A stretch of DNA of 64,000 bases from Photobacterium angustum (GTDB lineage: Bacteria; Pseudomonadota; Gammaproteobacteria; Enterobacterales; Vibrionaceae), in contig NZ_MSCJ01000003.1 of the NCBI RefSeq assembly GCF_002954615.1, positions 124,001 through 188,000 on the forward strand, written 5' to 3'. Of the stretch, positions 1 through 64,000 are shown one piece after another. The translations under genes and the position numbers were made by a program. The number at the start of each line of letters is the position of its first letter. Within the stretch, counting starts at the first letter, position 1. The notes beneath the pieces are model-generated. The model made no database searches and was not told where the DNA came from. It was given only the letters and a program-made list of their open reading frames with translations.

Positions 1-1395
1 CCTGAGCGTTTTGAATCTTACGGCTGGCATGTCATTCCTGCTGTTGATGGTCACGATGCAGCAGCAATTAATGCAGCAATTGAAGCAGCTAAAGCTGAAA
101 CAGGTAAGCCAACACTGATTTGTTGCAAAACTATCATCGGTTTTGGTTCTCCAAATAAATCTGGCTCTCACGACTGTCACGGTGCTCCACTAGGCGCAGA
201 TGAAATTAAAGCTGCACGTGAATTCCTAGGTTGGACTTACGGCGCATTTGAAATCCCAGCAGAAATCTATGCTGAGTGGGATGCGAAAGAAGCAGGTAAA
301 GTGAAAGAAGCTGCATGGGATGAGAAGTTTGCCGCATACGCTGCTGCTTACCCTGAACTAGCTGCTGAATTCAAACGTCGTATGAACGGCGAGCTACCAG
401 CAAACTGGGAACAAGTGACATCTGAAGTTATTGCAGATCTTCAAGCAAACCCTGCAAATATTGCTTCTCGTAAAGCATCACAAAACGCACTTGAAGCATT
501 CGGTAAAATTCTACCTGAGTTCATGGGCGGTTCTGCAGACCTTGCACCATCAAACCTAACTATGTGGTCTGGCTCTAAGTCAGTAACACCAACAGATGCA
601 TCTGGCAACTACATTCACTACGGTGTACGTGAATTTGGTATGACTGCGATGATCAATGGTATCGCACTACACGGTGGTTTCGTTCCTTACGGTGCAACAT
701 TCCTAATGTTTATGGAATATGCACGTAATGCAATGCGTATGGCTGCACTGATGAAAATTCAGAACATTCAAGTTTACACGCACGATTCAATCGGTTTAGG
801 TGAAGATGGTCCTACACACCAACCTGTAGAGCAGATTGCATCTCTACGCCTAACACCAAACATGAGCACATGGCGTCCATGTGACCAAGTGGAATCAGCT
901 GTAGCTTGGAAATACGCAATCGAGCGTAAAGACGGCCCAACATCGCTAATCTTCTCTCGTCAAAACTTAACACAACAAGATCGTGACGCTGCACAAGTAG
1001 CTAACATCGCTAAGGGTGGTTACATCCTTAAAGACTGTGAAGGCAAACCTGAGCTAATCTTAATTGCAACAGGTTCAGAAGTAGGTATTGCAGCAGAAGC
1101 TTACGCACAACTAACTGCTGAAGGTCGCAAGGTACGTCTTGTTTCTATGCCTGCAACAGAGCTATTTGACAAGCAAGATGCAGCATACCGTGAAAGCGTA
1201 TTACCTTCAGATGTAACAGCACGTATTGCTATTGAAGCAGGTATTGCTGATTTCTGGTACAAGTATGTTGGTTTCGATGGTCGTATCATCGGTATGACAA
1301 CATTTGGTGAATCAGCACCTGCTGATGAACTATTCAAAATGTTTGGTTTTACAACAGATAATATTGTTGAAACAGCAAAAGAATTATTAGCATAA
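1..1395 (+). CDS. tkt: Transketolase, C-terminal 464 residues (5' end outside window)
   Basis: The frame is open from the first base, so the gene starts upstream. About 200 N-terminal residues are missing if the protein has the usual length of about 663. Visible are the end of the thiamine-diphosphate domain ([18 protein letters not shown]), the pyrimidine-binding domain ([47 protein letters not shown]) and the C-terminal domain ([14 protein letters not shown]). Transketolase moves two-carbon ketol units between sugar phosphates in the non-oxidative pentose phosphate pathway, in the cytoplasm. The coding sequence is intact to its stop and is followed by a terminator. Whether it is tktA- or tktB-like cannot be decided from this part. 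Confidence 0.97.
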
Positions 1396-1410
1396 CCGCT
1401 TAATAATCAT

Positions 1411-1442
1411 AAAAAGCCGAGCTTTAAAGCTCGGCTTTTTTC
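1411..1442. terminator. Intrinsic terminator after transketolase
   Basis: An 8-bp GC-rich stem AGCCGAGC/GCTCGGCT with a TTTAAA loop, flanked by an A-run and a T-run. It can serve tkt on the plus strand and the small minus-strand gene that converges on it. Confidence 0.93.
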
Positions 1443-1492
1443 TTTCATCAAATCATAATATGTACTAAATGTTACATATTCAAAGCTATTGA

Positions 1493-1699
1493 TTAGAGAT
1501 CATTAACCTGTAGTAACTCTTCTCCATTCACTTCAAAACGCAACTTTAAGTGCCCTTCATTTGATAAATCTTTAATTAATTTAATCTCTTTTCCTGCAAA
1601 TCGCCGGCTTATTAATTCATGTATATCATTGATTAAATTGATTTTATCTTCAGTAGATAACACTGATTGTGATGTGGTTTTATAGGTGTTAAAAAACAT
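1493..1699 (-). CDS. Small hypothetical protein (68 aa)
   Basis: I do not recognise this protein. It encodes 68 residues with no signal peptide or membrane segment and a mixed-charge middle (SRRFAGKEIKLIKDLSNEG) followed by a beta-like end (HLKLRFEVNGEELLQV). The ATG is preceded by a modest GAG-containing ribosome site. It converges on transketolase and shares its terminator. An isolated small cytosolic protein is the most that can be said. Confidence 0.5.
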   Translation of the reverse strand: MFFNTYKTTSQSVLSTEDKINLINDIHELISRRFAGKEIKLIKDLSNEGHLKLRFEVNGEELLQVNDL

Positions 1700-1986
1700 A
1701 ATTTAAGCTCTGATTAAACCTTTAAGCACCCTATGTCAAAGTTGCATATTTTGACATTTTTATTTTGTTTATAAATGTAACGATTAATTAATTTATTACG
1801 TTGAGCATTTAGCACTTAAAATGAATAAAGCTAATTTAATATACCCATTTCGTTATATCAGCAATTACCAAAAATAAAACTTTTGATTATAAAAACGTGT
1901 ATTGTTCAAATTTAAAATAAGCGTAAATTTAAATCCATAGACAGACACCAACTTATTTTTAACGCTGTTTATCAAAGGATTTAGTT

Positions 1987-2301
1987 ATGGCACATTTTAA
2001 TAGTCAAGAGCACAAAGGTTCACAAGGCGGTCATCAACATGGCGCTGAATTTGAGCATGAAAAAATGGAACGTCGTTACGATGACGGTGCAGAGCATAAA
2101 CATAACCGTGATCATCATGAAATGCGTGATCATGAGAAAAGTCACCCACATACACAACATGGCGGTGATCCTGTAGGTCATAAGCACCCAGAACAAACTC
2201 ATGGCGATCGTCATGAACATGATGAGCATCGTCATCATAAAACTAAAGAGCATGACCATAAAGAGTCATCTCGTTTACACCACAAAACATCAACTAAATA
2301 A
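1987..2301 (+). CDS. Histidine-rich protein (104 aa), possible metal-binding protein
   Basis: The protein has 25 histidines in 104 residues, spaced as HxH, HH and HxxH through its whole length (for example HKHNRDHHEMRDHEKSHPH). It has no cysteine, signal peptide or membrane segment, so it is probably cytoplasmic and disordered. A clear AAGGA ribosome site lies before the ATG, and its own terminator follows. Known histidine-rich proteins such as Hpn of Helicobacter store nickel or zinc, so metal buffering is a reasonable inference. No metal transporter or metalloenzyme gene lies alongside to say which metal. Confidence 0.7.
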   Translation: MAHFNSQEHKGSQGGHQHGAEFEHEKMERRYDDGAEHKHNRDHHEMRDHEKSHPHTQHGGDPVGHKHPEQTHGDRHEHDEHRHHKTKEHDHKESSRLHHKTSTK

Positions 2302-2358
2302 TACTATTTAGTTGAAATAAAGTTCTTATTTAAATAAGAATAATATAAAAAGATTAAG

Positions 2359-2400
2359 AGCCCAATTAATGAGAGTATATTTTTATTAATTGGGTTTTTC
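2359..2400 (+). terminator. Intrinsic terminator after the His-rich gene
   Basis: A 10-bp stem CCCAATTAAT/ATTAATTGGG followed by TTTTTC on the plus strand. The loop is 14 nt. Confidence 0.8.
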
Positions 2401-2411
2401 TATTTATGTTA

Positions 2412-2852
2412 TTAATTTTTAATTAAGTAAGGTTCAATAAAATCTAGTACTTCATTTTCACAAAGCCCAACTTCAACCTCAATACCTGCCTCTTTTAAAA
2501 CCGCGATACCTTTACCACTATTACGGCTGTCTGGATCCAGTGTTGCAACCACAACTTTCTTAATACCTAATTCAACTAATGTATGTGCACAAGAAGGAGT
2601 ACGTCCGACGAATGAGCACGGCTCTAATGTCACATAAGCAGTTACGTCCGCAAAAGAACCATTATAATTCGCTAGCGCCATCGCTTCAGCATGGTATTGC
2701 CCTGGCGGCTGAGTAAATCCTTCACTCACAATCTCACCATCTTTAACTAATACACAACCTACTGGAGGGTTCGGACGACAGGCAGGTAATGATTGATGAG
2801 ATAATAAGAGTGCACGCATCATAAATGCTTGTTCTTGATAATCGTAGTCCAT
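2412..2852 (-). CDS. Stand-alone RibD-like deaminase domain protein (146 aa)
   Basis: The protein carries the zinc-dependent deaminase signature of RibD: PNPPVGCVLVKDG, HAE (zinc ligand and catalytic Glu), then TLEPCSFVGRTPSC with both zinc cysteines, and LDPDSRNSGKGI. RibD is normally about 360 residues, with this deaminase joined to a reductase. Here the reductase is absent and the protein ends cleanly. Riboflavin biosynthesis genes are not nearby. It may deaminate the pyrimidine intermediate of riboflavin synthesis or a related nucleobase. Such a one-domain protein could also be a tRNA or cytidine-type deaminase, but the PCSFxGRTPSC form favours the RibD branch. Confidence 0.85.
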   Translation of the reverse strand: MDYDYQEQAFMMRALLLSHQSLPACRPNPPVGCVLVKDGEIVSEGFTQPPGQYHAEAMALANYNGSFADVTAYVTLEPCSFVGRTPSCAHTLVELGIKKVVVATLDPDSRNSGKGIAVLKEAGIEVEVGLCENEVLDFIEPYLIKN

Positions 2853-3041
2853 GGTTTCAATACACCTTCGAATAAAACACCTAGTGTATGCTGAAACATA
2901 AAAAAAAGCATTTGTGAAAAATAACGTATTTATTTTTAATAAAATGTCATTTATTTATGAATGAAATATGAATACGTCAATCATCCCTAATTCAGCGGAA
3001 ATATCGTTTACTGTGCCCTTCTTAATATTGAGAGAAATACC

Positions 3042-3347
3042 ATGCAACGCGTTATCACGACTCTACTCTTATCATTAACACTGCATTCGTTATCAGCTTT
3101 TGCCATTACCGCCAGTTCACCACAATATACCCAGCAGATCACAGATAATACGATTAAGTATCTGGACCATACTCAACAATTAAATACTAATCAGCAACAA
3201 CAAAGCCATGTGTTGACGACAATAAATAACAATAATTACTTATCAACCACAGGCCATAAGGAAGGACATTTAGAAAGAAATCGGTGGGAAGAAACCCGTA
3301 TAAGCCGAAGCAACAGTCGCTACCGAGAAGAACATAAAAATAAATAA
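3042..3347 (+). CDS. Small secreted hypothetical protein (101 aa)
   Basis: I do not recognise the family. The N-terminus is a plausible Sec signal peptide (MQRVITTLLLSLTLHSLSAFA, cleavage after the Ala). The mature part is polar, rich in Gln, Asn, Thr and Arg, and ends in a basic stretch (SRYREEHKNK). The ATG is preceded by GAGAGAAA. The gene stands alone with its own terminator. A small periplasmic or exported protein is the only supportable description. Confidence 0.6.
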   Translation: MQRVITTLLLSLTLHSLSAFAITASSPQYTQQITDNTIKYLDHTQQLNTNQQQQSHVLTTINNNNYLSTTGHKEGHLERNRWEETRISRSNSRYREEHKNK

Positions 3348-3358
3348 TCTCATTCATC

Positions 3359-3394
3359 AGCCCAAGTTTTGAATTATTCAACCTTGGGCTTTTA
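3359..3394 (+). terminator. Intrinsic terminator
   Basis: An 8-bp stem AGCCCAAG/CTTGGGCT followed by a short T-run, just after the small secreted-protein gene. Confidence 0.85.
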
Positions 3395-3646
3395 GTTAAG
3401 ATCGTAACGAACGTTATATTATCAACAACCCAATAAAGGTTTTCAGTCCATAACGCCTGTCAATAAATAATCGGAACAATGTCTACCATTTATACAGTAA
3501 ATATATAAAACATTGTAAAATAACTTACTTATACAAGATATTATCTACTTTTAATAAAAATACACCGTAGAATTACTAATCACAACATTAGTTCATTTAC
3601 GGTTCAGAAAAGCTATGTTTTTATACTCCATCGCAAAAATAAGCTA

Positions 3647-5023
3647 GTGCAGATTGCACTCACTAAAAATAAAAAAACTGACGAGCATTCCAGATTTATG
3701 TCTACGTTAAAAACGACAATCTTGAGCAAATTTATTAATTTTCGCTATATTAGCCTTGCAGGTATTTCTCTTATTACTGTAGCTGCAGTTTTATCCATAA
3801 ATACAACATCAACTCCCCATAAACAGACGGAAGTACAGCTACCTATTTCAATCACACCTGAAGTTGTACTACCTGCATTGTCACCAAAAGCAATGAAAAA
3901 GACGGTCGACATACCACCAAGTTATGAATATAAGATCAAAAAAGGTGATACGTTAAGTGAAATTTTTTCACGGCTTTCGATCCCCTATTCTGATGTCCAA
4001 TCGATTATGGAAGCCGATTTAAACACGCTTCAAATTGATAAGTTAAAACCCGGCAATATATTACGTTTTTGGATTAATGAAAGTGATCACCAGCTAAATA
4101 AATTAGAGCTTGAGTTCAGTTTAGCGCAGCGAATTGATTACATTCGTACTAAAGATGGCGATTTCGATGTAAAAGAGATCACATTACCTGGGGTATGGCG
4201 TGAAACAGTTGCGACTGGAACAATTCACGGCAGCTTTAGCGCATCAACACGTAAAGCTGGGTTATCACGCAGTGAGACTCATGAGATCATGTCTTTATTA
4301 AAAGATAAAATGAATTTTAATAAAGACTTAAAAGCAGGTGATACCTTTGAAGTTGTCACTAAACGCAAATATATTAAAAACCAAGCCACCAATGATAGTG
4401 AATTACAAGCGATCCGCATTTATTCAGGAAAGCGTTTAATTTCAGCTTATTTACACTCTGATGGAAATTTTTATGACCAAAATGGTGATAGCTTACAACG
4501 TGCATTCCTTCGTTACCCTTATCCGGCATCGAAGCATTTCCGTATCAGTTCGCCATTTAATCCAAATCGTGTTCACCCAGTAACAGGCCGTCGCCAACCA
4601 CATAATGGTGTTGATTTTGCGGCACCATCAGGCACGCCAGTACTCGCAACAGGTGATGGTGTTGTAACATTAGTGACTAACCACCCTTATGCGGGACGTT
4701 ATATAGTCATTAAACACAGTGCTAACTACAGCACTCGTTACTTACACAACAGCCGTATTTTGGTTAAAAAAGGTCAACATGTTAAACGTGGTCAGGAAAT
4801 TGCGATATCAGGAAGCACTGGCCGTGTGACAGGCCCACACATTCACTATGAATTCTTAATTCGAGGAAAAGCAGTAAACCCAATGACAGCAAAGATTCCA
4901 TTGGCTGCGTCTGTTCCTAGTAAAGAAAAGAAAGAGTTTGAAAGCGAAGTCGCTAAATATAATAGCTTGATTAAACAATCGGTCGAACAAGATAAAAACC
5001 AAATCGCAAGTGTGAATAAATAA
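3647..5023 (+). CDS. M23-family peptidoglycan DD-endopeptidase, membrane-anchored (MepM/ShyA-like)
   Basis: The protein has an N-terminal membrane anchor (about residues 33-52), a LysM-like segment starting at YEYKIKKGDTLSEIF (about residue 93), a linker domain, and a C-terminal LytM/M23 domain. Zinc-site residues are visible: H319xxxD323 in HNGVDFAAPSGTPV and H398-I-H400 in HIHYEF. This matches the MepM/YebA and Vibrio Shy endopeptidases, which cut peptide cross-links so that new wall can be inserted. The chosen start is GTG. An in-frame ATG at 3698 would also keep the anchor, and neither has a strong ribosome site. The gene stands alone, with a terminator after it. Confidence 0.92.
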   Translation: MQIALTKNKKTDEHSRFMSTLKTTILSKFINFRYISLAGISLITVAAVLSINTTSTPHKQTEVQLPISITPEVVLPALSPKAMKKTVDIPPSYEYKIKKGDTLSEIFSRLSIPYSDVQSIMEADLNTLQIDKLKPGNILRFWINESDHQLNKLELEFSLAQRIDYIRTKDGDFDVKEITLPGVWRETVATGTIHGSFSASTRKAGLSRSETHEIMSLLKDKMNFNKDLKAGDTFEVVTKRKYIKNQATNDSELQAIRIYSGKRLISAYLHSDGNFYDQNGDSLQRAFLRYPYPASKHFRISSPFNPNRVHPVTGRRQPHNGVDFAAPSGTPVLATGDGVVTLVTNHPYAGRYIVIKHSANYSTRYLHNSRILVKKGQHVKRGQEIAISGSTGRVTGPHIHYEFLIRGKAVNPMTAKIPLAASVPSKEKKEFESEVAKYNSLIKQSVEQDKNQIASVNK

Positions 5024-5060
5024 TACACCAAGCTTTAGTTCAATCATCATAAAACAAACG

Positions 5061-5096
5061 AAAAGCACTTCTTAAAATAAGAAGTGCTTTTTATTT
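5061..5096. terminator. Strong intrinsic terminator
   Basis: A 13-bp stem AAAAGCACTTCTT/AAGAAGTGCTTTT with a 5-nt loop. A- and T-runs are on both sides, so it can act in both directions. Confidence 0.93.
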
Positions 5097-5373
5097 CATA
5101 TCAAACATAACAACTTCCCAACAAGCATCCGTTACAAAAATCATTTTTCATACATTGAGCAATTCAATTTCAACAATTTTATATAACAACAAATATACAT
5201 TTAGAAACATTTTACTCGGTGAATATCACTATTTTTGTGACAATGTTATCTATTTATAAAATGAATTTACGCTTATTCTTTTGCCATTGTATGCGCCATG
5301 ATTGACCTCCTTGTGTTATCGGCATCCAACAATTTTCTATTCTTATATACACTACCGAATACAGGAAGTATCT

Positions 5374-6426
5374 ATGGCTAAGAAAACGCCACCTTTTGAA
5401 TTTGCCGGCTTATCTATTGACGCGGGTAAACACATTAATTGTGAATTAGAAATTGCTCGTCTTTATACTCATTCACCTCTTTCGGTTTCTGTTGATATTC
5501 TTCATGGTAAACACCCAGGTCCCGTATTATTAATCAATGCGGCTATTCATGGTGATGAATTAAATGGTATTGAGGTTGTACGTCAAGTTATTGAAAAAAT
5601 AGATTTAAACAAACTTCACGGAACGATTATTGCGGTACCTGTGGTTAACGTTTTTGGCTTTATTCATAAATCTCGCTACTTACCCGATCGTCGAGATTTA
5701 AACCGTTGTTTCCCTGGCTCTGAACGGGGTTCAATTGCAGGACGCATGGCTTACCAATATTTTAATCAAGTGGTTCGTCGTGCATCGCATGTTATCGATC
5801 TACACACCGCTGCAATTTACCGTACAAACTTACCTCAAATCAGAGCTAACCTTGAAAATCCATTAGCTAAAGAGATGGCAATGGCATTTGGCTCACCTGT
5901 TGTTGTTGACGCAAGTCTGCGCGAGGGCTCATTACGAGCAGCTGCTGAAGAGTTTAACATACCCGTGATCACATTTGAGGCAGGTGAGGCGTTACGTCTT
6001 GATCCACATGCAGTAGGATCTGGCGTTCAGGGCGTATTGAAGGTAATGCGTCATCTAAATATGCTACGCACTAGCCGTAGCAAAAAAGTTATTGAACCAA
6101 TGGTGCCAAAAGCAACCCGTTGGATTCGTGCCGACTATGATGGCTTGCTTCGATCCCATGTGGCCTTGGGTGAGAAGGTATCGAAAGATCAAGTCATCGC
6201 CACTATTAGCGATCCTGCTGGCAGCAGTGAAGCACCTGTTATTGCTCCACAAGGTGGGATCGTCATTGGTCAGCAAACATTGCCTTTAGTTAACGAAGGT
6301 GATGCTATTTTCCACGTTGCTTTCTTCGAACAGCCTGATGGCTTAGTTGAAGAGCAGGTGGAAAGTTACCTTGATGAGGCCATCGAAGAATTAGATGATG
6401 AGCTAAAATGGGGTATGACAAACTGA
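5374..6426 (+). CDS. Succinylglutamate desuccinylase/aspartoacylase-family zinc hydrolase (350 aa)
   Basis: A zinc carboxypeptidase-type fold of the AstE/AspA family. Likely zinc ligands are H59 and E62 in HGDELNG and H144 in DLHTA, and the substrate-binding motif RRDLNRCFPG is present. The C-terminal 80 residues form a barrel/lipoyl-like beta domain typical of the longer family members. The ATG at 5374 follows AGGAAG; upstream in-frame codons are unlikely to be used. Members remove an acyl or aminoacyl group from amino acids or peptides and are often found beside ATP-grasp peptide ligases of the RimK type. No ast operon genes lie nearby, so a role in arginine degradation is not supported here. 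Substrate unknown. Confidence 0.9.
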   Translation: MAKKTPPFEFAGLSIDAGKHINCELEIARLYTHSPLSVSVDILHGKHPGPVLLINAAIHGDELNGIEVVRQVIEKIDLNKLHGTIIAVPVVNVFGFIHKSRYLPDRRDLNRCFPGSERGSIAGRMAYQYFNQVVRRASHVIDLHTAAIYRTNLPQIRANLENPLAKEMAMAFGSPVVVDASLREGSLRAAAEEFNIPVITFEAGEALRLDPHAVGSGVQGVLKVMRHLNMLRTSRSKKVIEPMVPKATRWIRADYDGLLRSHVALGEKVSKDQVIATISDPAGSSEAPVIAPQGGIVIGQQTLPLVNEGDAIFHVAFFEQPDGLVEEQVESYLDEAIEELDDELKWGMTN

Positions 6427-6464
6427 TTTAGCTGTTAGAGCTTCATTGTAAAACAGACAAATAT

Positions 6465-6500
6465 AAAAAAGGCTAAGTGCGAACACTTAGCCTTTATTTT
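6465..6500. terminator. Bidirectional intrinsic terminator
   Basis: A perfect 9-bp stem GGCTAAGTG/CACTTAGCC with a CGAA loop, flanked by AAAAAA and TTTATTTTT, between two converging genes. Confidence 0.93.
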
Positions 6501-6536
6501 TATATTAAGCCAATAATGGCGAAACAAAAAATATCA

Positions 6537-8882
6537 TTACCAATCAAACAGTTTATCAAAGAAGCCTTCAACTTTTTTCTGTACTTCTTTTGCTTGTTGC
6601 TTCACCGCTTGTACCTGACAGTTTTGTTTAAGATCACCATTAGGATCCCAAATTGGCATTCGTGTTGTACCTGAACAATCTTCAACATAGGTGCCGTTCG
6701 CTGCTACCGTATATTTCTCTCCTTCAAGCTCTGAAGGTTGAGTTAAGACTAAAGGCTCAGGTTTGCGATGCTGAATGTAATCAGTATATAAACGCAATGC
6801 GCCTGTCGCACCCGTTAAGTGTGCAGTCTTATTATCATCACGCCCCATCCATACTGTTACCACTTCACGCCCATCAATACCTACATACCAGCTATCTTTA
6901 CCATCATTTGTTGTGCCCGTTTTGCCTGCTAAATGGCTATTTGGGAACAATTTATTCAATGAATGTGCGGTACCAAATTTTACCGTATCTTGCAGCGCAT
7001 ACATCGTCAGCCATGCAGCCTGACTTGGTACTACCGATGAAGCTTTTGGCCAATTTTGGTATAGCACTTTCCCATCTTCATCAACCACGGCATTTAATGC
7101 CGTTAATGGTGCTAAATACCCATTATTACCAATTGCTTGGTACATCTGAGTAACTTCAAATGGCGACAAGGCTATTGAACCTAAAAATAGCGATGGTACT
7201 TGAGGGATCTCTTCAAGTGGTACCCCTAATTTTGTTAATGTCGTTGAGACTTTTTCAACTCCCAAAGCCATACCTAAATTAACCGTCGGAACATTGTACG
7301 ATTTAGCTAACGCTACAAATAAAGGCACTTCACCACGATACTTACGATCATAGTTTCGAGGACTCCATACCGCACCATCTTGCATCTTAATAGAAAGAGG
7401 CTGATCTTTAAGTGAAGTTGCGAGCGTGTATTGCTCTGGGTCTTCTAATGCTGATAAGTAAACAGAAGGTTTCACTACCGAACCAATTTGACGTTGCGCA
7501 TTTATCGCACGATTGTAACCAGGGAAATTAGGGTTACTTCCCCCTATCATGGCGCGGATTTCACCGGTTGTACGATCAGCAATCACCATCGCAGTTTGTA
7601 AATCTTTACCCGAACGTTTTTCCACTAACGGGATCATTTTCTTCACCGATTCTTCGGCTAACTTTTGCGATTGAGGGTCCAGTGAAGTAAACAGACGTAA
7701 GCCTTTACCTTCTTCAAAAGCATCACCTACTTTTTGCTCTAACTCACGTTTAATTTGATCAAAGTACGCAGGTTGGCGTTTCGCAAGTTGTCCTTTTGAT
7801 TGAATATCCAACGGTAATTTTATTGATGCTTGATATTCTTTATCCGTTAACAGTTTATTGTCTAACATGATTTTTAGTACCACATTACGACGATCTTTCG
7901 CACGCTCAGGGTTGCGCCAAGGATTGTAGTAAGACGGACCTTTAACCAAACCAATTAACAATGCTAATTGATCAGGACGCAATTCCGACAATGGGCGATC
8001 AAAGTAATAACGAGATGCCAAAGCAAAACCATGAATACCGCGACCTGCATATTGGGCGAGATAAACTTGGTTCATGTAAGCATCAAGTACTTCTTCTTTG
8101 CCATATTTATAATCGATGATAATCGCCATATAGGCTTCTTTAAATTTACGCCATAAACTGCGCTCACTCGATAAAAACATATTTTTAGCAAGTTGCTGCG
8201 TTAGCGTACTACCACCTTGAACAGTGTGACCTGCTTTGATATTTGCGACAAAAGCACGAGCAATACCCACTAAAGAAATACCATCATGCTCATAGAAATG
8301 GCGATCTTCAGTATCAACAAGACCTTCGACTAATAGCTTAGGCATTTTATCTTCAGGAAGATAAATTCGCTGCTGGTCATTTTTCGCTTCTAACATCCCC
8401 AGCATTTTGGGATCGATATGAAGGAAACCAAGCTCTTTATTTGTATCAAGATCCTTGATTTGGCTGATCCCTTCACTGTTGAATGTCACAACAACATGAC
8501 GAGCGCCTTCTGCGCCCTCTTTAAAATTAAATGGTCGACGAACAAATTCAACAGACCAGCCATTCGCTTTATATTCACCGCTTTGATCAGGCTTAGCGAC
8601 TTTTTGATAGCCCAATACTTTTAACTCATTAACTAACGAGTTATAGCTAACTGGTGCTCCAGGTTGAAGAGCAAGCTCGCGTGCGTAAACCACTGAAGGT
8701 AATTGCCACAGTTGACCTGCAAACTTCTCACTGATGGTTTTGTTTAAGTTATTCCCAAGATAAGCCATACCCAAGCCACCAATAATGGCAACAGTAAGAA
8801 TACTACGCTTAATTAATTTACGCGTAGACGATGGCTGTGGCTTATCCTGTTGATTATCAGGCTGATGTTTATTTGATGTCAT
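6537..8882 (-). CDS. mrcB: Bifunctional penicillin-binding protein 1B
   Basis: A class A PBP of 781 residues, somewhat shorter than the 844 of E. coli. Order: cytoplasmic tail rich in Gln, Lys and Ser; one membrane helix (about 26-44); a UB2H-like region; the GT51 glycosyltransferase with TEDRHFYEHDG (catalytic E192) and QGGSTLTQQLAKN; and the transpeptidase with SVVK (acyl-enzyme S468), SYN, and K654TGTT. It polymerises lipid II into glycan strands and cross-links them at the outer face of the inner membrane. The segment after UB2H and the overall order identify PBP1B rather than PBP1A. The last 60 residues carry a two-Cys loop (EDCSGTTR, KQNCQ). Confidence 0.96.
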   Translation of the reverse strand: MTSNKHQPDNQQDKPQPSSTRKLIKRSILTVAIIGGLGMAYLGNNLNKTISEKFAGQLWQLPSVVYARELALQPGAPVSYNSLVNELKVLGYQKVAKPDQSGEYKANGWSVEFVRRPFNFKEGAEGARHVVVTFNSEGISQIKDLDTNKELGFLHIDPKMLGMLEAKNDQQRIYLPEDKMPKLLVEGLVDTEDRHFYEHDGISLVGIARAFVANIKAGHTVQGGSTLTQQLAKNMFLSSERSLWRKFKEAYMAIIIDYKYGKEEVLDAYMNQVYLAQYAGRGIHGFALASRYYFDRPLSELRPDQLALLIGLVKGPSYYNPWRNPERAKDRRNVVLKIMLDNKLLTDKEYQASIKLPLDIQSKGQLAKRQPAYFDQIKRELEQKVGDAFEEGKGLRLFTSLDPQSQKLAEESVKKMIPLVEKRSGKDLQTAMVIADRTTGEIRAMIGGSNPNFPGYNRAINAQRQIGSVVKPSVYLSALEDPEQYTLATSLKDQPLSIKMQDGAVWSPRNYDRKYRGEVPLFVALAKSYNVPTVNLGMALGVEKVSTTLTKLGVPLEEIPQVPSLFLGSIALSPFEVTQMYQAIGNNGYLAPLTALNAVVDEDGKVLYQNWPKASSVVPSQAAWLTMYALQDTVKFGTAHSLNKLFPNSHLAGKTGTTNDGKDSWYVGIDGREVVTVWMGRDDNKTAHLTGATGALRLYTDYIQHRKPEPLVLTQPSELEGEKYTVAANGTYVEDCSGTTRMPIWDPNGDLKQNCQVQAVKQQAKEVQKKVEGFFDKLFDW

Positions 8883-9191
8883 TCATTCTTCCAATTTAAC
8901 GGCGACGACTTTACTAAAAAACAATTATCAAACAATAAGATAAATAAGACGGCTGTTAAATTACTACCTTATATAAAATCAATATAGTTGGGCTAAACAT
9001 AATCCTAATTATCAATGATCATGTCATCCTAGTGTCAGTTCTATATTGTATGATTTTTTTATCAAGGCTGGCAAAAAACATTATTTTATTATGGTCAAAA
9101 TGGCGCTTACGTTGAACATCTACCCGCTTAGTAATGAGATTCACCTATCCTCAAAAGATAGAGTTTGATTTCGTATCATTAGGAATGACAA
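8883..9191. other. Divergent intergenic region between mrcB and sodC
   Basis: About 310 bases of AT-rich DNA that must hold both promoters. I see no gene, strong palindrome or convincing operator in it. Confidence 0.6.
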
Positions 9192-9710
9192 ATGAAAAAA
9201 TTATTACTCAGCACAATAGTAAGCCTACTGTTTACCTCACCTCTCAACGCTCAAAGCCTCACCGTTAACATGATCGATCTAAAATCTAATAACAGTGTCG
9301 GCACAATAACCATCAGCCAAAACAAATACAGCACGGTTTTTACGCCTAATCTCCATCACTTATCACCAGGAATACATGCTTTTCATGTCCATGAAAATGG
9401 CAGTTGTGATAGTACTGAAACGAACGGAAAAACTATATTAGGGGGAGCAACTGGCAAACATTATGATCCTGATAATACGAATAAACATGGCTATCCTTGG
9501 ACCGATGATAACCATCGCGGTGATTTACCATCACTTTATGCCGACGCACACGGGCATGTTACCACCCCCGTTTTAGCACCACGTCTTACCATAGATGAAT
9601 TAAAAAATCGTTCCATTATGTTACATGAAGGCGGAGATAATCATGCCGATCACCCGATGCCTCATGGTGGTGGTGGAATGCGGATGCTTTGTGGCGTAAT
9701 AAGCGGTTAA
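9192..9710 (+). CDS. sodC: Periplasmic Cu/Zn superoxide dismutase (bacteriocuprein)
   Basis: A signal peptide of about 20 residues (MKKLLLSTIVSLLFTSPLNA) precedes a complete Cu/Zn-SOD. Metal-ligand motifs are present: HAFHVHENG, GKHYDP, DDNHRGDLP and LHEGGDNH. The structural disulfide pair is in NGSC and RMLCGV. The sequence closely follows the known Photobacterium leiognathi bacteriocuprein (for example TNKHG-PWTDDNH-GDLP and NPVLAPRLT-like segments), a strong taxonomic clue. The enzyme disproportionates superoxide in the periplasm. It is a single gene with no obvious terminator after it. Confidence 0.97.
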   Translation: MKKLLLSTIVSLLFTSPLNAQSLTVNMIDLKSNNSVGTITISQNKYSTVFTPNLHHLSPGIHAFHVHENGSCDSTETNGKTILGGATGKHYDPDNTNKHGYPWTDDNHRGDLPSLYADAHGHVTTPVLAPRLTIDELKNRSIMLHEGGDNHADHPMPHGGGGMRMLCGVISG

Positions 9711-9815
9711 TTCAATCCGCCTTTGGGTCGCAATTTATTCGCAAATCATCCACAATACCGTCTTTAAGAAAGCCAGCGATCAATTCCGATCGGGCACAGG
9801 TACCATGAGATAGCT

Positions 9816-10262
9816 ATGCAACGTGATTATACTTTAAACTGCCTATTAACAATGCCTCGCCATGAGCTTGAAGAATTTAGCTTACGCGTAATCAGCCGCA
9901 TGGTGCCGGAAGATGTAATGCAGGAAATATTCACTTTTGAACAAGAAGAAGTGGATAGTGAAGAACGCCTTAAATCTGCACAATTTGATGCAATGTTACG
10001 TATGACAGCAGTTGCTTTAGGTGAAGTCAAAGAAGCATTTTCAGAATCAGATAACGCTAAACAAAATGTTGAGCGCATGACACGTTTAATTCTTTGGCAT
10101 TTTTACGCTATCTCATTCCAGCTAGAGGAAGCTGTCACATTAGAGCAGCACTGTACTGAAGTTGAAAAGATTTTAGCCAATGCGCCTGACAACGCATTTG
10201 GTTGGATAAGTGTACTGACAGAATTGCTTCATCGTTACGCAGCATTAAGCGAAGAAAAATAA
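9816..10262 (+). CDS. Conserved-looking hypothetical protein (148 aa)
   Basis: I do not recognise the family. It is a soluble, acidic, mostly helical protein of 148 residues with no signal peptide (MPRHELEEFSLRVISRMVPEDVMQEIF at the start, WISVLTELLHRYAALSEEK at the end, WHFYAISFQLEEAVTLEQ between). The codon use resembles the surrounding housekeeping genes and it has its own terminator, which supports a real gene. The ribosome site is poor (GAGATAGCT before the ATG). Confidence 0.75.
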   Translation: MQRDYTLNCLLTMPRHELEEFSLRVISRMVPEDVMQEIFTFEQEEVDSEERLKSAQFDAMLRMTAVALGEVKEAFSESDNAKQNVERMTRLILWHFYAISFQLEEAVTLEQHCTEVEKILANAPDNAFGWISVLTELLHRYAALSEEK

Positions 10263-10290
10263 CCATTCCTCGCATCATTAATAGTTAAAT

Positions 10291-10330
10291 AAAAAGGCGT
10301 ACCCTTAGGATACGCCTTCTTTTTATTTTT
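10291..10330. terminator. Intrinsic terminator between converging genes
   Basis: An 8-bp stem AAGGCGTA/TACGCCTT with a 9-nt loop, an A-run before and a T-rich tail after. It serves the 148-aa gene and the converging small basic-protein gene. Confidence 0.92.
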
Positions 10331-10351
10331 TATTGCCGATACTAAATACTA

Positions 10352-10513
10352 TTAATAATCGAAATCGCTGTACTCCGGACTCTCAAAACGTGAACGTGTC
10401 ATACGACGTTTCTTTTTGTTACGAGATTGATTCAAATCTTGAAAATCATCATTAAATTCTGAGTTGAATTTTGATTTGCTGCCCTTGTGAAACTTTTGGT
10501 CTAACTTAGCCAT
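10352..10513 (-). CDS. Very small basic protein ending in an acidic Tyr-terminated tail (53 aa)
   Basis: Translation gives 53 residues beginning MAKLDQKFHKGSKSKF, with a basic middle NQSRNKKKRRMTRSR and an acidic, aromatic end FESPEYSDFDY. A good AGGA ribosome site lies before the ATG. Its stop falls next to a shared terminator, so gene-sized transcription is credible. I do not recognise the family. The basic segment suggests nucleic-acid or ribosome binding. The C-terminal Asp-Phe-Asp-Tyr resembles the Asp-Leu-Asp-Tyr end of MaoP encoded nearby (see findings). Confidence 0.65.
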   Translation of the reverse strand: MAKLDQKFHKGSKSKFNSEFNDDFQDLNQSRNKKKRRMTRSRFESPEYSDFDY

Positions 10514-10740
10514 TTGCGATTCCTGAACTACATCCAGAGTAAGTAATTAATAAATAGAACACAGGCAATATTAATGTTCTATTGTGACAAAAATACGTCG
10601 CTTTTTTGTAAAATCAGTGACAACTGCCTTGTTTGTTTTCCACTTGATTTATTGCTTAATTCGTATTTTTTCTAAGACTAATTCAGGAACTCGCTCTCTG
10701 TACAACAAGATATTTTACTGATTATCAGCAAAAAAACTTA

Positions 10741-11601
10741 TCAATTGTTTTCGGTCACATTCTTGAAAGGAACTTCGACCAAAGCGTTGATCAAGTCCTC
10801 TTTTTCGTTATCTTCTCGCCATACTAAATACAAGCTTTGATCCATAACTGGCGCGTCTTCTACCACATGAAGTAAACCTTCTTTCTTAGCACTTTCAACA
10901 ACAGGCGATGGCAGGTAACCAACTCCAGCATTCGCTAAAATATAATCAAGCGCCATTTTAACAGAATGTGTATGCATAATTGGTGTACGCTGAAGCTCAG
11001 CAATACGACTATGCTCAACAGAAAATCGTGTTCCCCAATCTAAAAAGACAAGTGGAATATCACGAGTATCATGTAAGCAACAATTACTTTTGTTAGTCAC
11101 TAACTGTAATTGGTAGTCTCGGACTTTACGTACATGGAGGTTTTCAATTTTCGGTGGCTCACTGGTAATAAAGAGATCGATACTCTTATCGAACAAGCGT
11201 TTTGCCATCCCTTCACGTTTAACCGACTCTAAACGTAATGCTAATCCAGGTATACTGGCATAAATATGATTAATCCAATCGGAAATACCATCAAACTCCC
11301 AGAATAAGGGAGATGCACCAATGGCTAATTGGGTATTTAGGCTATCTGTTAATGCAACATCCTGCTTCGCACGTCCCCATGTTTGTAAAATAGCTTCAGC
11401 ATAAGGCTGTAAACGCTCGCCAGCTGCAGTTAAATGGACATTACCACGTTGACGAGAAAACAACGGGTTACCTAGCTGAGACTCAAGCTGTCGAATACGA
11501 AAGCTTACGGCAGACTGCGTTAAATATAAATTATCAGCTGCACGGCCAAAGTGACGAGTCTTAGTTACTTCTAAAAATGTTTTTAGTAATTCTGTATCCA
11601 C
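10741..11601 (-). CDS. hdfR: LysR-family transcriptional regulator HdfR
   Basis: The N-terminus [36 protein letters not shown] is nearly that of E. coli HdfR, and 286 residues is a normal LysR length. It has an N-terminal winged helix-turn-helix and a C-terminal ligand-binding domain ([16 protein letters not shown]). In E. coli HdfR represses flhDC and activates glutamate synthase genes. Its divergent pairing with maoP, as in E. coli, supports orthology. The 219-base gap between the two genes is the likely autoregulatory site. Confidence 0.92.
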   Translation of the reverse strand: [286 protein letters not shown]

Positions 11602-11703
11602 AGCGAAATTCTCAAGAATAAGAAGGATAGATTGCGTGATTATCGTGCTATTTAAGCATTATATATCTAATTAGCAAGAGCTTAATCTAGATCTTAAACG
11701 TTA

Positions 11704-11729
11704 TGATGATTTATGGCATTGAATCATCA
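11704..11729. promoter_or_regulatory. Perfect inverted repeat between hdfR and maoP
   Basis: TGATGATT, a 10-nt spacer, then AATCATCA. In E. coli the DNA site maoS, on which MaoP acts, lies in this same intergenic region. This repeat could be a regulator operator (HdfR) or part of a maoS-like site. The sequence alone does not decide. Confidence 0.5.
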
Positions 11730-11820
11730 AAAATATTCATTGGTACGATAAAAATTGTTTGATTTACAACTCGCCAAGTCTGGATAAATATCACCGCAAA
11801 TCACATCAAGGACTTTATGA

Positions 11821-12174
11821 ATGAGAAGTGAAGGTAAATTTTACGACGATAAAAATTTCCCACGTGGCTTTAATCGCTCGGGGGTTTTCACAATTAGTGA
11901 AGCCAGCGTCTTAGAAAATTACGGCCGTATTATGCGTGCCTTACATGAAGGGACTACCCAACCAATCGATGAGTCTGAAACTCAGTTCCTTGCTGAAGTG
12001 TTAGGTCAGCAAGCAGCAGTGTCTGAATTTGGTAAGTGTTGGTTAAAATACCTGAACCACACCACTCATAAAGCACGCAGTTATACCTTATGCGTGTCGC
12101 AACGTGCCAATAATGGCGTATACGGCGACGATGATGATACCGATAGTGGTAGTGATAGCGATTTAGACTATTAA
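11821..12174 (+). CDS. maoP: Macrodomain Ori organisation protein MaoP (YifE/DUF413)
   Basis: Residues 7-25 (FYDDKNFPRGFNRSGVFTI) match the E. coli YifE/MaoP signature YFDNKHYPRGFSRHGDFTI, and FLAEVLG, VW/CWLKYL and RSYTLC follow in the same order. It is 117 residues, close to the usual 112, with an AGGA ribosome site. MaoP, with its site maoS, organises the Ori macrodomain of the E. coli chromosome. The last 15 residues (DDDDTDSGSDSDLDY) form an extreme acidic tail ending in tyrosine. A terminator separates it from the next gene. Confidence 0.93.
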   Translation: MRSEGKFYDDKNFPRGFNRSGVFTISEASVLENYGRIMRALHEGTTQPIDESETQFLAEVLGQQAAVSEFGKCWLKYLNHTTHKARSYTLCVSQRANNGVYGDDDDTDSGSDSDLDY

Positions 12175-12215
12175 TTACTATCAGAGGGCTAACCTCTGTT
12201 TATCGAGTAACAATG

Positions 12216-12255
12216 AAGCCATCCCACTCTCGTGCGATGGCTTATTTCTTTTTAA
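12216..12255 (+). terminator. Intrinsic terminator after maoP
   Basis: An 8-bp stem AAGCCATC/GATGGCTT with a 12-nt loop and a T-rich tail. It ends 35 bases before the ATP-grasp gene, so that gene needs read-through or a very close promoter. Confidence 0.85.
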
Positions 12256-12289
12256 TAGCCTGTAAAACAGGCACTTTCTTGGTAGAGCT

Positions 12290-13315
12290 ATGAAAATTTG
12301 TTTTGTTATGTATCCGTGGGACAAAGTTGAAGCCGAAAACGACTCCACACTACGTCTGATCCATGAAGCCGCAAGCCGCGGTCACACGGTTGCAATTACA
12401 ACACCAAGTAACTTAACTATGCGTGACAGCATGGCTATTGCATTCTGTAACGTATTAAAAAAAGGTGATGTATCAAACAATATTCCAAGCTTTTACCGTA
12501 AAGCTGAATTTAACAAAGCTGAGCTACCACTCGCGGGCTTTGACGTTATCTTTATGCGTGCTAACCCACCACTAGATACCATGGCTCTTAATTTCTTAGA
12601 TTCTGTGCGTGAACATACTTTCATTATTAATGATATTGATGGTCTACGTGTCGCTAATAACAAGCTATATACAGCCTCGTTACCCGATCCAAACCATGAA
12701 TATATTCCAGCAACACACGTATCAAAGAACCGTGAATACTTAGAGCGTGTATTAGACGAATCAACCCATGATCGTATGATCTTAAAGCCACTAAATGGTT
12801 ACGGTGGTAAAGGCGTAATCTTGGTTGAAAAGAGTGCAAAATCAAGTGTTAAATCATTACTTGATTTCTACATTGGTGACGATGAAAACTATGTGATCTT
12901 ACAAGATTACATCGAAGGTGCGGAACAAGGTGATGTACGTATTCTCCTGCTGAATGGTGAGCCTATTGGTGCAATGCGCCGTGTACCAGCAGAAGGCGAT
13001 GTACGTTCCAACATCCATGCCGGTGGTCGTGAAGTAAAACACGTACTAACGAAGCAAGAGCTTAACCTATGTAAACACATTGGTCCTAAGCTTGTGCGCG
13101 ACGGTTTGTTCTTTGTTGGACTTGACGTTATTAACGGTAAACTGGTTGAAGTAAACGTATTAAGCCCAGGCGGCATTACCCGTATCAATCGCCTTAACCG
13201 TGTAAAACTTCAACGTAATGTACTGGATTTTGCTGAGAGTGTAGTAATGGCGAAAGAAGTCGGCATTGCACGTAAAAATGATTTTCGAAAGGTGATTGCA
13301 GATGCTGCATACTGA
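12290..13315 (+). CDS. GshB-like ATP-grasp ligase (341 aa)
   Basis: Resembles prokaryotic glutathione synthetase along its length: FVMYPWDKVEAENDSTLRLIHEA at the start, FMRANPPLDT, then the ATP-grasp core RMILKPLNGYGGKGV, GDVRILLLNGEPIGAMRR, GLFFVGLDVINGKLVEVNVLSPGGI with the Mg-binding E and N. ATP-grasp enzymes join a carboxylate to an amine through an acyl phosphate. True gshB lies elsewhere in related genomes, beside rsmE. Here the stop overlaps the start of a two-domain peptidase-like gene, so the enzyme more likely works with it on a peptide or amino-acid conjugate. Substrate unknown. Confidence 0.88.
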   Translation: MKICFVMYPWDKVEAENDSTLRLIHEAASRGHTVAITTPSNLTMRDSMAIAFCNVLKKGDVSNNIPSFYRKAEFNKAELPLAGFDVIFMRANPPLDTMALNFLDSVREHTFIINDIDGLRVANNKLYTASLPDPNHEYIPATHVSKNREYLERVLDESTHDRMILKPLNGYGGKGVILVEKSAKSSVKSLLDFYIGDDENYVILQDYIEGAEQGDVRILLLNGEPIGAMRRVPAEGDVRSNIHAGGREVKHVLTKQELNLCKHIGPKLVRDGLFFVGLDVINGKLVEVNVLSPGGITRINRLNRVKLQRNVLDFAESVVMAKEVGIARKNDFRKVIADAAY

Positions 13316-15281
13316 GTTAGAGGTTCTGGAGAAAATCCGCAGCCTAACTCCCTTTGAAGCAAAACTTGATGATGGCAGCTTGACGATTCGTGTTAGCGAA
13401 TATCAGCCTTATATTGCGACTGCTATTCATCATGGACACAACCTTCGTGGCGAGTTAAAAGAAAAATGTGCGCTAACAGAAGAAGAGCGCTACTTTGAAG
13501 AAGATCCATTTACTGGCGATTTTATTTCATCTCTGCCAATCATTCTTCAAGGTGAAGATTCACGATACGAATACGATCTTAACCGTGATCCAAGCAACTG
13601 TATCTATGACGATGCTTGGGGCAAGAATGTATGGCTTGAGCCATTAACGGTAGAGGAACGTGCAGTAACGCATGAAAAACATAACCGCTACTATCGTATT
13701 CTTAAATGTTTAATTGAAACATTAGAAAAAGAGTTCGGTTTATGTTTGTTATATGACATCCATTCATATAACTACCAACGTATTGACGAGAAAACACCGA
13801 CATTCAATGTCGGAACTAAACAAGTTAACTGTCGTCGTTGGCGTAAAGAAATTGATGTCATGCTTGAAGGTTTAAATAGCATAGAGCTACCCAACCTTGA
13901 AGTAACAGCATTAGAAAACGATGTCTTTAAAGGCATGGGTTACCAAGCTACTTTCATTAAAGAAAACTTTAAAAACACATTAATCTTACCGATTGAAGTA
14001 AAAAAAGTATTCATGAATGAAGAAGGCGGCGAAGCGTATCCATTAGTGATTGAAAAACTAAAAGAATCCATGAAAACCGTGATTACGGAACATGCTGCTT
14101 TTACTATCACTAAACGCACAAAAGCCAAAGGTTTAACAGGTAATGATCTGCTTGCTTCGAATTTATCGAAAGAAGTACTCAAACTGGATCGCCAGCTATA
14201 TCGTATTGCTCGTGGTATCAATACACTTAGCTACATCAACCCAACGAACCTTAAGCAAGAAAAACGACGCTTTTTAAGTAAGCCACATAGCTATCAGCCA
14301 CAGTTTACTTATCGTCAACTTGATTTAGATCCATACAAGTTCCGTGAGCAACTTTACCGTCTACCAGTAGAAGGTATCCGTGATGCTGACGTACAAAAAA
14401 TGTATCGCAAAGTTATCGACCAATTAGCGGTACGTATTGATCTACTTTGTAGTATTGGTACTGATGAGTTCTTATATAATTCATTACGTTACTACGGTCA
14501 GCCTGATGAGCGTGATATTGCCAATGCAAAATTTATTCTTCATGCTTGTGAATACAAAGAGCAGCAGCCTGCAACAATCACAGCCAATGAAGCAATAGAA
14601 GCGTTTAAAGAAGCGGCTAAAGAGTACGATATTCCTTGTAAAGTCGTATCCTCTAAGCAGCTAATCGCACGTGCAATGGTCAGTGGTAAAACGATCAAGG
14701 TGAACCCAAACAGCCGTTTTACACAAGGTGATTTGGATGCGTTAATTCATCACGAACTGGGTGTGCACTTAGTTACGTCAGTAAATGCTGAACGTCAACC
14801 ATTGAAGATCCTACAACTGGGTTTACCCGGTAATACGCATACACAAGAAGGCCTTGCGATTCTTTGTGAGCACTTATCAGGTAGCTTCCCACTACACCGC
14901 CTAAAAACATTGGCATTACGTGTTGTAGCTGTAGAGATGATGGTAAATGGTGACACCTTCAATGCCTGTTTCAACAGCTTGAAGCATGAATACGGTATCA
15001 GTAATGATGAAGCATTTACCGTAACGGCACGTGTATATCGTGGTGGTGGTTTCACTAAAGACTTCTTATATCTTCGTGGCTTAAAAGATGCGATTCAAGC
15101 GTATAAGAATGAAGATTTAACATCATTATTTATTGGTAAGACTGGCTTTGAATTTAAGCCCCTGCTTGATGAACTCATCGAGCGCGGTATCTTAAAACAG
15201 CCCGATTACTTACCTAAAGCACTAGAGATAGATGCGGATATCGATCCAGTGATGGAGTTTATGCTTAACTCGATTCGTTAA
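13302..15281 (+). CDS. N-formylglutamate amidohydrolase-like domain fused to QEGLA (DUF1704) metallopeptidase
   Basis: 659 residues in two parts. Residues about 1-265 look like an N-formylglutamate amidohydrolase fold (YEYDLNRDPS, DIHSYNY with H154). Residues about 290-655 are the DUF1704 or flavohemoglobin-expression-modulating QEGLA family, with a zinc site H484-E485-xxx-H489 and QEGLA at 515-519. The ATG at 13302 has AAAGG before it and overlaps the upstream ATP-grasp gene by 14 bases, so translation is probably coupled. Human MATCAP, a DUF1704 member, is a tubulin tyrosine carboxypeptidase, so a C-terminal exopeptidase activity is plausible. The bacterial substrate is unknown. Confidence 0.9.
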   Translation: MLHTELEVLEKIRSLTPFEAKLDDGSLTIRVSEYQPYIATAIHHGHNLRGELKEKCALTEEERYFEEDPFTGDFISSLPIILQGEDSRYEYDLNRDPSNCIYDDAWGKNVWLEPLTVEERAVTHEKHNRYYRILKCLIETLEKEFGLCLLYDIHSYNYQRIDEKTPTFNVGTKQVNCRRWRKEIDVMLEGLNSIELPNLEVTALENDVFKGMGYQATFIKENFKNTLILPIEVKKVFMNEEGGEAYPLVIEKLKESMKTVITEHAAFTITKRTKAKGLTGNDLLASNLSKEVLKLDRQLYRIARGINTLSYINPTNLKQEKRRFLSKPHSYQPQFTYRQLDLDPYKFREQLYRLPVEGIRDADVQKMYRKVIDQLAVRIDLLCSIGTDEFLYNSLRYYGQPDERDIANAKFILHACEYKEQQPATITANEAIEAFKEAAKEYDIPCKVVSSKQLIARAMVSGKTIKVNPNSRFTQGDLDALIHHELGVHLVTSVNAERQPLKILQLGLPGNTHTQEGLAILCEHLSGSFPLHRLKTLALRVVAVEMMVNGDTFNACFNSLKHEYGISNDEAFTVTARVYRGGGFTKDFLYLRGLKDAIQAYKNEDLTSLFIGKTGFEFKPLLDELIERGILKQPDYLPKALEIDADIDPVMEFMLNSIR

Positions 15282-15305
15282 TCGACTAGCAAATAAACCA
15301 TAAAC

Positions 15306-15333
15306 AAAAAGCGACCAATCGGTCGCTTTTTTT
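15306..15333. terminator. Bidirectional intrinsic terminator
   Basis: Stem AAAAAGCGACC/GGTCGCTTTTT with an AATC tetraloop, between converging genes. Confidence 0.95.
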
Positions 15334-15354
15334 ATGCATTATTAACGTGCTAAC

Positions 15355-16641
15355 TTACATTGGTAAGCGTTTACGATCGACCCGTATAATAGTACAAGTC
15401 AATAATACCAGTACCACTGCGATTGCAGCCAATAGCACAAATACACCATTCCATGAGTAGCTTGTTTGTATCATCGCAATAGGCGCACCTGCGAGCGCTG
15501 CACCGATATAGGTTACCCCACCCTTCAAACCTGTTGCTGCACCTGCACCATCCGCGTGAGAGGCTTCAATAATACCTAACGCAAACAACATTTGAGGAGC
15601 ATAAATACCCGCACCAATGATAAAGAAACACAGTGCCACCAGCATGTAGTCAATGTGCAATGTAAATGCTACACCTATCATGCCACCAATTAAGACAAAG
15701 CAATAAATTAAAATGGTTTTCCAGCGATCAGCACCAAAGAATTTATCAGAAATAATGCCGGATGTTAGGCCACCTAAAATACCACCTGCTTCAAACCATG
15801 CCACCAGAGAGTTCGCTTTAACTAAATCCCAGTGCAATACATCAACAAAGTAAACACTGACCCAGTCACTTGAAACAGTGCGGATCACATAGATACAAAG
15901 ATCACCACCAATCGCTAACCAAATAATAGGATTAGTTAGAATATAACGTTTAAACATGACCCACATTGTTAAGCCAGCTTCAGAACGTTTGTTTATCTCA
16001 AGTTGCTTGGTATCGTTACGCCATACACCAACATTAGGTAATCCGTAGTTTTCAGGCTTACCACGCATCAGCACAGCCGCGATAATGGCTTGTACTGCGG
16101 TAATTACAGCAGGAACGTAAAATGCGTAACGCCAATTCCCAGTGTAAGCGATAACAGCGGATGCAATTAATGGCGCTAAGGCACCACCAACATTGTGTGA
16201 AGTATTCCATAATGAATACCAACCACCACGCTCAGATTTTGAATACCACTGGCTGATCGCTTTTGCAATCGGTGGAAAACCACAACCTTGTACAACAGCA
16301 GTTAAGCAATATAGAGACAACAGCATGGTGACACTGTCTGTCATACCAATACCAACGTTGATAATGGCGATCACGACAAGCACAGGAGCAAGGAATAAGC
16401 GTGGATTAATTTTATCGGCGAGAAGACCTGAACTAAACTTAGAAATACCGTATAAAATATAATAAATAGAAGATGCTAGACCAAATTGAACCGTGGTCAT
16501 TCCCAAATCGGTCATTAACAATGGGGCTGCCGCTGCAAATGCTTTGCGAGAAATATACATCACGGTATACGTCAAAAAAGTCGTTATTATAATTTGCCAG
16601 CGTAAACGTTTATACGTTTCGTCTAATTTATTGTTACTCAT
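15355..16641 (-). CDS. MFS transporter of the organophosphate:phosphate antiporter family (UhpC/UhpT-like)
   Basis: 428 residues with about twelve membrane segments. Family marks include YISRKAFAAAAPLL in helix 1, the RGGWYSLWNTSHNVGGALAPL segment, and GLPNVGVWRND in the central loop, all close to UhpC of E. coli (RGGWWALWNTAHNVGGAL, GLPAVGEWRHD). UhpC senses glucose-6-phosphate while UhpT transports hexose phosphates, and the two cannot be told apart safely here. No uhpA/uhpB two-component genes are next to it, which argues for a transporter or a relocated sensor. It stands alone on the minus strand. Confidence 0.88.
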   Translation of the reverse strand: MSNNKLDETYKRLRWQIIITTFLTYTVMYISRKAFAAAAPLLMTDLGMTTVQFGLASSIYYILYGISKFSSGLLADKINPRLFLAPVLVVIAIINVGIGMTDSVTMLLSLYCLTAVVQGCGFPPIAKAISQWYSKSERGGWYSLWNTSHNVGGALAPLIASAVIAYTGNWRYAFYVPAVITAVQAIIAAVLMRGKPENYGLPNVGVWRNDTKQLEINKRSEAGLTMWVMFKRYILTNPIIWLAIGGDLCIYVIRTVSSDWVSVYFVDVLHWDLVKANSLVAWFEAGGILGGLTSGIISDKFFGADRWKTILIYCFVLIGGMIGVAFTLHIDYMLVALCFFIIGAGIYAPQMLFALGIIEASHADGAGAATGLKGGVTYIGAALAGAPIAMIQTSYSWNGVFVLLAAIAVVLVLLTCTIIRVDRKRLPM

Positions 16642-17129
16642 AGGTTAAATACTTACGAACTGAATTTTTTAAAGTGTTCGAAAGCCTACTCTTTGAAGCA
16701 TTTGGTTACAATTTAATTATTTGTTGCCTTTTTAACCATTAAAACAAATATTATGATTACTGGTAGAACAACTGATAAGACCAGATGTAAATAACGATAA
16801 ATGACTACACCTCAGAACAAAACACCACAAATATAATAAAAGAAAAATACTAATATCATAACTTTGATATTATCAGAATAAGGGATTTTTAACCAAAAAC
16901 GATTTTTTTGTTAATTCAACAGGTAGTGATATTTTAGGAATAAATATATACTAACATTCTCATTAAATTTTTATATATGTTTTATTGTTAAAAGTATTTA
17001 CATTTTTATGGCAATCTATAACTAATCACAATTAATCAAAACTAAAAGCAATAATTAGTTACAAATATAAAAATAGAATAATGATTTTTTCTTATTAAAT
17101 ATATATTCAATTATGATTTCACAATATAT
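16642..17129. other. AT-rich intergenic region upstream of the MFS gene
   Basis: About 490 bases, strongly AT-rich, with no open frame of note and no stable hairpin until the slyB terminator. It must contain the MFS promoter. Confidence 0.5.
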
Positions 17130-17158
17130 AAAAAAGGCAGCCTGATGGACTGCCTTTC
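17130..17158 (-). terminator. Intrinsic terminator for the SlyB-like gene
   Basis: Read on the minus strand: AAAGGCAG, a 9-nt loop, CTGCCTTT, then a run of T. Confidence 0.88.
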
Positions 17159-17185
17159 AAATGTATAAATGTTTAATTTTAGCGA

Positions 17186-17656
17186 TTAGTTGCCAGGAAC
17201 AACGCGTGTTGTACTACCCTGCTGATAAATATCAACACGTTGGCCCACACGGAAAATCATATTTGGATCGACTTCCTGCACAACAGCAATGGTTCTACCG
17301 CTATCAAGTTTAATTACGATATTAACACCATTGCGCTTACTAACTGCATCACCCGCTTTATTACCTAAAGCTGCGCCAGCTAAACCACCACCAATAGCCG
17401 CAATATCAGAACCACTACCGCCACCAACTTTCGAACCAAGAATGGCACCAATAGCACCACCTGCAATAGTACCAATCATATTTTCACCACCACCGCTCAT
17501 GGTTACGGCATCTAATTTGGTGATCGTACCGGTTAATACATTTTGTACTGTGCGTGCCTCACCGACATCATAAGCATTACCATATGGATTCTGCGCACAA
17601 CCTGTTACACCAAGTGCTGCGACTAGACATAAAGATGCTACTGTATACTTTTTCAA
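17186..17656 (-). CDS. slyB: Glycine-zipper outer-membrane lipoprotein, SlyB/Pcp family
   Basis: A lipoprotein signal LCLVAALGVTGC precedes a glycine-zipper stretch rich in GG and AG (GTIAGGAIGAILGSKVGGG) and a C-terminal beta domain (QRVDIYQQGSTTRVVPGN), as in SlyB. A GGAGG ribosome site at 17662-17666 sits five bases before a TTG at 17656, which makes TTG the likely start. An ATG at 17671 in the same frame would place that site inside the gene. The result is 156 residues, the usual SlyB size. SlyB stabilises the outer membrane under PhoPQ stress in enterics. Confidence 0.88.
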   Translation of the reverse strand: MKKYTVASLCLVAALGVTGCAQNPYGNAYDVGEARTVQNVLTGTITKLDAVTMSGGGENMIGTIAGGAIGAILGSKVGGGSGSDIAAIGGGLAGAALGNKAGDAVSKRNGVNIVIKLDSGRTIAVVQEVDPNMIFRVGQRVDIYQQGSTTRVVPGN

Positions 17657-17846
17657 TATAACCTCCGTCAATAAAGCAATCTGCTATTACAACGATATAA
17701 GTTTGGACGTTAAATTAACATTTTGCTCACAAATCCTGTATTCACACTGAATGGACTAATAAAAACAATATGTTACAAAATATTCGCGTAAGAAGAAGCA
17801 AAGCTTTACAATTAGTTTCTCTTTTAAAAGGTAAAAAGCACTCAAT

Positions 17847-18761
17847 CTAGTGTGTTTTTTTACCGCGAATTTTATTAATCAACGTCACCACAGCAACCAC
17901 CGCGGCCCCCGCAATAACACCCACAATACCGTTCATTAATGGTGGTAGAATAGACGCTGCACCAGGGAAATTTACTGCTTGTACAATGTTCTCTACGATT
18001 TCATGGGAATGCGGCAATGTATGTACAACGATACCGCCACCGACAAGAAACATCGCAATTGTGCCTACAAACGCCAGAGCCTTCATAAGATAAGGTGCTA
18101 TGTTCACCAATAACGAGCCAAAACGGTTTTTCAAACTCGCTTGTTCACTATGATTTACAAGATATAAACCTGCATCATCTAGCTTTACAATACCAGCAAC
18201 CAAGCCATAAACCCCTGCTGTCATCACAGCAGCAATTACGCTAACAACAATGGCTTGAGTTAAAAATGGATGCTCTTGTACAACTCCTAAAGAAATCACA
18301 ATAATTTCAGCAGAAAGAACAAAATCAGTGCGAATAGCCCCTTTTATTTTCTCTTTTTCATACTCTGCGATATCAACATCACTTTGCGCTAACACATCGA
18401 CTTTATCTTCAGTGCTTGCCTCAGAGTGAAATAATTTCTCAACGATCTTCTCAACACCTTCAAAGCATAAGAATAAACCGCCTAATAACAGCATTGGCTG
18501 AATCAGCCATGGGGCTATTACACTGATCAATAACGCTGCAGGTACTAATATCAGCTTATTTTTAAATGAGCCTTTTGCGACGCCCCATACAACAGGAATT
18601 TCGCGTTCAGCACGTACCCCCGTTACCTGTTGGGCATTCAATGCTAAATCATCGCCTAACACACCCGCTGTTTTTCGTGCTGCTACTTTTGTCATCACAG
18701 CAACATCGTCTAATACGGTCGCGATATCATCTAACAAAGTTAATAAACTTGCACCAGCCAC
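17847..18761 (-). CDS. yedI: YedI-family inner membrane protein (DUF808)
   Basis: 304 residues with the family start [48 protein letters not shown], nearly the same as E. coli YedI (305 residues), and five to six membrane helices. The start is GTG, preceded by GGAG. The function is unknown in any species as far as I know. It stands alone on the minus strand. Confidence 0.92.
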   Translation of the reverse strand: [304 protein letters not shown]

Positions 18762-19132
18762 AGGTTACTACTCCTTCCATTAAGAGCCGTTGCTCTTAAA
18801 CACATAAACTAACAATATGATGTTAATACTAAACCGTTAATGCTAACTTCATCCAACATACAGTTAAGCATTATACTGCCTATACCATAAAAATAAAAAT
18901 CAGCGTTTTTTATCGCGTTTTTACGCCCATTTCAATTAAAGTCGGTCTAAAGCCGAATGGCTAATCTTTCTTATCATAACGATAAATCTTTTTTGATTGC
19001 AGTTAGCCTCATTCAATTGTCTAATCGCCAAGCACCCTCTTTTCGGTTTGAGGTGTAGACTGAGATTGGAATTCCTCTCTTTACGTTATGTCATACCGTG
19101 CTAGTAGCAGCACGACCTGTTCGGAAATGACA
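18762..19132. promoter_or_regulatory. Upstream region of the speA leader, with a hairpin
   Basis: Holds the yedI promoter at its left and, at 19097-19114, a perfect 6-bp hairpin CGTGCT/AGCACG with an AGTAGC loop. The hairpin sits just before the GGAA ribosome site of the leader ORF. No other gene is seen. Confidence 0.5.
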
Positions 19133-19294
19133 ATGAAATTATTCGCAGCACTATACCTACAGACATTTTCTTGTCTGAATAAAGTATGCGACAACGCAGC
19201 CAACAGCATCAGACCAACCCAATTTAGACGATCGACACGTATATTCATTAATAGTAATAATGAAACGAACTCTGATAGTCCCAGTTACGCGTAA
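19133..19294 (+). CDS. Candidate leader ORF upstream of speA (53 aa)
   Basis: 53 residues starting MKLFAALYLQTFSCLNKVCD, with a basic segment PTQFRRSTRIFINSN. GGAA lies 6-7 bases before the ATG at 19133; the frame also extends back to an ATG at 19088 with no ribosome site. It lies in the transcribed-looking space before speA, between a hairpin and an imperfect hairpin with a T-run. The RRSTRIF stretch is faintly like the HIRRTTHIM stretch of E. coli SpeFL, the ornithine-sensing leader of speF. That likeness is weak. It could be a regulatory leader peptide or an accidental frame. Confidence 0.4.
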   Translation: MKLFAALYLQTFSCLNKVCDNAANSIRPTQFRRSTRIFINSNNETNSDSPSYA

Positions 19295-19300
19295 TTAAAT

Positions 19301-19335
19301 GCAATACACTGCAGTCAAATGCGGATTGCTTTTTA
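19301..19335 (+). terminator. Imperfect hairpin with T-run between leader ORF and speA (possible attenuator)
   Basis: GCAAT (19301) pairs with ATTGC (19325-19329), with a second short GCA/TGC pairing inside and bulges, followed by TTTTTA. The stem is weak for a full terminator, but its position after the leader stop fits conditional termination. Confidence 0.4.
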
Positions 19336-19471
19336 TTAGCGTAACCTTTAGATCCTGACTTTTATTACGTCAGCAACCATAACCTTCTATTTTAATTGAA
19401 ATTTTCTGCAGTTATGTAGGGCTTCTGTTCGCCTTAAAAAACTGACCGCGTACTTTACAAGGATTAAGACT

Positions 19472-21391
19472 ATGAGTGAGTGGACAATTAATAACGCACG
19501 TGACGTTTATAATACGCCTTACTGGAGCCAAAACTATTTTGATATTGCACAAGATGGTTCAGTGGTTGCGCGTCCTAACTTACAGGCTCCCAACAATACC
19601 ATTGGTTTATCACAACTTGCTGATGAACTGATTGCTGCAGGTGCCTCATTACCAGTATTGGTGCGTTTTCCTGAAGTAATGCACCATCGTGTCGATAGTT
19701 TATGTAGTGTATTTAACCAAGCTATTGAAAATTATGGTTATACAGATGACTACCTTGCGGTTTATCCAATCAAAGTCAACCAACAACAAGAAGTCGTTAG
19801 CGAGATTCTTAAAAGCCAATACGCTAAGCAACAACGTCAGTTAGGTTTAGAAGCAGGCAGTAAACCCGAGCTTATGGCTGTGCTGGCTATGGCGCAAGAA
19901 GCGAGTTCAGTCATTGTCTGTAATGGCTATAAAGATAAAGAATACATTCGTCTTGCACTCATTGGTGAAAAGCTAGGACACGAAGTGTATATCGTCCTAG
20001 AAAAACTATCAGAACTACGCATTATCCTAGAGCAAGCGAAAGAGCTTGGCGTTACTCCACGTCTTGGTTTACGTGCACGTTTAGCCTCGCAAGGTAAAGG
20101 CAAGTGGCAAGCCAGTGGTGGCGAGAAGTCTAAGTTTGGATTATCGGCATCTCAGGTTTTAACTGTGGTAGATGAACTGCGCCAGCGCGATATGCTAGAT
20201 TGTTTGCAATTACTGCATTTCCACTTAGGATCGCAAATTGCCAACATTCGTGATGTAAGAAATGGTGTGGGTGAAGCTGGCCGTGTTTACGCAGAATTGA
20301 AAAAAATCGGTGTCGGTATTACAACTGTCGATGTTGGTGGTGGTTTGGCCGTGGACTACGAAGGTACGCGTTGTCAGAACAGTTGCTCAATGAACTACAG
20401 TATTAACGAATATGCCAACAACATTGTTTATGTATTAGGTGACATTTGCACTGAATACGATATCGCTATGCCACGCATTATTTCAGAGTCTGGGCGTAAT
20501 TTAACGGCGCATCACGCAGTATTAATTACCGATGTTGTGGGGATTGAAAGTTACAAACCTGAGAGTATTTCAGCGCCAGCATTTGACGCACCACAAGTGC
20601 TACATAACATGTGGATGTCGTGGAACGAGCTCTCACAACATGCAGAGCAACGTTCGTTGGTTGAGATTTATCATGACAACCAAAATGATTTAGCCGAAGT
20701 TCACGCCCTATTTGGGGTTGGGATGATTAGCTTTATCGATCGAGCATGGGCAGAGCAAGTCAGTTTGCGCTTATGTTATGAATTAGAAAGAAAACTATCA
20801 GATAAAAATCGTGCACACCGCCCGATTTTAGATGAACTACACGAGCGCTTAGCTGATAAGTTCTTCGTGAACTTTTCTTTATTCCAATCATTGCCTGATG
20901 CATGGGGAATTGATCAAATCTTCCCTATCTTGCCATTAAGTAACTTGGATAAAGCCCCTGAGCGTCGTGCCATTATTTTAGACATTACTTGTGATTCAGA
21001 TGGTGCTATTGATCAATATGTAGAAAGCCAAGGTATTGAAACAACGCTACCGGTTCCGACATGGTCAGCTGAAGAGCCTTACCGTATTGGTTTCTTTATG
21101 GTTGGTGCTTATCAAGAAATCTTAGGTGATATGCATAACCTCTTTGGTGATACTGACACTGCCGTTGTCCGTACCCGTGCTGACGGTGGTTATGAAATAG
21201 AAAAACTTGATCGTGGTGATAGTGTTGGTGATGTATTGCGCTACGTGCATTTAGACTCTAAAGAGTTTTTACGCCAATACCAAACAATGGCTGAGCAACA
21301 CTTAGCTGATCACGAACGTGATGCAATTTTACAAGAATTAGCGGAAGGTCTAGAAGGTTATACTTACCTCGAAGATGTCCGTGCTATTTAA
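19472..21391 (+). CDS. speA: Biosynthetic arginine decarboxylase
   Basis: 639 residues of the alanine-racemase-fold PLP decarboxylase family. The PLP lysine is K101 in [11 protein letters not shown], and the catalytic cysteine is C507 in DITCDSDG. Other family marks are [33 protein letters not shown] and [13 protein letters not shown]. It turns arginine into agmatine. A clear AAGGA site precedes the ATG. The next gene, speB, converts agmatine to putrescine and urea, so the two form a complete putrescine route. Length matches SpeA of E. coli (658) within normal range. Confidence 0.97.
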
Positions 21392-21413
21392 CTAAAATAT
21401 TAAATAAAAGGTT

Positions 21414-21440
21414 CCTACTACGCTAGTCATGTGTAGTAGG
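21414..21440 (+). other. Perfect 8-bp hairpin between speA and speB
   Basis: CCTACTAC and GTAGTAGG with an 11-nt loop and no T-run after it. It is probably an RNA processing or stability element, or a translation modulator, rather than a terminator. Confidence 0.6.
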
Positions 21441-21485
21441 ACGTCTTAACGGGGCTTTGCCCAAGATTGTTGTTAGGAGAAAACC

Positions 21486-22418
21486 ATGGCAACACTAGCT
21501 AACTACCCAGATTACTCACTATTCGCCAATGCGTTTGGTTTTTTACGTCAACCACTTAACTTCTCTCCAATGGAGTCAGATGCTGATGTGGTGATCACTG
21601 GTGTACCATTTGATATGGCTACAACGGGTCGTTCGGGTAGTCGCATGGGCCCAGGCGCAATTCGTCAAATTTCCACTAATCTCGCTTGGGAAGGTAAACG
21701 CTGGCCGTGGACATTTAATTTATTTAAAACTATCAAGGTTGCTGACTGTGGTGATCTAGTGTTTGATTGTGGCGATGCCGCACAAATGTGTGAACGTCTA
21801 GAAGCTCACGCGACAGGCTTATTAGAGCAAGGCAAAGCAATGCTAAGTTTTGGTGGCGATCACTTTGTGACACTTCCTCTACTACGTGCACATGCTAAAC
21901 AGTTCGGCAAAATGGCATTGATTCACTTTGACGCACATACCGATACTTATGATCAAGGTAGCAAATTTGATCACGGCACCATGTTCTACCATGCACCAAA
22001 AGAAGGACTAATTGATCCTCATCATTCAGTGCAAATTGGTATTCGTACTGAACACAGCCATAACCTTGGCTTTAATGTGATCGATGCAGGTCAAGCCAAT
22101 GATTGGTCTGTAGAACAAATCGTTTCCATGATCAAAGAGAAAGTGGGTGATATGCCTGTTTACTTAACCTTTGATATTGATTGTTTAGATCCTGCTTTTG
22201 CGCCAGGAACAGGAACACCTGTTTGTGGCGGTATGACATCAGATAAAGCGTTAAAAGTGATTCGTGCTTTAGCAGGAATTAACCTTGTGGGTATGGATGT
22301 GGTAGAAGTCGCCCCTTCCTACGATCATGCTGATATGACATCACTGGCTGCAGCAACGATCGCAACCGATATGCTTCACCTATGGGCACTGACGCATAAA
22401 AAAGCAGACATCAAGTAA
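21486..22418 (+). CDS. speB: Agmatinase
   Basis: 310 residues of the ureohydrolase family with the three manganese-ligand motifs: [19 protein letters not shown] and [17 protein letters not shown]. It hydrolyses agmatine to putrescine and urea. AGGAG lies before the ATG. It is 94 bases behind speA with no terminator between, so both are probably one transcript that ends at the strong hairpin after speB. Confidence 0.96.
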
Positions 22419-22452
22419 ACTATAACTTGATTAAGCACGACAAGTTAACAAC

Positions 22453-22485
22453 AAAAAAGCCAGAGCTAAGCTCTGGCTTTTTTTC
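22453..22485. terminator. Strong bidirectional terminator
   Basis: Stem AGCCAGAGC/GCTCTGGCT with a TAA loop, an A-run before and a T-run after, between converging speB and dgkA. Confidence 0.96.
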
Positions 22486-22523
22486 GGTATTTTCTTTATA
22501 TCGCTATAAGTTTTGCTTCTTAA

Positions 22524-22883
22524 TTAACTAATTAAGATACCGCCCCACACCAATACAACCACAGCCATCGCAACAAATACCGCAGCAGAACCAATATCTT
22601 TCGCTCGGCCGCTCAATTCATGATGTTCAGGACCAATACGATCAACCACCGCCTCAATTGCCGAGTTAACTAGCTCAACAATCATCACTAATAACAATGA
22701 AGCAATCATGATCACTCGCTCTAACCCTGTTACAGGTAAGAAAAAGCTAATCGCAGTCATCACCACTAATAACACTGATTCTTGACGAAAGGCTGCTTCA
22801 TTTATCCATGCAGCTTTGAGCCCTTTTGCCGAGTAGCCTGCAGCATTAATTATACGAGTAATCCCTGTTGCGCCCGGTTTCAT
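22524..22883 (-). CDS. dgkA: Diacylglycerol kinase
   Basis: 119 residues with three membrane helices and the family signature INEAAFRQE near the start and VELVNSAIEAVVDRIGPEHHELSGRAKDIGSAAV in the middle, covering the catalytic Glu and Mg site. It phosphorylates diacylglycerol to phosphatidic acid in the inner membrane. The gene follows eptA on the same strand by 43 bases. EptA makes diacylglycerol as a by-product, so the pairing has a direct metabolic logic. Confidence 0.96.
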   Translation of the reverse strand: MKPGATGITRIINAAGYSAKGLKAAWINEAAFRQESVLLVVMTAISFFLPVTGLERVIMIASLLLVMIVELVNSAIEAVVDRIGPEHHELSGRAKDIGSAAVFVAMAVVVLVWGGILIS

Positions 22884-22926
22884 TGTTGTTTATCTCTCTT
22901 ATTATTAATCATTAGCTAGTACTGCC

Positions 22927-24561
22927 TTAGTGGGCGCTAATATTACGACATTGTGAAAATATATCTAGCTTAGGATCATAAACATTCGTTTTAACATCCA
23001 TCATGCCAAGTAATGAATGGAATAAATAATCCTGCGAATATCCCCCAGCGGCGGCTTCTTTCTCTAAACAACCACGATTAATATGCTGACTTTTTTGGTA
23101 TTCAGGCGATAGCCATAATATCAGTGGTACCGTTGTTTGCTCTTTCGGTGCAATAGCATAAGGTAAACCATGCAAGTACACGCCATCTTCACCCAAAGAT
23201 TCACCGTGATCGGCCATATAGAACATCGCTGTATTGGCATGTTGATCATCTTGCTTCAACATATCAATTACTTGGCTCAAAATATGATCGGTATATAAAA
23301 TCGTATTATCGTACGTATTCTTCACTTGTTGCTCAGTACAGTTTTGTAAATCACTGGTATCACACGTGGGAGTAAACAATTTAAATTTTTCAGGATAGCG
23401 ATCGTCATACGTTGGTCCATGACTACCAATGATATGTAAAACAATCATCGTATCTTGCTTAGCATCATCAATATATTGCTGTAAGCCTTTAAGTAAAATC
23501 TGATCATAACAAGAGCCGTTATGGCATAAGCTAGGATCAATCTCAGCACTCATTTCAATATGCTTAACACGATCACAAGCCCCTTTACAGCCACCATCAT
23601 TATCTTTCCATAACACATCAATACCTGCATGATGCAATACATCTAATACACCATCTTGATGGCGTGCTTTAACAGGATCATAATTCACTTTGGTCATGTC
23701 AGAAAACATACATGGCACTGAAGCAGCTGTTGCTGTACCACAAGATTTCACATTGAGAAAACTGATCACATTACGGGTTGCTAATTGTGGGTTGGTATCA
23801 CGCGTATAGCCATTTAATGAATAGTTCATAGAACGTGATGCTTCACCGAGTACCATTACCATTACATTGGGTTTATTAGTTTTTGCTGTGATTGCCGCAT
23901 GTTCATTTACAGCATCAGTGCCAATATGGGTAAATGGCATATTCGCTTCAATTAACTGGTAATGCGCATAACGATAGGTCGCTGATAAGTAATTGGTCGG
24001 ATTAATTAGAGCTTTGATTTCTGAATGATTACGTACTAACGAAGCGTAATCTTTATAATAGCAAGCCGCTATAATTCCGATCACAACCAACGAAATCACA
24101 ATCGATAGCAATTTAGAAGCAAGCTCTTTGATAAATGGCTTAAATTGTACCTTCATCGAAGTAAAGATAATCGCGGGTACAATACCAATTGCAAGTAACC
24201 ACAGCCCACCACCTAAAGATAAATAGCTGGCTGCTTCACCGGTATTCGTCTCAAAAATATTAACGATCATGCCGTAATCAAAGAACACACCATAGCTATA
24301 CATGCCATATGTTGCCAATGATGACAAAATAATCAGTAATGGAATAAGTATGCGATATATGCGAGGCCAGATAAGCACTGTAAAAATAATATTCAGTGCT
24401 GCACAAATAAAGATAGGAATAGAAATAGCAAAAATAATGCTCTTTGGTGGCTGGCTCTCAAATAGCTCTGTGATATGTTGCCATAGCGCAATATTTTGTA
24501 TTGCCGTAAAAAAGAGTGCGACAAGCAGTGTATATAATACGCTGGTTAAGCGGAGTTTCAT
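22927..24561 (-). CDS. eptA: Lipid A phosphoethanolamine transferase
   Basis: 544 residues: five N-terminal membrane helices, then a periplasmic sulfatase-like domain. Seen are the metal-binding GEASRSMNYSLNGY, the nucleophile Thr in SCGTATAASVPCMFS, HIIGSHGPTY, and YMADHGESLGEDGVYLHG. Paired cysteines (GGCKGACD, CHNGSCYD, CDTSDLQNC) match the EptA disulfides. The ATG at 24561 has GGGA 10 bases upstream. An in-frame TTG at 24576 overlaps that site and is less likely. It adds phosphoethanolamine to lipid A, which gives resistance to cationic peptides. Co-transcribed with dgkA. Confidence 0.94.
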   Translation of the reverse strand: MKLRLTSVLYTLLVALFFTAIQNIALWQHITELFESQPPKSIIFAISIPIFICAALNIIFTVLIWPRIYRILIPLLIILSSLATYGMYSYGVFFDYGMIVNIFETNTGEAASYLSLGGGLWLLAIGIVPAIIFTSMKVQFKPFIKELASKLLSIVISLVVIGIIAACYYKDYASLVRNHSEIKALINPTNYLSATYRYAHYQLIEANMPFTHIGTDAVNEHAAITAKTNKPNVMVMVLGEASRSMNYSLNGYTRDTNPQLATRNVISFLNVKSCGTATAASVPCMFSDMTKVNYDPVKARHQDGVLDVLHHAGIDVLWKDNDGGCKGACDRVKHIEMSAEIDPSLCHNGSCYDQILLKGLQQYIDDAKQDTMIVLHIIGSHGPTYDDRYPEKFKLFTPTCDTSDLQNCTEQQVKNTYDNTILYTDHILSQVIDMLKQDDQHANTAMFYMADHGESLGEDGVYLHGLPYAIAPKEQTTVPLILWLSPEYQKSQHINRGCLEKEAAAGGYSQDYLFHSLLGMMDVKTNVYDPKLDIFSQCRNISAH

Positions 24562-24954
24562 TATATCTATTCCCAAGAATGATTATCATAGTTATATAAC
24601 GTCAACATAACTATGATAGAAGATGTTCACGATATAGGTTATGCCAGCCTTGGCGAACAGATCCTATTTTGGCGGCGAATTATATAGCCAAAAACATATA
24701 AATAACTAATATCTATATATATTGAGTGGTATTTAAAATGAAAACAAAGATTCAATTAATGAAGGGCGGTGTTCTCATTTAGGTTCCTTGCACCTTTAAT
24801 AAAGATAGAAGAAATATGCTCTTAGCACTTCTACCGATAAATAAAAACTTAAAGAGGTAAATCAACGCCGCCGTATTATGAACAACCAAGCTGTTTGTAT
24901 CCTGACAAAAGATACTTAGATATCGCTATAAGCCCACTTTATATATAAATAGAT
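24562..24954. other. Intergenic region upstream of eptA
   Basis: About 390 AT-rich bases holding the eptA promoter. The only small frame, 14 codons from 24738, has no good ribosome site. Nothing else is seen. Confidence 0.5.
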
Positions 24955-24995
24955 AAAAACCGCCGATACACATAGGTATCGGCGTTTATTTTGTC
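24955..24995. terminator. Intrinsic terminator after the GH63 gene
   Basis: A perfect 9-bp stem CGCCGATAC/GTATCGGCG with an ACATAG loop. On the minus strand it is followed by GGTTTTTATC. Confidence 0.92.
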
Positions 24996-25043
24996 AGCAC
25001 TTGAGGAGTAAATGCAGATCAAATCACAATGCTACGAAACGGG

Positions 25044-27734
<2,691 letters not shown>

Positions 27735-27941
27735 TCAACGTTAAAATTTGGACTGTTATGGTATTTTTAGTTTTAGCGTAGCTTGGGTATTACTCTGTAC
27801 GCGGAAGGAATATTAAGGGCTAAAACCAAGAGTAAAATTGAAGTAGGTCACATAAGCCATTTTACTAAAATTCAGCTTAGGAATACCGCGTAACAATTAG
27901 ATACAAAGATTAAAAGTAACGTTTCTTTTATTTTTGAAGTA

Positions 27942-27958
27942 ATTTCACACTATGAAAT
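27942..27958. promoter_or_regulatory. Palindrome upstream of the GH63 gene
   Basis: ATTTCA-CACTA-TGAAAT, a perfect 6-bp repeat with a 5-base spacer, 235 bases before the start codon. Candidate operator of unknown regulator. Confidence 0.35.
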
Positions 27959-28027
27959 CACAGTCATTGCTTATCTATTTATCTTTCTTAAATCATTAAA
28001 TGTAAAAGTAGATCTTCCCCCCAAGCC

Positions 28028-28046
28028 ATATCACTCACAGTGATAT
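28028..28046. promoter_or_regulatory. Second palindrome in the same intergenic region
   Basis: ATATCACT-CAC-AGTGATAT, a perfect 8-bp inverted repeat with a 3-base spacer. It lies in the 550-base gene-free stretch between the GH63 gene and the permease remnant. Candidate operator; no T-run, so not a terminator. Confidence 0.45.
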
Positions 28047-28261
28047 TCACCCCAAATACCAAATAAAAATAAATGACTTATGTAACATTCGTAACAAGTC
28101 CCCCCGCTTACTTTTATGGAACTTCATGAGCAAGATCACAGTCATTAAAATGCGGTATTTCAGTATTTATCTTTATTTTTGTGTTATTTGTTGTTTCATC
28201 CTTAAATAAACCTGAAACTTTCAGTAAAAAAACAATTAAAAAGTAAAAAATCGACTTAAAT

Positions 28262-28297
28262 TAAAAATAAAAAAGCCACTCACAAAAGTGAGCAGCT
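28262..28297 (-). terminator. Terminator downstream of the permease remnant
   Basis: Read on the minus strand: GCTGCTCAC-TTTT-GTGAGTGGC followed by a T-run. Confidence 0.8.
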
Positions 28298-28328
28298 TAT
28301 CTATATTATAGTTATTTCGCGATCTTGC

Positions 28329-28838
28329 TTAGTGCTGTGTTGCTACTGTCGGTTTCTTTTCTTCAGCTTGAATAATGACTTGTTGTTTCTTCTCAAAGCG
28401 AGAAATCCACCACCACGCAAGACCAGAGAATACCGCCGTCATAAAGACGTTAATGAAGAACGCACGCACTAAGTCAACACCCGGAGGGAACGCAGATGCC
28501 GTCATACTCACCACGAAAATCACGATAAGAATAGAGATAACTGTCATACCCACTTTTTGCGAGCCCATACGGAAATCACGTGGGGTATCATCATGTTTCC
28601 AGCGGAAAACGAAGTAAGCGATCATGATAAGGATTGGCGGTAACATTGCCGTACCAGCAGTTAAGTTAATAGCAGTGTTCATCATCTGCTGTACTGACTC
28701 AGAGCCAAAACCGTTAACCACTAACATCGCAAATACAAACGCAAACTGCCACCATGCTGCACGCACTGGTACGCCATGCTCGTTTAGCTCTGTGGTTTTT
28801 TCACCGTATACACCTTTAGGAATTTCAGCGATCAGGGC
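28329..28838 (-). pseudogene. C-terminal third of an APC-family permease (YgjI-like), 5' part deleted
   Basis: Reading the minus strand from about 28838 gives AEIPKGVYGEKTTELNEHGVP, then four membrane segments (GSESVQQMMNTAINLTAGTAMLPP, HDDTPRDFRMGSQKVGM) and a normal C-terminus. This lines up with the last 165-170 residues of YgjI-type amino-acid permeases and with the broken ygjI copy at 35840-37270, but is a different paralogue. Everything before AEIP is missing; the sequence switches there to galM on the other strand. It is therefore a 3' remnant left by a deletion or rearrangement. Confidence 0.88.
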
Positions 28839-29470
28839 TTTCCCGGCACACTGAATGTTACTGTGCGTATACCTTAACCGATAGCAACGAAGTGACCATT
28901 CACTACCTTGCTGATACCGATAAAATCACTCCCGTTAATTTAACCAATCACGGTTACTTTAATCTGCAAGGAGCAACATGGGACGGTGATAGTCGCTCAC
29001 ACACAGTACGTATTAATGCTGACTACTATTTACCGACTAATAGCCTTGGTATACCGCTCGATAAGCCACAACCAGTTGAAAATACCAGCTTTGATTTCCG
29101 AACAAGTAAAACACTTAGTAAAGACTTACTAGCAGATAAACAACAGCAGCAAGCTAAAGGTTACGATCATAGCTTTGTGCTAAACCCAACAAGAAAGCCT
29201 GATGAGATTATTGCTAAAGTAATTTCCCCTGATAGCAAAGTCACCATGACGGTAAAAACCAATAAACCAGCAGTGCAACTATATGGTGGAAATTGGTTAG
29301 CAGGTACCCCTGCCCGAAAGGGTAAACAGTATCAAGATTACGCAGGATTGGCGTTAGAAACCCAGTTCTTACCTGACTCTCCAAACCATCCAGAATGGGA
29401 GCAAACCAGTTGCTTTCTTTCTCCTAACAAAAGATACGATTATTCGACCACGTATAGTTTTCAGTTCTAA
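28830..29470 (+). pseudogene. galM: galM (aldose 1-epimerase) remnant, 5' part missing plus a frameshift
   Basis: From 28830 the plus strand reads DQGFPGTLNVTVR, the middle of GalM. At 28866-28870 one base is missing (CGTAT where CGTTAT would continue YTLTDSNEVTIHY). The frame then runs to the normal end with VNLTNHGYFNLQG, KGYDHSFVL, LYGGNWLAG and LALETQFLPDSPNHPEW, including the catalytic Glu segment. About 130 N-terminal residues of the usual 345 are absent. GTG at 28892 could start a 192-residue fragment, but it lacks half the barrel and is not expected to work. Confidence 0.92.
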
Positions 29471-29546
29471 ATATTATTCAGCAAATTAAAGCACTGGGTG
29501 TACTCATTCGGTGCCTTCTTTCGTTAATAGCTTAAATGTAATACGA

Positions 29547-30458
29547 CTAAATAATTGTCGAAATTTGTTTTCGTAAATAATCAATAACAGTCGTTAACTT
29601 AGGATCTAACTTTGCTTGCTGACTCCATGCACAACCTATATCCATCGTGGGTATTATTTCATTAATAGATCTTCTAACTAAACGTCGACCTTCTAATGAA
29701 TATTGTCTAAAGACTAGATCTGAAAGAATTGTGATGCCCTGTCCCATAGCGACAAGACTTCGAACAGCTTCTATTGAGTGTGTGACAAAGCATATATTTG
29801 GATGCGCTGAAGATTGTTGCCAAAAGCTATTTGCCGTTTCAGTATGCTCATCCATATCTAATACAATCAGCGATTCGTTACTTAAATCGGTTAGACAGAT
29901 ATTTTCTTGATACAACAGCGGATGATCGGCAGAAAGCCACAACTTTCGCTCAGAGCGAAGTATCGTTTCGTAATTAAGGTTGATTTTTTCTTGCATATTT
30001 GAAACCAGAATAATGCCTATATCCAACCTGTTTTCAAGCAAGTTTCTTTCTAACTCTCCTCGATTAAACTCATTGATTTTAAATGTAATATTAGGGAATT
30101 GTTTTTTTAATTTAGGTAACAAACAGGGCAGCATATAAGCAGAAATAGTCTCTGTTACGCCAATGCTTATCACTCCTTTATTTTCCACAACAGGCGACTG
30201 TATCTCCTCTATGGCATTTTCAACATCATAAAGAATATGCCGTGATTTCATTACAAAACCTTCCGCAACGTCAGTAAGCGCAACTCCTTTCGCATGACGT
30301 ATGAGTAATTTTGCTCCTAATATATCTTCTAGCTTTTTCAAAGCAATTGTCATGGAAGACTGAGACACACTGCAACGTAATGCTGCCCTTGATATTTGCC
30401 CAGTCTCAGCAACCGCAACTAAATATTCCATCTGACGAAGTGAAAGACCAACAGACAT
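29547..30458 (-). CDS. LysR-family transcriptional regulator
   Basis: 303 residues with the N-terminal helix-turn-helix LRQMEYLVAVAETGQISRAALRCSVSQSSMTIALKKLE and a C-terminal effector domain (GVISIGVTETISAYMLP, DIGIILVSN, GQGITILSD). It diverges from the molybdopterin oxidoreductase gene with only 102 bases between, the usual arrangement for a LysR activator of its neighbour. Its effector is probably a substrate of that enzyme, but nothing in the sequence names it. Confidence 0.9.
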   Translation of the reverse strand: MSVGLSLRQMEYLVAVAETGQISRAALRCSVSQSSMTIALKKLEDILGAKLLIRHAKGVALTDVAEGFVMKSRHILYDVENAIEEIQSPVVENKGVISIGVTETISAYMLPCLLPKLKKQFPNITFKINEFNRGELERNLLENRLDIGIILVSNMQEKINLNYETILRSERKLWLSADHPLLYQENICLTDLSNESLIVLDMDEHTETANSFWQQSSAHPNICFVTHSIEAVRSLVAMGQGITILSDLVFRQYSLEGRRLVRRSINEIIPTMDIGCAWSQQAKLDPKLTTVIDYLRKQISTII

Positions 30459-30560
30459 ATTGTTTTTCTCAATAATGAACTATTTAAAATATATATTAGC
30501 AATACCAAGGTTAAATTTATAGCGTAGTCAAATCAGTATTCTCATAGGACTTTTTGATTT

Positions 30561-33500
30561 ATGCCCATTGATTACAAAAAAGGTTATTGCACATTATGTC
30601 GTTCTCGTTGTGGAACAATTAATCATGTTGAAGATAATCGCTTAATAAAAATAACACCAGATCCCGATCATCCAACGGGGGCAGCCATCTGTATGAAGGG
30701 ACGAGCTGCGCCTGAATTAATTTACAATCCTAACCGTATTTTATACCCACAACGCAGAACATCGGCTAAAACAGCATCTGATCCAAAATGGGAACGAATT
30801 TCATGGCAAGAAGCAATACAAACTATTTCCTCTAAATTAGCCAAAATAAAGAATGAAAGTGGTGCAGAAGCTGTCGCCTTTGGTGTTACAACACCGAGTG
30901 GTACGCCTATTTCAGATAGTATTGATTGGATTGAACATTTTATTCATAGCTATGGTAGTCCAAATATTTGTTATGGCACTGAAGTCTGTAATTGGCATAA
31001 AGATTTTGCCCACTCATTCACTTTCGGTTGTGGTATGCCAATGGCTGATTATGAGAATGCAGACCTAATCATGTTATGGGGGCATAACCCAACAAACACT
31101 TGGTTAAGTCAAGCAAATGCAATTGGTTTAGGGCAAAAGAAAGGTGCTAAAACTCTTATTATCGATCCAAGAAAAACCCCATTAGCAGCCAATGCCGATG
31201 TCTGGCTTCAAGTAACACCAGGAACTGATGATGTTGTCGCCATGGGACTTATCAACCAAATATTAGAGCACAAGTTCTTTGATAGCGACTTCATTCGCTG
31301 TTGGACAAACTCACCATTTTTGATTCGAAATGATACGAAGGAATTATTAAGAGCTCGAGACTGCGTAGCATTAGATGTTAAGGATTCAGAATACTTTGTT
31401 ATTTGGGATCAAGATGAAAACCAACTTGCCACTTATAATCACAAAGCAACAATATCTAAAACACAAGGCGCAAGTTTCGCACTATCAGGACAATATACAA
31501 TCCAATTAAAAGATGGCCGCTATATTACATGCTCTCCTGTATTTGAAATTTTGAAGCAAGCTTGCAAAGAGTATCGACCCGAAACAGTGGAAAAAATCTC
31601 AGGGATTAAAGCTAAAGAGTTACAACAAGCTGCTCTACTACTCTCAAATAGTAAAGCAATTGCCTATCACGCATGGACAGGCATTGCTCAACAAAAAAAC
31701 GCAACCCAAACTGAACGTGCAATTGCTATTCTTTATGCGTTATTAGGTAGCTTTGATAAACAAGGAGGTAATCGCCAGTATATTCAACTTCCATTAAATA
31801 AAATAGACAGTAAAACATTACTCTCTTTAGACCAAAAAAATAAAGCCTTAGGTTTAAAAGAAAGACCGCTTGGTCCCGCAAGCCAAGGTTGGGTTAGCTC
31901 TCGTCATGTCTATAAAGCTATTACCGAAGCGAAACCTTATAAAATTAGAGGGTTATTTGCATTTGGATCTAATCCTTTACTAAGTCAGGGAGATGTAGAG
32001 CTTGGTATTGAAGCCTTAAAACAAGTTGAATTTCATGTACATTGCGACCTATTTGAGACACCATCATCTCGCTATGCCGATATTTTGTTACCTATAAATA
32101 CTCCTTGGGAGCGAGAAGCACTTAAAGCTGGGTTTGAAATCAACGAGCAAGCTGTTAGTCACGTTCAATTACGCCAACAAATGATCCCGTCACTCGGTGA
32201 GTCTAAATCCGATACTGAGATCGTTTTCCTACTTGCAAAAGCATTAAAGTTAAAAAATGAAGTCTTTAGCAGCGATCTTGAAACTGCATGGAATAAGATG
32301 CTTAAACCGCTACAGCTTAACATTAAAAAATTACGTAAATATCCCGAAGGGATTGCTTATTCTTTACCTCAACAAACGCAAACATACCGTCAACTCAAAC
32401 AAGGGAAAGTTAAAGGATTTGCAACCCCAACTAAGCGTGTTGAAATTTATTCTGAGACGTTGTTAAAAGCTGGATACTCTCCTTTGCCTCAAGCGATTAC
32501 ACATAATCACGATAACAATTACCCTTATATCCTGACCTCAGTAAAAAGCGGCTATTTTTGTCATAGTCAACACCGTTCCATCACTTCATTACGTAAACGT
32601 TCTCCATTACCAATGGCTTATGTAAACGAAGAACTCGCAAAAAGTAACAATATTGCTGAAGGCGACTGGGTCACCATTCAAACCCCTCATGGAAAGGCAA
32701 ATTTTTACTGTTCAATATTACCCACCTTAGCATCAAAGGTCGTTGTCGCTGAGTTTGGTTGGTGGCAAGGATGTGAAGCACTAGGTTTAGATAGCTACCC
32801 CATAACTGGTCCACTAAATAGTAATTATAACCAGCTTATTTCAGCACAAGAGGCAGATGAAATCAGTGGCTCAGTACCAATGAGAGGCTGCAGTTGCAAA
32901 ATTAATGTCTCTGAAAAACAAAATATCGAAAAACGTGCTTGGAAAGATGCCATCGCTTTTGTCGTAAAACAAAAAACACTGATCGCCTCAGACGCAATGG
33001 AGCTTGAACTTACCCCACAAATTCCACGTTTACTGCCAGATTATTTGCCAGGTCAACATATAACAGTTTGTCTAAATCAAGATCGCGATAACGAGTTGAC
33101 TCGAGCATACTCATTAACAGACGCAAGTTATAAAGAAGATCGAAATAGTTATAAAATAGTCGTTCGTTATCAGCGAAGTTATGATCAAAAAGGCAACCTT
33201 TATGAAGGTGCAGCTTCAAGCTATATCCATAACCAATTATCAGTTGGTGAGATCATTCATGTTTCAGCTCCCAATGGTAAATTCACTATCCCAACGGCAA
33301 TATCAACTCCTATTGTCATATTTGCCGCAGGTATAGGCATAACTCCTTTTATAAGTTTAATAGAGTCAATTAATGATCTTGATTTAATGCCTAATATTTG
33401 GTTGTTTTATGGAAATAAGAATAGTCATACTCATGCATTTAAGAAACGACTAAACGATCTAGCTAAAAAGTTACCAAAACTACATATATTTAACTCTTAT

Positions 33501-33986
33501 AACGAACCACTCGCGTCTGATATAAAGGGGAAAGACTATGATACAACAGAGCTGCTCTCTGCAAAGGTTATTCCAGATACATTGATAAAACAGCAAGCTA
33601 GATTTTACCTATGTGGCCCAACAAGCATGATGGAAAATATTACGCAGCAGTTAATCACGAGAGCTGTACCGCATTTTAATATTTTTAGTGAAATATTTAA
33701 GCCCAAAACAATGGTAAAAATTAAAGACAACCAAGAATTCAATGTTGAATTTATACGCTCAAAAGAACATTTAATTTGGACATCAAACTCTGGAACATTA
33801 TTGGAATTTGCAGAAAAAAATAATATTAAGATGCCTAGTGGATGTCGCGTTGGACAATGTGAAAGCTGTGCAATTAATATTATTTCAGGAAATGTTATCC
33901 ATTTAAATGGAAAGGAACCTGAAGAAAACAACATATCTTTAACCTGCCAAGCTATCCCTATCAGTAATTTAGTACTTGATGCTTAA
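30561..33986 (+). CDS. Molybdopterin oxidoreductase fused to an FNR-type reductase and a 2Fe-2S ferredoxin
   Basis: 1141 residues in three blocks. Residues 1-about 785 are a DMSO-reductase-family molybdoenzyme: a 4Fe-4S site C10xxC13xxxC17...C44, the likely Mo ligand C143 in GTEVCNWHKDF, molybdopterin-binding segments (LIMLWGHNPTNT, GLFAFGSNPLLSQGD), and a dinucleotide-binding end domain (LTSVKSGYFCHSQHRS). Residues about 790-1040 are a ferredoxin-NAD(P) reductase (RAYSLT, AAGIGITPFISL, YLCGPTSMM). The last 90 are a plant-type ferredoxin (C1095RVGQC1100ESC1103, C1129). There is no Tat signal, so it is cytoplasmic. The electron chain NAD(P)H-flavin-2Fe2S-4Fe4S-Mo is all in one chain. Substrate unknown. 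Confidence 0.93.
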   Translation: MPIDYKKGYCTLCRSRCGTINHVEDNRLIKITPDPDHPTGAAICMKGRAAPELIYNPNRILYPQRRTSAKTASDPKWERISWQEAIQTISSKLAKIKNESGAEAVAFGVTTPSGTPISDSIDWIEHFIHSYGSPNICYGTEVCNWHKDFAHSFTFGCGMPMADYENADLIMLWGHNPTNTWLSQANAIGLGQKKGAKTLIIDPRKTPLAANADVWLQVTPGTDDVVAMGLINQILEHKFFDSDFIRCWTNSPFLIRNDTKELLRARDCVALDVKDSEYFVIWDQDENQLATYNHKATISKTQGASFALSGQYTIQLKDGRYITCSPVFEILKQACKEYRPETVEKISGIKAKELQQAALLLSNSKAIAYHAWTGIAQQKNATQTERAIAILYALLGSFDKQGGNRQYIQLPLNKIDSKTLLSLDQKNKALGLKERPLGPASQGWVSSRHVYKAITEAKPYKIRGLFAFGSNPLLSQGDVELGIEALKQVEFHVHCDLFETPSSRYADILLPINTPWEREALKAGFEINEQAVSHVQLRQQMIPSLGESKSDTEIVFLLAKALKLKNEVFSSDLETAWNKMLKPLQLNIKKLRKYPEGIAYSLPQQTQTYRQLKQGKVKGFATPTKRVEIYSETLLKAGYSPLPQAITHNHDNNYPYILTSVKSGYFCHSQHRSITSLRKRSPLPMAYVNEELAKSNNIAEGDWVTIQTPHGKANFYCSILPTLASKVVVAEFGWWQGCEALGLDSYPITGPLNSNYNQLISAQEADEISGSVPMRGCSCKINVSEKQNIEKRAWKDAIAFVVKQKTLIASDAMELELTPQIPRLLPDYLPGQHITVCLNQDRDNELTRAYSLTDASYKEDRNSYKIVVRYQRSYDQKGNLYEGAASSYIHNQLSVGEIIHVSAPNGKFTIPTAISTPIVIFAAGIGITPFISLIESINDLDLMPNIWLFYGNKNSHTHAFKKRLNDLAKKLPKLHIFNSYNEPLASDIKGKDYDTTELLSAKVIPDTLIKQQARFYLCGPTSMMENITQQLITRAVPHFNIFSEIFKPKTMVKIKDNQEFNVEFIRSKEHLIWTSNSGTLLEFAEKNNIKMPSGCRVGQCESCAINIISGNVIHLNGKEPEENNISLTCQAIPISNLVLDA

Positions 33987-34054
33987 TATACAGTGAAGCA
34001 ATAAATCTGAGCATTGTTAAAAATAGAAGAAATACTGAGCCTTCAAAGCAATGA

Positions 34055-34087
34055 CAGAAAAGCCAATTATGATTGGCTTTTCTGTTT
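34055..34087. terminator. Strong bidirectional terminator
   Basis: Stem AGAAAAGCCAAT/ATTGGCTTTTCT with a TATG loop, between converging molybdoenzyme and galR genes. Confidence 0.95.
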
Positions 34088-34145
34088 ATATTCAAAGTTA
34101 AAGCTGGCACACATATGATTGCCAACTTAGTATTTTATCTAGTCA

Positions 34146-35153
34146 TTATTTGTCACTTAATCGTTCAACCGAACCTCGACGCACTAAGGTTGGAGAGAAA
34201 CGCATAGCCTCACTATCAACATGTTGCTCATCAGCCAAAGTTAATGCGAGATTAGCAGCCTTTTCTGCCATCATCTGAATCGGATAACGAACCGTTGTTA
34301 GCCCTGGAGTGGTATAACGGGCAATTAAGCCATCATCAAACCCCACCAGCGACATCTTCTGCGGAGATTGAATGCCATTTTCTTGTAGCACCGCTAATGC
34401 GCCCGCTGCCATATAATCGTTATAAGCCACCAACGCTGTCATCGGCAAGGATTTGGTGATCAGATTTATCATCGCTGTTTCGCCACCCTCACTATCTGGA
34501 GTCGCTTTTTCAATATAGCTTGCTGATAAACTAATATTATTATCCGCTAACGCATCCAAATAGCCTTGTACACGTTCACTGGCATCTTCAATATCATGGT
34601 TAGAGGCGATACACGCAATATGGCTATGACCATGACGGATCAAATATTCGGTCGCTAAATACGCACCTTTATGGTTATCAAGTGAAATACAACGCTCAGC
34701 AATAGTAGAGATATGGCGGTTAATGATCACTAAGCCTTTCACTTCGTTGGCATAGTTAATCAGCTCCTCGTCAGTCAGTGCTTTTGCGTAAATCACTAAC
34801 GCATCACAACGACTATTGATCAAATGTTCAATCGCACGTCGTTCATCGTCTGCATTGTGATAACCATTACCAATCAGAATATGCTTACCATGTTGATGAG
34901 CTACAACATCGACAGCTTTAACTAAAGTGCCAAAGAAAGGGTCAGAGACATCCCCCACTAATACACCAATGGTATCGGTATTTTTTCGCACTAACGCTTT
35001 GGCAGCCGCATTGGGACGATAACCTAACTGTTTCATCGCGTTAGTCACCGATTCAATAGACTGTTTACTTGCTTTTGGGGACTTGTTGATCACCCGCGAG
35101 ACAGTGGCAATCGACACCCCAGCTTCACGAGCGACATCCTTGATGGTTGCCAT
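34146..35153 (-). CDS. galR: LacI-family galactose repressor GalR
   Basis: 335 residues with MATIKDVAREAGVSIATVSRVINKSPKAS at the start and GVLVGDVSDPFFGTLVKAVD, ILIGNGYHN, RCDALVIYAKALT and FSPTLVRR in the same places as E. coli GalR. It binds gal operators and is released by galactose. No galE, galT or galK is in the window and only a galM fragment remains 5 kb away, so this repressor appears orphaned from its operon, or controls genes elsewhere. GalS is a possible alternative name, but the MATIKDVA start and context fit GalR. Confidence 0.92.
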   Translation of the reverse strand: MATIKDVAREAGVSIATVSRVINKSPKASKQSIESVTNAMKQLGYRPNAAAKALVRKNTDTIGVLVGDVSDPFFGTLVKAVDVVAHQHGKHILIGNGYHNADDERRAIEHLINSRCDALVIYAKALTDEELINYANEVKGLVIINRHISTIAERCISLDNHKGAYLATEYLIRHGHSHIACIASNHDIEDASERVQGYLDALADNNISLSASYIEKATPDSEGGETAMINLITKSLPMTALVAYNDYMAAGALAVLQENGIQSPQKMSLVGFDDGLIARYTTPGLTTVRYPIQMMAEKAANLALTLADEQHVDSEAMRFSPTLVRRGSVERLSDK

Positions 35154-35298
35154 AATTGCTCTCTTTTTTAAACTGTGCTTATTTAACCGTGTGAACCGTT
35201 ACTACGCAATAAATTTACAAGCATTAGCGATATTTCTATGTGTTGATACATAAAGTGGTTACAGATAGTCATTTACATTCTTTGTAGCCAATCAAGCG

Positions 35299-35631
<333 letters not shown>

Positions 35632-35678
35632 TCATTTTTCTCTTATATAACAGATTATAAATTAATAGAAATAGTGCA

Positions 35679-35694
35679 ATGAAAACGCTTACAC
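35679..35694. promoter_or_regulatory. LacI/GalR-type operator upstream of ygjH
   Basis: ATGAAAACGCTTACAC matches the gal operator consensus GTGTAANCGNTTACAC except at positions 1 and 4, and fits the general LacI-family form TGWAANCGNTWNCA fully. It lies 48 bases before the ygjH start. Confidence 0.6.
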
Positions 35695-35775
35695 AAACAA
35701 TCAATTATGCTGCTATTACACTGTTTGATCACACTTTATTTGTTGCCTTTGTGACATTTAAAAGACTGTGATTAT

Positions 35776-35818
35776 TCTAAAAAAACAGCCACTGACAAAC
35801 ATCAGTGGCTGTATTTAA
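35776..35818 (-). terminator. Strong terminator downstream of the ygjI pseudogene
   Basis: A perfect 10-bp stem CAGCCACTGA/TCAGTGGCTG with a 6-nt loop. The A-run on the plus-strand left side becomes a T-run on the minus strand. Confidence 0.93.
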
Positions 35819-35839
35819 AGCTTATTATTGTTGGTTATT

Positions 35840-37315
<1,476 letters not shown>

Positions 37316-37396
37316 TTACTTGTGGTGTAGGATACAGAGTAAGATCTTGATTTATTAGATTTATTTTTCATTATAATTCCTCACTTTAGTTGTTAA

Positions 37397-37579
37397 ACCG
37401 TAAAGTGGAAACGCTACCCTAACACTGCAATAGGTTATGCTGGCGCGACAGCAATGGACTTCACCCTACCCGTTATTCAAAGCTCAGGGGGCATTCGTTG
37501 TGTACCTGTCGCCATTGTTAGTGGCTTTATTTTAAGTTTATTAGTCCCTGTGCTGATCTTGTTTTTTGTCTCGCTATAA
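37397..37579 (+). pseudogene. lysO: C-terminal fragment of a lysine exporter LysO (YbjE/DUF340)
   Basis: One frame reads TVKWKRYPNTAIGYAGATAM, then DFTLPVIQSSGGIRCVPVAI, then VSGFILSLLVPVLILFFVSL and a stop. This matches the last 60 residues of LysO proteins (KRFPDAAVGVGGATSMDFTLPIIQ in relatives). There is no start codon or upstream part, since a stop precedes it at 37394. It is a remnant, probably left by the rearrangements that broke ygjI next door. Confidence 0.8.
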
Positions 37580-37613
37580 GCGTTCTACTCAGTATTTCAA
37601 TGACATAAATTCA

Positions 37614-37653
37614 ATAAAAAAGGCAGAGCACAATAAATACTCTGCCTTTTTTG
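37614..37653. terminator. Bidirectional terminator
   Basis: Stem AAAGGCAGAG/CTCTGCCTTT with an 11-nt loop, flanked by A- and T-runs. It serves the first phosphoethanolamine-transferase-like gene on the minus strand and originally lysO on the plus strand. Confidence 0.92.
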
Positions 37654-37673
37654 TTATCACTTATCTCACTAGA

Positions 37674-39179
37674 CTAGCGTGATATTTTTACCGCAGGATC
37701 AGGAGCTAAATCACTAAAGTTAACCATATTGGTAAAGTTAAATACTTTGATATTTTTATCGTTAATTTGCTCGATAGACAAAGGCGCTACCTTTTCAGAA
37801 GTGATTCCTGTCCAATCTGAAAATAGCGATAAGAAGTGATAAGCACTAACAGGCTTCTTTACTAACTGATGTTGATGACTATCACTCGAAAGCATAAAGA
37901 ATGGCACCTCATAGTTAGATTTATGATATGAACCATGTGTCATATAAACAAATTGGTCTTTTTGATGTTCGTTACTTAAACCATGATCGGAAAAGTACAT
38001 TAATGAATATGATTGTTTAGTCATCTTTAATGATTCAACCATCTTTTTCATCAATTGATCGAATTCACGATACGACGATAAATAACATGAAAGCTGTTTA
38101 TCTTCCAAACCATAGACATCATGTTTTATTCGTTGGCAAAATTCAGGGTGCGATCCCATTAGGTGTACAACAATCAATTTATGTTGCTGTGTAGATTCCG
38201 CTAAAGCCTGATTGAATAAAGGTAACAACTTTGAATCTTGGTAATTAATAGAGCCATCATATGCACCATTTTTTAAAAAATGCTCTTCATCACTTAAAAT
38301 TGCAAATTTTGTAATTGGCGTATCCCACACTCCCATTTTGCCTTGATTCGAAATCCAGTATGATTTAAACCCTGCACTATTAGCCAAATTGATAAAATTT
38401 ATACTTGGCTCATACGTTAAGCCTTTGCTTAATGAAAGTGTTCGTGATAATGATGTTATCGTATTCGGCGCAGTTGAAATATAACCGTTTAAAAACAATC
38501 CATTGGCGGTATCTAAATATGGTGTAGTCTTCGTCGGATAACCATATAACGACATGTAATCACGACGCATACTCTCACCTATTACAACAATATAATTTTG
38601 ATATTTAGGCTTAACATGCTGAACTTCCAAATTCACTTTATGCGAGAAAGCATCTTCAAGTGCTTTTTCTTGCACAAAGTAATCAGTAACTGAATCATAA
38701 CCGCCGTAAAGTAGATTTTTATAAGGTGAAAGGCATAAACATATCAATCCTATAACTAATGGAACATGACTTTTAAATTGATATGATGTCTTTCTACATG
38801 CAAAAATACCAATCAGAAAAAATAAAGCTACTGAAAAAGGATAAATATCCGACGGTATATTTGAAAGAAACTCCAGAGTTTCTTCCTTAGTAGTATCAAA
38901 TAATGAAGCAATCATTCCAATGTTAGGTGAACCATAAACCATACCGATAGGTAAATAAATCCAGGTAATTATGAATAATGGCAATAACACAAAACTCTTA
39001 AAATATCTGTAACCAGAAATGGTATAAACAGCAAAAAAGTATACGGCAACACTTAATATATAGTTATTGTGATGACGTCCCATTGCTGCGGTAGACACTA
39101 TAACAAGTAAAAAATAAATCACAAGATCAATAGTTAAGCGCTTATTTTTAAATGTAATTTTTAATTTCTTCTTCAACAT
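37674..39179 (-). CDS. Phosphoethanolamine transferase-like sulfatase-domain membrane protein, copy 1 (501 aa)
   Basis: Five N-terminal membrane helices (to about residue 165), then a periplasmic alkaline-phosphatase-fold domain. Metal and catalytic residues sit in VVIGESMRRDYMSLYGYPTKTTPYLD, the likely nucleophile Thr in APNTITSLSRTLS, VVHLMGSHPEF, and YFSDHGLS...THGSYHKSNYEVPFF. This is the YhdB/OpgE/EptB-type family that adds phosphoethanolamine to lipopolysaccharide or glucans. It lacks the EptA disulfides seen in the copy at 22927. It is very close in sequence to the gene at 39633, its tandem duplicate. Acceptor unknown. Confidence 0.87.
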   Translation of the reverse strand: MLKKKLKITFKNKRLTIDLVIYFLLVIVSTAAMGRHHNNYILSVAVYFFAVYTISGYRYFKSFVLLPLFIITWIYLPIGMVYGSPNIGMIASLFDTTKEETLEFLSNIPSDIYPFSVALFFLIGIFACRKTSYQFKSHVPLVIGLICLCLSPYKNLLYGGYDSVTDYFVQEKALEDAFSHKVNLEVQHVKPKYQNYIVVIGESMRRDYMSLYGYPTKTTPYLDTANGLFLNGYISTAPNTITSLSRTLSLSKGLTYEPSINFINLANSAGFKSYWISNQGKMGVWDTPITKFAILSDEEHFLKNGAYDGSINYQDSKLLPLFNQALAESTQQHKLIVVHLMGSHPEFCQRIKHDVYGLEDKQLSCYLSSYREFDQLMKKMVESLKMTKQSYSLMYFSDHGLSNEHQKDQFVYMTHGSYHKSNYEVPFFMLSSDSHQHQLVKKPVSAYHFLSLFSDWTGITSEKVAPLSIEQINDKNIKVFNFTNMVNFSDLAPDPAVKISR

Positions 39180-39299
39180 ATAACATGATTTTCTAAAATT
39201 AGGCCGACGATGCTAACATATCAATAATTAAAAAAAAGACACGATAATATGCAATTACTATAGAGCCATATGTCTATTCTGGTTGTTTTATTTATTGGA

Positions 39300-39430
39300 T
39301 TGAATAAACTGTCGCCAATCCGCCTTCATTAAAATTCATCATTAATCGTATATGCATAAATTTTGCTTTTAGAATCAATAATAAACATTAGAATAATGTG
39401 GGCTTGCTCTATACTACGCATCATAATCTT
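39300..39430 (-). pseudogene. Decayed copy of the antiporter gene 3' end between the two tandem paralogues
   Basis: Bases 39305-39425 line up with 41308-41426, the segment that encodes the C-terminal regulatory domain of the antiporter. Shared runs include CCGCCTTCA, AATTCATC, TTAAT-GTATATG, ATCAAT, AACATT-GAATAA, GGCTTGCT and TAATCTT. Stops and changes are scattered through it. It is a duplicated scrap, not a gene. Confidence 0.85.
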
Positions 39431-39632
39431 ATGAGTTGTTTGTCTAACTACGAAGTTACTGAACGATTGATTAAGCTTTAGAATATTTTTCCTTTATGGT
39501 TTTTTATATATAAAAGAGTGAATCACTAAACTTTTGATAAATAAAGTAACTCACCCAATTTATATTTACTTATATTCTTTCAACTCGAAAGATTAATTTT
39601 ACTCTGCTATTTTTATCATTTATCGCACTAGA

Positions 39633-41135
39633 CTATTGTGATATTTTCACCGCAGGATCAGGCGCTAAATCGCTATAATCAACCATCTTGGTATAGTTAA
39701 ATACTTTAATATTTTTATCGTTAATTTGATCGATGGATAGAGGTGCCACCTTTTTCGAAGTGATCCCGGTCCAATCAGAAAACAATGATAAAAAGTGATA
39801 CGCACTAACTTGCTTTTTCAACATCTCATGTTGCTTACTATCACTTGATAGAATAAAGAATGGCACTTCATAATTTGATTTATGATCAGCTCCGTGTACT
39901 AAATATACATCTTTTCCTTTACTATTTTTATCACTTAAACCATGATCAGAAAAATACATTAATGAATATGATTGTTGGCTACTTTTTAATATTCCTACCA
40001 TACTTTTCATTAGCTCATCAAATTCACGATATGTTGATAAATAACAAGATAGTTGTTTATCTTTTAAATGATAGTCATCATGCTTTATTCGGCGACAGAA
40101 TTTTGCGTGCGATCCCATTAAGTGAACAACAATCAGCTTATGCTGTTTTGTTGGTTCCAATAAAGCCTGTTTAAATAAAGGTAACAAGTCGGAATCTTGA
40201 TAATTTATTGAGCCATTAAAACTGCCATTTTTTAAAAAATGCATTTCATTACTTAAAATTGCAAATTTTGAAATGGGCGTATCATAGCGTCCAATTTTCC
40301 CTTGATTAGATAACCAATATGTTTTGAACCCTGCGCTATTGGCAAGATTAATAAAGTTAATATTAGGTTTAAACGTTAGTCCTTGGCTCAAGGAAAGCGT
40401 ACGAGGTAATGAAGTAGTAGTATTTGGTGCTGTTGAAATATAACCATTTAAAAACAAACCACTGGCAGTATCTAAGTACGGTGTTGTCTTCGTTTGATAG
40501 CCATATAATGACATATAGTCACGACGCATACTTTCACCGATAACAACAATATAGTTTTTATATTTCGGCGCTACCTGCTGAATATCCAAATTCACTTTAT
40601 GCGAGAAAGCATCCTCAAGTGCCTTTTCTTGTACAAAGTAATCAGTAACAGATTGATAGCCGCGTACAAAAAGATGGTTATAAGGTGAAAAATAGAGAAA
40701 TACTAGACCAATAATTAACGGAATATCATGTTTAAGTTGATAAGATGTTTTCTTAAATGCAAAAACAAGAATTAAAATAAATAAACTGACAGACCACGGA
40801 ATAATATCCGATGGAATGTTAGAAATAAATTCTAATGCTTCTTGCTTATTCGTATCTAATAATGATGCAACAGAGCCAATATTAGGTGAACCATAAATCA
40901 TACCTACTGGTAAATAAAGCCAACTGATAATAAATAGTGGCAATAACAAGTAGTATTTAACTCGCTTATATCCAGCAAGGATCATAACGCCAACACAATA
41001 AACCAATAATGTTAACAAATAATTATGGTGGTTTGATCCCATTGCAGTGGTCGATAATACAACAAGAAAAAATGATATTATAAGATCAAAGAGAAAATGC
41101 TTATTTTTTATAAGCATTCTTATTTTTTGTTTCAC
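39633..41135 (-). CDS. Phosphoethanolamine transferase-like sulfatase-domain membrane protein, copy 2 (500 aa)
   Basis: Same architecture as copy 1: a membrane part ending near residue 165, then NYIVVIGESMRRDYMSLYGYQ, APNTTTSLPRTLSL, VVHLMGSHAKF, YFSDHGLS and HGADHKSNYEVPFF. Long stretches are identical to copy 1 (QEKALEDAFSHKVNL, GLFLNGYISTAPNT, SAYHFLSLFSDWTGITS, LAPDPAVKIS), while the membrane part differs more. It follows the antiporter gene by 105 bases with a terminator between. This is probably the parental position, because the full antiporter gene lies next to it. Confidence 0.87.
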   Translation of the reverse strand: MKQKIRMLIKNKHFLFDLIISFFLVVLSTTAMGSNHHNYLLTLLVYCVGVMILAGYKRVKYYLLLPLFIISWLYLPVGMIYGSPNIGSVASLLDTNKQEALEFISNIPSDIIPWSVSLFILILVFAFKKTSYQLKHDIPLIIGLVFLYFSPYNHLFVRGYQSVTDYFVQEKALEDAFSHKVNLDIQQVAPKYKNYIVVIGESMRRDYMSLYGYQTKTTPYLDTASGLFLNGYISTAPNTTTSLPRTLSLSQGLTFKPNINFINLANSAGFKTYWLSNQGKIGRYDTPISKFAILSNEMHFLKNGSFNGSINYQDSDLLPLFKQALLEPTKQHKLIVVHLMGSHAKFCRRIKHDDYHLKDKQLSCYLSTYREFDELMKSMVGILKSSQQSYSLMYFSDHGLSDKNSKGKDVYLVHGADHKSNYEVPFFILSSDSKQHEMLKKQVSAYHFLSLFSDWTGITSKKVAPLSIDQINDKNIKVFNYTKMVDYSDLAPDPAVKISQ

Positions 41136-41179
41136 GGTAAGCCACGATATTCTAAAAACGAAGTGGCAGATATTAACAT

Positions 41180-41215
41180 ATAAAAAAAAGAAAAAGGCAC
41201 GTTTAACGTGCCTTG
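41180..41215 (-). terminator. Intrinsic terminator after the antiporter gene
   Basis: Read on the minus strand: AAGGCACGT-TAA-ACGTGCCTT followed by TTTCTTTTTTT. Confidence 0.9.
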
Positions 41216-41240
41216 GTTATTATGATGATAGCTAGAAGAG

Positions 41241-43067
41241 CTAAGCCTCTGTTTTTATATCTTTTACTTCTTCCGAGACTTTTAATTCTTTAATTAAAGA
41301 AACTATCGTCCAACCCGCCTTCACAACAAATTCATCGTTAATTGTATATGTGTAAATGTAGCCTTTAGGATCAATCGCAAACATTGGAATAAGTTGGCTT
41401 GCTTTATACTTCGCGTAATAATCTTCTAACGTAAAGTTATCACTCAACTTAGTATGTTTAATCTCACCACCTTGGTTAATCAAACTCGCTAATTTCTTAT
41501 AGCTAATATCTTCACCAAATAAAGTTGCACCGTTATGCGCTTGAGATGCTGAGTGCTTCTCTAAACCGCTATTATGGCGACGCCCATTCAAACGGAACAC
41601 ATTACGGCTACCAAAATCACTTTCAAAGTGCATTGCTGCTACCGCATTAAAATGCTTATCAGGTGTTAACGCTAATAAGTGCCCAATACCAATCACATCT
41701 AAATACTCATCCGCATGGCTCGATACGGCATTACCGTAATAGGTTTCAAGCCCTGCCATACGTGCAGTACGAATATAGTCCCAGTTAGAATCTGTCACCA
41801 CGACACGGCAATCATATTTTTTTAATGCTAACGCAATCGTACGTGCAACATCATTCGCACCAACAATAATAAAGCCTTTAGGTGAGGGCTCCGCAACTCC
41901 CAGTAATTTAGCCATTGGTCGCGCAGTTAAACTTTGCAAGACCACAGTGCCGATAATCACCATAAAGGTTAATGGCACTAATAGTTCAGCACCTGCCACC
42001 CCGTCGTTTGAAAGCTTTAATGCAAACAATGCTGAAATAGCTGCCGCAACAATACCTCTCGGCGCTACCCACGCTAAAAACAGTTTTTCTTTAAAAGCTA
42101 ACTGACTAAACATAGTTGAAACGAAAATCGATACTGGGCGTGACACGAGTTGAATCACCACAAATACAGAGATGGCTCCCCAACCTAATGCATGGAAGTC
42201 AGACATTTGAATACGCGATGCTAGGATCAAGAACAAACCAGAAATCAGTAAGATTGTTAAGTTTTCCTTAAAATGCAAAATATGCTGAATATTGACGTCT
42301 TTCGCATTCGCCAACCACATACCCATCACTGTAACAGCCAACAATCCTGCTTCTGGCTCTAATGCATTAGCGCCTGCAAAGACCCCAAGTACTAATGCTA
42401 AAACAGCAAAAGGTTGGAGATATTCTGGTAATAAATGACGGCGTAACACATGTGCTAATAGCCAACCTGCTACCCCACCGAGCACCAAGCCCACCAGCAC
42501 CATAAGACCAAAGACTTCAACGCTATGGATAGTGCTACTAGAAACAATAAATTCATAAACAATAACAACGAAAATTGCACCAATGGGATCAATTAAAATC
42601 CCTTCCCAACGTAAAATATTGGCAAGTTTGGCTTGTGGCCTAACGGTACGTAATAGCGGCACAATCACTGTCGGACCAGTTACGACTGTCATAGAGCCAA
42701 ATAACAACGCTAATGGCCAACTAAAATCTAATAAGTAATAGGTAGCGACACTGGTGATCATCCAGGTAATGATCGCCCCAACAGTAACAATGGATTTTAC
42801 ATTACGTCTTACATTTTTAATTTCATCAAAATTTAAGGTCAAACTACCTTCAAATAGAATCACAGCAACTGATAATGAAATTAATGGAAACAGTAAATCT
42901 CCAAATAAAATATTGGGATTAAATACCCCAGTCACAGGGCCTATTATTAATCCAGCCATCAATAATAATAAAATCGCAGGCAATTTCATTCGCCATGCTA
43001 ACCATTGACAGCTAAGGCCTAAAACACCCAGTCCTGCGATAGTTAGGCCAATCATTTCTTCATGCAT
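41241..43067 (-). CDS. CPA1-family Na+(K+)/H+ antiporter with RCK/TrkA-N domain
   Basis: 608 residues. The N-terminal 12-13 membrane helices contain PAILLLLMAGLIIGPVTG, SVAVILFEGSLTLNFDEI, FGSMTVVTGPTVIVPLL and WVAPRGIVAAAISALFAL. After about residue 400 a Rossmann TrkA-N domain binds NAD(H) (GFIIVGANDVARTIALALKKYD, VVTDSN, GNAVSSHADEYLDVIGIG). A C-terminal regulatory region follows. It exchanges cytoplasmic Na+ or K+ for protons. The ATG at 43067 and another at 43055 are both possible. Its 3' end is duplicated at 39300-39430. Confidence 0.9.
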   Translation of the reverse strand: MHEEMIGLTIAGLGVLGLSCQWLAWRMKLPAILLLLMAGLIIGPVTGVFNPNILFGDLLFPLISLSVAVILFEGSLTLNFDEIKNVRRNVKSIVTVGAIITWMITSVATYYLLDFSWPLALLFGSMTVVTGPTVIVPLLRTVRPQAKLANILRWEGILIDPIGAIFVVIVYEFIVSSSTIHSVEVFGLMVLVGLVLGGVAGWLLAHVLRRHLLPEYLQPFAVLALVLGVFAGANALEPEAGLLAVTVMGMWLANAKDVNIQHILHFKENLTILLISGLFLILASRIQMSDFHALGWGAISVFVVIQLVSRPVSIFVSTMFSQLAFKEKLFLAWVAPRGIVAAAISALFALKLSNDGVAGAELLVPLTFMVIIGTVVLQSLTARPMAKLLGVAEPSPKGFIIVGANDVARTIALALKKYDCRVVVTDSNWDYIRTARMAGLETYYGNAVSSHADEYLDVIGIGHLLALTPDKHFNAVAAMHFESDFGSRNVFRLNGRRHNSGLEKHSASQAHNGATLFGEDISYKKLASLINQGGEIKHTKLSDNFTLEDYYAKYKASQLIPMFAIDPKGYIYTYTINDEFVVKAGWTIVSLIKELKVSEEVKDIKTEA

Positions 43068-43415
43068 GAGGTCATACTCTATAGCTTAATACACATCACA
43101 TTATTTATGTGATTTTAAAATATAACGAATATAGCTCCCTATATTCTTATCTGCCCAATATAATTAAAAGCCATTACTTACCACTATCTGACTAATAAAT
43201 AGTTTTTGAGTTCAACCTTATAATTTTGTTGCTCATATTTAGAGAAAACCAGCATACAACTTAATAATTATGCTAATAAAAAGTAATAATAATTCACAAC
43301 ACATACAAGAAAGGGATTAAAAATGGGACACTGATACCATAAATAATCATTTATTATTGTTAAGAAGAATACATATGCATATTCTCGCTTCACTTTTACT
43401 ATTAAACTATTCTTT
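43068..43415. other. AT-rich intergenic region
   Basis: About 350 bases holding the antiporter promoter and that of the small gene at 43416. No hairpin, operator or frame stands out. Confidence 0.4.
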
Positions 43416-43634
43416 ATGGCTATTTTAACAATAAATCTCAATAGTGATGAAAAACTCATCGCTGATATACCACTAAATCGCGAATTACAATTATGGAAAA
43501 CAATTGCGATAGCTCTCAACTCAATTGATGAGGATGAGCGAGACTGTACCTTGTGTATTGATGAACACTCATTCCAACTGACTTACTATCTTAGTGAGTT
43601 AATTTACTCTCAATACCAACACTATTTCTTATAA
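43416..43634 (+). CDS. Small acidic hypothetical protein (72 aa)
   Basis: I do not recognise it. 72 residues beginning MAILTINLNSDEKLIADIPLN with an ordered alternation of beta-like and acidic segments (LNSIDEDERDCTLCIDEHSFQLTYYL). It has no signal peptide or membrane segment. The ribosome site is poor, but a strong terminator follows its stop, which supports transcription. Probably cytoplasmic. Confidence 0.55.
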   Translation: MAILTINLNSDEKLIADIPLNRELQLWKTIAIALNSIDEDERDCTLCIDEHSFQLTYYLSELIYSQYQHYFL

Positions 43635-43672
43635 ACCACTTTGATATATCGTGATTTATAACTCTTTAATAG

Positions 43673-43705
43673 CAAAAAAGCCGATATTACTATCGGCTTT
43701 TCTTT
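43673..43705. terminator. Bidirectional intrinsic terminator
   Basis: Stem AGCCGATA/TATCGGCT with a TTAC loop, A-run before and T-run after, between the small gene and converging dbpA. Confidence 0.94.
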
Positions 43706-43732
43706 TGACTTTTTATTCGATTGAATGAGTAC

Positions 43733-45118
43733 TTAGCGTAATTGACGAGAGCGGAAGTTACGACCTTTAATTCGACCGTTTTCTAACTTCTTCAATGCAG
43801 CACGTGCAACTTCACGCTTCACTGCTACATAAGCACAGAAGTCAAAGACATTAATTTTACCCACATCACTACCAGCGATACCATTTTCACCCGTCAATGC
43901 GCCTAAAATATCACCCGGACGCACTTTCTGTTTTTTACCGCCATCAATCATTAACGTTACCATTTCAGGGCGGAACGTTGGTTGATCTAATAGGTGCTCG
44001 GCCGGTAACGCTTCACCTGAGATTGGGCGATCAAGGTAATCTTCAAGTAATGCGACTTTATAATGCTCTTTATCGCTAAATAAGGAACAAGCAATACCTT
44101 TACTACCTGCACGGCCTGTACGACCAATACGGTGAACATGCACTTCAGTATCACGTGCTAAGTGATAGTTAATCACCGCATCAAGATTATCAATATCAAG
44201 GCCACGTGCAGCCACATCGGTTGCCACTAGAATTGAACGGCTCTTATTAGCAAACAAAACTAAAGTACGATCACGTTCACGCTGCTCTAAATCACCGTGT
44301 AATGCAATTGAGCTAAAGCCGTAATCTTCAAGATCATCAGAAATCTCTTGTGCTTCACGCTTGGTATTACAAAAAATCACACATGATTCAGGACGGTGCT
44401 GGCTAAGTAACAAACGTACAGCGCGTAAACGGTCATCATTACTCTCTACTTTATAAAAGTGCTGAGAGATACTGCTATTATCGTGGTTAGATTCAACTTT
44501 TACTTCAACAGGGTTACGCATAATACGTTTTGCAATAGAAGCAATTTGAGTTGGATATGTTGCACTGAACAGCAATGTTTGACGATCGCTTGGCGCAACA
44601 TCAGTGATTGCATCTAATGAGTCTTGAAAACCCATCTCTAACATTCGGTCAGCTTCATCAAGCACTAACGTATTTAGTTCATCTAAACATAGAAAGCCTT
44701 TACGAACGTGTTCTTCTACACGACCCGGCGTGCCCACAATAATATGTGCACCATGCTCTAATGAACCAATCTGTGGCCCAAAAGGTGTGCCGCCACATAA
44801 TGTTAAAACTTTAATATTGTGAATAGCACGAGCTAAGCGACGAATTTCTTTTGCGACTTGATCAGCAAGCTCACGCGTTGGGCATAAGACTAGCGTCTGC
44901 ACACGAAAGCGTTTTACTTTTAGATTCTGTAGTAATCCCAAGCCAAATGCTGCTGTTTTACCTGAACCTGTTTTACCTTGAGCAATAACATCTTTTCCCT
45001 CAAGAATTAAAGGTAGGCTTTGCGCTTGGATCGGCGTCATTGCGTCGTAACCTAATGACGTTAAGTTACTGAGCAAATCAGGATTAAGGTTTAACGTAGA
45101 AAAAGCAGTCTGGCTCAA
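43733..45118 (-). CDS. dbpA: ATP-dependent RNA helicase DbpA
   Basis: 461 residues. N-terminal AFSTLNLNPDLLSNLTSLGYDAMTPIQAQ (Q motif), Walker A GKTGSGKT at 48-55, PTRELADQV, DEAD as VLDEADRML, SAT as LFSATYPT, and HRIGRTGRAG in the helicase C half. The last 75 residues (MVTLMIDGGKKQKVRPGDILGALTG...GRIKGRNFRSRQLR) are the RNA-binding domain specific to DbpA, which recognises hairpin 92 of 23S rRNA. It acts late in 50S subunit assembly. It stands alone on the minus strand. Confidence 0.96.
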   Translation of the reverse strand: MSQTAFSTLNLNPDLLSNLTSLGYDAMTPIQAQSLPLILEGKDVIAQGKTGSGKTAAFGLGLLQNLKVKRFRVQTLVLCPTRELADQVAKEIRRLARAIHNIKVLTLCGGTPFGPQIGSLEHGAHIIVGTPGRVEEHVRKGFLCLDELNTLVLDEADRMLEMGFQDSLDAITDVAPSDRQTLLFSATYPTQIASIAKRIMRNPVEVKVESNHDNSSISQHFYKVESNDDRLRAVRLLLSQHRPESCVIFCNTKREAQEISDDLEDYGFSSIALHGDLEQRERDRTLVLFANKSRSILVATDVAARGLDIDNLDAVINYHLARDTEVHVHRIGRTGRAGSKGIACSLFSDKEHYKVALLEDYLDRPISGEALPAEHLLDQPTFRPEMVTLMIDGGKKQKVRPGDILGALTGENGIAGSDVGKINVFDFCAYVAVKREVARAALKKLENGRIKGRNFRSRQLR

Positions 45119-45504
45119 AATTATTTCCTGTATACAACTAACACACCATAGCGTGTTTTTAGAATATCAGCATGTTGATTTAGCAAGCATGCGTAAGGGG
45201 TGCGACACTAACAGCTAATGGGCATGCTGACAATCTACTTCAACAGGATCAACCCATTTGTTTAACTAGCAACGCGCTAATATCTCTTTTCATTGACCGA
45301 CCAAAATCAAACTTTCGTCATATCAACGTTATCTTTTAAAACGTTAAGCAATACGTATTCGCTAGAATTCAACAAATAGCGCTTAAAATGAATAACAAAT
45401 CAAAATAAAACCCTTATAATCAATAAATATATTGTCAAAATACTCATTAAGAATACAATCCACAAAAAACACCACTCAATTGAATGATGTATGAGTTATC
45501 CCCG
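45119..45504. other. Divergent region between dbpA and the pilin gene
   Basis: About 385 bases, AT-rich toward the pilin side. It must hold both promoters. I see no clear palindrome or small gene. Confidence 0.4.
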
Positions 45505-46062
45505 ATGAAAAAGAATGGTTTTACTTTAATAGAACTTGTCGTTGTTATTGTTATCCTTGGTATTTTAGCAGTGGTAGCTGCTCCTAAGTTTATGAACCTA
45601 CAAAATGATGCCAGAGATGCTTCATTAAGAGGGCTTGAAGGCTCATTAAAATCCGTATTTGGAACAACATATTCTAAACTAGCCGTTGCAGGACTAGAAA
45701 ATGAGCCTTATGTTGCAACACGAAACAAAGGTAGCTATGACGGTGCGGGGGTTTATGCAGCAGATCTAAAAATTCCCGGCTGTTCGAGTAAACCTGGTCA
45801 TGACTGTGTATTTGCTTATGGCTATCCACTAAATGATAGCGGGACATTAAAGAACTTAATTGATAATTTTAATACTGACTGGCGTATTACCAATCATGCA
45901 GGAGAAAACAGAATCACCTTTAAACAATTTGCTGAACAAGCAAAGAATGATGAAGGTCACTTCATCGGTTATAAAATGAATCGTGATAACTGTTACCTAA
46001 CCTATACTCCTGCATCATCAACAGCATCAGGTTATAAGCTAACGTTTACTCCTTGCAAATAG
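45505..46062 (+). CDS. Type IV pilin-like prepilin (MSHA major pilin type)
   Basis: A short class III leader MKKNG is followed by the hydrophobic [32 protein letters not shown], the N-terminal helix of MSHA-type pilins, with the conserved Glu5 and the LQNDAR that typifies MshA. The globular part has cysteine pairs [10 protein letters not shown] and NCYLTYT...PCK. The ATG at 45505 gives the standard leader. ATGs at 45484 and 45487 would add seven or six residues; none has a good ribosome site. No prepilin peptidase, ATPase or other msh genes lie beside it, so it depends on a pilus or secretion system elsewhere. Confidence 0.88.
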
Positions 46063-46071
46063 TCCAAACAT

Positions 46072-46103
46072 AAAAATGCCGAGCATATTGCTCGGCATTT
46101 TTC
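46072..46103. terminator. Bidirectional intrinsic terminator
   Basis: An 11-bp stem AAATGCCGAGC/GCTCGGCATTT with an ATATT loop, between the pilin gene and the converging symporter gene. Confidence 0.96.
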
Positions 46104-46120
46104 TATTTAATAGCTATACC

Positions 46121-47650
46121 TTATTGCTTAGCAAGTTTCGCTGCATCTTTACCTTGTTCTTTAATTTCACCGTTTTTCAAACGTAGTAGGTAATCTTTCA
46201 AATCACGTTTTACTTCTGGTGCCATGATGTATAGACCAACAATGTTGACCAGTGCCATTGAGAAGATCATTGCATCAGAGAAGTCGATAACAGGACCCAA
46301 GTTCATTGATGCACCGATAACAACGAAAGTACAGAACATCAGTTTAAACGCCATCTCTGCTTTTTTGCTCTCACCGAATAGGTAAGTCCACGCTTTTAGA
46401 CCGTAGTAAGACCAAGAAATCATGGTAGAGAAGGCAAATAGAACAACCGCGACAGCAAGTACCAATGGGAACCAAGAGATTGAGCTACCAAATGCTGCTG
46501 AAGTTAGTTCTACACCTGCAAGGCCTGAACCTAATTGACCCGTAATAATGATAACCAGTGCAGTCATGGTACAAATCACAACCGTATCGATAAACGGTTC
46601 TAACAGTGATACATAACCTTCTGAAATTGGCTCTTGGGTTTTTACTGCTGAGTGAGCAATCGCCGCCGAACCCACACCCGCTTCATTCGAGAACGCCGCA
46701 CGTTTAAAGCCTTGGATTAGCACACCAATCACACCACCAGTAATACCTTCACCAGTAAATGCACCATTAATAATTTGAGCAAATGCATCATCAATCAGAT
46801 TGTAGTTCATCACGAGGATAACTAACGCTGCACCAACATAAGTAATCGCCATGAATGGAACAACTTTCGCTGTTACTTTTGCAATCGACTTAATACCACC
46901 AATGATAACGAAAGCCACCAATAGCGCTAGGAGCAAACCAAACAACCAACCTTTATCAGCAAAGAAAGATAAGTCGCCACCCGTTACACCAACAACTTGC
47001 TTATACGCTTGGTTGGCTTGGAACATGTTACCGCCGCCTAACGCGCCACCAATCGCAAAGATTGAAAAGAGAACCGCAAGCGTACGACCTAATGCTGCAT
47101 TACCACGTTTTTCTAAACCTTGGCTTAGGTAGTACATAGGACCACCAGAGACAGTGCCATCTGGATTATAAGTACGGTATTTAACTGCAAGTGAACACTC
47201 AACAAATTTAGTCGACATGCCCAGTAAGCCAGCAAGGATCATCCAAAACGTTGCACCTGCGCCACCAATTGTCACAGCAACAGCAACACCTGCGATATTA
47301 CCTAGACCAACAGTACCAGAAAGCGCTGTCGATAAAGCCTGAAATGGCGTGACATCACCACTGTCTTTAGGATCGGCATAGTCCCCTTTAACAATTTTAA
47401 CGGCATGTTTAAAACCACGAATATTAATAAAACCCATGTAAGCGGTAAAAAATACAGCAGCTATTACAAGCCAAAGTACAATCCACGGCGCTTGAACATC
47501 AGTAAAAGGAAGAGGAATAGAGGAGAAAATCATTCCAACAAAAGGGTTAACAATAGGGGCAACAACTTCATTAATCTTCTCATCGAGAGAGCTAGCAAAG
47601 GTGCTACCTGATGCGCCAAGCATGGCAGCTGTCATTAAAATTTTATTCAT
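46121..47650 (-). CDS. Sodium:alanine/glycine symporter, AGCS family
   Basis: 509 residues with about eleven membrane helices. AGCS marks are [89 protein letters not shown] and [17 protein letters not shown]. The first 20 residues form a cleavable-looking hydrophobic segment. It brings alanine or glycine in with Na+. It has its own long upstream region containing a perfect palindrome at 47760. Confidence 0.93.
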
Positions 47651-47759
47651 ACAACATCCTTGTTTGAATGTTCAACATTCATATTTATAGTTTTTACATT
47701 GTGTTTACACTTTTAACATAGCAACATCCTAAATTTGAATAAAGCCCCTATCATAAAAG

Positions 47760-47779
47760 TATGAAACAAGCGTTTCATA
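47760..47779. promoter_or_regulatory. Perfect 8-bp palindrome upstream of the symporter gene
   Basis: TATGAAAC-AAGC-GTTTCATA, 110 bases before the start codon. A strict dyad with no T-run, so a repressor or activator operator is likely. The regulator cannot be named from the sequence. Confidence 0.55.
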
Positions 47780-48206
47780 TCACAAAAACAACAATCAACT
47801 TACTTATCAACAAAGGACTGTAAATATAGAAACCAATTAAAAACAATAGGATAAAAACAAAAAGGCAGGCAATGACGCTATTTTAAGAATGGGAATTCAA
47901 CAAGCAGATGAGAATAAGAATTATATAAATCGCATATCTCTTACAAAAAAAAGCGCGAATTATGGGGAATATCTTACACAGATTAGTATTTTTATCTGTA
48001 TAAATGAGATGAATATCGGATAAAGAAAAGAGTAACAGCATAAAATAAAGAATAAAAAATCAATATTAGCGAATAGAAAAACAATAAAATAACCTAGATA
48101 GCCTTGCTGGAGCGAGTTTTTACCATGAAATAATATTCTTCATATTAACGGCTAATCTCCTTTAAAAATAGAATGATCAGCCTAAAATAAAACAAAAATC
48201 AACTTA
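47780..48206. other. AT-rich gene-free stretch
   Basis: About 430 bases of A-rich DNA before the 28-residue peptide gene on the minus strand. I see no gene, repeat or clear terminator in it. Confidence 0.45.
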
Positions 48207-48293
48207 TTAAACTGAAACAGCAAGTAGCGGAATACCGATCCAAAGTACGGATGCAAAAATTAAAAAAAAGAAATAAGTAGACTTAAATGACAT
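48207..48293 (-). CDS. Small hydrophobic membrane peptide (28 aa)
   Basis: On the minus strand an ATG at 48293 opens a 28-codon frame: MSFKSTYFFFLIFASVLW followed by IGIPLLAVSV. A strong ribosome site, AAGAGGT, lies 8 bases before the ATG, better than that of many genes here. The product is one hydrophobic helix with a short basic start, like the single-helix small membrane proteins of enteric bacteria that modulate larger partners. I do not recognise it. It lies divergent from the trpS2 leader, 154 bases away. Confidence 0.6.
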   Translation of the reverse strand: MSFKSTYFFFLIFASVLWIGIPLLAVSV

Positions 48294-48447
48294 AATTTAG
48301 ACCTCTTCGCAATCTTAATATGCTGCATTTTATACCTTTTAGTAATTATCGTATGTTCAAAAAATCAGTGGTTAGTTTTCAATTTTAGTAAACAAAACAA
48401 AGCATAAAATGCTTGATATAAAAATATTAAGGGAATATTGTTCCTCT

Positions 48448-48504
48448 ATGAAATTACGATTAAGTACACCTCACTCCTCATTTTGTTGGTGGCGCTCTTA
48501 CTAG
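48448..48504 (+). CDS. Leader peptide of trpS2 with tandem Trp codons (18 aa)
   Basis: ATG at 48448 opens MKLRLSTPHSSFCWWRSY and a stop at 48502. The two Trp codons are at 48487-48492, four codons before the stop, much as in E. coli TrpL (GWWRTS at its end). An AAGGGA lies 13-14 bases upstream, rather far for a ribosome site. The frame sits in front of alternative RNA stems leading to a tryptophanyl-tRNA synthetase gene. Together these make it a transcription-attenuation leader with good support. Confidence 0.8.
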   Translation: MKLRLSTPHSSFCWWRSY

Positions 48505-48601
48505 AGCGGCGCTGAACTAACACACCTTATTTTTTATGTTCATACGCTGCCGGAAGGTTTGCCATGAACAGTTACGATCTTGTTTAGTCCTCTCCGGTAG
48601 C
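48492..48601 (+). promoter_or_regulatory. Tryptophan attenuator with alternative stems before trpS2
   Basis: Stem 1:2 pairs GCGCTC (48492-48497) with GAGCG (48504-48508). Stem 2:3 pairs GCGGCG and TGAAC (48506-48517) with GTTCA and CGCTGC (48538-48550), 11 pairs around a small internal loop with one G-U. Stem 3:4 pairs GCTGCCGGA (48546-48554) with TCCGGTAGC (48593-48601), then AACAATTATTTT. Stems 2:3 and 3:4 share 48546-48550 and cannot coexist. A ribosome stalled on the Trp codons would cover segment 1 and favour 2:3. Stem 3:4 has a long 38-nt loop and a modest T-tail. Confidence 0.78.
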
Positions 48602-48625
48602 AACAATTATTTTCTGGAGAATACT

Positions 48626-49642
48626 ATGACAACATCAGCACAAAGCACTAACGTTATTCTTACTGGCGATCGCGCAACAGGTCCACTTCACCTTGGTCAC
48701 TATGTGGGTTCCCTGCAACAACGTATTCAACTACAACATCAGTACCAACAAACCATTCTTGTCGCAGATATGCAGGGGCTTACTGATAATGGGCATAACC
48801 CACAGAAAGTTGCTTCTAATATTTTAAACGTGGTAGCCGATTACCTCGCAGTCGGTATCGATCCCAACTTAACCACGATTTGTTTGCAGTCATCACTACC
48901 CGCATTGGCTGAGCTGACCATGTACTATTCAAACTTGGTATCGATTTCTCGTCTTGAACGTAACCCAACCGTTAAAAATGAAATTCAATCTAAAGCATTT
49001 GGCCGCTCAATTCCTGCCGGATTTTTAACTTATCCCATTTCTCAAGCGGCTGATATTACGGCATTTAAGGCTAATTTGATCCCTGTGGGTGATGATCAAT
49101 TACCCATGCTAGAACAAACCAATGAAATCGTAAGAAAAATTAACCATATAGCCGGAAAAGAGATCTTAGTGGAATGCCAAGCACTACTGAGTAATGTGGC
49201 ACGCCTACCAAGTACTGACGGTAAAAACAAAATGTCTAAATCAATGGGAAATGCGATTACGTTAGGCGCAGACAGTAAACAAATAAGCCAAGCGGTGAAA
49301 TCAATGTACACCGATCCTAACCATCTTCGCGTTGAAGATCCGGGTAACATTGAAGGTAATGTTGTCTTCACCTATCTTGATGCTTTTCATCCTGATCAAA
49401 ACTATGTCACTGAACTAAAAGAGCATTACCAACGTGGTGGTTTAGGGGATGGTACAACAAAGAAAGTTTTAGAGTCGTGCTTACAAGACTTAATCACGCC
49501 TATTCGTCAACGCCGTGAAGAATACTTAAATGATAAAGCGTATTTAGTTGAAGTATTGAAAAAAGGCACCGAAAAAGCCAATCAGGAAACTCAGCTAGTA
49601 TTACATGATGTGAAAGGCGCATTTGGGCTTAACCTTTTCTAA
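48626..49642 (+). CDS. trpS2: Tryptophanyl-tRNA synthetase, second (divergent) type
   Basis: 338 residues. ATP-binding HIGH-type motif as GPLHLGHYVGSL and the KMSKS loop as KNKMSKSMGN; LIPVGDDQLPMLEQTNEI is the Trp/tRNA region. The start, NVILTGDRATGPLHLGHYVG, differs clearly from the housekeeping gamma-proteobacterial enzyme ([22 protein letters not shown]), so this is a second isoform, and it is not beside dam-rpe-gph. The ATG at 48626 follows GGAG. Some second-type enzymes elsewhere resist indolmycin. The leader upstream suggests it is made when charged tRNA-Trp is scarce. Confidence 0.93.
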   Translation: MTTSAQSTNVILTGDRATGPLHLGHYVGSLQQRIQLQHQYQQTILVADMQGLTDNGHNPQKVASNILNVVADYLAVGIDPNLTTICLQSSLPALAELTMYYSNLVSISRLERNPTVKNEIQSKAFGRSIPAGFLTYPISQAADITAFKANLIPVGDDQLPMLEQTNEIVRKINHIAGKEILVECQALLSNVARLPSTDGKNKMSKSMGNAITLGADSKQISQAVKSMYTDPNHLRVEDPGNIEGNVVFTYLDAFHPDQNYVTELKEHYQRGGLGDGTTKKVLESCLQDLITPIRQRREEYLNDKAYLVEVLKKGTEKANQETQLVLHDVKGAFGLNLF

Positions 49643-49682
49643 TGGTTTCGGATATCTAAGTAACTTGGGTATAAAGGCAGCT

Positions 49683-51401
49683 ATGTTTATACTGACTCGA
49701 TTTTCAGATAAACATAGCCGTCCAATCACACAGTGCAGTTATATGGCAGCCATCGAACTCGAACAAGATTACTACCTTCACAACTTTAAAGCTTTGCTTA
49801 AAACCGTAGAGCAGTATCATGCTTCATTATTAACTACTGATGAAAAGCACTGGTTGCAATCTTTCCAACAGCTTTCAGCCGATGCGCAAATGTTACTGAT
49901 CCGCTTACTATCACGTAAAGGGATCTTGTTTCGTTTTAACAAACTCAATTATGAAGAAATTACAAATATCAACTTAGCTAAAGATGCGCTTATTCATGCT
50001 CAGTTTATTAGCCAAGAAATCACCGCTCTTCACCAGCAACAAGTTATCAGCATCAGTGATATTTTCTCACTCTATACCAAACCAGAGCTACAGCGTTTAT
50101 TCCCAACTCTTATTGATAAAACAGATAAGAAAGCTGAAATACTATTAAAGTTAGAGAGCTATGATGATAGTGAATACTTGCTTAGTGTCATTAGCGAGCC
50201 ACTTGTTATGATTCAACAACAAACACTGCTCGCAAAGTTTCTATTACTGTTTTTTGGTAATAGCCATCAAGATCTTAGCCAATTTGTATTAAGTGATTTA
50301 GGGCTAAATAAATTTGAAAATTACCAGATTGATACCAGCACGCAATTGTTCCACACCACAGAACAAGTAAACCAATGGCTGGCCTTAACCCAATTGTCTG
50401 ACTTATATTGGCGTGCCCATGAAACGAAAGACTACGATACTATTTCTTCCGTTGTACCATTATTGCCAAAAGCTGCTTCATGGTTGCCACTGGAGAATAA
50501 ACGCCAAAAACTTATCAATCATATTGCACGAGATTTAGAGCGTAACTATCAATATGACATAGCACTTGCTCTCTTTCGTCAAACTGAACGTACGCCAAGC
50601 CGTGAACGACAAGCACGAATACTCATGGCACAGCAACAATACCAAGCAGCCTATGATGTAGTGAAAAATATTCAGTATGATCCGAAAAATGAAGATGAAT
50701 ACGGCGTAAGTCTTAGGTTAGAGAAAAAGCTCGCAAAGTCAGTGAATCAAATTTTTACTGCCCCAAAAACGTTTGCTCCAAAAGCTATACAACTGCAACT
50801 TGCTAATCCTGAACGCCAAAGGGTTGAACGCTGTGCTGCTCGCTATTTTGAGTCCCAAGGTTGGACGGTGTTCTATCTTGAGAACCAATTTCTCAACAGC
50901 CTTTTTGGATTAGCAATGTGGGATATTATCTTTGCCCCTATCAAAGGCAGTTTTATTAACCCTTACCAATTAGCGCCACTGGATATGTTCAGTTCAGACT
51001 TTTACCTCAAGCGAAAAGACTTAATTAATGAACGCCTACAAGCGATTGAACAAGGCCACTTTGATGGTTGGCAAACACACTTTGAGACAAAACAAGGGAT
51101 CTCTAACTACTGGGTACATTGGGAGAACTTTAGTCAGCAAGCACTTACATTAGCGCTAAGCCATATACCACCAACTCAATTAGCGATGATGTTTCGTCGA
51201 TTACTAAAAGACTTACGCCACCACCGCTCAGGAATGCCAGATCTGATCATGTTTAATGACACAGGTTATCAGTGGGTAGAAGTCAAAGGACCCGGTGATA
51301 AATTACAAGACCACCAGTTGCGTTGGCTCGCTTTTTTTGACCAACATGGAATTCCCGCACAAGTGGCTTATATTACATTTTCAACTCCTAGCGAAGACTA
51401 A
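49683..51401 (+). CDS. VRR-NUC domain nuclease, bacterial FAN1-like (572 aa)
   Basis: The C-terminal 110 residues hold the VRR-NUC nuclease core: GMPDLIMFNDTGYQWVEVKGPGDKLQDHQLRWL, with the catalytic Asp and the E-V-K pair. Before it is a helical repeat part (ALFRQTERTPSRERQARILM, LENQFLNSLFGLAMWDIIF) and an N-terminal LEQDYYLHNFKALLKTV as in Pseudomonas FAN1. FAN1 proteins cut branched or cross-linked DNA. The ATG at 49683 has AAGG five bases upstream; the ATG at 49743 is an alternative closer to the length of known bacterial relatives. The gene follows trpS2 by 40 bases without a terminator, so it may share the tryptophan control. Confidence 0.9.
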   Translation: MFILTRFSDKHSRPITQCSYMAAIELEQDYYLHNFKALLKTVEQYHASLLTTDEKHWLQSFQQLSADAQMLLIRLLSRKGILFRFNKLNYEEITNINLAKDALIHAQFISQEITALHQQQVISISDIFSLYTKPELQRLFPTLIDKTDKKAEILLKLESYDDSEYLLSVISEPLVMIQQQTLLAKFLLLFFGNSHQDLSQFVLSDLGLNKFENYQIDTSTQLFHTTEQVNQWLALTQLSDLYWRAHETKDYDTISSVVPLLPKAASWLPLENKRQKLINHIARDLERNYQYDIALALFRQTERTPSRERQARILMAQQQYQAAYDVVKNIQYDPKNEDEYGVSLRLEKKLAKSVNQIFTAPKTFAPKAIQLQLANPERQRVERCAARYFESQGWTVFYLENQFLNSLFGLAMWDIIFAPIKGSFINPYQLAPLDMFSSDFYLKRKDLINERLQAIEQGHFDGWQTHFETKQGISNYWVHWENFSQQALTLALSHIPPTQLAMMFRRLLKDLRHHRSGMPDLIMFNDTGYQWVEVKGPGDKLQDHQLRWLAFFDQHGIPAQVAYITFSTPSED

Positions 51402-51493
51402 GCGAATAAATAGACGTTTTTTGCGTTAGCGTAATAAAAGCCTGCCGAAAATTCGTTACCATGCTGCGATTAGCACTAACAGGTATGTTTACA

Positions 51494-51838
51494 ATGAAAA
51501 TTACTGTGGATGGCGGCTCATTTAAGGTCGCAATTGATACTGAGTACGAGGGCCTAGTCGCAGAAGCAACTGCGGTGTATAACGAAACATTAGAGCAGGC
51601 AAAAACAGCAGATAAAGCTATACTGCGCTTTCTTCAAATCATTCTTGAACACCGTGATAATGACGACGCTATCGGTTATGCCGTATTAGGCTTACTTGGC
51701 TGGTATAACAAAAAAATTAATTCTGTTACAGATAAAGATATCGAGCTAAATCTACCCAAAATCCTACCGCACTTATTGAATCCGACGGGGGATTTAACCG
51801 CATTCAATCCCGTGGAAAAAACGACGTTCGCGCATTAA
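51494..51838 (+). CDS. Hypothetical protein (114 aa)
   Basis: I do not recognise the family. A small soluble protein starting MKITVDGGSFKVAIDTEYEGLVAEA, with a helical middle (AILRFLQIILEHRDNDDAIGYAVLGLLGWY) and a polar end. The ATG at 51494 has AGGT about nine bases before it; in-frame ATGs at 51461 and 51485 are worse placed. It stands between the VRR-NUC gene and another unknown gene. Codon use is normal for the window. Confidence 0.65.
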   Translation: MKITVDGGSFKVAIDTEYEGLVAEATAVYNETLEQAKTADKAILRFLQIILEHRDNDDAIGYAVLGLLGWYNKKINSVTDKDIELNLPKILPHLLNPTGDLTAFNPVEKTTFAH

Positions 51839-52118
51839 TCATTTTATTGTAAGTGCCTATTACTCAATAACGATAATAGGCATTATTGCTAGATTAAAAA
51901 CCTTAGCATTACACTATTTACTCACGTCATTTATCCTCTGTAAGCCCAACGTGACGCCTATAAATATAAACTTTTTATCAGTAACTGTTTGTTTATGACA
52001 CGCTTATAACAAACATGCTAGTATAGCGTCATTGAAAAATAGCCCACTATGTGACTCTACTATTACCTCAGTAATAGTATGATATTATTGTTAATACCTG
52101 TTTCAACTCGGTACTCGA

Positions 52119-52691
52119 ATGAACCAATCAGAACTATTATTAGACGTTAGTACTCACGCTTTACTACACCTAGAATTCAAAAAACTAGATAAACGACTAA
52201 GCCTTGCAGAAAAAAATAATATATTGGTTCAATATCTAAAACCAATCGTTAAATCTCATCAGTATCGACTAGTAAAGAAAACGACGAAAAGCTGGCTACA
52301 AATGGGTAGAAAGCTAAATACCGATTTCGAAGCAACATTAAATCAAGAACGCGAACGTTTGCAACAAATGAGCTCAACCGATCTCTACCAGTTTATTGCC
52401 CTTATTCAAGAGATCGAAACAGAGCTGGATACTAAAGCACAGTATTCACTGGCACACGCGATCGATCTTAATGCGCGTTATGGCAAAGTTTTGGTCTGTG
52501 TTGTCGATGAAGATCTAACATCAAGCTTTGATGAAGATGGTTTAATGACCAAAGCAACACAAATACTCTTTATTGGCGACGAAAAGTTGAAAGATCAATT
52601 TTCTTCAATTGTTGATAAGAGCACAGGCTTCCAATCTGTCATTGCTTATGAAGATGAAAACCATTTACGTATTGAGCTATTTCGTCTTTAA
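52119..52691 (+). CDS. Hypothetical protein (190 aa)
   Basis: I do not recognise the family. 190 residues, soluble. The first half is helical and basic (LSLAEKNNILVQYLKPIVKSHQYRLVKKTTKSWLQMG) with a coiled-coil-like run around QERERLQQMSSTDLYQFIALIQEIETEL. The second half alternates strands and acidic turns (VLVCVVDEDLTSSFDEDGLMTKATQILFIGDEKL). The start ATG has a weak ribosome site. A hairpin terminator candidate lies 100 bases after the stop. Confidence 0.7.
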   Translation: MNQSELLLDVSTHALLHLEFKKLDKRLSLAEKNNILVQYLKPIVKSHQYRLVKKTTKSWLQMGRKLNTDFEATLNQERERLQQMSSTDLYQFIALIQEIETELDTKAQYSLAHAIDLNARYGKVLVCVVDEDLTSSFDEDGLMTKATQILFIGDEKLKDQFSSIVDKSTGFQSVIAYEDENHLRIELFRL

Positions 52692-52792
52692 TCACTAAGA
52701 TCTACTGACTAAAAATTTGCAATAGTGTTATCTAGCAAAACCTTGAAGCTCATATTGTTATCTTCTTTTTACAATATACCGAAAAAGCAATA

Positions 52793-52827
52793 GGCCTTTA
52801 CTCTCCCCAAAAAAGTGTAAAGGCTTT
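52793..52827 (+). terminator. Terminator-like hairpin
   Basis: A perfect 8-bp stem GCCTTTAC/GTAAAGGC with a 15-nt loop, but only a short T-run after it. It lies in the 313-base space before the DUF2799 gene, which otherwise shows nothing. Confidence 0.55.
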
Positions 52828-53004
52828 ATCTCATTGATACTGCAATAACATTTCCCCCTTCCTGTGAATATCAAAAATCTTATAAATATCAAAGTGATAA
52901 AAAGCACCTCATTGCGACAAAATAAAATATAAAACATTGTACCTTTATTTTTAACAGTAATACCTTTAGAGTATCCACCTTTATATTTTTGTAACAAGTT
53001 AGCT

Positions 53005-53619
53005 ATGATGATAAAGAATTTAACAACAACACTCCTACTGTGCTCAACATTGAGCGCATGTTCTGTCATGAATCAGCAAGAGTGCCAAACAGCTAACTGG
53101 CAAGCACTTGGTTACATGGATGGCTCTCAAGGTGCCTCTTCTACCCAATTTAACGAACGTAGTTCCGCATGTTCAGAATACAATGTGCGTGCTGATTTTA
53201 AGCAATACCAACTTGGCTATAATAAAGGGCTAACAACGTACTGTACTGAAAGCCATGGCTTTTATGTTGGATCTCATGGCAAGTCTTACCAAGGTGTCTG
53301 TCCACAAAATACCGCCCAAGCCTTTATAAAAGGCTATAACCATGGTCAGCAACTTTATACAGCGCAAGAAAATGTTTCTCGTGCAGAACGAGAATTGAGC
53401 TATGAGCAACATGAAATTGATAATCAAAAAGAGAAATTAAACGATTTAAAAAACAGTTTAATTTACGACCAACTCACACCACGTGAGCGCCGTGAAAAGC
53501 TTGATGAGATTGATGAAATCAATAATAGACCCAACGATCTTAGAAGAAAGCAGCATGAACTTAACAAGTTAAAACAAGAACTTGAAAAAGTAAGAGCACA
53601 AATGAATAAATACTATTAA
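53005..53619 (+). CDS. DUF2799 lipoprotein (204 aa)
   Basis: A lipoprotein signal (LTTTLLLCSTLSAC) is followed by the DUF2799 pattern: CQTANWQALGYMDGSQG, FKQYQLGYNKGLTTYC, FYVGSHGKSYQGVCP and AFIKGYNHGQQLY. The last 80 residues are a charged coiled coil (ELSYEQHEIDNQKEKLNDLKN, HELNKLKQELEKVRAQM). Probably anchored in an envelope membrane. The function of the family is unknown. It ends at a strong terminator. Confidence 0.9.
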   Translation: MMIKNLTTTLLLCSTLSACSVMNQQECQTANWQALGYMDGSQGASSTQFNERSSACSEYNVRADFKQYQLGYNKGLTTYCTESHGFYVGSHGKSYQGVCPQNTAQAFIKGYNHGQQLYTAQENVSRAERELSYEQHEIDNQKEKLNDLKNSLIYDQLTPRERREKLDEIDEINNRPNDLRRKQHELNKLKQELEKVRAQMNKYY

Positions 53620-53628
53620 AACGGCATG

Positions 53629-53668
53629 AAAAAGCCCTTACTCTCGGTACAAAGTAAGGGCTTTAAAT
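53629..53668 (+). terminator. Strong intrinsic terminator
   Basis: A 12-bp stem AAAGCCCTTACT/AGTAAGGGCTTT with a 10-nt loop. It ends the DUF2799 gene. I see no separate convincing terminator after atpC on the minus strand, so this hairpin, 180 bases further on, may also stop the atp transcript. Confidence 0.9.
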
Positions 53669-53849
53669 TGTGATGGGTTTACTGGAGATACCATCAGCAA
53701 TAAATAACATCCATTCTATCTATTACTTTCCTTTCACACCATGATGGTTATGCAAAAGGAATGCCTCCTTGATGGTATAAAACAATATCCGCTTATCTTT
53801 CTATGGTGATTTAGTCCAACAAACGGTCACTGTATTTATTCCATCAAGG

Positions 53850-54293
53850 TTAGCGGCGCATTTGTTTCTGGGTTAATTCAACCGCACGTAATTGTGCCAT
53901 TGCTTTCGCCAGATCCATTTCCGCCATAGCGAAGTTAATATCATCAGCATGCTTGTTGATATTTTCTTCTGCGGCGCGTCGAGCTTCATCAGCGCGAGCC
54001 TTATCAATGTCCTTCCCATGCATTGCCGTATCGGCAAGTACAGTTACTACAGAGGGTTGAACTTCAACAATCCCGCCTGAGATATAAAGGATTTCTTCAG
54101 GATCCTTTAGATCAGTGACAAAACTCGCCACACCAGGTTTTAGTCGGCTCAATAAAGGAGAGTGACCAGGGCGTATACCCAATTCCCCATCAGAGCCAGA
54201 AATTGCCAGCGCATGAGCTGGGCCAGAAAACAATGGACCTTCTGCACTCACAATGTTGAGTTGGAACGTGTTTTCGGTTACGCCAATAGCCAT
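53850..54293 (-). CDS. atpC: F1Fo ATP synthase subunit epsilon
   Basis: 147 residues. N-terminal beta-sandwich FQLNIVSAEGPLFSGPAHALAISGSDGELGIRPGHSPLLSRLKPG and a C-terminal two-helix part (DEARRAAEENINK, AMAQLRAVEL). It is the last gene of the operon, 16 bases behind atpD. Epsilon links the rotor shaft to the F1 head and inhibits ATP hydrolysis. Confidence 0.96.
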   Translation of the reverse strand: MAIGVTENTFQLNIVSAEGPLFSGPAHALAISGSDGELGIRPGHSPLLSRLKPGVASFVTDLKDPEEILYISGGIVEVQPSVVTVLADTAMHGKDIDKARADEARRAAEENINKHADDINFAMAEMDLAKAMAQLRAVELTQKQMRR

Positions 54294-54309
54294 GATGCCT
54301 CCTTACGCC

Positions 54310-55704
<1,395 letters not shown>

Positions 55705-55716
55705 TCAAAATTCTAT

Positions 55717-56589
55717 TTAAACGGCTTGTGCCCCAGCTACGATTTCACTTAGCTCTTGGGTAATAGCTGCTTGACGGGCTTTGTTATAAACAAGCTGTAA
55801 ATCATTAATCAGCTCGCCCGCATTATCGGTTGCCGCTTTCATCGCAACCATTCGCGCTGCTTGTTCACAAGCGATACTCTCAACGGTGCCTTGGTAGACC
55901 TGTGATTCGATATAGCGAAGCATCAGCTCGTTGAGAATTGGTTTTGGATCTGGCTCGTAGATATAGTCCCAGCGGCTTGATTCATTAGCATCCGCTAACT
56001 CTTCTTCTTCAAGCTGAGGGTTAGGTAGCAATTGTGCCACCTTCGGCTTTTGCACCATGGTATTTACAAACTCGTTGTAAACCAGGAACAAGCGGTCAAT
56101 CTTACCCTCGTCGAAAAACTCCAACATGGCGTTAACTGGGCCTAAAATATCTTCAAGTTTTGGTTCATCACCAATACCGGATGTTTGTGCAATCACGTTG
56201 CCGAAACGATGGAAAAACGAAATCGCTTTTGAACCGATCAAGGTGGTATCAACCTCCACCCCTTGATCTTTCCACTGACGCATATCTGCCAGTGCTTTCT
56301 TAAACAAGTTAATGTTCAAGCCACCACATAATCCTCGGTCTGAGGAAATAATGATGTAAGCGACACGTTTTACTTCACGCTCTTCAAGATAGGGATGCTT
56401 GTACTCCAACGAACCAGAAGTCACGTGTCCGATCACTTTACGCATGTTCTCTGCGTAAGGTCGGGTCGCTTCCATGTTCTGTTGAACTTTGCGCATCTTA
56501 CTTGCGGCAACCATCTGCATAGCACTAGTGATCTTTTGCGTATTTTGCACGCTGGCGATCTTAGTGCGGATCTCTTTTGCATTTGACAT
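55717..56589 (-). CDS. atpG: F1Fo ATP synthase subunit gamma
   Basis: 290 residues. N-terminal helix [33 protein letters not shown], the middle [25 protein letters not shown], and the C-terminal helix [43 protein letters not shown]. The two end helices form the rotor shaft inside F1. AGGAG precedes the ATG. Confidence 0.98.
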
Positions 56590-56647
56590 GGTTAGCTCCT
56601 ATCTACATTCATACTGCATCGTACTTGGACGGAAATGTTCTCGTCGC

Positions 56648-58189
56648 TTAGTACGACTGGGTATCAACGAATGTTTTTAGAAGCTGGTGCAAGCTTGCTT
56701 CGATGTCATCGTTGTAATCACCAGACTCATTAATTTTTGCTAGTAATTCAGCTGACTGACTCTTAGCAAATGCCATTAATGCTTCTTCAAATGCACCGAT
56801 TTGAGATAACTCAACGTTATTCAAATAACCTTTCTCCGCAGAGAAAATAGCAAGTGCTTGCTCAGCGACAGACATAGGTGCGTACTGCTTTTGCTTCATT
56901 AGCTCAGTTACTTTTTCACCATGGTCTAGCTGTTTACGTGTAGCATCATCAAGATCCGATGAGAACTGAGCAAAGGCTGCTAATTCACGATACTGTGCAA
57001 GTGCGGTACGAATACCACCAGACAGTTTCTTAATGATCTTAGTCTGCGCGGCACCACCAACACGAGATACCGAAATACCCGGGTCAACCGCTGGACGTAA
57101 GCCTGCGTTGAACAAGTTAGTCTGCAAGAAGATCTGACCATCAGTAATCGAAATTACGTTGGTTGGTACGAAAGCTGATACGTCACCCGCTTGGGTTTCA
57201 ATGATAGGTAACGCAGTTAATGAACCTGTTTGACCTTTCACTTCACCGTTAGTAAAACGCTCAACATAGTTAGCATTTACACGTGATGCACGCTCTAGTA
57301 GACGTGAGTGAAGGTAGAAGACATCACCAGGGAAGGCTTCACGACCCGGTGGACGCTTAAGCAATAGTGAGATTTGACGGTAAGCAACAGCCTGCTTAGA
57401 CAGGTCATCATAAACAATCAGAGCATCTTCACCACGGTCACGGAAGTATTCACCCATAGTACAACCCGCATACGGGGCTAGGTATTGAAGGGCTGCCGCT
57501 TCAGACGCTGATGCTACAACAACAATGGTATTTTTAAGCGCGCCGTTTTCTTCTAACTTACGCACAACGTTAGCAATTGTTGATGCTTTTTGACCAATGG
57601 CCACATACACAGAGTAAATACCAGAATCTTTCTGGTTAATGATGGCATCAATCGCCATCGCTGTTTTACCTGTCTGGCGGTCACCGATGATCAACTCACG
57701 CTGACCACGACCGATTGGCACCATAGAGTCAACCGCTTTGTAACCAGTCTGGATTGGCTGATCAACCGATTTACGATCGATTACACCGGGTGCGATTATT
57801 TCAACAGGCGCAAAGCCATCGTTGTCAATCGCGCCTTTACCATCAATAGGCTGACCAAGGGTGTTAACAACACGACCCAATAAACCTTTACCTACTGGCA
57901 CTTGGAGGATACGACCGGTACCTGTTACTTTCATGCCTTCAGCAAGATCAGCGTAAGGACCCATCACTACCGCACCTACAGAGTGACGCTCTAAGTTAAG
58001 TGCCAATGCATAACGGTTGTCTGGAAGTTCAATCATCTCACCTTGCATAACATCAGCAAGACCATTGATAACAATAATACCGTCGCTTACAGAGACGATA
58101 GTACCTTCATTACGTGCCTGACTGGTCACGTTAAAGGTGGCGATTCGTTGTCTAATTAAATCGCTAATTTCGTTGGAATTCAGTTGCAT
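56648..58189 (-). CDS. atpA: F1Fo ATP synthase subunit alpha
   Basis: 513 residues, the same as E. coli. Walker A GDRQTGKT, the regulatory-site [21 protein letters not shown] region, [63 protein letters not shown] and the arginine-finger VSRVGGAAQ. Non-catalytic nucleotide subunit of F1. It lies between atpH and atpG. Confidence 0.98.
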
Positions 58190-58202
58190 ATCTAATTACC
58201 TA

Positions 58203-58751
58203 TTACGCCTGAAGGCTTGTAGCAAGTCGGTTGATAGAGCTTTTTAGCGAGCCATCAATCACCATTTCACCGGCTTTGATTAGCATTCCGCCAACTAGCG
58301 ACTCATCAATGTGACAATCAAGCTCAACACTGCGATTTAATTTCTTTTGCAGCGCCTGTATCAGGTTCGCTTTCTGCTCATCTGTTAACGGCTCGGTTGT
58401 TGTTACTGTCGCTGTTATCATGCGCTCATGATCTTCTTTCAGCTCATGGAACAATTCAGCAACTTGCGCAATCACATTTAGACGTCCATTTTCAGCCATT
58501 ACTCTGATCAGGTTCTGGCCATGTTCATCCAGCAGCCCCTCACAAACGCCCAAGAACATGTCAGTAAACGCTGATGAGTCATGCTCGCCAAACTGCTCGC
58601 TATCTTCAATTTGCTGAGCAATAACGGGTTGGCTAGCAACCGTTGCTGCGATAATTAACATTTGCTCCCATTGTTCCAATGCATCATTGGCAAGAGCGAA
58701 ATCAAACGCTGCTTTGGCATAGGGCTGAGCAATAGTTAGTGGATCTGACAT
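58203..58751 (-). CDS. atpH: F1Fo ATP synthase subunit delta
   Basis: 182 residues starting DPLTIAQPYAKAAFDFALANDALEQWEQML, with the conserved C-terminal VELDCHIDESLVGGMLIKAGEMVIDGSLKSSINRLA. It joins F1 to the peripheral stalk. GGAG precedes the ATG, and the gene is 13 bases from atpA. Confidence 0.97.
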   Translation of the reverse strand: MSDPLTIAQPYAKAAFDFALANDALEQWEQMLIIAATVASQPVIAQQIEDSEQFGEHDSSAFTDMFLGVCEGLLDEHGQNLIRVMAENGRLNVIAQVAELFHELKEDHERMITATVTTTEPLTDEQKANLIQALQKKLNRSVELDCHIDESLVGGMLIKAGEMVIDGSLKSSINRLATSLQA

Positions 58752-58765
58752 AATGTGCTCTCCGC

Positions 58766-59236
58766 TTACATATCCTTGATGAGTTTATTAACAAGATCGC
58801 GGTTAGCATCTGTGTCTAAGTTACGGTTAATCAGTTTCTGCGCCGTTTCAATCACAATGTCAGACATTTCTGCACGGAGTTCTTGGCGAAGACGATTACG
58901 ATCACTTTCCACTTCAGCATTGCCCTGAGCAATAATGCGAGCTTTTTCTTTCTCACCTTCCGCTTGGGCTTCTTCGATAATTTGAGCGCGACGCTTATTA
59001 CCTTGCTCGACTAATTCATTTGCACTTTTCTTCGCATCATCCAGAAGCTTTTCACCATTAGCTTTTGCTAATTCAAGTTCTTTTGACGCGTTTTCGGTAT
59101 GAATCAGTCCTTCAGCGATTTCGCGCTGACGTTGGTCAATTAACGCAGTTAGCGGTGGCCAAACATATTTCATACAGAGCCAAACAAAAATCACGAATGA
59201 GATTGCCTGACCAAGCATGGTTGCATTTAAATTCAT
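58766..59236 (-). CDS. atpF: F1Fo ATP synthase subunit b
   Basis: 156 residues: one N-terminal membrane helix (MNLNATMLGQAISFVIFVWLCMKYVWPPL) and a long charged coiled coil (ELAKANGEKLLDDAKKSANELVEQGNKRRAQIIEEAQ). A dimer forms the peripheral stalk. GAGG precedes the ATG. Confidence 0.97.
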   Translation of the reverse strand: MNLNATMLGQAISFVIFVWLCMKYVWPPLTALIDQRQREIAEGLIHTENASKELELAKANGEKLLDDAKKSANELVEQGNKRRAQIIEEAQAEGEKEKARIIAQGNAEVESDRNRLRQELRAEMSDIVIETAQKLINRNLDTDANRDLVNKLIKDM

Positions 59237-59288
59237 ACCATCCTCACTATTTAAATAACGTTATGATTTATAACGGTAGTTCTGGCTA

Positions 59289-59525
59289 TTAAGCCACAGC
59301 AAAGATGATGTAAAGACCAATACCCACACCAATCATAGGTACCGCATCCACAAGACCCATCATGATAAAAAACTGAGTACGTAGCATAGGGGTTAAATCA
59401 GGTTGACGTGCAACACCTTCAAGGTATTTACCAGCAAGATTACCGATACCAGCTGCCGCACCTGCCGCACCTAAACCAATGAGAAGCGCACCAGCAACGT
59501 AAAGAACTGCACTTACAATATCCAT
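59289..59525 (-). CDS. atpE: F1Fo ATP synthase subunit c (proton type)
   Basis: 78 residues: a two-helix hairpin with glycine-rich [12 protein letters not shown] in helix 1, the polar loop ARQPD, and the ion-carrying D60 in [13 protein letters not shown]. An Asp at this site without the Gln and Ser ligands of Na+ types indicates a proton-driven ring. The ATG at 59525 follows GGAG. An in-frame TTG at 59537 overlaps that ribosome site and is not the start. Confidence 0.97.
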
Positions 59526-59578
59526 GAATGACTCCAAAAATTTATTTAATAGATAAAACTTAAATCGAACTTAATTTA

Positions 59579-60746
<1,168 letters not shown>

Positions 60747-61017
60747 TTCTAATCCTCTTTATTTATGCAATAACCTGCTAAACCCCTCCATTTCAACTTG
60801 TTATAGATTATTTCAACTTATGATCAAACTCACACACACATGAATAATGAATAACATCGCAAGAGAAAATAACCTCACCAAGAGCAAATATCTCATCAAC
60901 TAAAATGTTAAGTAAATATTAAATACCAAAGCAGAAAAGTGTTATTTTCCGTAATGCAAATTGCAATACATTTAAAATCAATAACTTTGCCGCCACCTCT
61001 TGATGATTAAAATTTAC

Positions 61018-61031
61018 GTGATCGTTATCAC
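61018..61031. promoter_or_regulatory. CRP/FNR-like dyad upstream of atpI
   Basis: GTGATCGTTATCAC keeps the CRP core GTGA-N6-TCAC exactly and also resembles an FNR site with G in place of T at the outer positions. It lies 272 bases upstream of the atpI start. Confidence 0.5.
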
Positions 61032-61356
61032 TAACGCCATTAAAAAAAATGAAATCAATGTTTTTCATTTTTGAGCAAGTAAATGATTGCAGCCCGAATG
61101 GATTATATTGTAAGCAAAGCGAATAATTATGTATTCACATCAATAATCAAAATGAGCGAAATACAAAACTTTCGACGTACTAATAATTATTATCAACCAT
61201 AAAAGTTGACGGTTATTTGCTATTTATTGTCTTTTTTTGCAATAAATTTCAATTTTAAAACGTCAAAATCACGCGATTTAAGCTCATATTCTTCCTCTTT
61301 CACTGCTAGATCAAGGAAGAAAAGCGATAACAACCAACACAGGAAGGGCGTACTCT

Positions 61357-61422
61357 ATGGCGAAAAAAGAAGAAAAAGGAAAAAAAATAACTGACTGTAT
61401 ATATAGTCAGATTATTTTTTAA
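61357..61422 (+). other. Possible small transcript or micro-ORF (21 codons) ending in a terminator
   Basis: AGGAAGGG stands 10-17 bases before an ATG that opens MAKKEEKGKKITDCIYSQIIF. The frame overlaps a hairpin and T-run at its end, which is more typical of a small RNA or attenuated leader than of a protein gene. It may be either. Confidence 0.3.
61391..61420 (+). terminator. Isolated intrinsic terminator
   Basis: CTGACT/AGTCAG stem with an 8-nt AT loop, followed by ATTATTTTTT. No annotated gene ends here on the plus strand, so it marks an unrecognised transcript. Confidence 0.6.
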
Positions 61423-61637
61423 AATAAGGAAGCGGAACAACGTACTTATTTAAAATGAGATGTTACAGAATGAAATAATAAGATGATGATAAACAAAGGT
61501 AATAAAAGCCCTTAACGGCACTAAAAAACTTTCATTTTTAAGCTCAACAAATATAAATCAACGCTCATTAAAAGCGATTTTCAACGTTGTAATTTACAAT
61601 TCTAAGTCATAAAAAACAGACAATATTATATTTATAA

Positions 61638-61658
61638 TATCGCTCACTGCGAGCGATA
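61638..61658. promoter_or_regulatory. 8-bp palindrome
   Basis: TATCGCTC-ACTGC-GAGCGATA, a perfect dyad with a 5-base centre and no T-run, 480 bases before the AraC gene. Candidate operator. Confidence 0.45.
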
Positions 61659-62141
61659 ATATGCACCAAGCACAGAGCATAAATAATACATTAAAAATAA
61701 AATATAAAAGTCAATATATGCATCCAGTCCTAAATATAAAATAGAGAAGGTAAGAATTGCTAAATTCAGCCATTATATTTACCAATTAGGGTTATATATA
61801 ATAAATATGAATCGTAATAAAAATAGAGCTATCCGACAAAATTTATCGACTGTTTGAGCTATAATTATAGATTAACAACTTTGACATACGTAGAATCAGC
61901 ACAAAATAAACAATATTAATGTGCTACAAACATTGCTAATGTAAATAAACAAAACAACGATGATACATATTTACTGATAAAGAAATAAAGACAACGACAC
62001 ATAGCTGTTACTTTAAAGACACATTATCAACTAACTGATAACCGCATTTAGTAACATTAATTTTTACCCTCTATTTAATCTTGTCTTTTAATACGCTGGT
62101 ATGTTTCTGAGATGTAACTTTTATGAGGTATATAAGTAACA

Positions 62142-63203
62142 ATGGAAGTCAAATCTCAACTCTCATCATTAAAAAATACAATCTCTTCAGGTTGGAAAAG
62201 TGTCATTCCTTTTGCAAACTTCAATATTGAAGAGAATCACACCTTTGACATGACACATTTTGAAGGTCTATGGCTAAAACAATACCTCTCAACAATCACG
62301 CCTGAGTATCATGCTTTATCCACCCAAATTACAAAAATAGCCCAATCAGTAAATCCCTTAACCTTTAACTTCTATAGTTTAGCGCTATGGACTAGCCCTG
62401 ATCGCTACACGCAATTACATACGCTGTGCAACTACAGCGCATTACTCAATAGCTCTATTCGTTTTCATTTAGATGAAAATAAAGGTGACAACATCAACCT
62501 GTGGCTATTAAGTAATGAACCCATCGCAAAACATTCAACAGAAAGCCTATCCTTATTGGCTTTACACTTTGCGCTATTATTGAATGTCATCAAGCAAACG
62601 TGGGGCACAACAACACTTAAAGGTGATGCGTATTTACCCTCGCTGACCAATTTACGCATCGAACAACAGTTATTTGATAACTTGATTGCGTCATCTGCAC
62701 TGAATATAAAGTGCCATTATAGCTTTCCCTTGATCCGCCTTACTTTTAGTAAAAAGTCGTTATCCTTACCGTTAACCGATTCTGATCCCGTGATCCATCA
62801 AAACAGCTTATGGCAGTTAAAACATCAGCTAGTAAACTACCAGCAGAACAATGTGATTCATCAAGTTTACCGTGCGCTCAGAAGCCTACCCGATTTAGAG
62901 GCGGCTTCTGGCAACCATATCGCAAGTTTAATGGACATCAGCTTTCGCACCTTAAATAGACGTTTAGCATGTTTATCAACAAGCTATCGTGGGGTGTTAG
63001 AAAACTATAAATTAGAAATGGCGTTATCCCTGTTAGATAATTCAGAGTTAGGGTTAGCTGACATTGCACAGCAATTAGGTTTTTCTGATCTCAGTACTTT
63101 TTCACGCGCGTTCAAACGCTGGACGGGGCTGTGTCCGTCTCAGTTAACCAGTAAAAACCAAACAATAGCACCGCGTGTGGTTTCACATTGGGAACTCATT
63201 TAA
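62142..63203 (+). CDS. AraC-family transcriptional regulator (353 aa)
   Basis: The C-terminal 90 residues contain two helix-turn-helix motifs (SLMDISFRTLNRRLACLSTSYR and ALSLLDNSELGLADIAQQLGFSDLSTFSRAFKRWTGLCPSQL). The N-terminal 240 residues do not match the arabinose-type cupin in an obvious way; they resemble the longer domain of the GliR/ArgR-type AraC proteins. It probably senses a small molecule. No partner gene is adjacent apart from the atp operon promoter region, which it may or may not control. Confidence 0.9.
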   Translation: MEVKSQLSSLKNTISSGWKSVIPFANFNIEENHTFDMTHFEGLWLKQYLSTITPEYHALSTQITKIAQSVNPLTFNFYSLALWTSPDRYTQLHTLCNYSALLNSSIRFHLDENKGDNINLWLLSNEPIAKHSTESLSLLALHFALLLNVIKQTWGTTTLKGDAYLPSLTNLRIEQQLFDNLIASSALNIKCHYSFPLIRLTFSKKSLSLPLTDSDPVIHQNSLWQLKHQLVNYQQNNVIHQVYRALRSLPDLEAASGNHIASLMDISFRTLNRRLACLSTSYRGVLENYKLEMALSLLDNSELGLADIAQQLGFSDLSTFSRAFKRWTGLCPSQLTSKNQTIAPRVVSHWELI

Positions 63204-63227
63204 GACTCGTTACCCCACTATTGTTCG

Positions 63228-63252
63228 ATTAGCTGCTAAATAGGCAGCTAAT
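63228..63252 (+). terminator. Hairpin after the AraC gene
   Basis: A perfect 9-bp stem ATTAGCTGC/GCAGCTAAT with a 7-nt loop. No T-run follows, so termination efficiency is doubtful. Confidence 0.5.
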
Positions 63253-63364
63253 TGTGAGAGATAAGCTAACGAGATAGGCTTAATTTTTGTGAAAACCTTA
63301 AACCAGACAGGCGCATTCTGCTAAACTCCGTCGACAGATTTCGCGATGGTAGGAACACTCAATC

Positions 63365-63586
63365 ATGAGCCAAGAACAAATCAACAACCCATTACACGGT
63401 TTGACGTTAGAAAAGATCCTTGTGCGTTTACAAGAGCACTACGGATGGGAAGGGCTAGATGCAAGAATTAAAATTAACTGTTTTTACAGCGATCCCTCTA
63501 TTAAGTCGTCTTTAAAGTTTTTACGCAAAACCCAATGGGCAAGAGACAAAGTAGAAGCCTTATATATTGAGACTTTTTGTAAGTAA
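63365..63586 (+). CDS. VF530-family protein (DUF2132, 73 aa)
   Basis: Matches the VF530 family named after Vibrio fischeri VF530: [57 protein letters not shown]. It is a small soluble helical protein with DNA-binding-like topology in the family structure. Its function is not established. The gene stands alone. Confidence 0.93.
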
Positions 63587-64000
63587 CCCGATTGGCATAC
63601 GCACTTTAACTAATACATAAGTCAGGTATGCCATTTCTTCTTCGCTGCTCACCTCCCCCCTTTAATAACCACCGCAATAAACAGTCTTACTATATTGTTT
63701 AACCAATCCGAATAATGATATCGATGTCATTAAATGCGGTTAGTTGTTCTAGCTCTTTTCTGCCCCGAAATGAGTTGCTAGGTAATACATCAAAAATAAG
63801 AGCGAACCACCAAGCGAAAGAACCGTAAAAACTCAAGTGCTTTAAGTAAGATAAAACTAGTTACCACTTGCTTGACTTTCCCGTGAAAGGCCGAGTTCGC
63901 GCAAGCATAATGTTCAAATCAGAAGCATGCTACGACGATTTACAAGCCTCAACCTGTTGTTAGTACCACGTTTTCTTCTACGAGGGTGCCCGATAAAAAC
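63587..64000. other. Unassigned region at the window edge
   Basis: About 410 bases with no long frame. From about 63860 onward the sequence is less AT-rich than the rest and its short frames look like those in repeated or mobile-element ends, but nothing recognisable as a transposase, tRNA or rRNA is present. Confidence 0.4.

Follow-up and report, generated by a model that had tools for sequence, protein, structure and literature searches.

The trpS2 gene of Photobacterium angustum, which encodes a second tryptophanyl-tRNA synthetase (TrpRS), is preceded by a short leader frame with tandem Trp codons (WW) and by an RNA region that can form several alternative helices, including one that covers the trpS2 Shine-Dalgarno sequence. 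The explanation that best accounts for the leader, its possible pairings, their covariation, the promoter geometry and the second TrpRS gene, all of which are read from sequence, is in our judgement probably ribosome-mediated attenuation, in which the leader senses charged tRNA-Trp and controls whether this spare synthetase is translated. Throughout, the window denotes the whole analyzed stretch of 64,000 nucleotides; the promoter, the leader with its segments and trpS2 lie on its forward strand.

Leader frame and locus layout

The leader frame (MKLRLSTPHSSFCWWRSY-stop; positions 48448..48504) has 18 codons and, by direct sequence reading, begins with an ATG at 48448 and ends with a TAG stop codon at 48502-48504; comparison of 82 leaders predicts it to be leaderless. 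The proposed sensor is the pair of Trp codons at 48487..48492, which was likewise read directly and is kept across the leaders. The trpS2 gene follows at 48626..49642, coding for a TrpRS II-like protein of 338 amino acids, and its Shine-Dalgarno sequence GGAG (48616..48619) is referred to below as segment 6. The 178-nt region has a folding z-score of -3.15, and equal stability was reached by one of 200 dinucleotide shuffles. A preliminary description had placed a frame with tandem Trp codons ahead of trpS2 and had interpreted it as a Trp-codon attenuator preceding a second TrpRS gene; the frame was borne out, with all claimed coordinates matching the sequence, and the attenuator is supported by the analyses below. 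The window also contains, at 48536-48625, an open frame in phase with trpS2 that has a possible ATG at 48536 and spans segments 3 to 5; this frame is probably fortuitous.

Promoter geometry and a predicted leaderless start

A predicted promoter (TTGATA-17-TATTGT, scoring 9/12) has its -35 box at 48413..48418 and its -10 box at 48436..48441, only 6 nt before the leader ATG, and would start transcription at 48448. The same arrangement, with TTG at the place of the -35 box and TAnnnT separated from the leader ATG by 6-8 nt, was found in 75 of 82 upstream regions, 72 of them with boxes 17 nt apart and 6-7 nt between the -10 box and the ATG; shuffled upstream regions showed this geometry in 1.45 cases on average and in at most 5 (200 rounds). 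The geometry of the promoter boxes predicts transcription to start on the leader AUG. A Shine-Dalgarno-like 4-mer precedes the leader in one of the 82 trpS2 leaders, in contrast to nine of 12 trp-operon leaders, where one of the three scored as lacking it (L148) perhaps had its start wrongly chosen. The presence of a Shine-Dalgarno sequence in 79 of 82 trpS2 genes themselves proves nothing, because the starts were chosen with a preference for it. The trpS2 leader thus appears to be leaderless, with a predicted +1 on or next to the AUG. In a trp-operon leader from another family of the order (L154), we noticed by eye that TTG and TAGATT boxes put +1 on the ATG and that a Shine-Dalgarno sequence is absent, so this is possibly another leaderless trpL.

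Conservation and distribution of the leader

The preliminary description had proposed that the WW codons should be kept upstream of trpS2 orthologs, and this is what we observed: a WW frame stands ahead of trpS2 in 110 of 111 rows (the window plus 110 loci, many of them duplicates). Our script recognized the frame in 108 rows, and two of the three misses (L018 and L027) do show it on inspection; the third, L092, has no WW frame in the 228 nt of upstream sequence that its contig offers. Removal of this locus and of L040 and L016, where WW frames are present but the script recognized no start of trpS2, and collapsing of duplicates left 82 distinct leaders. All of them have exactly two Trp residues and a length of 16-23 amino acids. 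The residue after WW is Arg in 70, Cys in seven and His in five leaders, and it is followed by Ser, replaced by Ala in two. In the seven WWCS leaders the Arg codon CGC has become TGC, and its partner in the RNA changes along with it, from a C-G to a U-A pair. In the five WWHS leaders the codon CAC breaks one pair of helix 1:2.

WW leaders were also identified in distant relatives, including Klebsiella, E. coli and Salmonella plasmid copies, Aeromonas, Proteus, Salinivibrio, Variovorax and Burkholderia, as well as in two genomes of the same phylum outside the class (L131 and L132), which are probably alphaproteobacteria. An Acinetobacter locus (L119) and the locus L137 have no WW leader upstream of their trpS2-type gene, and among the other loci, at 38-43% identity, we saw no clear WW leader of the trpS2 kind, the short WW frames of L133 and L134 excepted. 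A covariance-model search of 274 genomes of the class, in which up to 12 candidates from each genome were scored, returned the element itself (2.8e-17) and one weak match (0.007).

A contig labelled as a Desulfobacterium metagenome-assembled genome (L073) carries a trpS2 that is 75% identical to that of the window and has a WWHS leader; its occurrence under the label of another phylum reflects either transfer or mis-binning. On the Klebsiella plasmid pB18083_2 (L117, 279-5970), the trpS gene with the WW leader adjoins mtr, which codes for a tryptophan permease, with IS1 transposase genes flanking the group on each side. An E. coli plasmid (L126) encodes a TrpRS with the same protein accession, and a match on a Shigella plasmid scores equally.

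The spare synthetase and its copy number

The trpS2 product is assigned to TrpRS by TIGR00233 (243.7 bits), and its closest solved chains are 1yi8 (359.9 bits) and 2a4m, the latter named Tryptophanyl-tRNA synthetase II; we take both to be TrpRS II of Deinococcus radiodurans. By sequence the protein belongs to the TrpRS II subfamily. The housekeeping trpS of the same genome is located on another contig (360 bits). Its motifs GVQPSG and DLHAIT correspond to GDRATG and DMQGLT in the trpS2 protein, and the GDR.TG and D-x-Q patterns also occur in nine other aligned trpS2-type proteins. In Bacillus TrpRS, the corresponding Q and H presumably contact the inhibitor indolmycin. The trpS2 product, with active-site motifs unlike those of the housekeeping enzyme, may plausibly be an inducible backup for conditions that inhibit the main TrpRS.

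Over its length, the trpS2 protein shares 99.7% identity with its counterpart in P. angustum ATCC 25915 (L031). Among the matches listed, a long trpS2 match with at least 66% identity occurs in about 130 of 296 Vibrionaceae-level genomes, two of these matches (in G127 and G091) being shorter. Matches with internal stops or partial extra copies were noted in G091, G241, G290, G177 and G222. The gene seems to have been gained and lost within the family.

TrpRS was found at an E-value of 1e-40 or better in 120 of 121 genomes of the family, and the housekeeping type is missing only from G021. The trpS2 type is the sole TrpRS over the family cut-off in G021, G390 and A. baumannii W02, and the leader is absent from all three, of which G390 and W02 had been examined because they lack the leader and G021 because it lacks the housekeeping gene. 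The locus in G021 (L169; G021:C1:14200-15900) lacks a WW frame within 400 nt upstream. The leader is present in all three two-copy genomes checked outside Vibrionaceae (Aeromonas W01, G633 and G666). This relation of leader presence to copy number, drawn from these six genomes, fits a device for an inducible spare within the limits of small numbers.

Alternative helices and their covariation

Five helices are possible in the leader RNA: 1:2, 2:3, local 3:4, 3x:5 and 5:6. The pairing that the preliminary description had called 3:4 is here renamed 3x:5, because its 3' arm is segment 5. We counted covariation in 47 leaders, hand-picked out of 59 leaders with differences above 7%, themselves a subset of the 82, and give for each helix the percentage paired and the number of pairs with two-sided change. 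Segment 1 (CGCUCU, 48493..48498) pairs with 48503-48508 in helix 1:2 (97.9%; 3 of 6 pairs). Segment 2 (AGAGCGGCGCUGAAC, 48503..48517) may pair with segment 1 or with segment 3, and the core of 2:3 is paired in 91.1% (1 of 6 pairs). The local 3:4 hairpin (48537..48570) joins UGUUCAU to AUGAACA around the apex GCC-GGAA-GGU (80.7%; 7 of 11 pairs). Helix 3x:5, a proposed anti-sequestor of the ON state, has its 5' arm at 48546..48557 and its 3' arm, segment 5, at 48589..48601, as indicated by folding and covariation (92.0%; 9 of 13 pairs); the CUCC of segment 5 also pairs with the Shine-Dalgarno sequence. The sequestering hairpin 5:6 (48580..48632; 87.7%; 4 of 8 pairs) covers both the Shine-Dalgarno sequence and the start codon of trpS2. 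Its core joins UCUCCGG (48591-48597) to CUGGAGA (48614-48620), outer pairs extend to the start codon, and the folding energy of 48580-48640 is -14.9 kcal/mol.

The pairs expected for 3x:5 were all present, namely the nine between GCUGCCGGA (48546-48554) and UCCGGUAGC (48593-48601) and the extra ones between GG (48556-57) and CC (48589-90). Compensatory changes, which had been anticipated in both stems, were found in nine of the 13 pairs of 3x:5; stem 2:3 was kept with little two-sided change, and the apex of 2:3 showed no covariation, as 158 of 300 shuffles reached it.

We then scored combined structures in the same 47 leaders. The OFF structure (1:2, local 3:4 and 5:6) is 87.0% paired with two-sided change in 14 of 25 pairs; none of 500 shuffles reached any of its five measures, and slid controls were 41-47% paired. 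The ON structure (2:3 and 4:5) is 89.2% paired, with two-sided change in 7 of 17 pairs, and the combination of 1:2 with 3x:5 is 93.8% paired, with two-sided change in 12 of 19. For each of the three structures, the percentage paired was reached by none of 500 shuffles, slid versions giving 31-60%. The weak points are the two-sided pairs and further pair types of the ON structure, reached by 21 and 69 of 500 shuffles, respectively, and the further pair types of the 3x:5 structure, reached by 28.

On the tree of trpS2 proteins, the 5:6 columns 144-182 changed from AU to CG, from CG to GC and from GC to AU, and the 4:5 columns 97-144 changed twice from CG to UA. The five varying 5:6 pairs account for 14 direct compensatory steps versus 35 breaking steps. 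A complementary run of at least 8 nt to the Shine-Dalgarno region precedes 54 of 82 trpS2 starts, which are related and not independent, versus 13 of 86 other gene starts from the same loci, and occurs in 18% of shuffled upstream regions. Hairpin 5:6 is short or missing (complementary runs below 6) in seven of the 82. As is expected of a ribosome-mediated attenuator, mutually exclusive helices are kept by covariation, with 2:3 varying little; and as is expected of a translational attenuator, the Shine-Dalgarno sequence of the regulated gene is sequestered in the default fold, weakly so in the same seven starts.

Proposed mechanism and direction of the switch

The start site, the stalling, the direction of switching, the translational output and the role of the enzyme are the predicted parts of our explanation. 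Transcription would start on or next to the leader AUG, and the frame would be read as a leaderless message. When Trp-tRNA is plentiful, the ribosome would reach the stop codon and cover segment 2, so that hairpin 3:4 folds and segment 5 pairs with the Shine-Dalgarno sequence of trpS2 in 5:6, the OFF state. A ribosome stalled at WW would instead cover segment 1, allowing segment 2 to pair with segment 3 and to open hairpin 3:4; segment 5, which is made before the Shine-Dalgarno sequence, would then zip onto segments 3 and 4 with up to 13 pairs, and the Shine-Dalgarno sequence would stay free, giving the ON state.

Equilibrium folding of the full RNA with ribosome masks did not separate these states, the Shine-Dalgarno sequence being mostly paired in every one (mean unpaired fraction 0.06 free, 0.11 at stall and 0.10 at stop); it was more open at stall in nine of 82 leaders, more open at stop in five and similar in 68. 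Before the Shine-Dalgarno sequence emerges, 3x:5 is commoner at equilibrium with the ribosome at the stop codon (0.91-0.93) than with a stalled ribosome (0.60-0.69), an order that fits the preliminary description and counts against reading 3x:5 as an ON-state helix.

We also folded the 47 leaders cotranscriptionally with a barrier-limited model that admits only refolding steps below a chosen barrier and counts 3x:5 from 6 pairs and 5:6 from 4. At a barrier of 8 kcal/mol in this home-made model, whose moves all lead toward the minimum-energy fold and whose outcome varies with the threshold, 5:6 formed in 39 of the 47 leaders with the ribosome at the stop codon, in 12 with the ribosome stalled at the second Trp codon (W2) and in 24 without a ribosome, and the corresponding numbers for 3x:5 were 1, 32 and 6. 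Barriers of 6, 7, 9 and 10 gave the same direction, with a less sharp separation at the two lowest. In the window at barrier 8, 14 bases of segment 5 are in 3x:5 and none in 5:6 at stall, versus 0 and 8 at stop; at barrier 7 the window switches with the ribosome at W2 and not at W1. A first version of the model, run at barriers 5, 8 and 11, gave an open Shine-Dalgarno sequence at stall and stop in 9 and 4, 14 and 3, and 7 and 0 of 47 leaders, and 3x:5 in 12 and 10, 32 and 1, and 16 and 4, respectively. When ten distant relatives were folded at barrier 8, stalling left the Shine-Dalgarno sequence less paired than did the stop state in three (L118, L122 and L131), equally paired in five and more paired in the Klebsiella locus L117, the Burkholderia locus L121 not being scored. 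The difference was clear in Salinivibrio (0 Shine-Dalgarno bases paired at stall versus 4 at stop), and in Burkholderia the stall fold contains the long 3x:5 helix and the stop fold the local hairpin. With moderate confidence, we regard 3x:5 as probably the ON-state helix that frees the ribosome-binding site; since in the model it forms at stall and not at stop, its role is probably the reverse of the terminator previously assigned to it.

More tentatively, the trpS2 leader may represent a widespread proteobacterial class of tRNA-Trp sensors, in which a leaderless WW mini-frame controls a three-hairpin kinetic latch exposing the Shine-Dalgarno sequence of a spare TrpRS, with the leader kept in second copies and lost where the gene is the sole TrpRS (three genomes). 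If segment 2 acts in this class as a transient opener, the former terminator becomes an ON-state helix, and the retention of the leader on second copies together with its loss on sole ones would mark inducible backup synthetases.

The terminator question and alternative readings

A terminator role for 3x:5 was not confirmed in the window, where two of the eight bases after the helix are T, and the terminator with a U tract that characterizes RF00513 leaders was not found there. A scan of 47800-49900 for terminator-like sites returned one, at 48103-48116, upstream of the leader. As a control we used trp-operon leaders over the RF00513 cut-off in 25 genomes, including our own; all 12 have 5-10 T directly after the terminator stem, with the reservation that the script sought runs of at least five T at 60-150 nt after the WW codons, a biased step. 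The real trp-operon leader of the P. angustum genome (RF00513, 55.2 bits) ends in GCGGGC-TTTTTT. The trpS2 leader has the short frame with tandem Trp codons that is typical of RF00513, and gives no match to the covariance model of that family at gathering score. Rfam gave no matches in the window, a T-box leader at gathering score included, and none of the six RF00513 matches in the genome, weaker or stronger, lies at trpS2. The E. coli trp layout as such, which the preliminary description had recognized here, was not supported, given the missing Rfam match, the two T in eight and the extra pairing of segment 5 with the Shine-Dalgarno sequence; we have filed the trpS2 leader as a variant of ribosome-mediated attenuation outside the trp-operon leader family.

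Classical transcription attenuation, with 3x:5 as an intrinsic terminator when the leader is completed, 2:3 as antiterminator and a secondary Shine-Dalgarno pairing, nevertheless has points in its favor. The geometry of WW, stop codon and segments matches trpL, the structure with 3x:5 tops the three counted structures in percentage paired and covariation score, and the equilibrium preference for 3x:5 at the stop codon agrees with it. At least five T in the eight nucleotides after 3x:5 were found in 29 of 82 leaders, so some termination is possible in some species. We consider this reading unlikely for the system as a whole, in view of the T content of the window against that of the 12 trp-operon leaders, of the lack of a T run after 3x:5 in L117, L120, L121 and L131 (read by eye), and of the 5:6 pairing, which it leaves unexplained and which would block the read-through message. 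In L117 and L132 the T-rich stretch, again read by eye, follows the local 3:4 hairpin instead (GGCGGCTTTGTTGTTT in L117 and GGCGGCCTTTTTGTTTTT in L132), with WW leaders kept. These stretches raise the prospect of two-layer control, where in some distant relatives the local 3:4 hairpin would act as a terminator alongside translational gating by 5:6, and the terminator layer would have been lost in Photobacterium and Vibrio. Such an arrangement seems improbable to us, as it rests on ten distant relatives, whose switch was mostly not reproduced by folding.

The same switch could also work with the opposite sign, stalling forming 2:3 while segment 5 covers the Shine-Dalgarno sequence, so that trpS2 would be off under starvation. 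Nested pairing gives this outcome if 2:3 is stable enough to exclude 3x:5, and helices 2:3 and 5:6 coexist in the fold of L023 when the ribosome sits at W2 and the barrier is 7 or 8. This direction would be odd for a synthetase, however, and at barrier 8 most of the 47 leaders show the reverse in the cotranscriptional model; we give it little chance of being correct.

Significance and comparison with known systems

If the proposed mechanism is true, the trpS2 leader is a leader-peptide attenuator in common marine bacteria by which the level of charged tRNA sets the translation of a synthetase, and relatives of this system are also found on plasmids of enteric bacteria. Spare TrpRS genes would be induced exactly when the main enzyme is blocked, which would link an RNA switch with naturally produced inhibitors of TrpRS, indolmycin among them. 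Passages of two papers name the marine bacterium Pseudoalteromonas luteoviolacea as an indolmycin producer (PMC6804068, PMC5069768). The conserved promoter geometry makes the leader a good case for studying how a ribosome can load on a 5'-terminal AUG quickly enough to control folding, and the three alternating hairpins, with compensatory changes in each, make the folding order directly testable.

In the open-access literature searched (titles, beginnings of abstracts and passages), we found no description of a trpS attenuator in proteobacteria, and a paper on RNA leaders in Shewanella contains no word starting with trpS or tryptophanyl. A 2010 study by Lopatovskaya, Seliverstov and Lyubetsky, which by its title is said to deal with attenuation of amino acid and aminoacyl-tRNA operons, could predate the present leader. 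An indolmycin-inducible TrpRS of S. coelicolor was reportedly the subject of Kitabatake 2002, going by its title, and a second, indolmycin-resistant TrpRS in Streptomyces is mentioned in passages of reviews.

The trpS2 leader shares with the E. coli-type trp attenuator (RF00513) a short leader frame whose tandem Trp codons lie a few codons ahead of its end, the placement of the stop codon between segments 1 and 2, and mutually exclusive helices of the 1:2, 2:3 and 3:4 type. It differs from that attenuator in having no Rfam match, two T in eight at the place of the U tract, a pairing with the Shine-Dalgarno sequence and no Shine-Dalgarno sequence of its own, and in preceding a synthetase gene rather than biosynthesis genes. 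Passages of a study of Streptomyces describe predicted attenuators of the classical type upstream of trpS genes, including trpS2 of S. avermitilis, and give pheST as the example of synthetase attenuation in γ-proteobacteria (PMC1262725). The likeness lies in a predicted attenuator before a second TrpRS gene; in contrast to the Streptomyces attenuators, the present leader is proteobacterial, is predicted to be leaderless and is proposed to gate a Shine-Dalgarno sequence. According to a passage of PMC7298713, the trpL transcript of Sinorhizobium meliloti begins directly with the ATG of a leader peptide frame that takes part in Trp attenuation. The trpS2 leader would share this leaderless start, by inference from promoter geometry, whereas the S. 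meliloti element is a transcription attenuator of trpE(G) and not of a synthetase gene.

In translational attenuators of the ermC type, stalling on the leader rearranges hairpins and exposes a Shine-Dalgarno sequence. The proposal for trpS2 has this stall-driven exposure in common with them; the signal in ermC-type systems is a ribosome-bound drug acting on two hairpins, whereas that of the trpS2 leader would be uncharged tRNA acting on three alternating hairpins.
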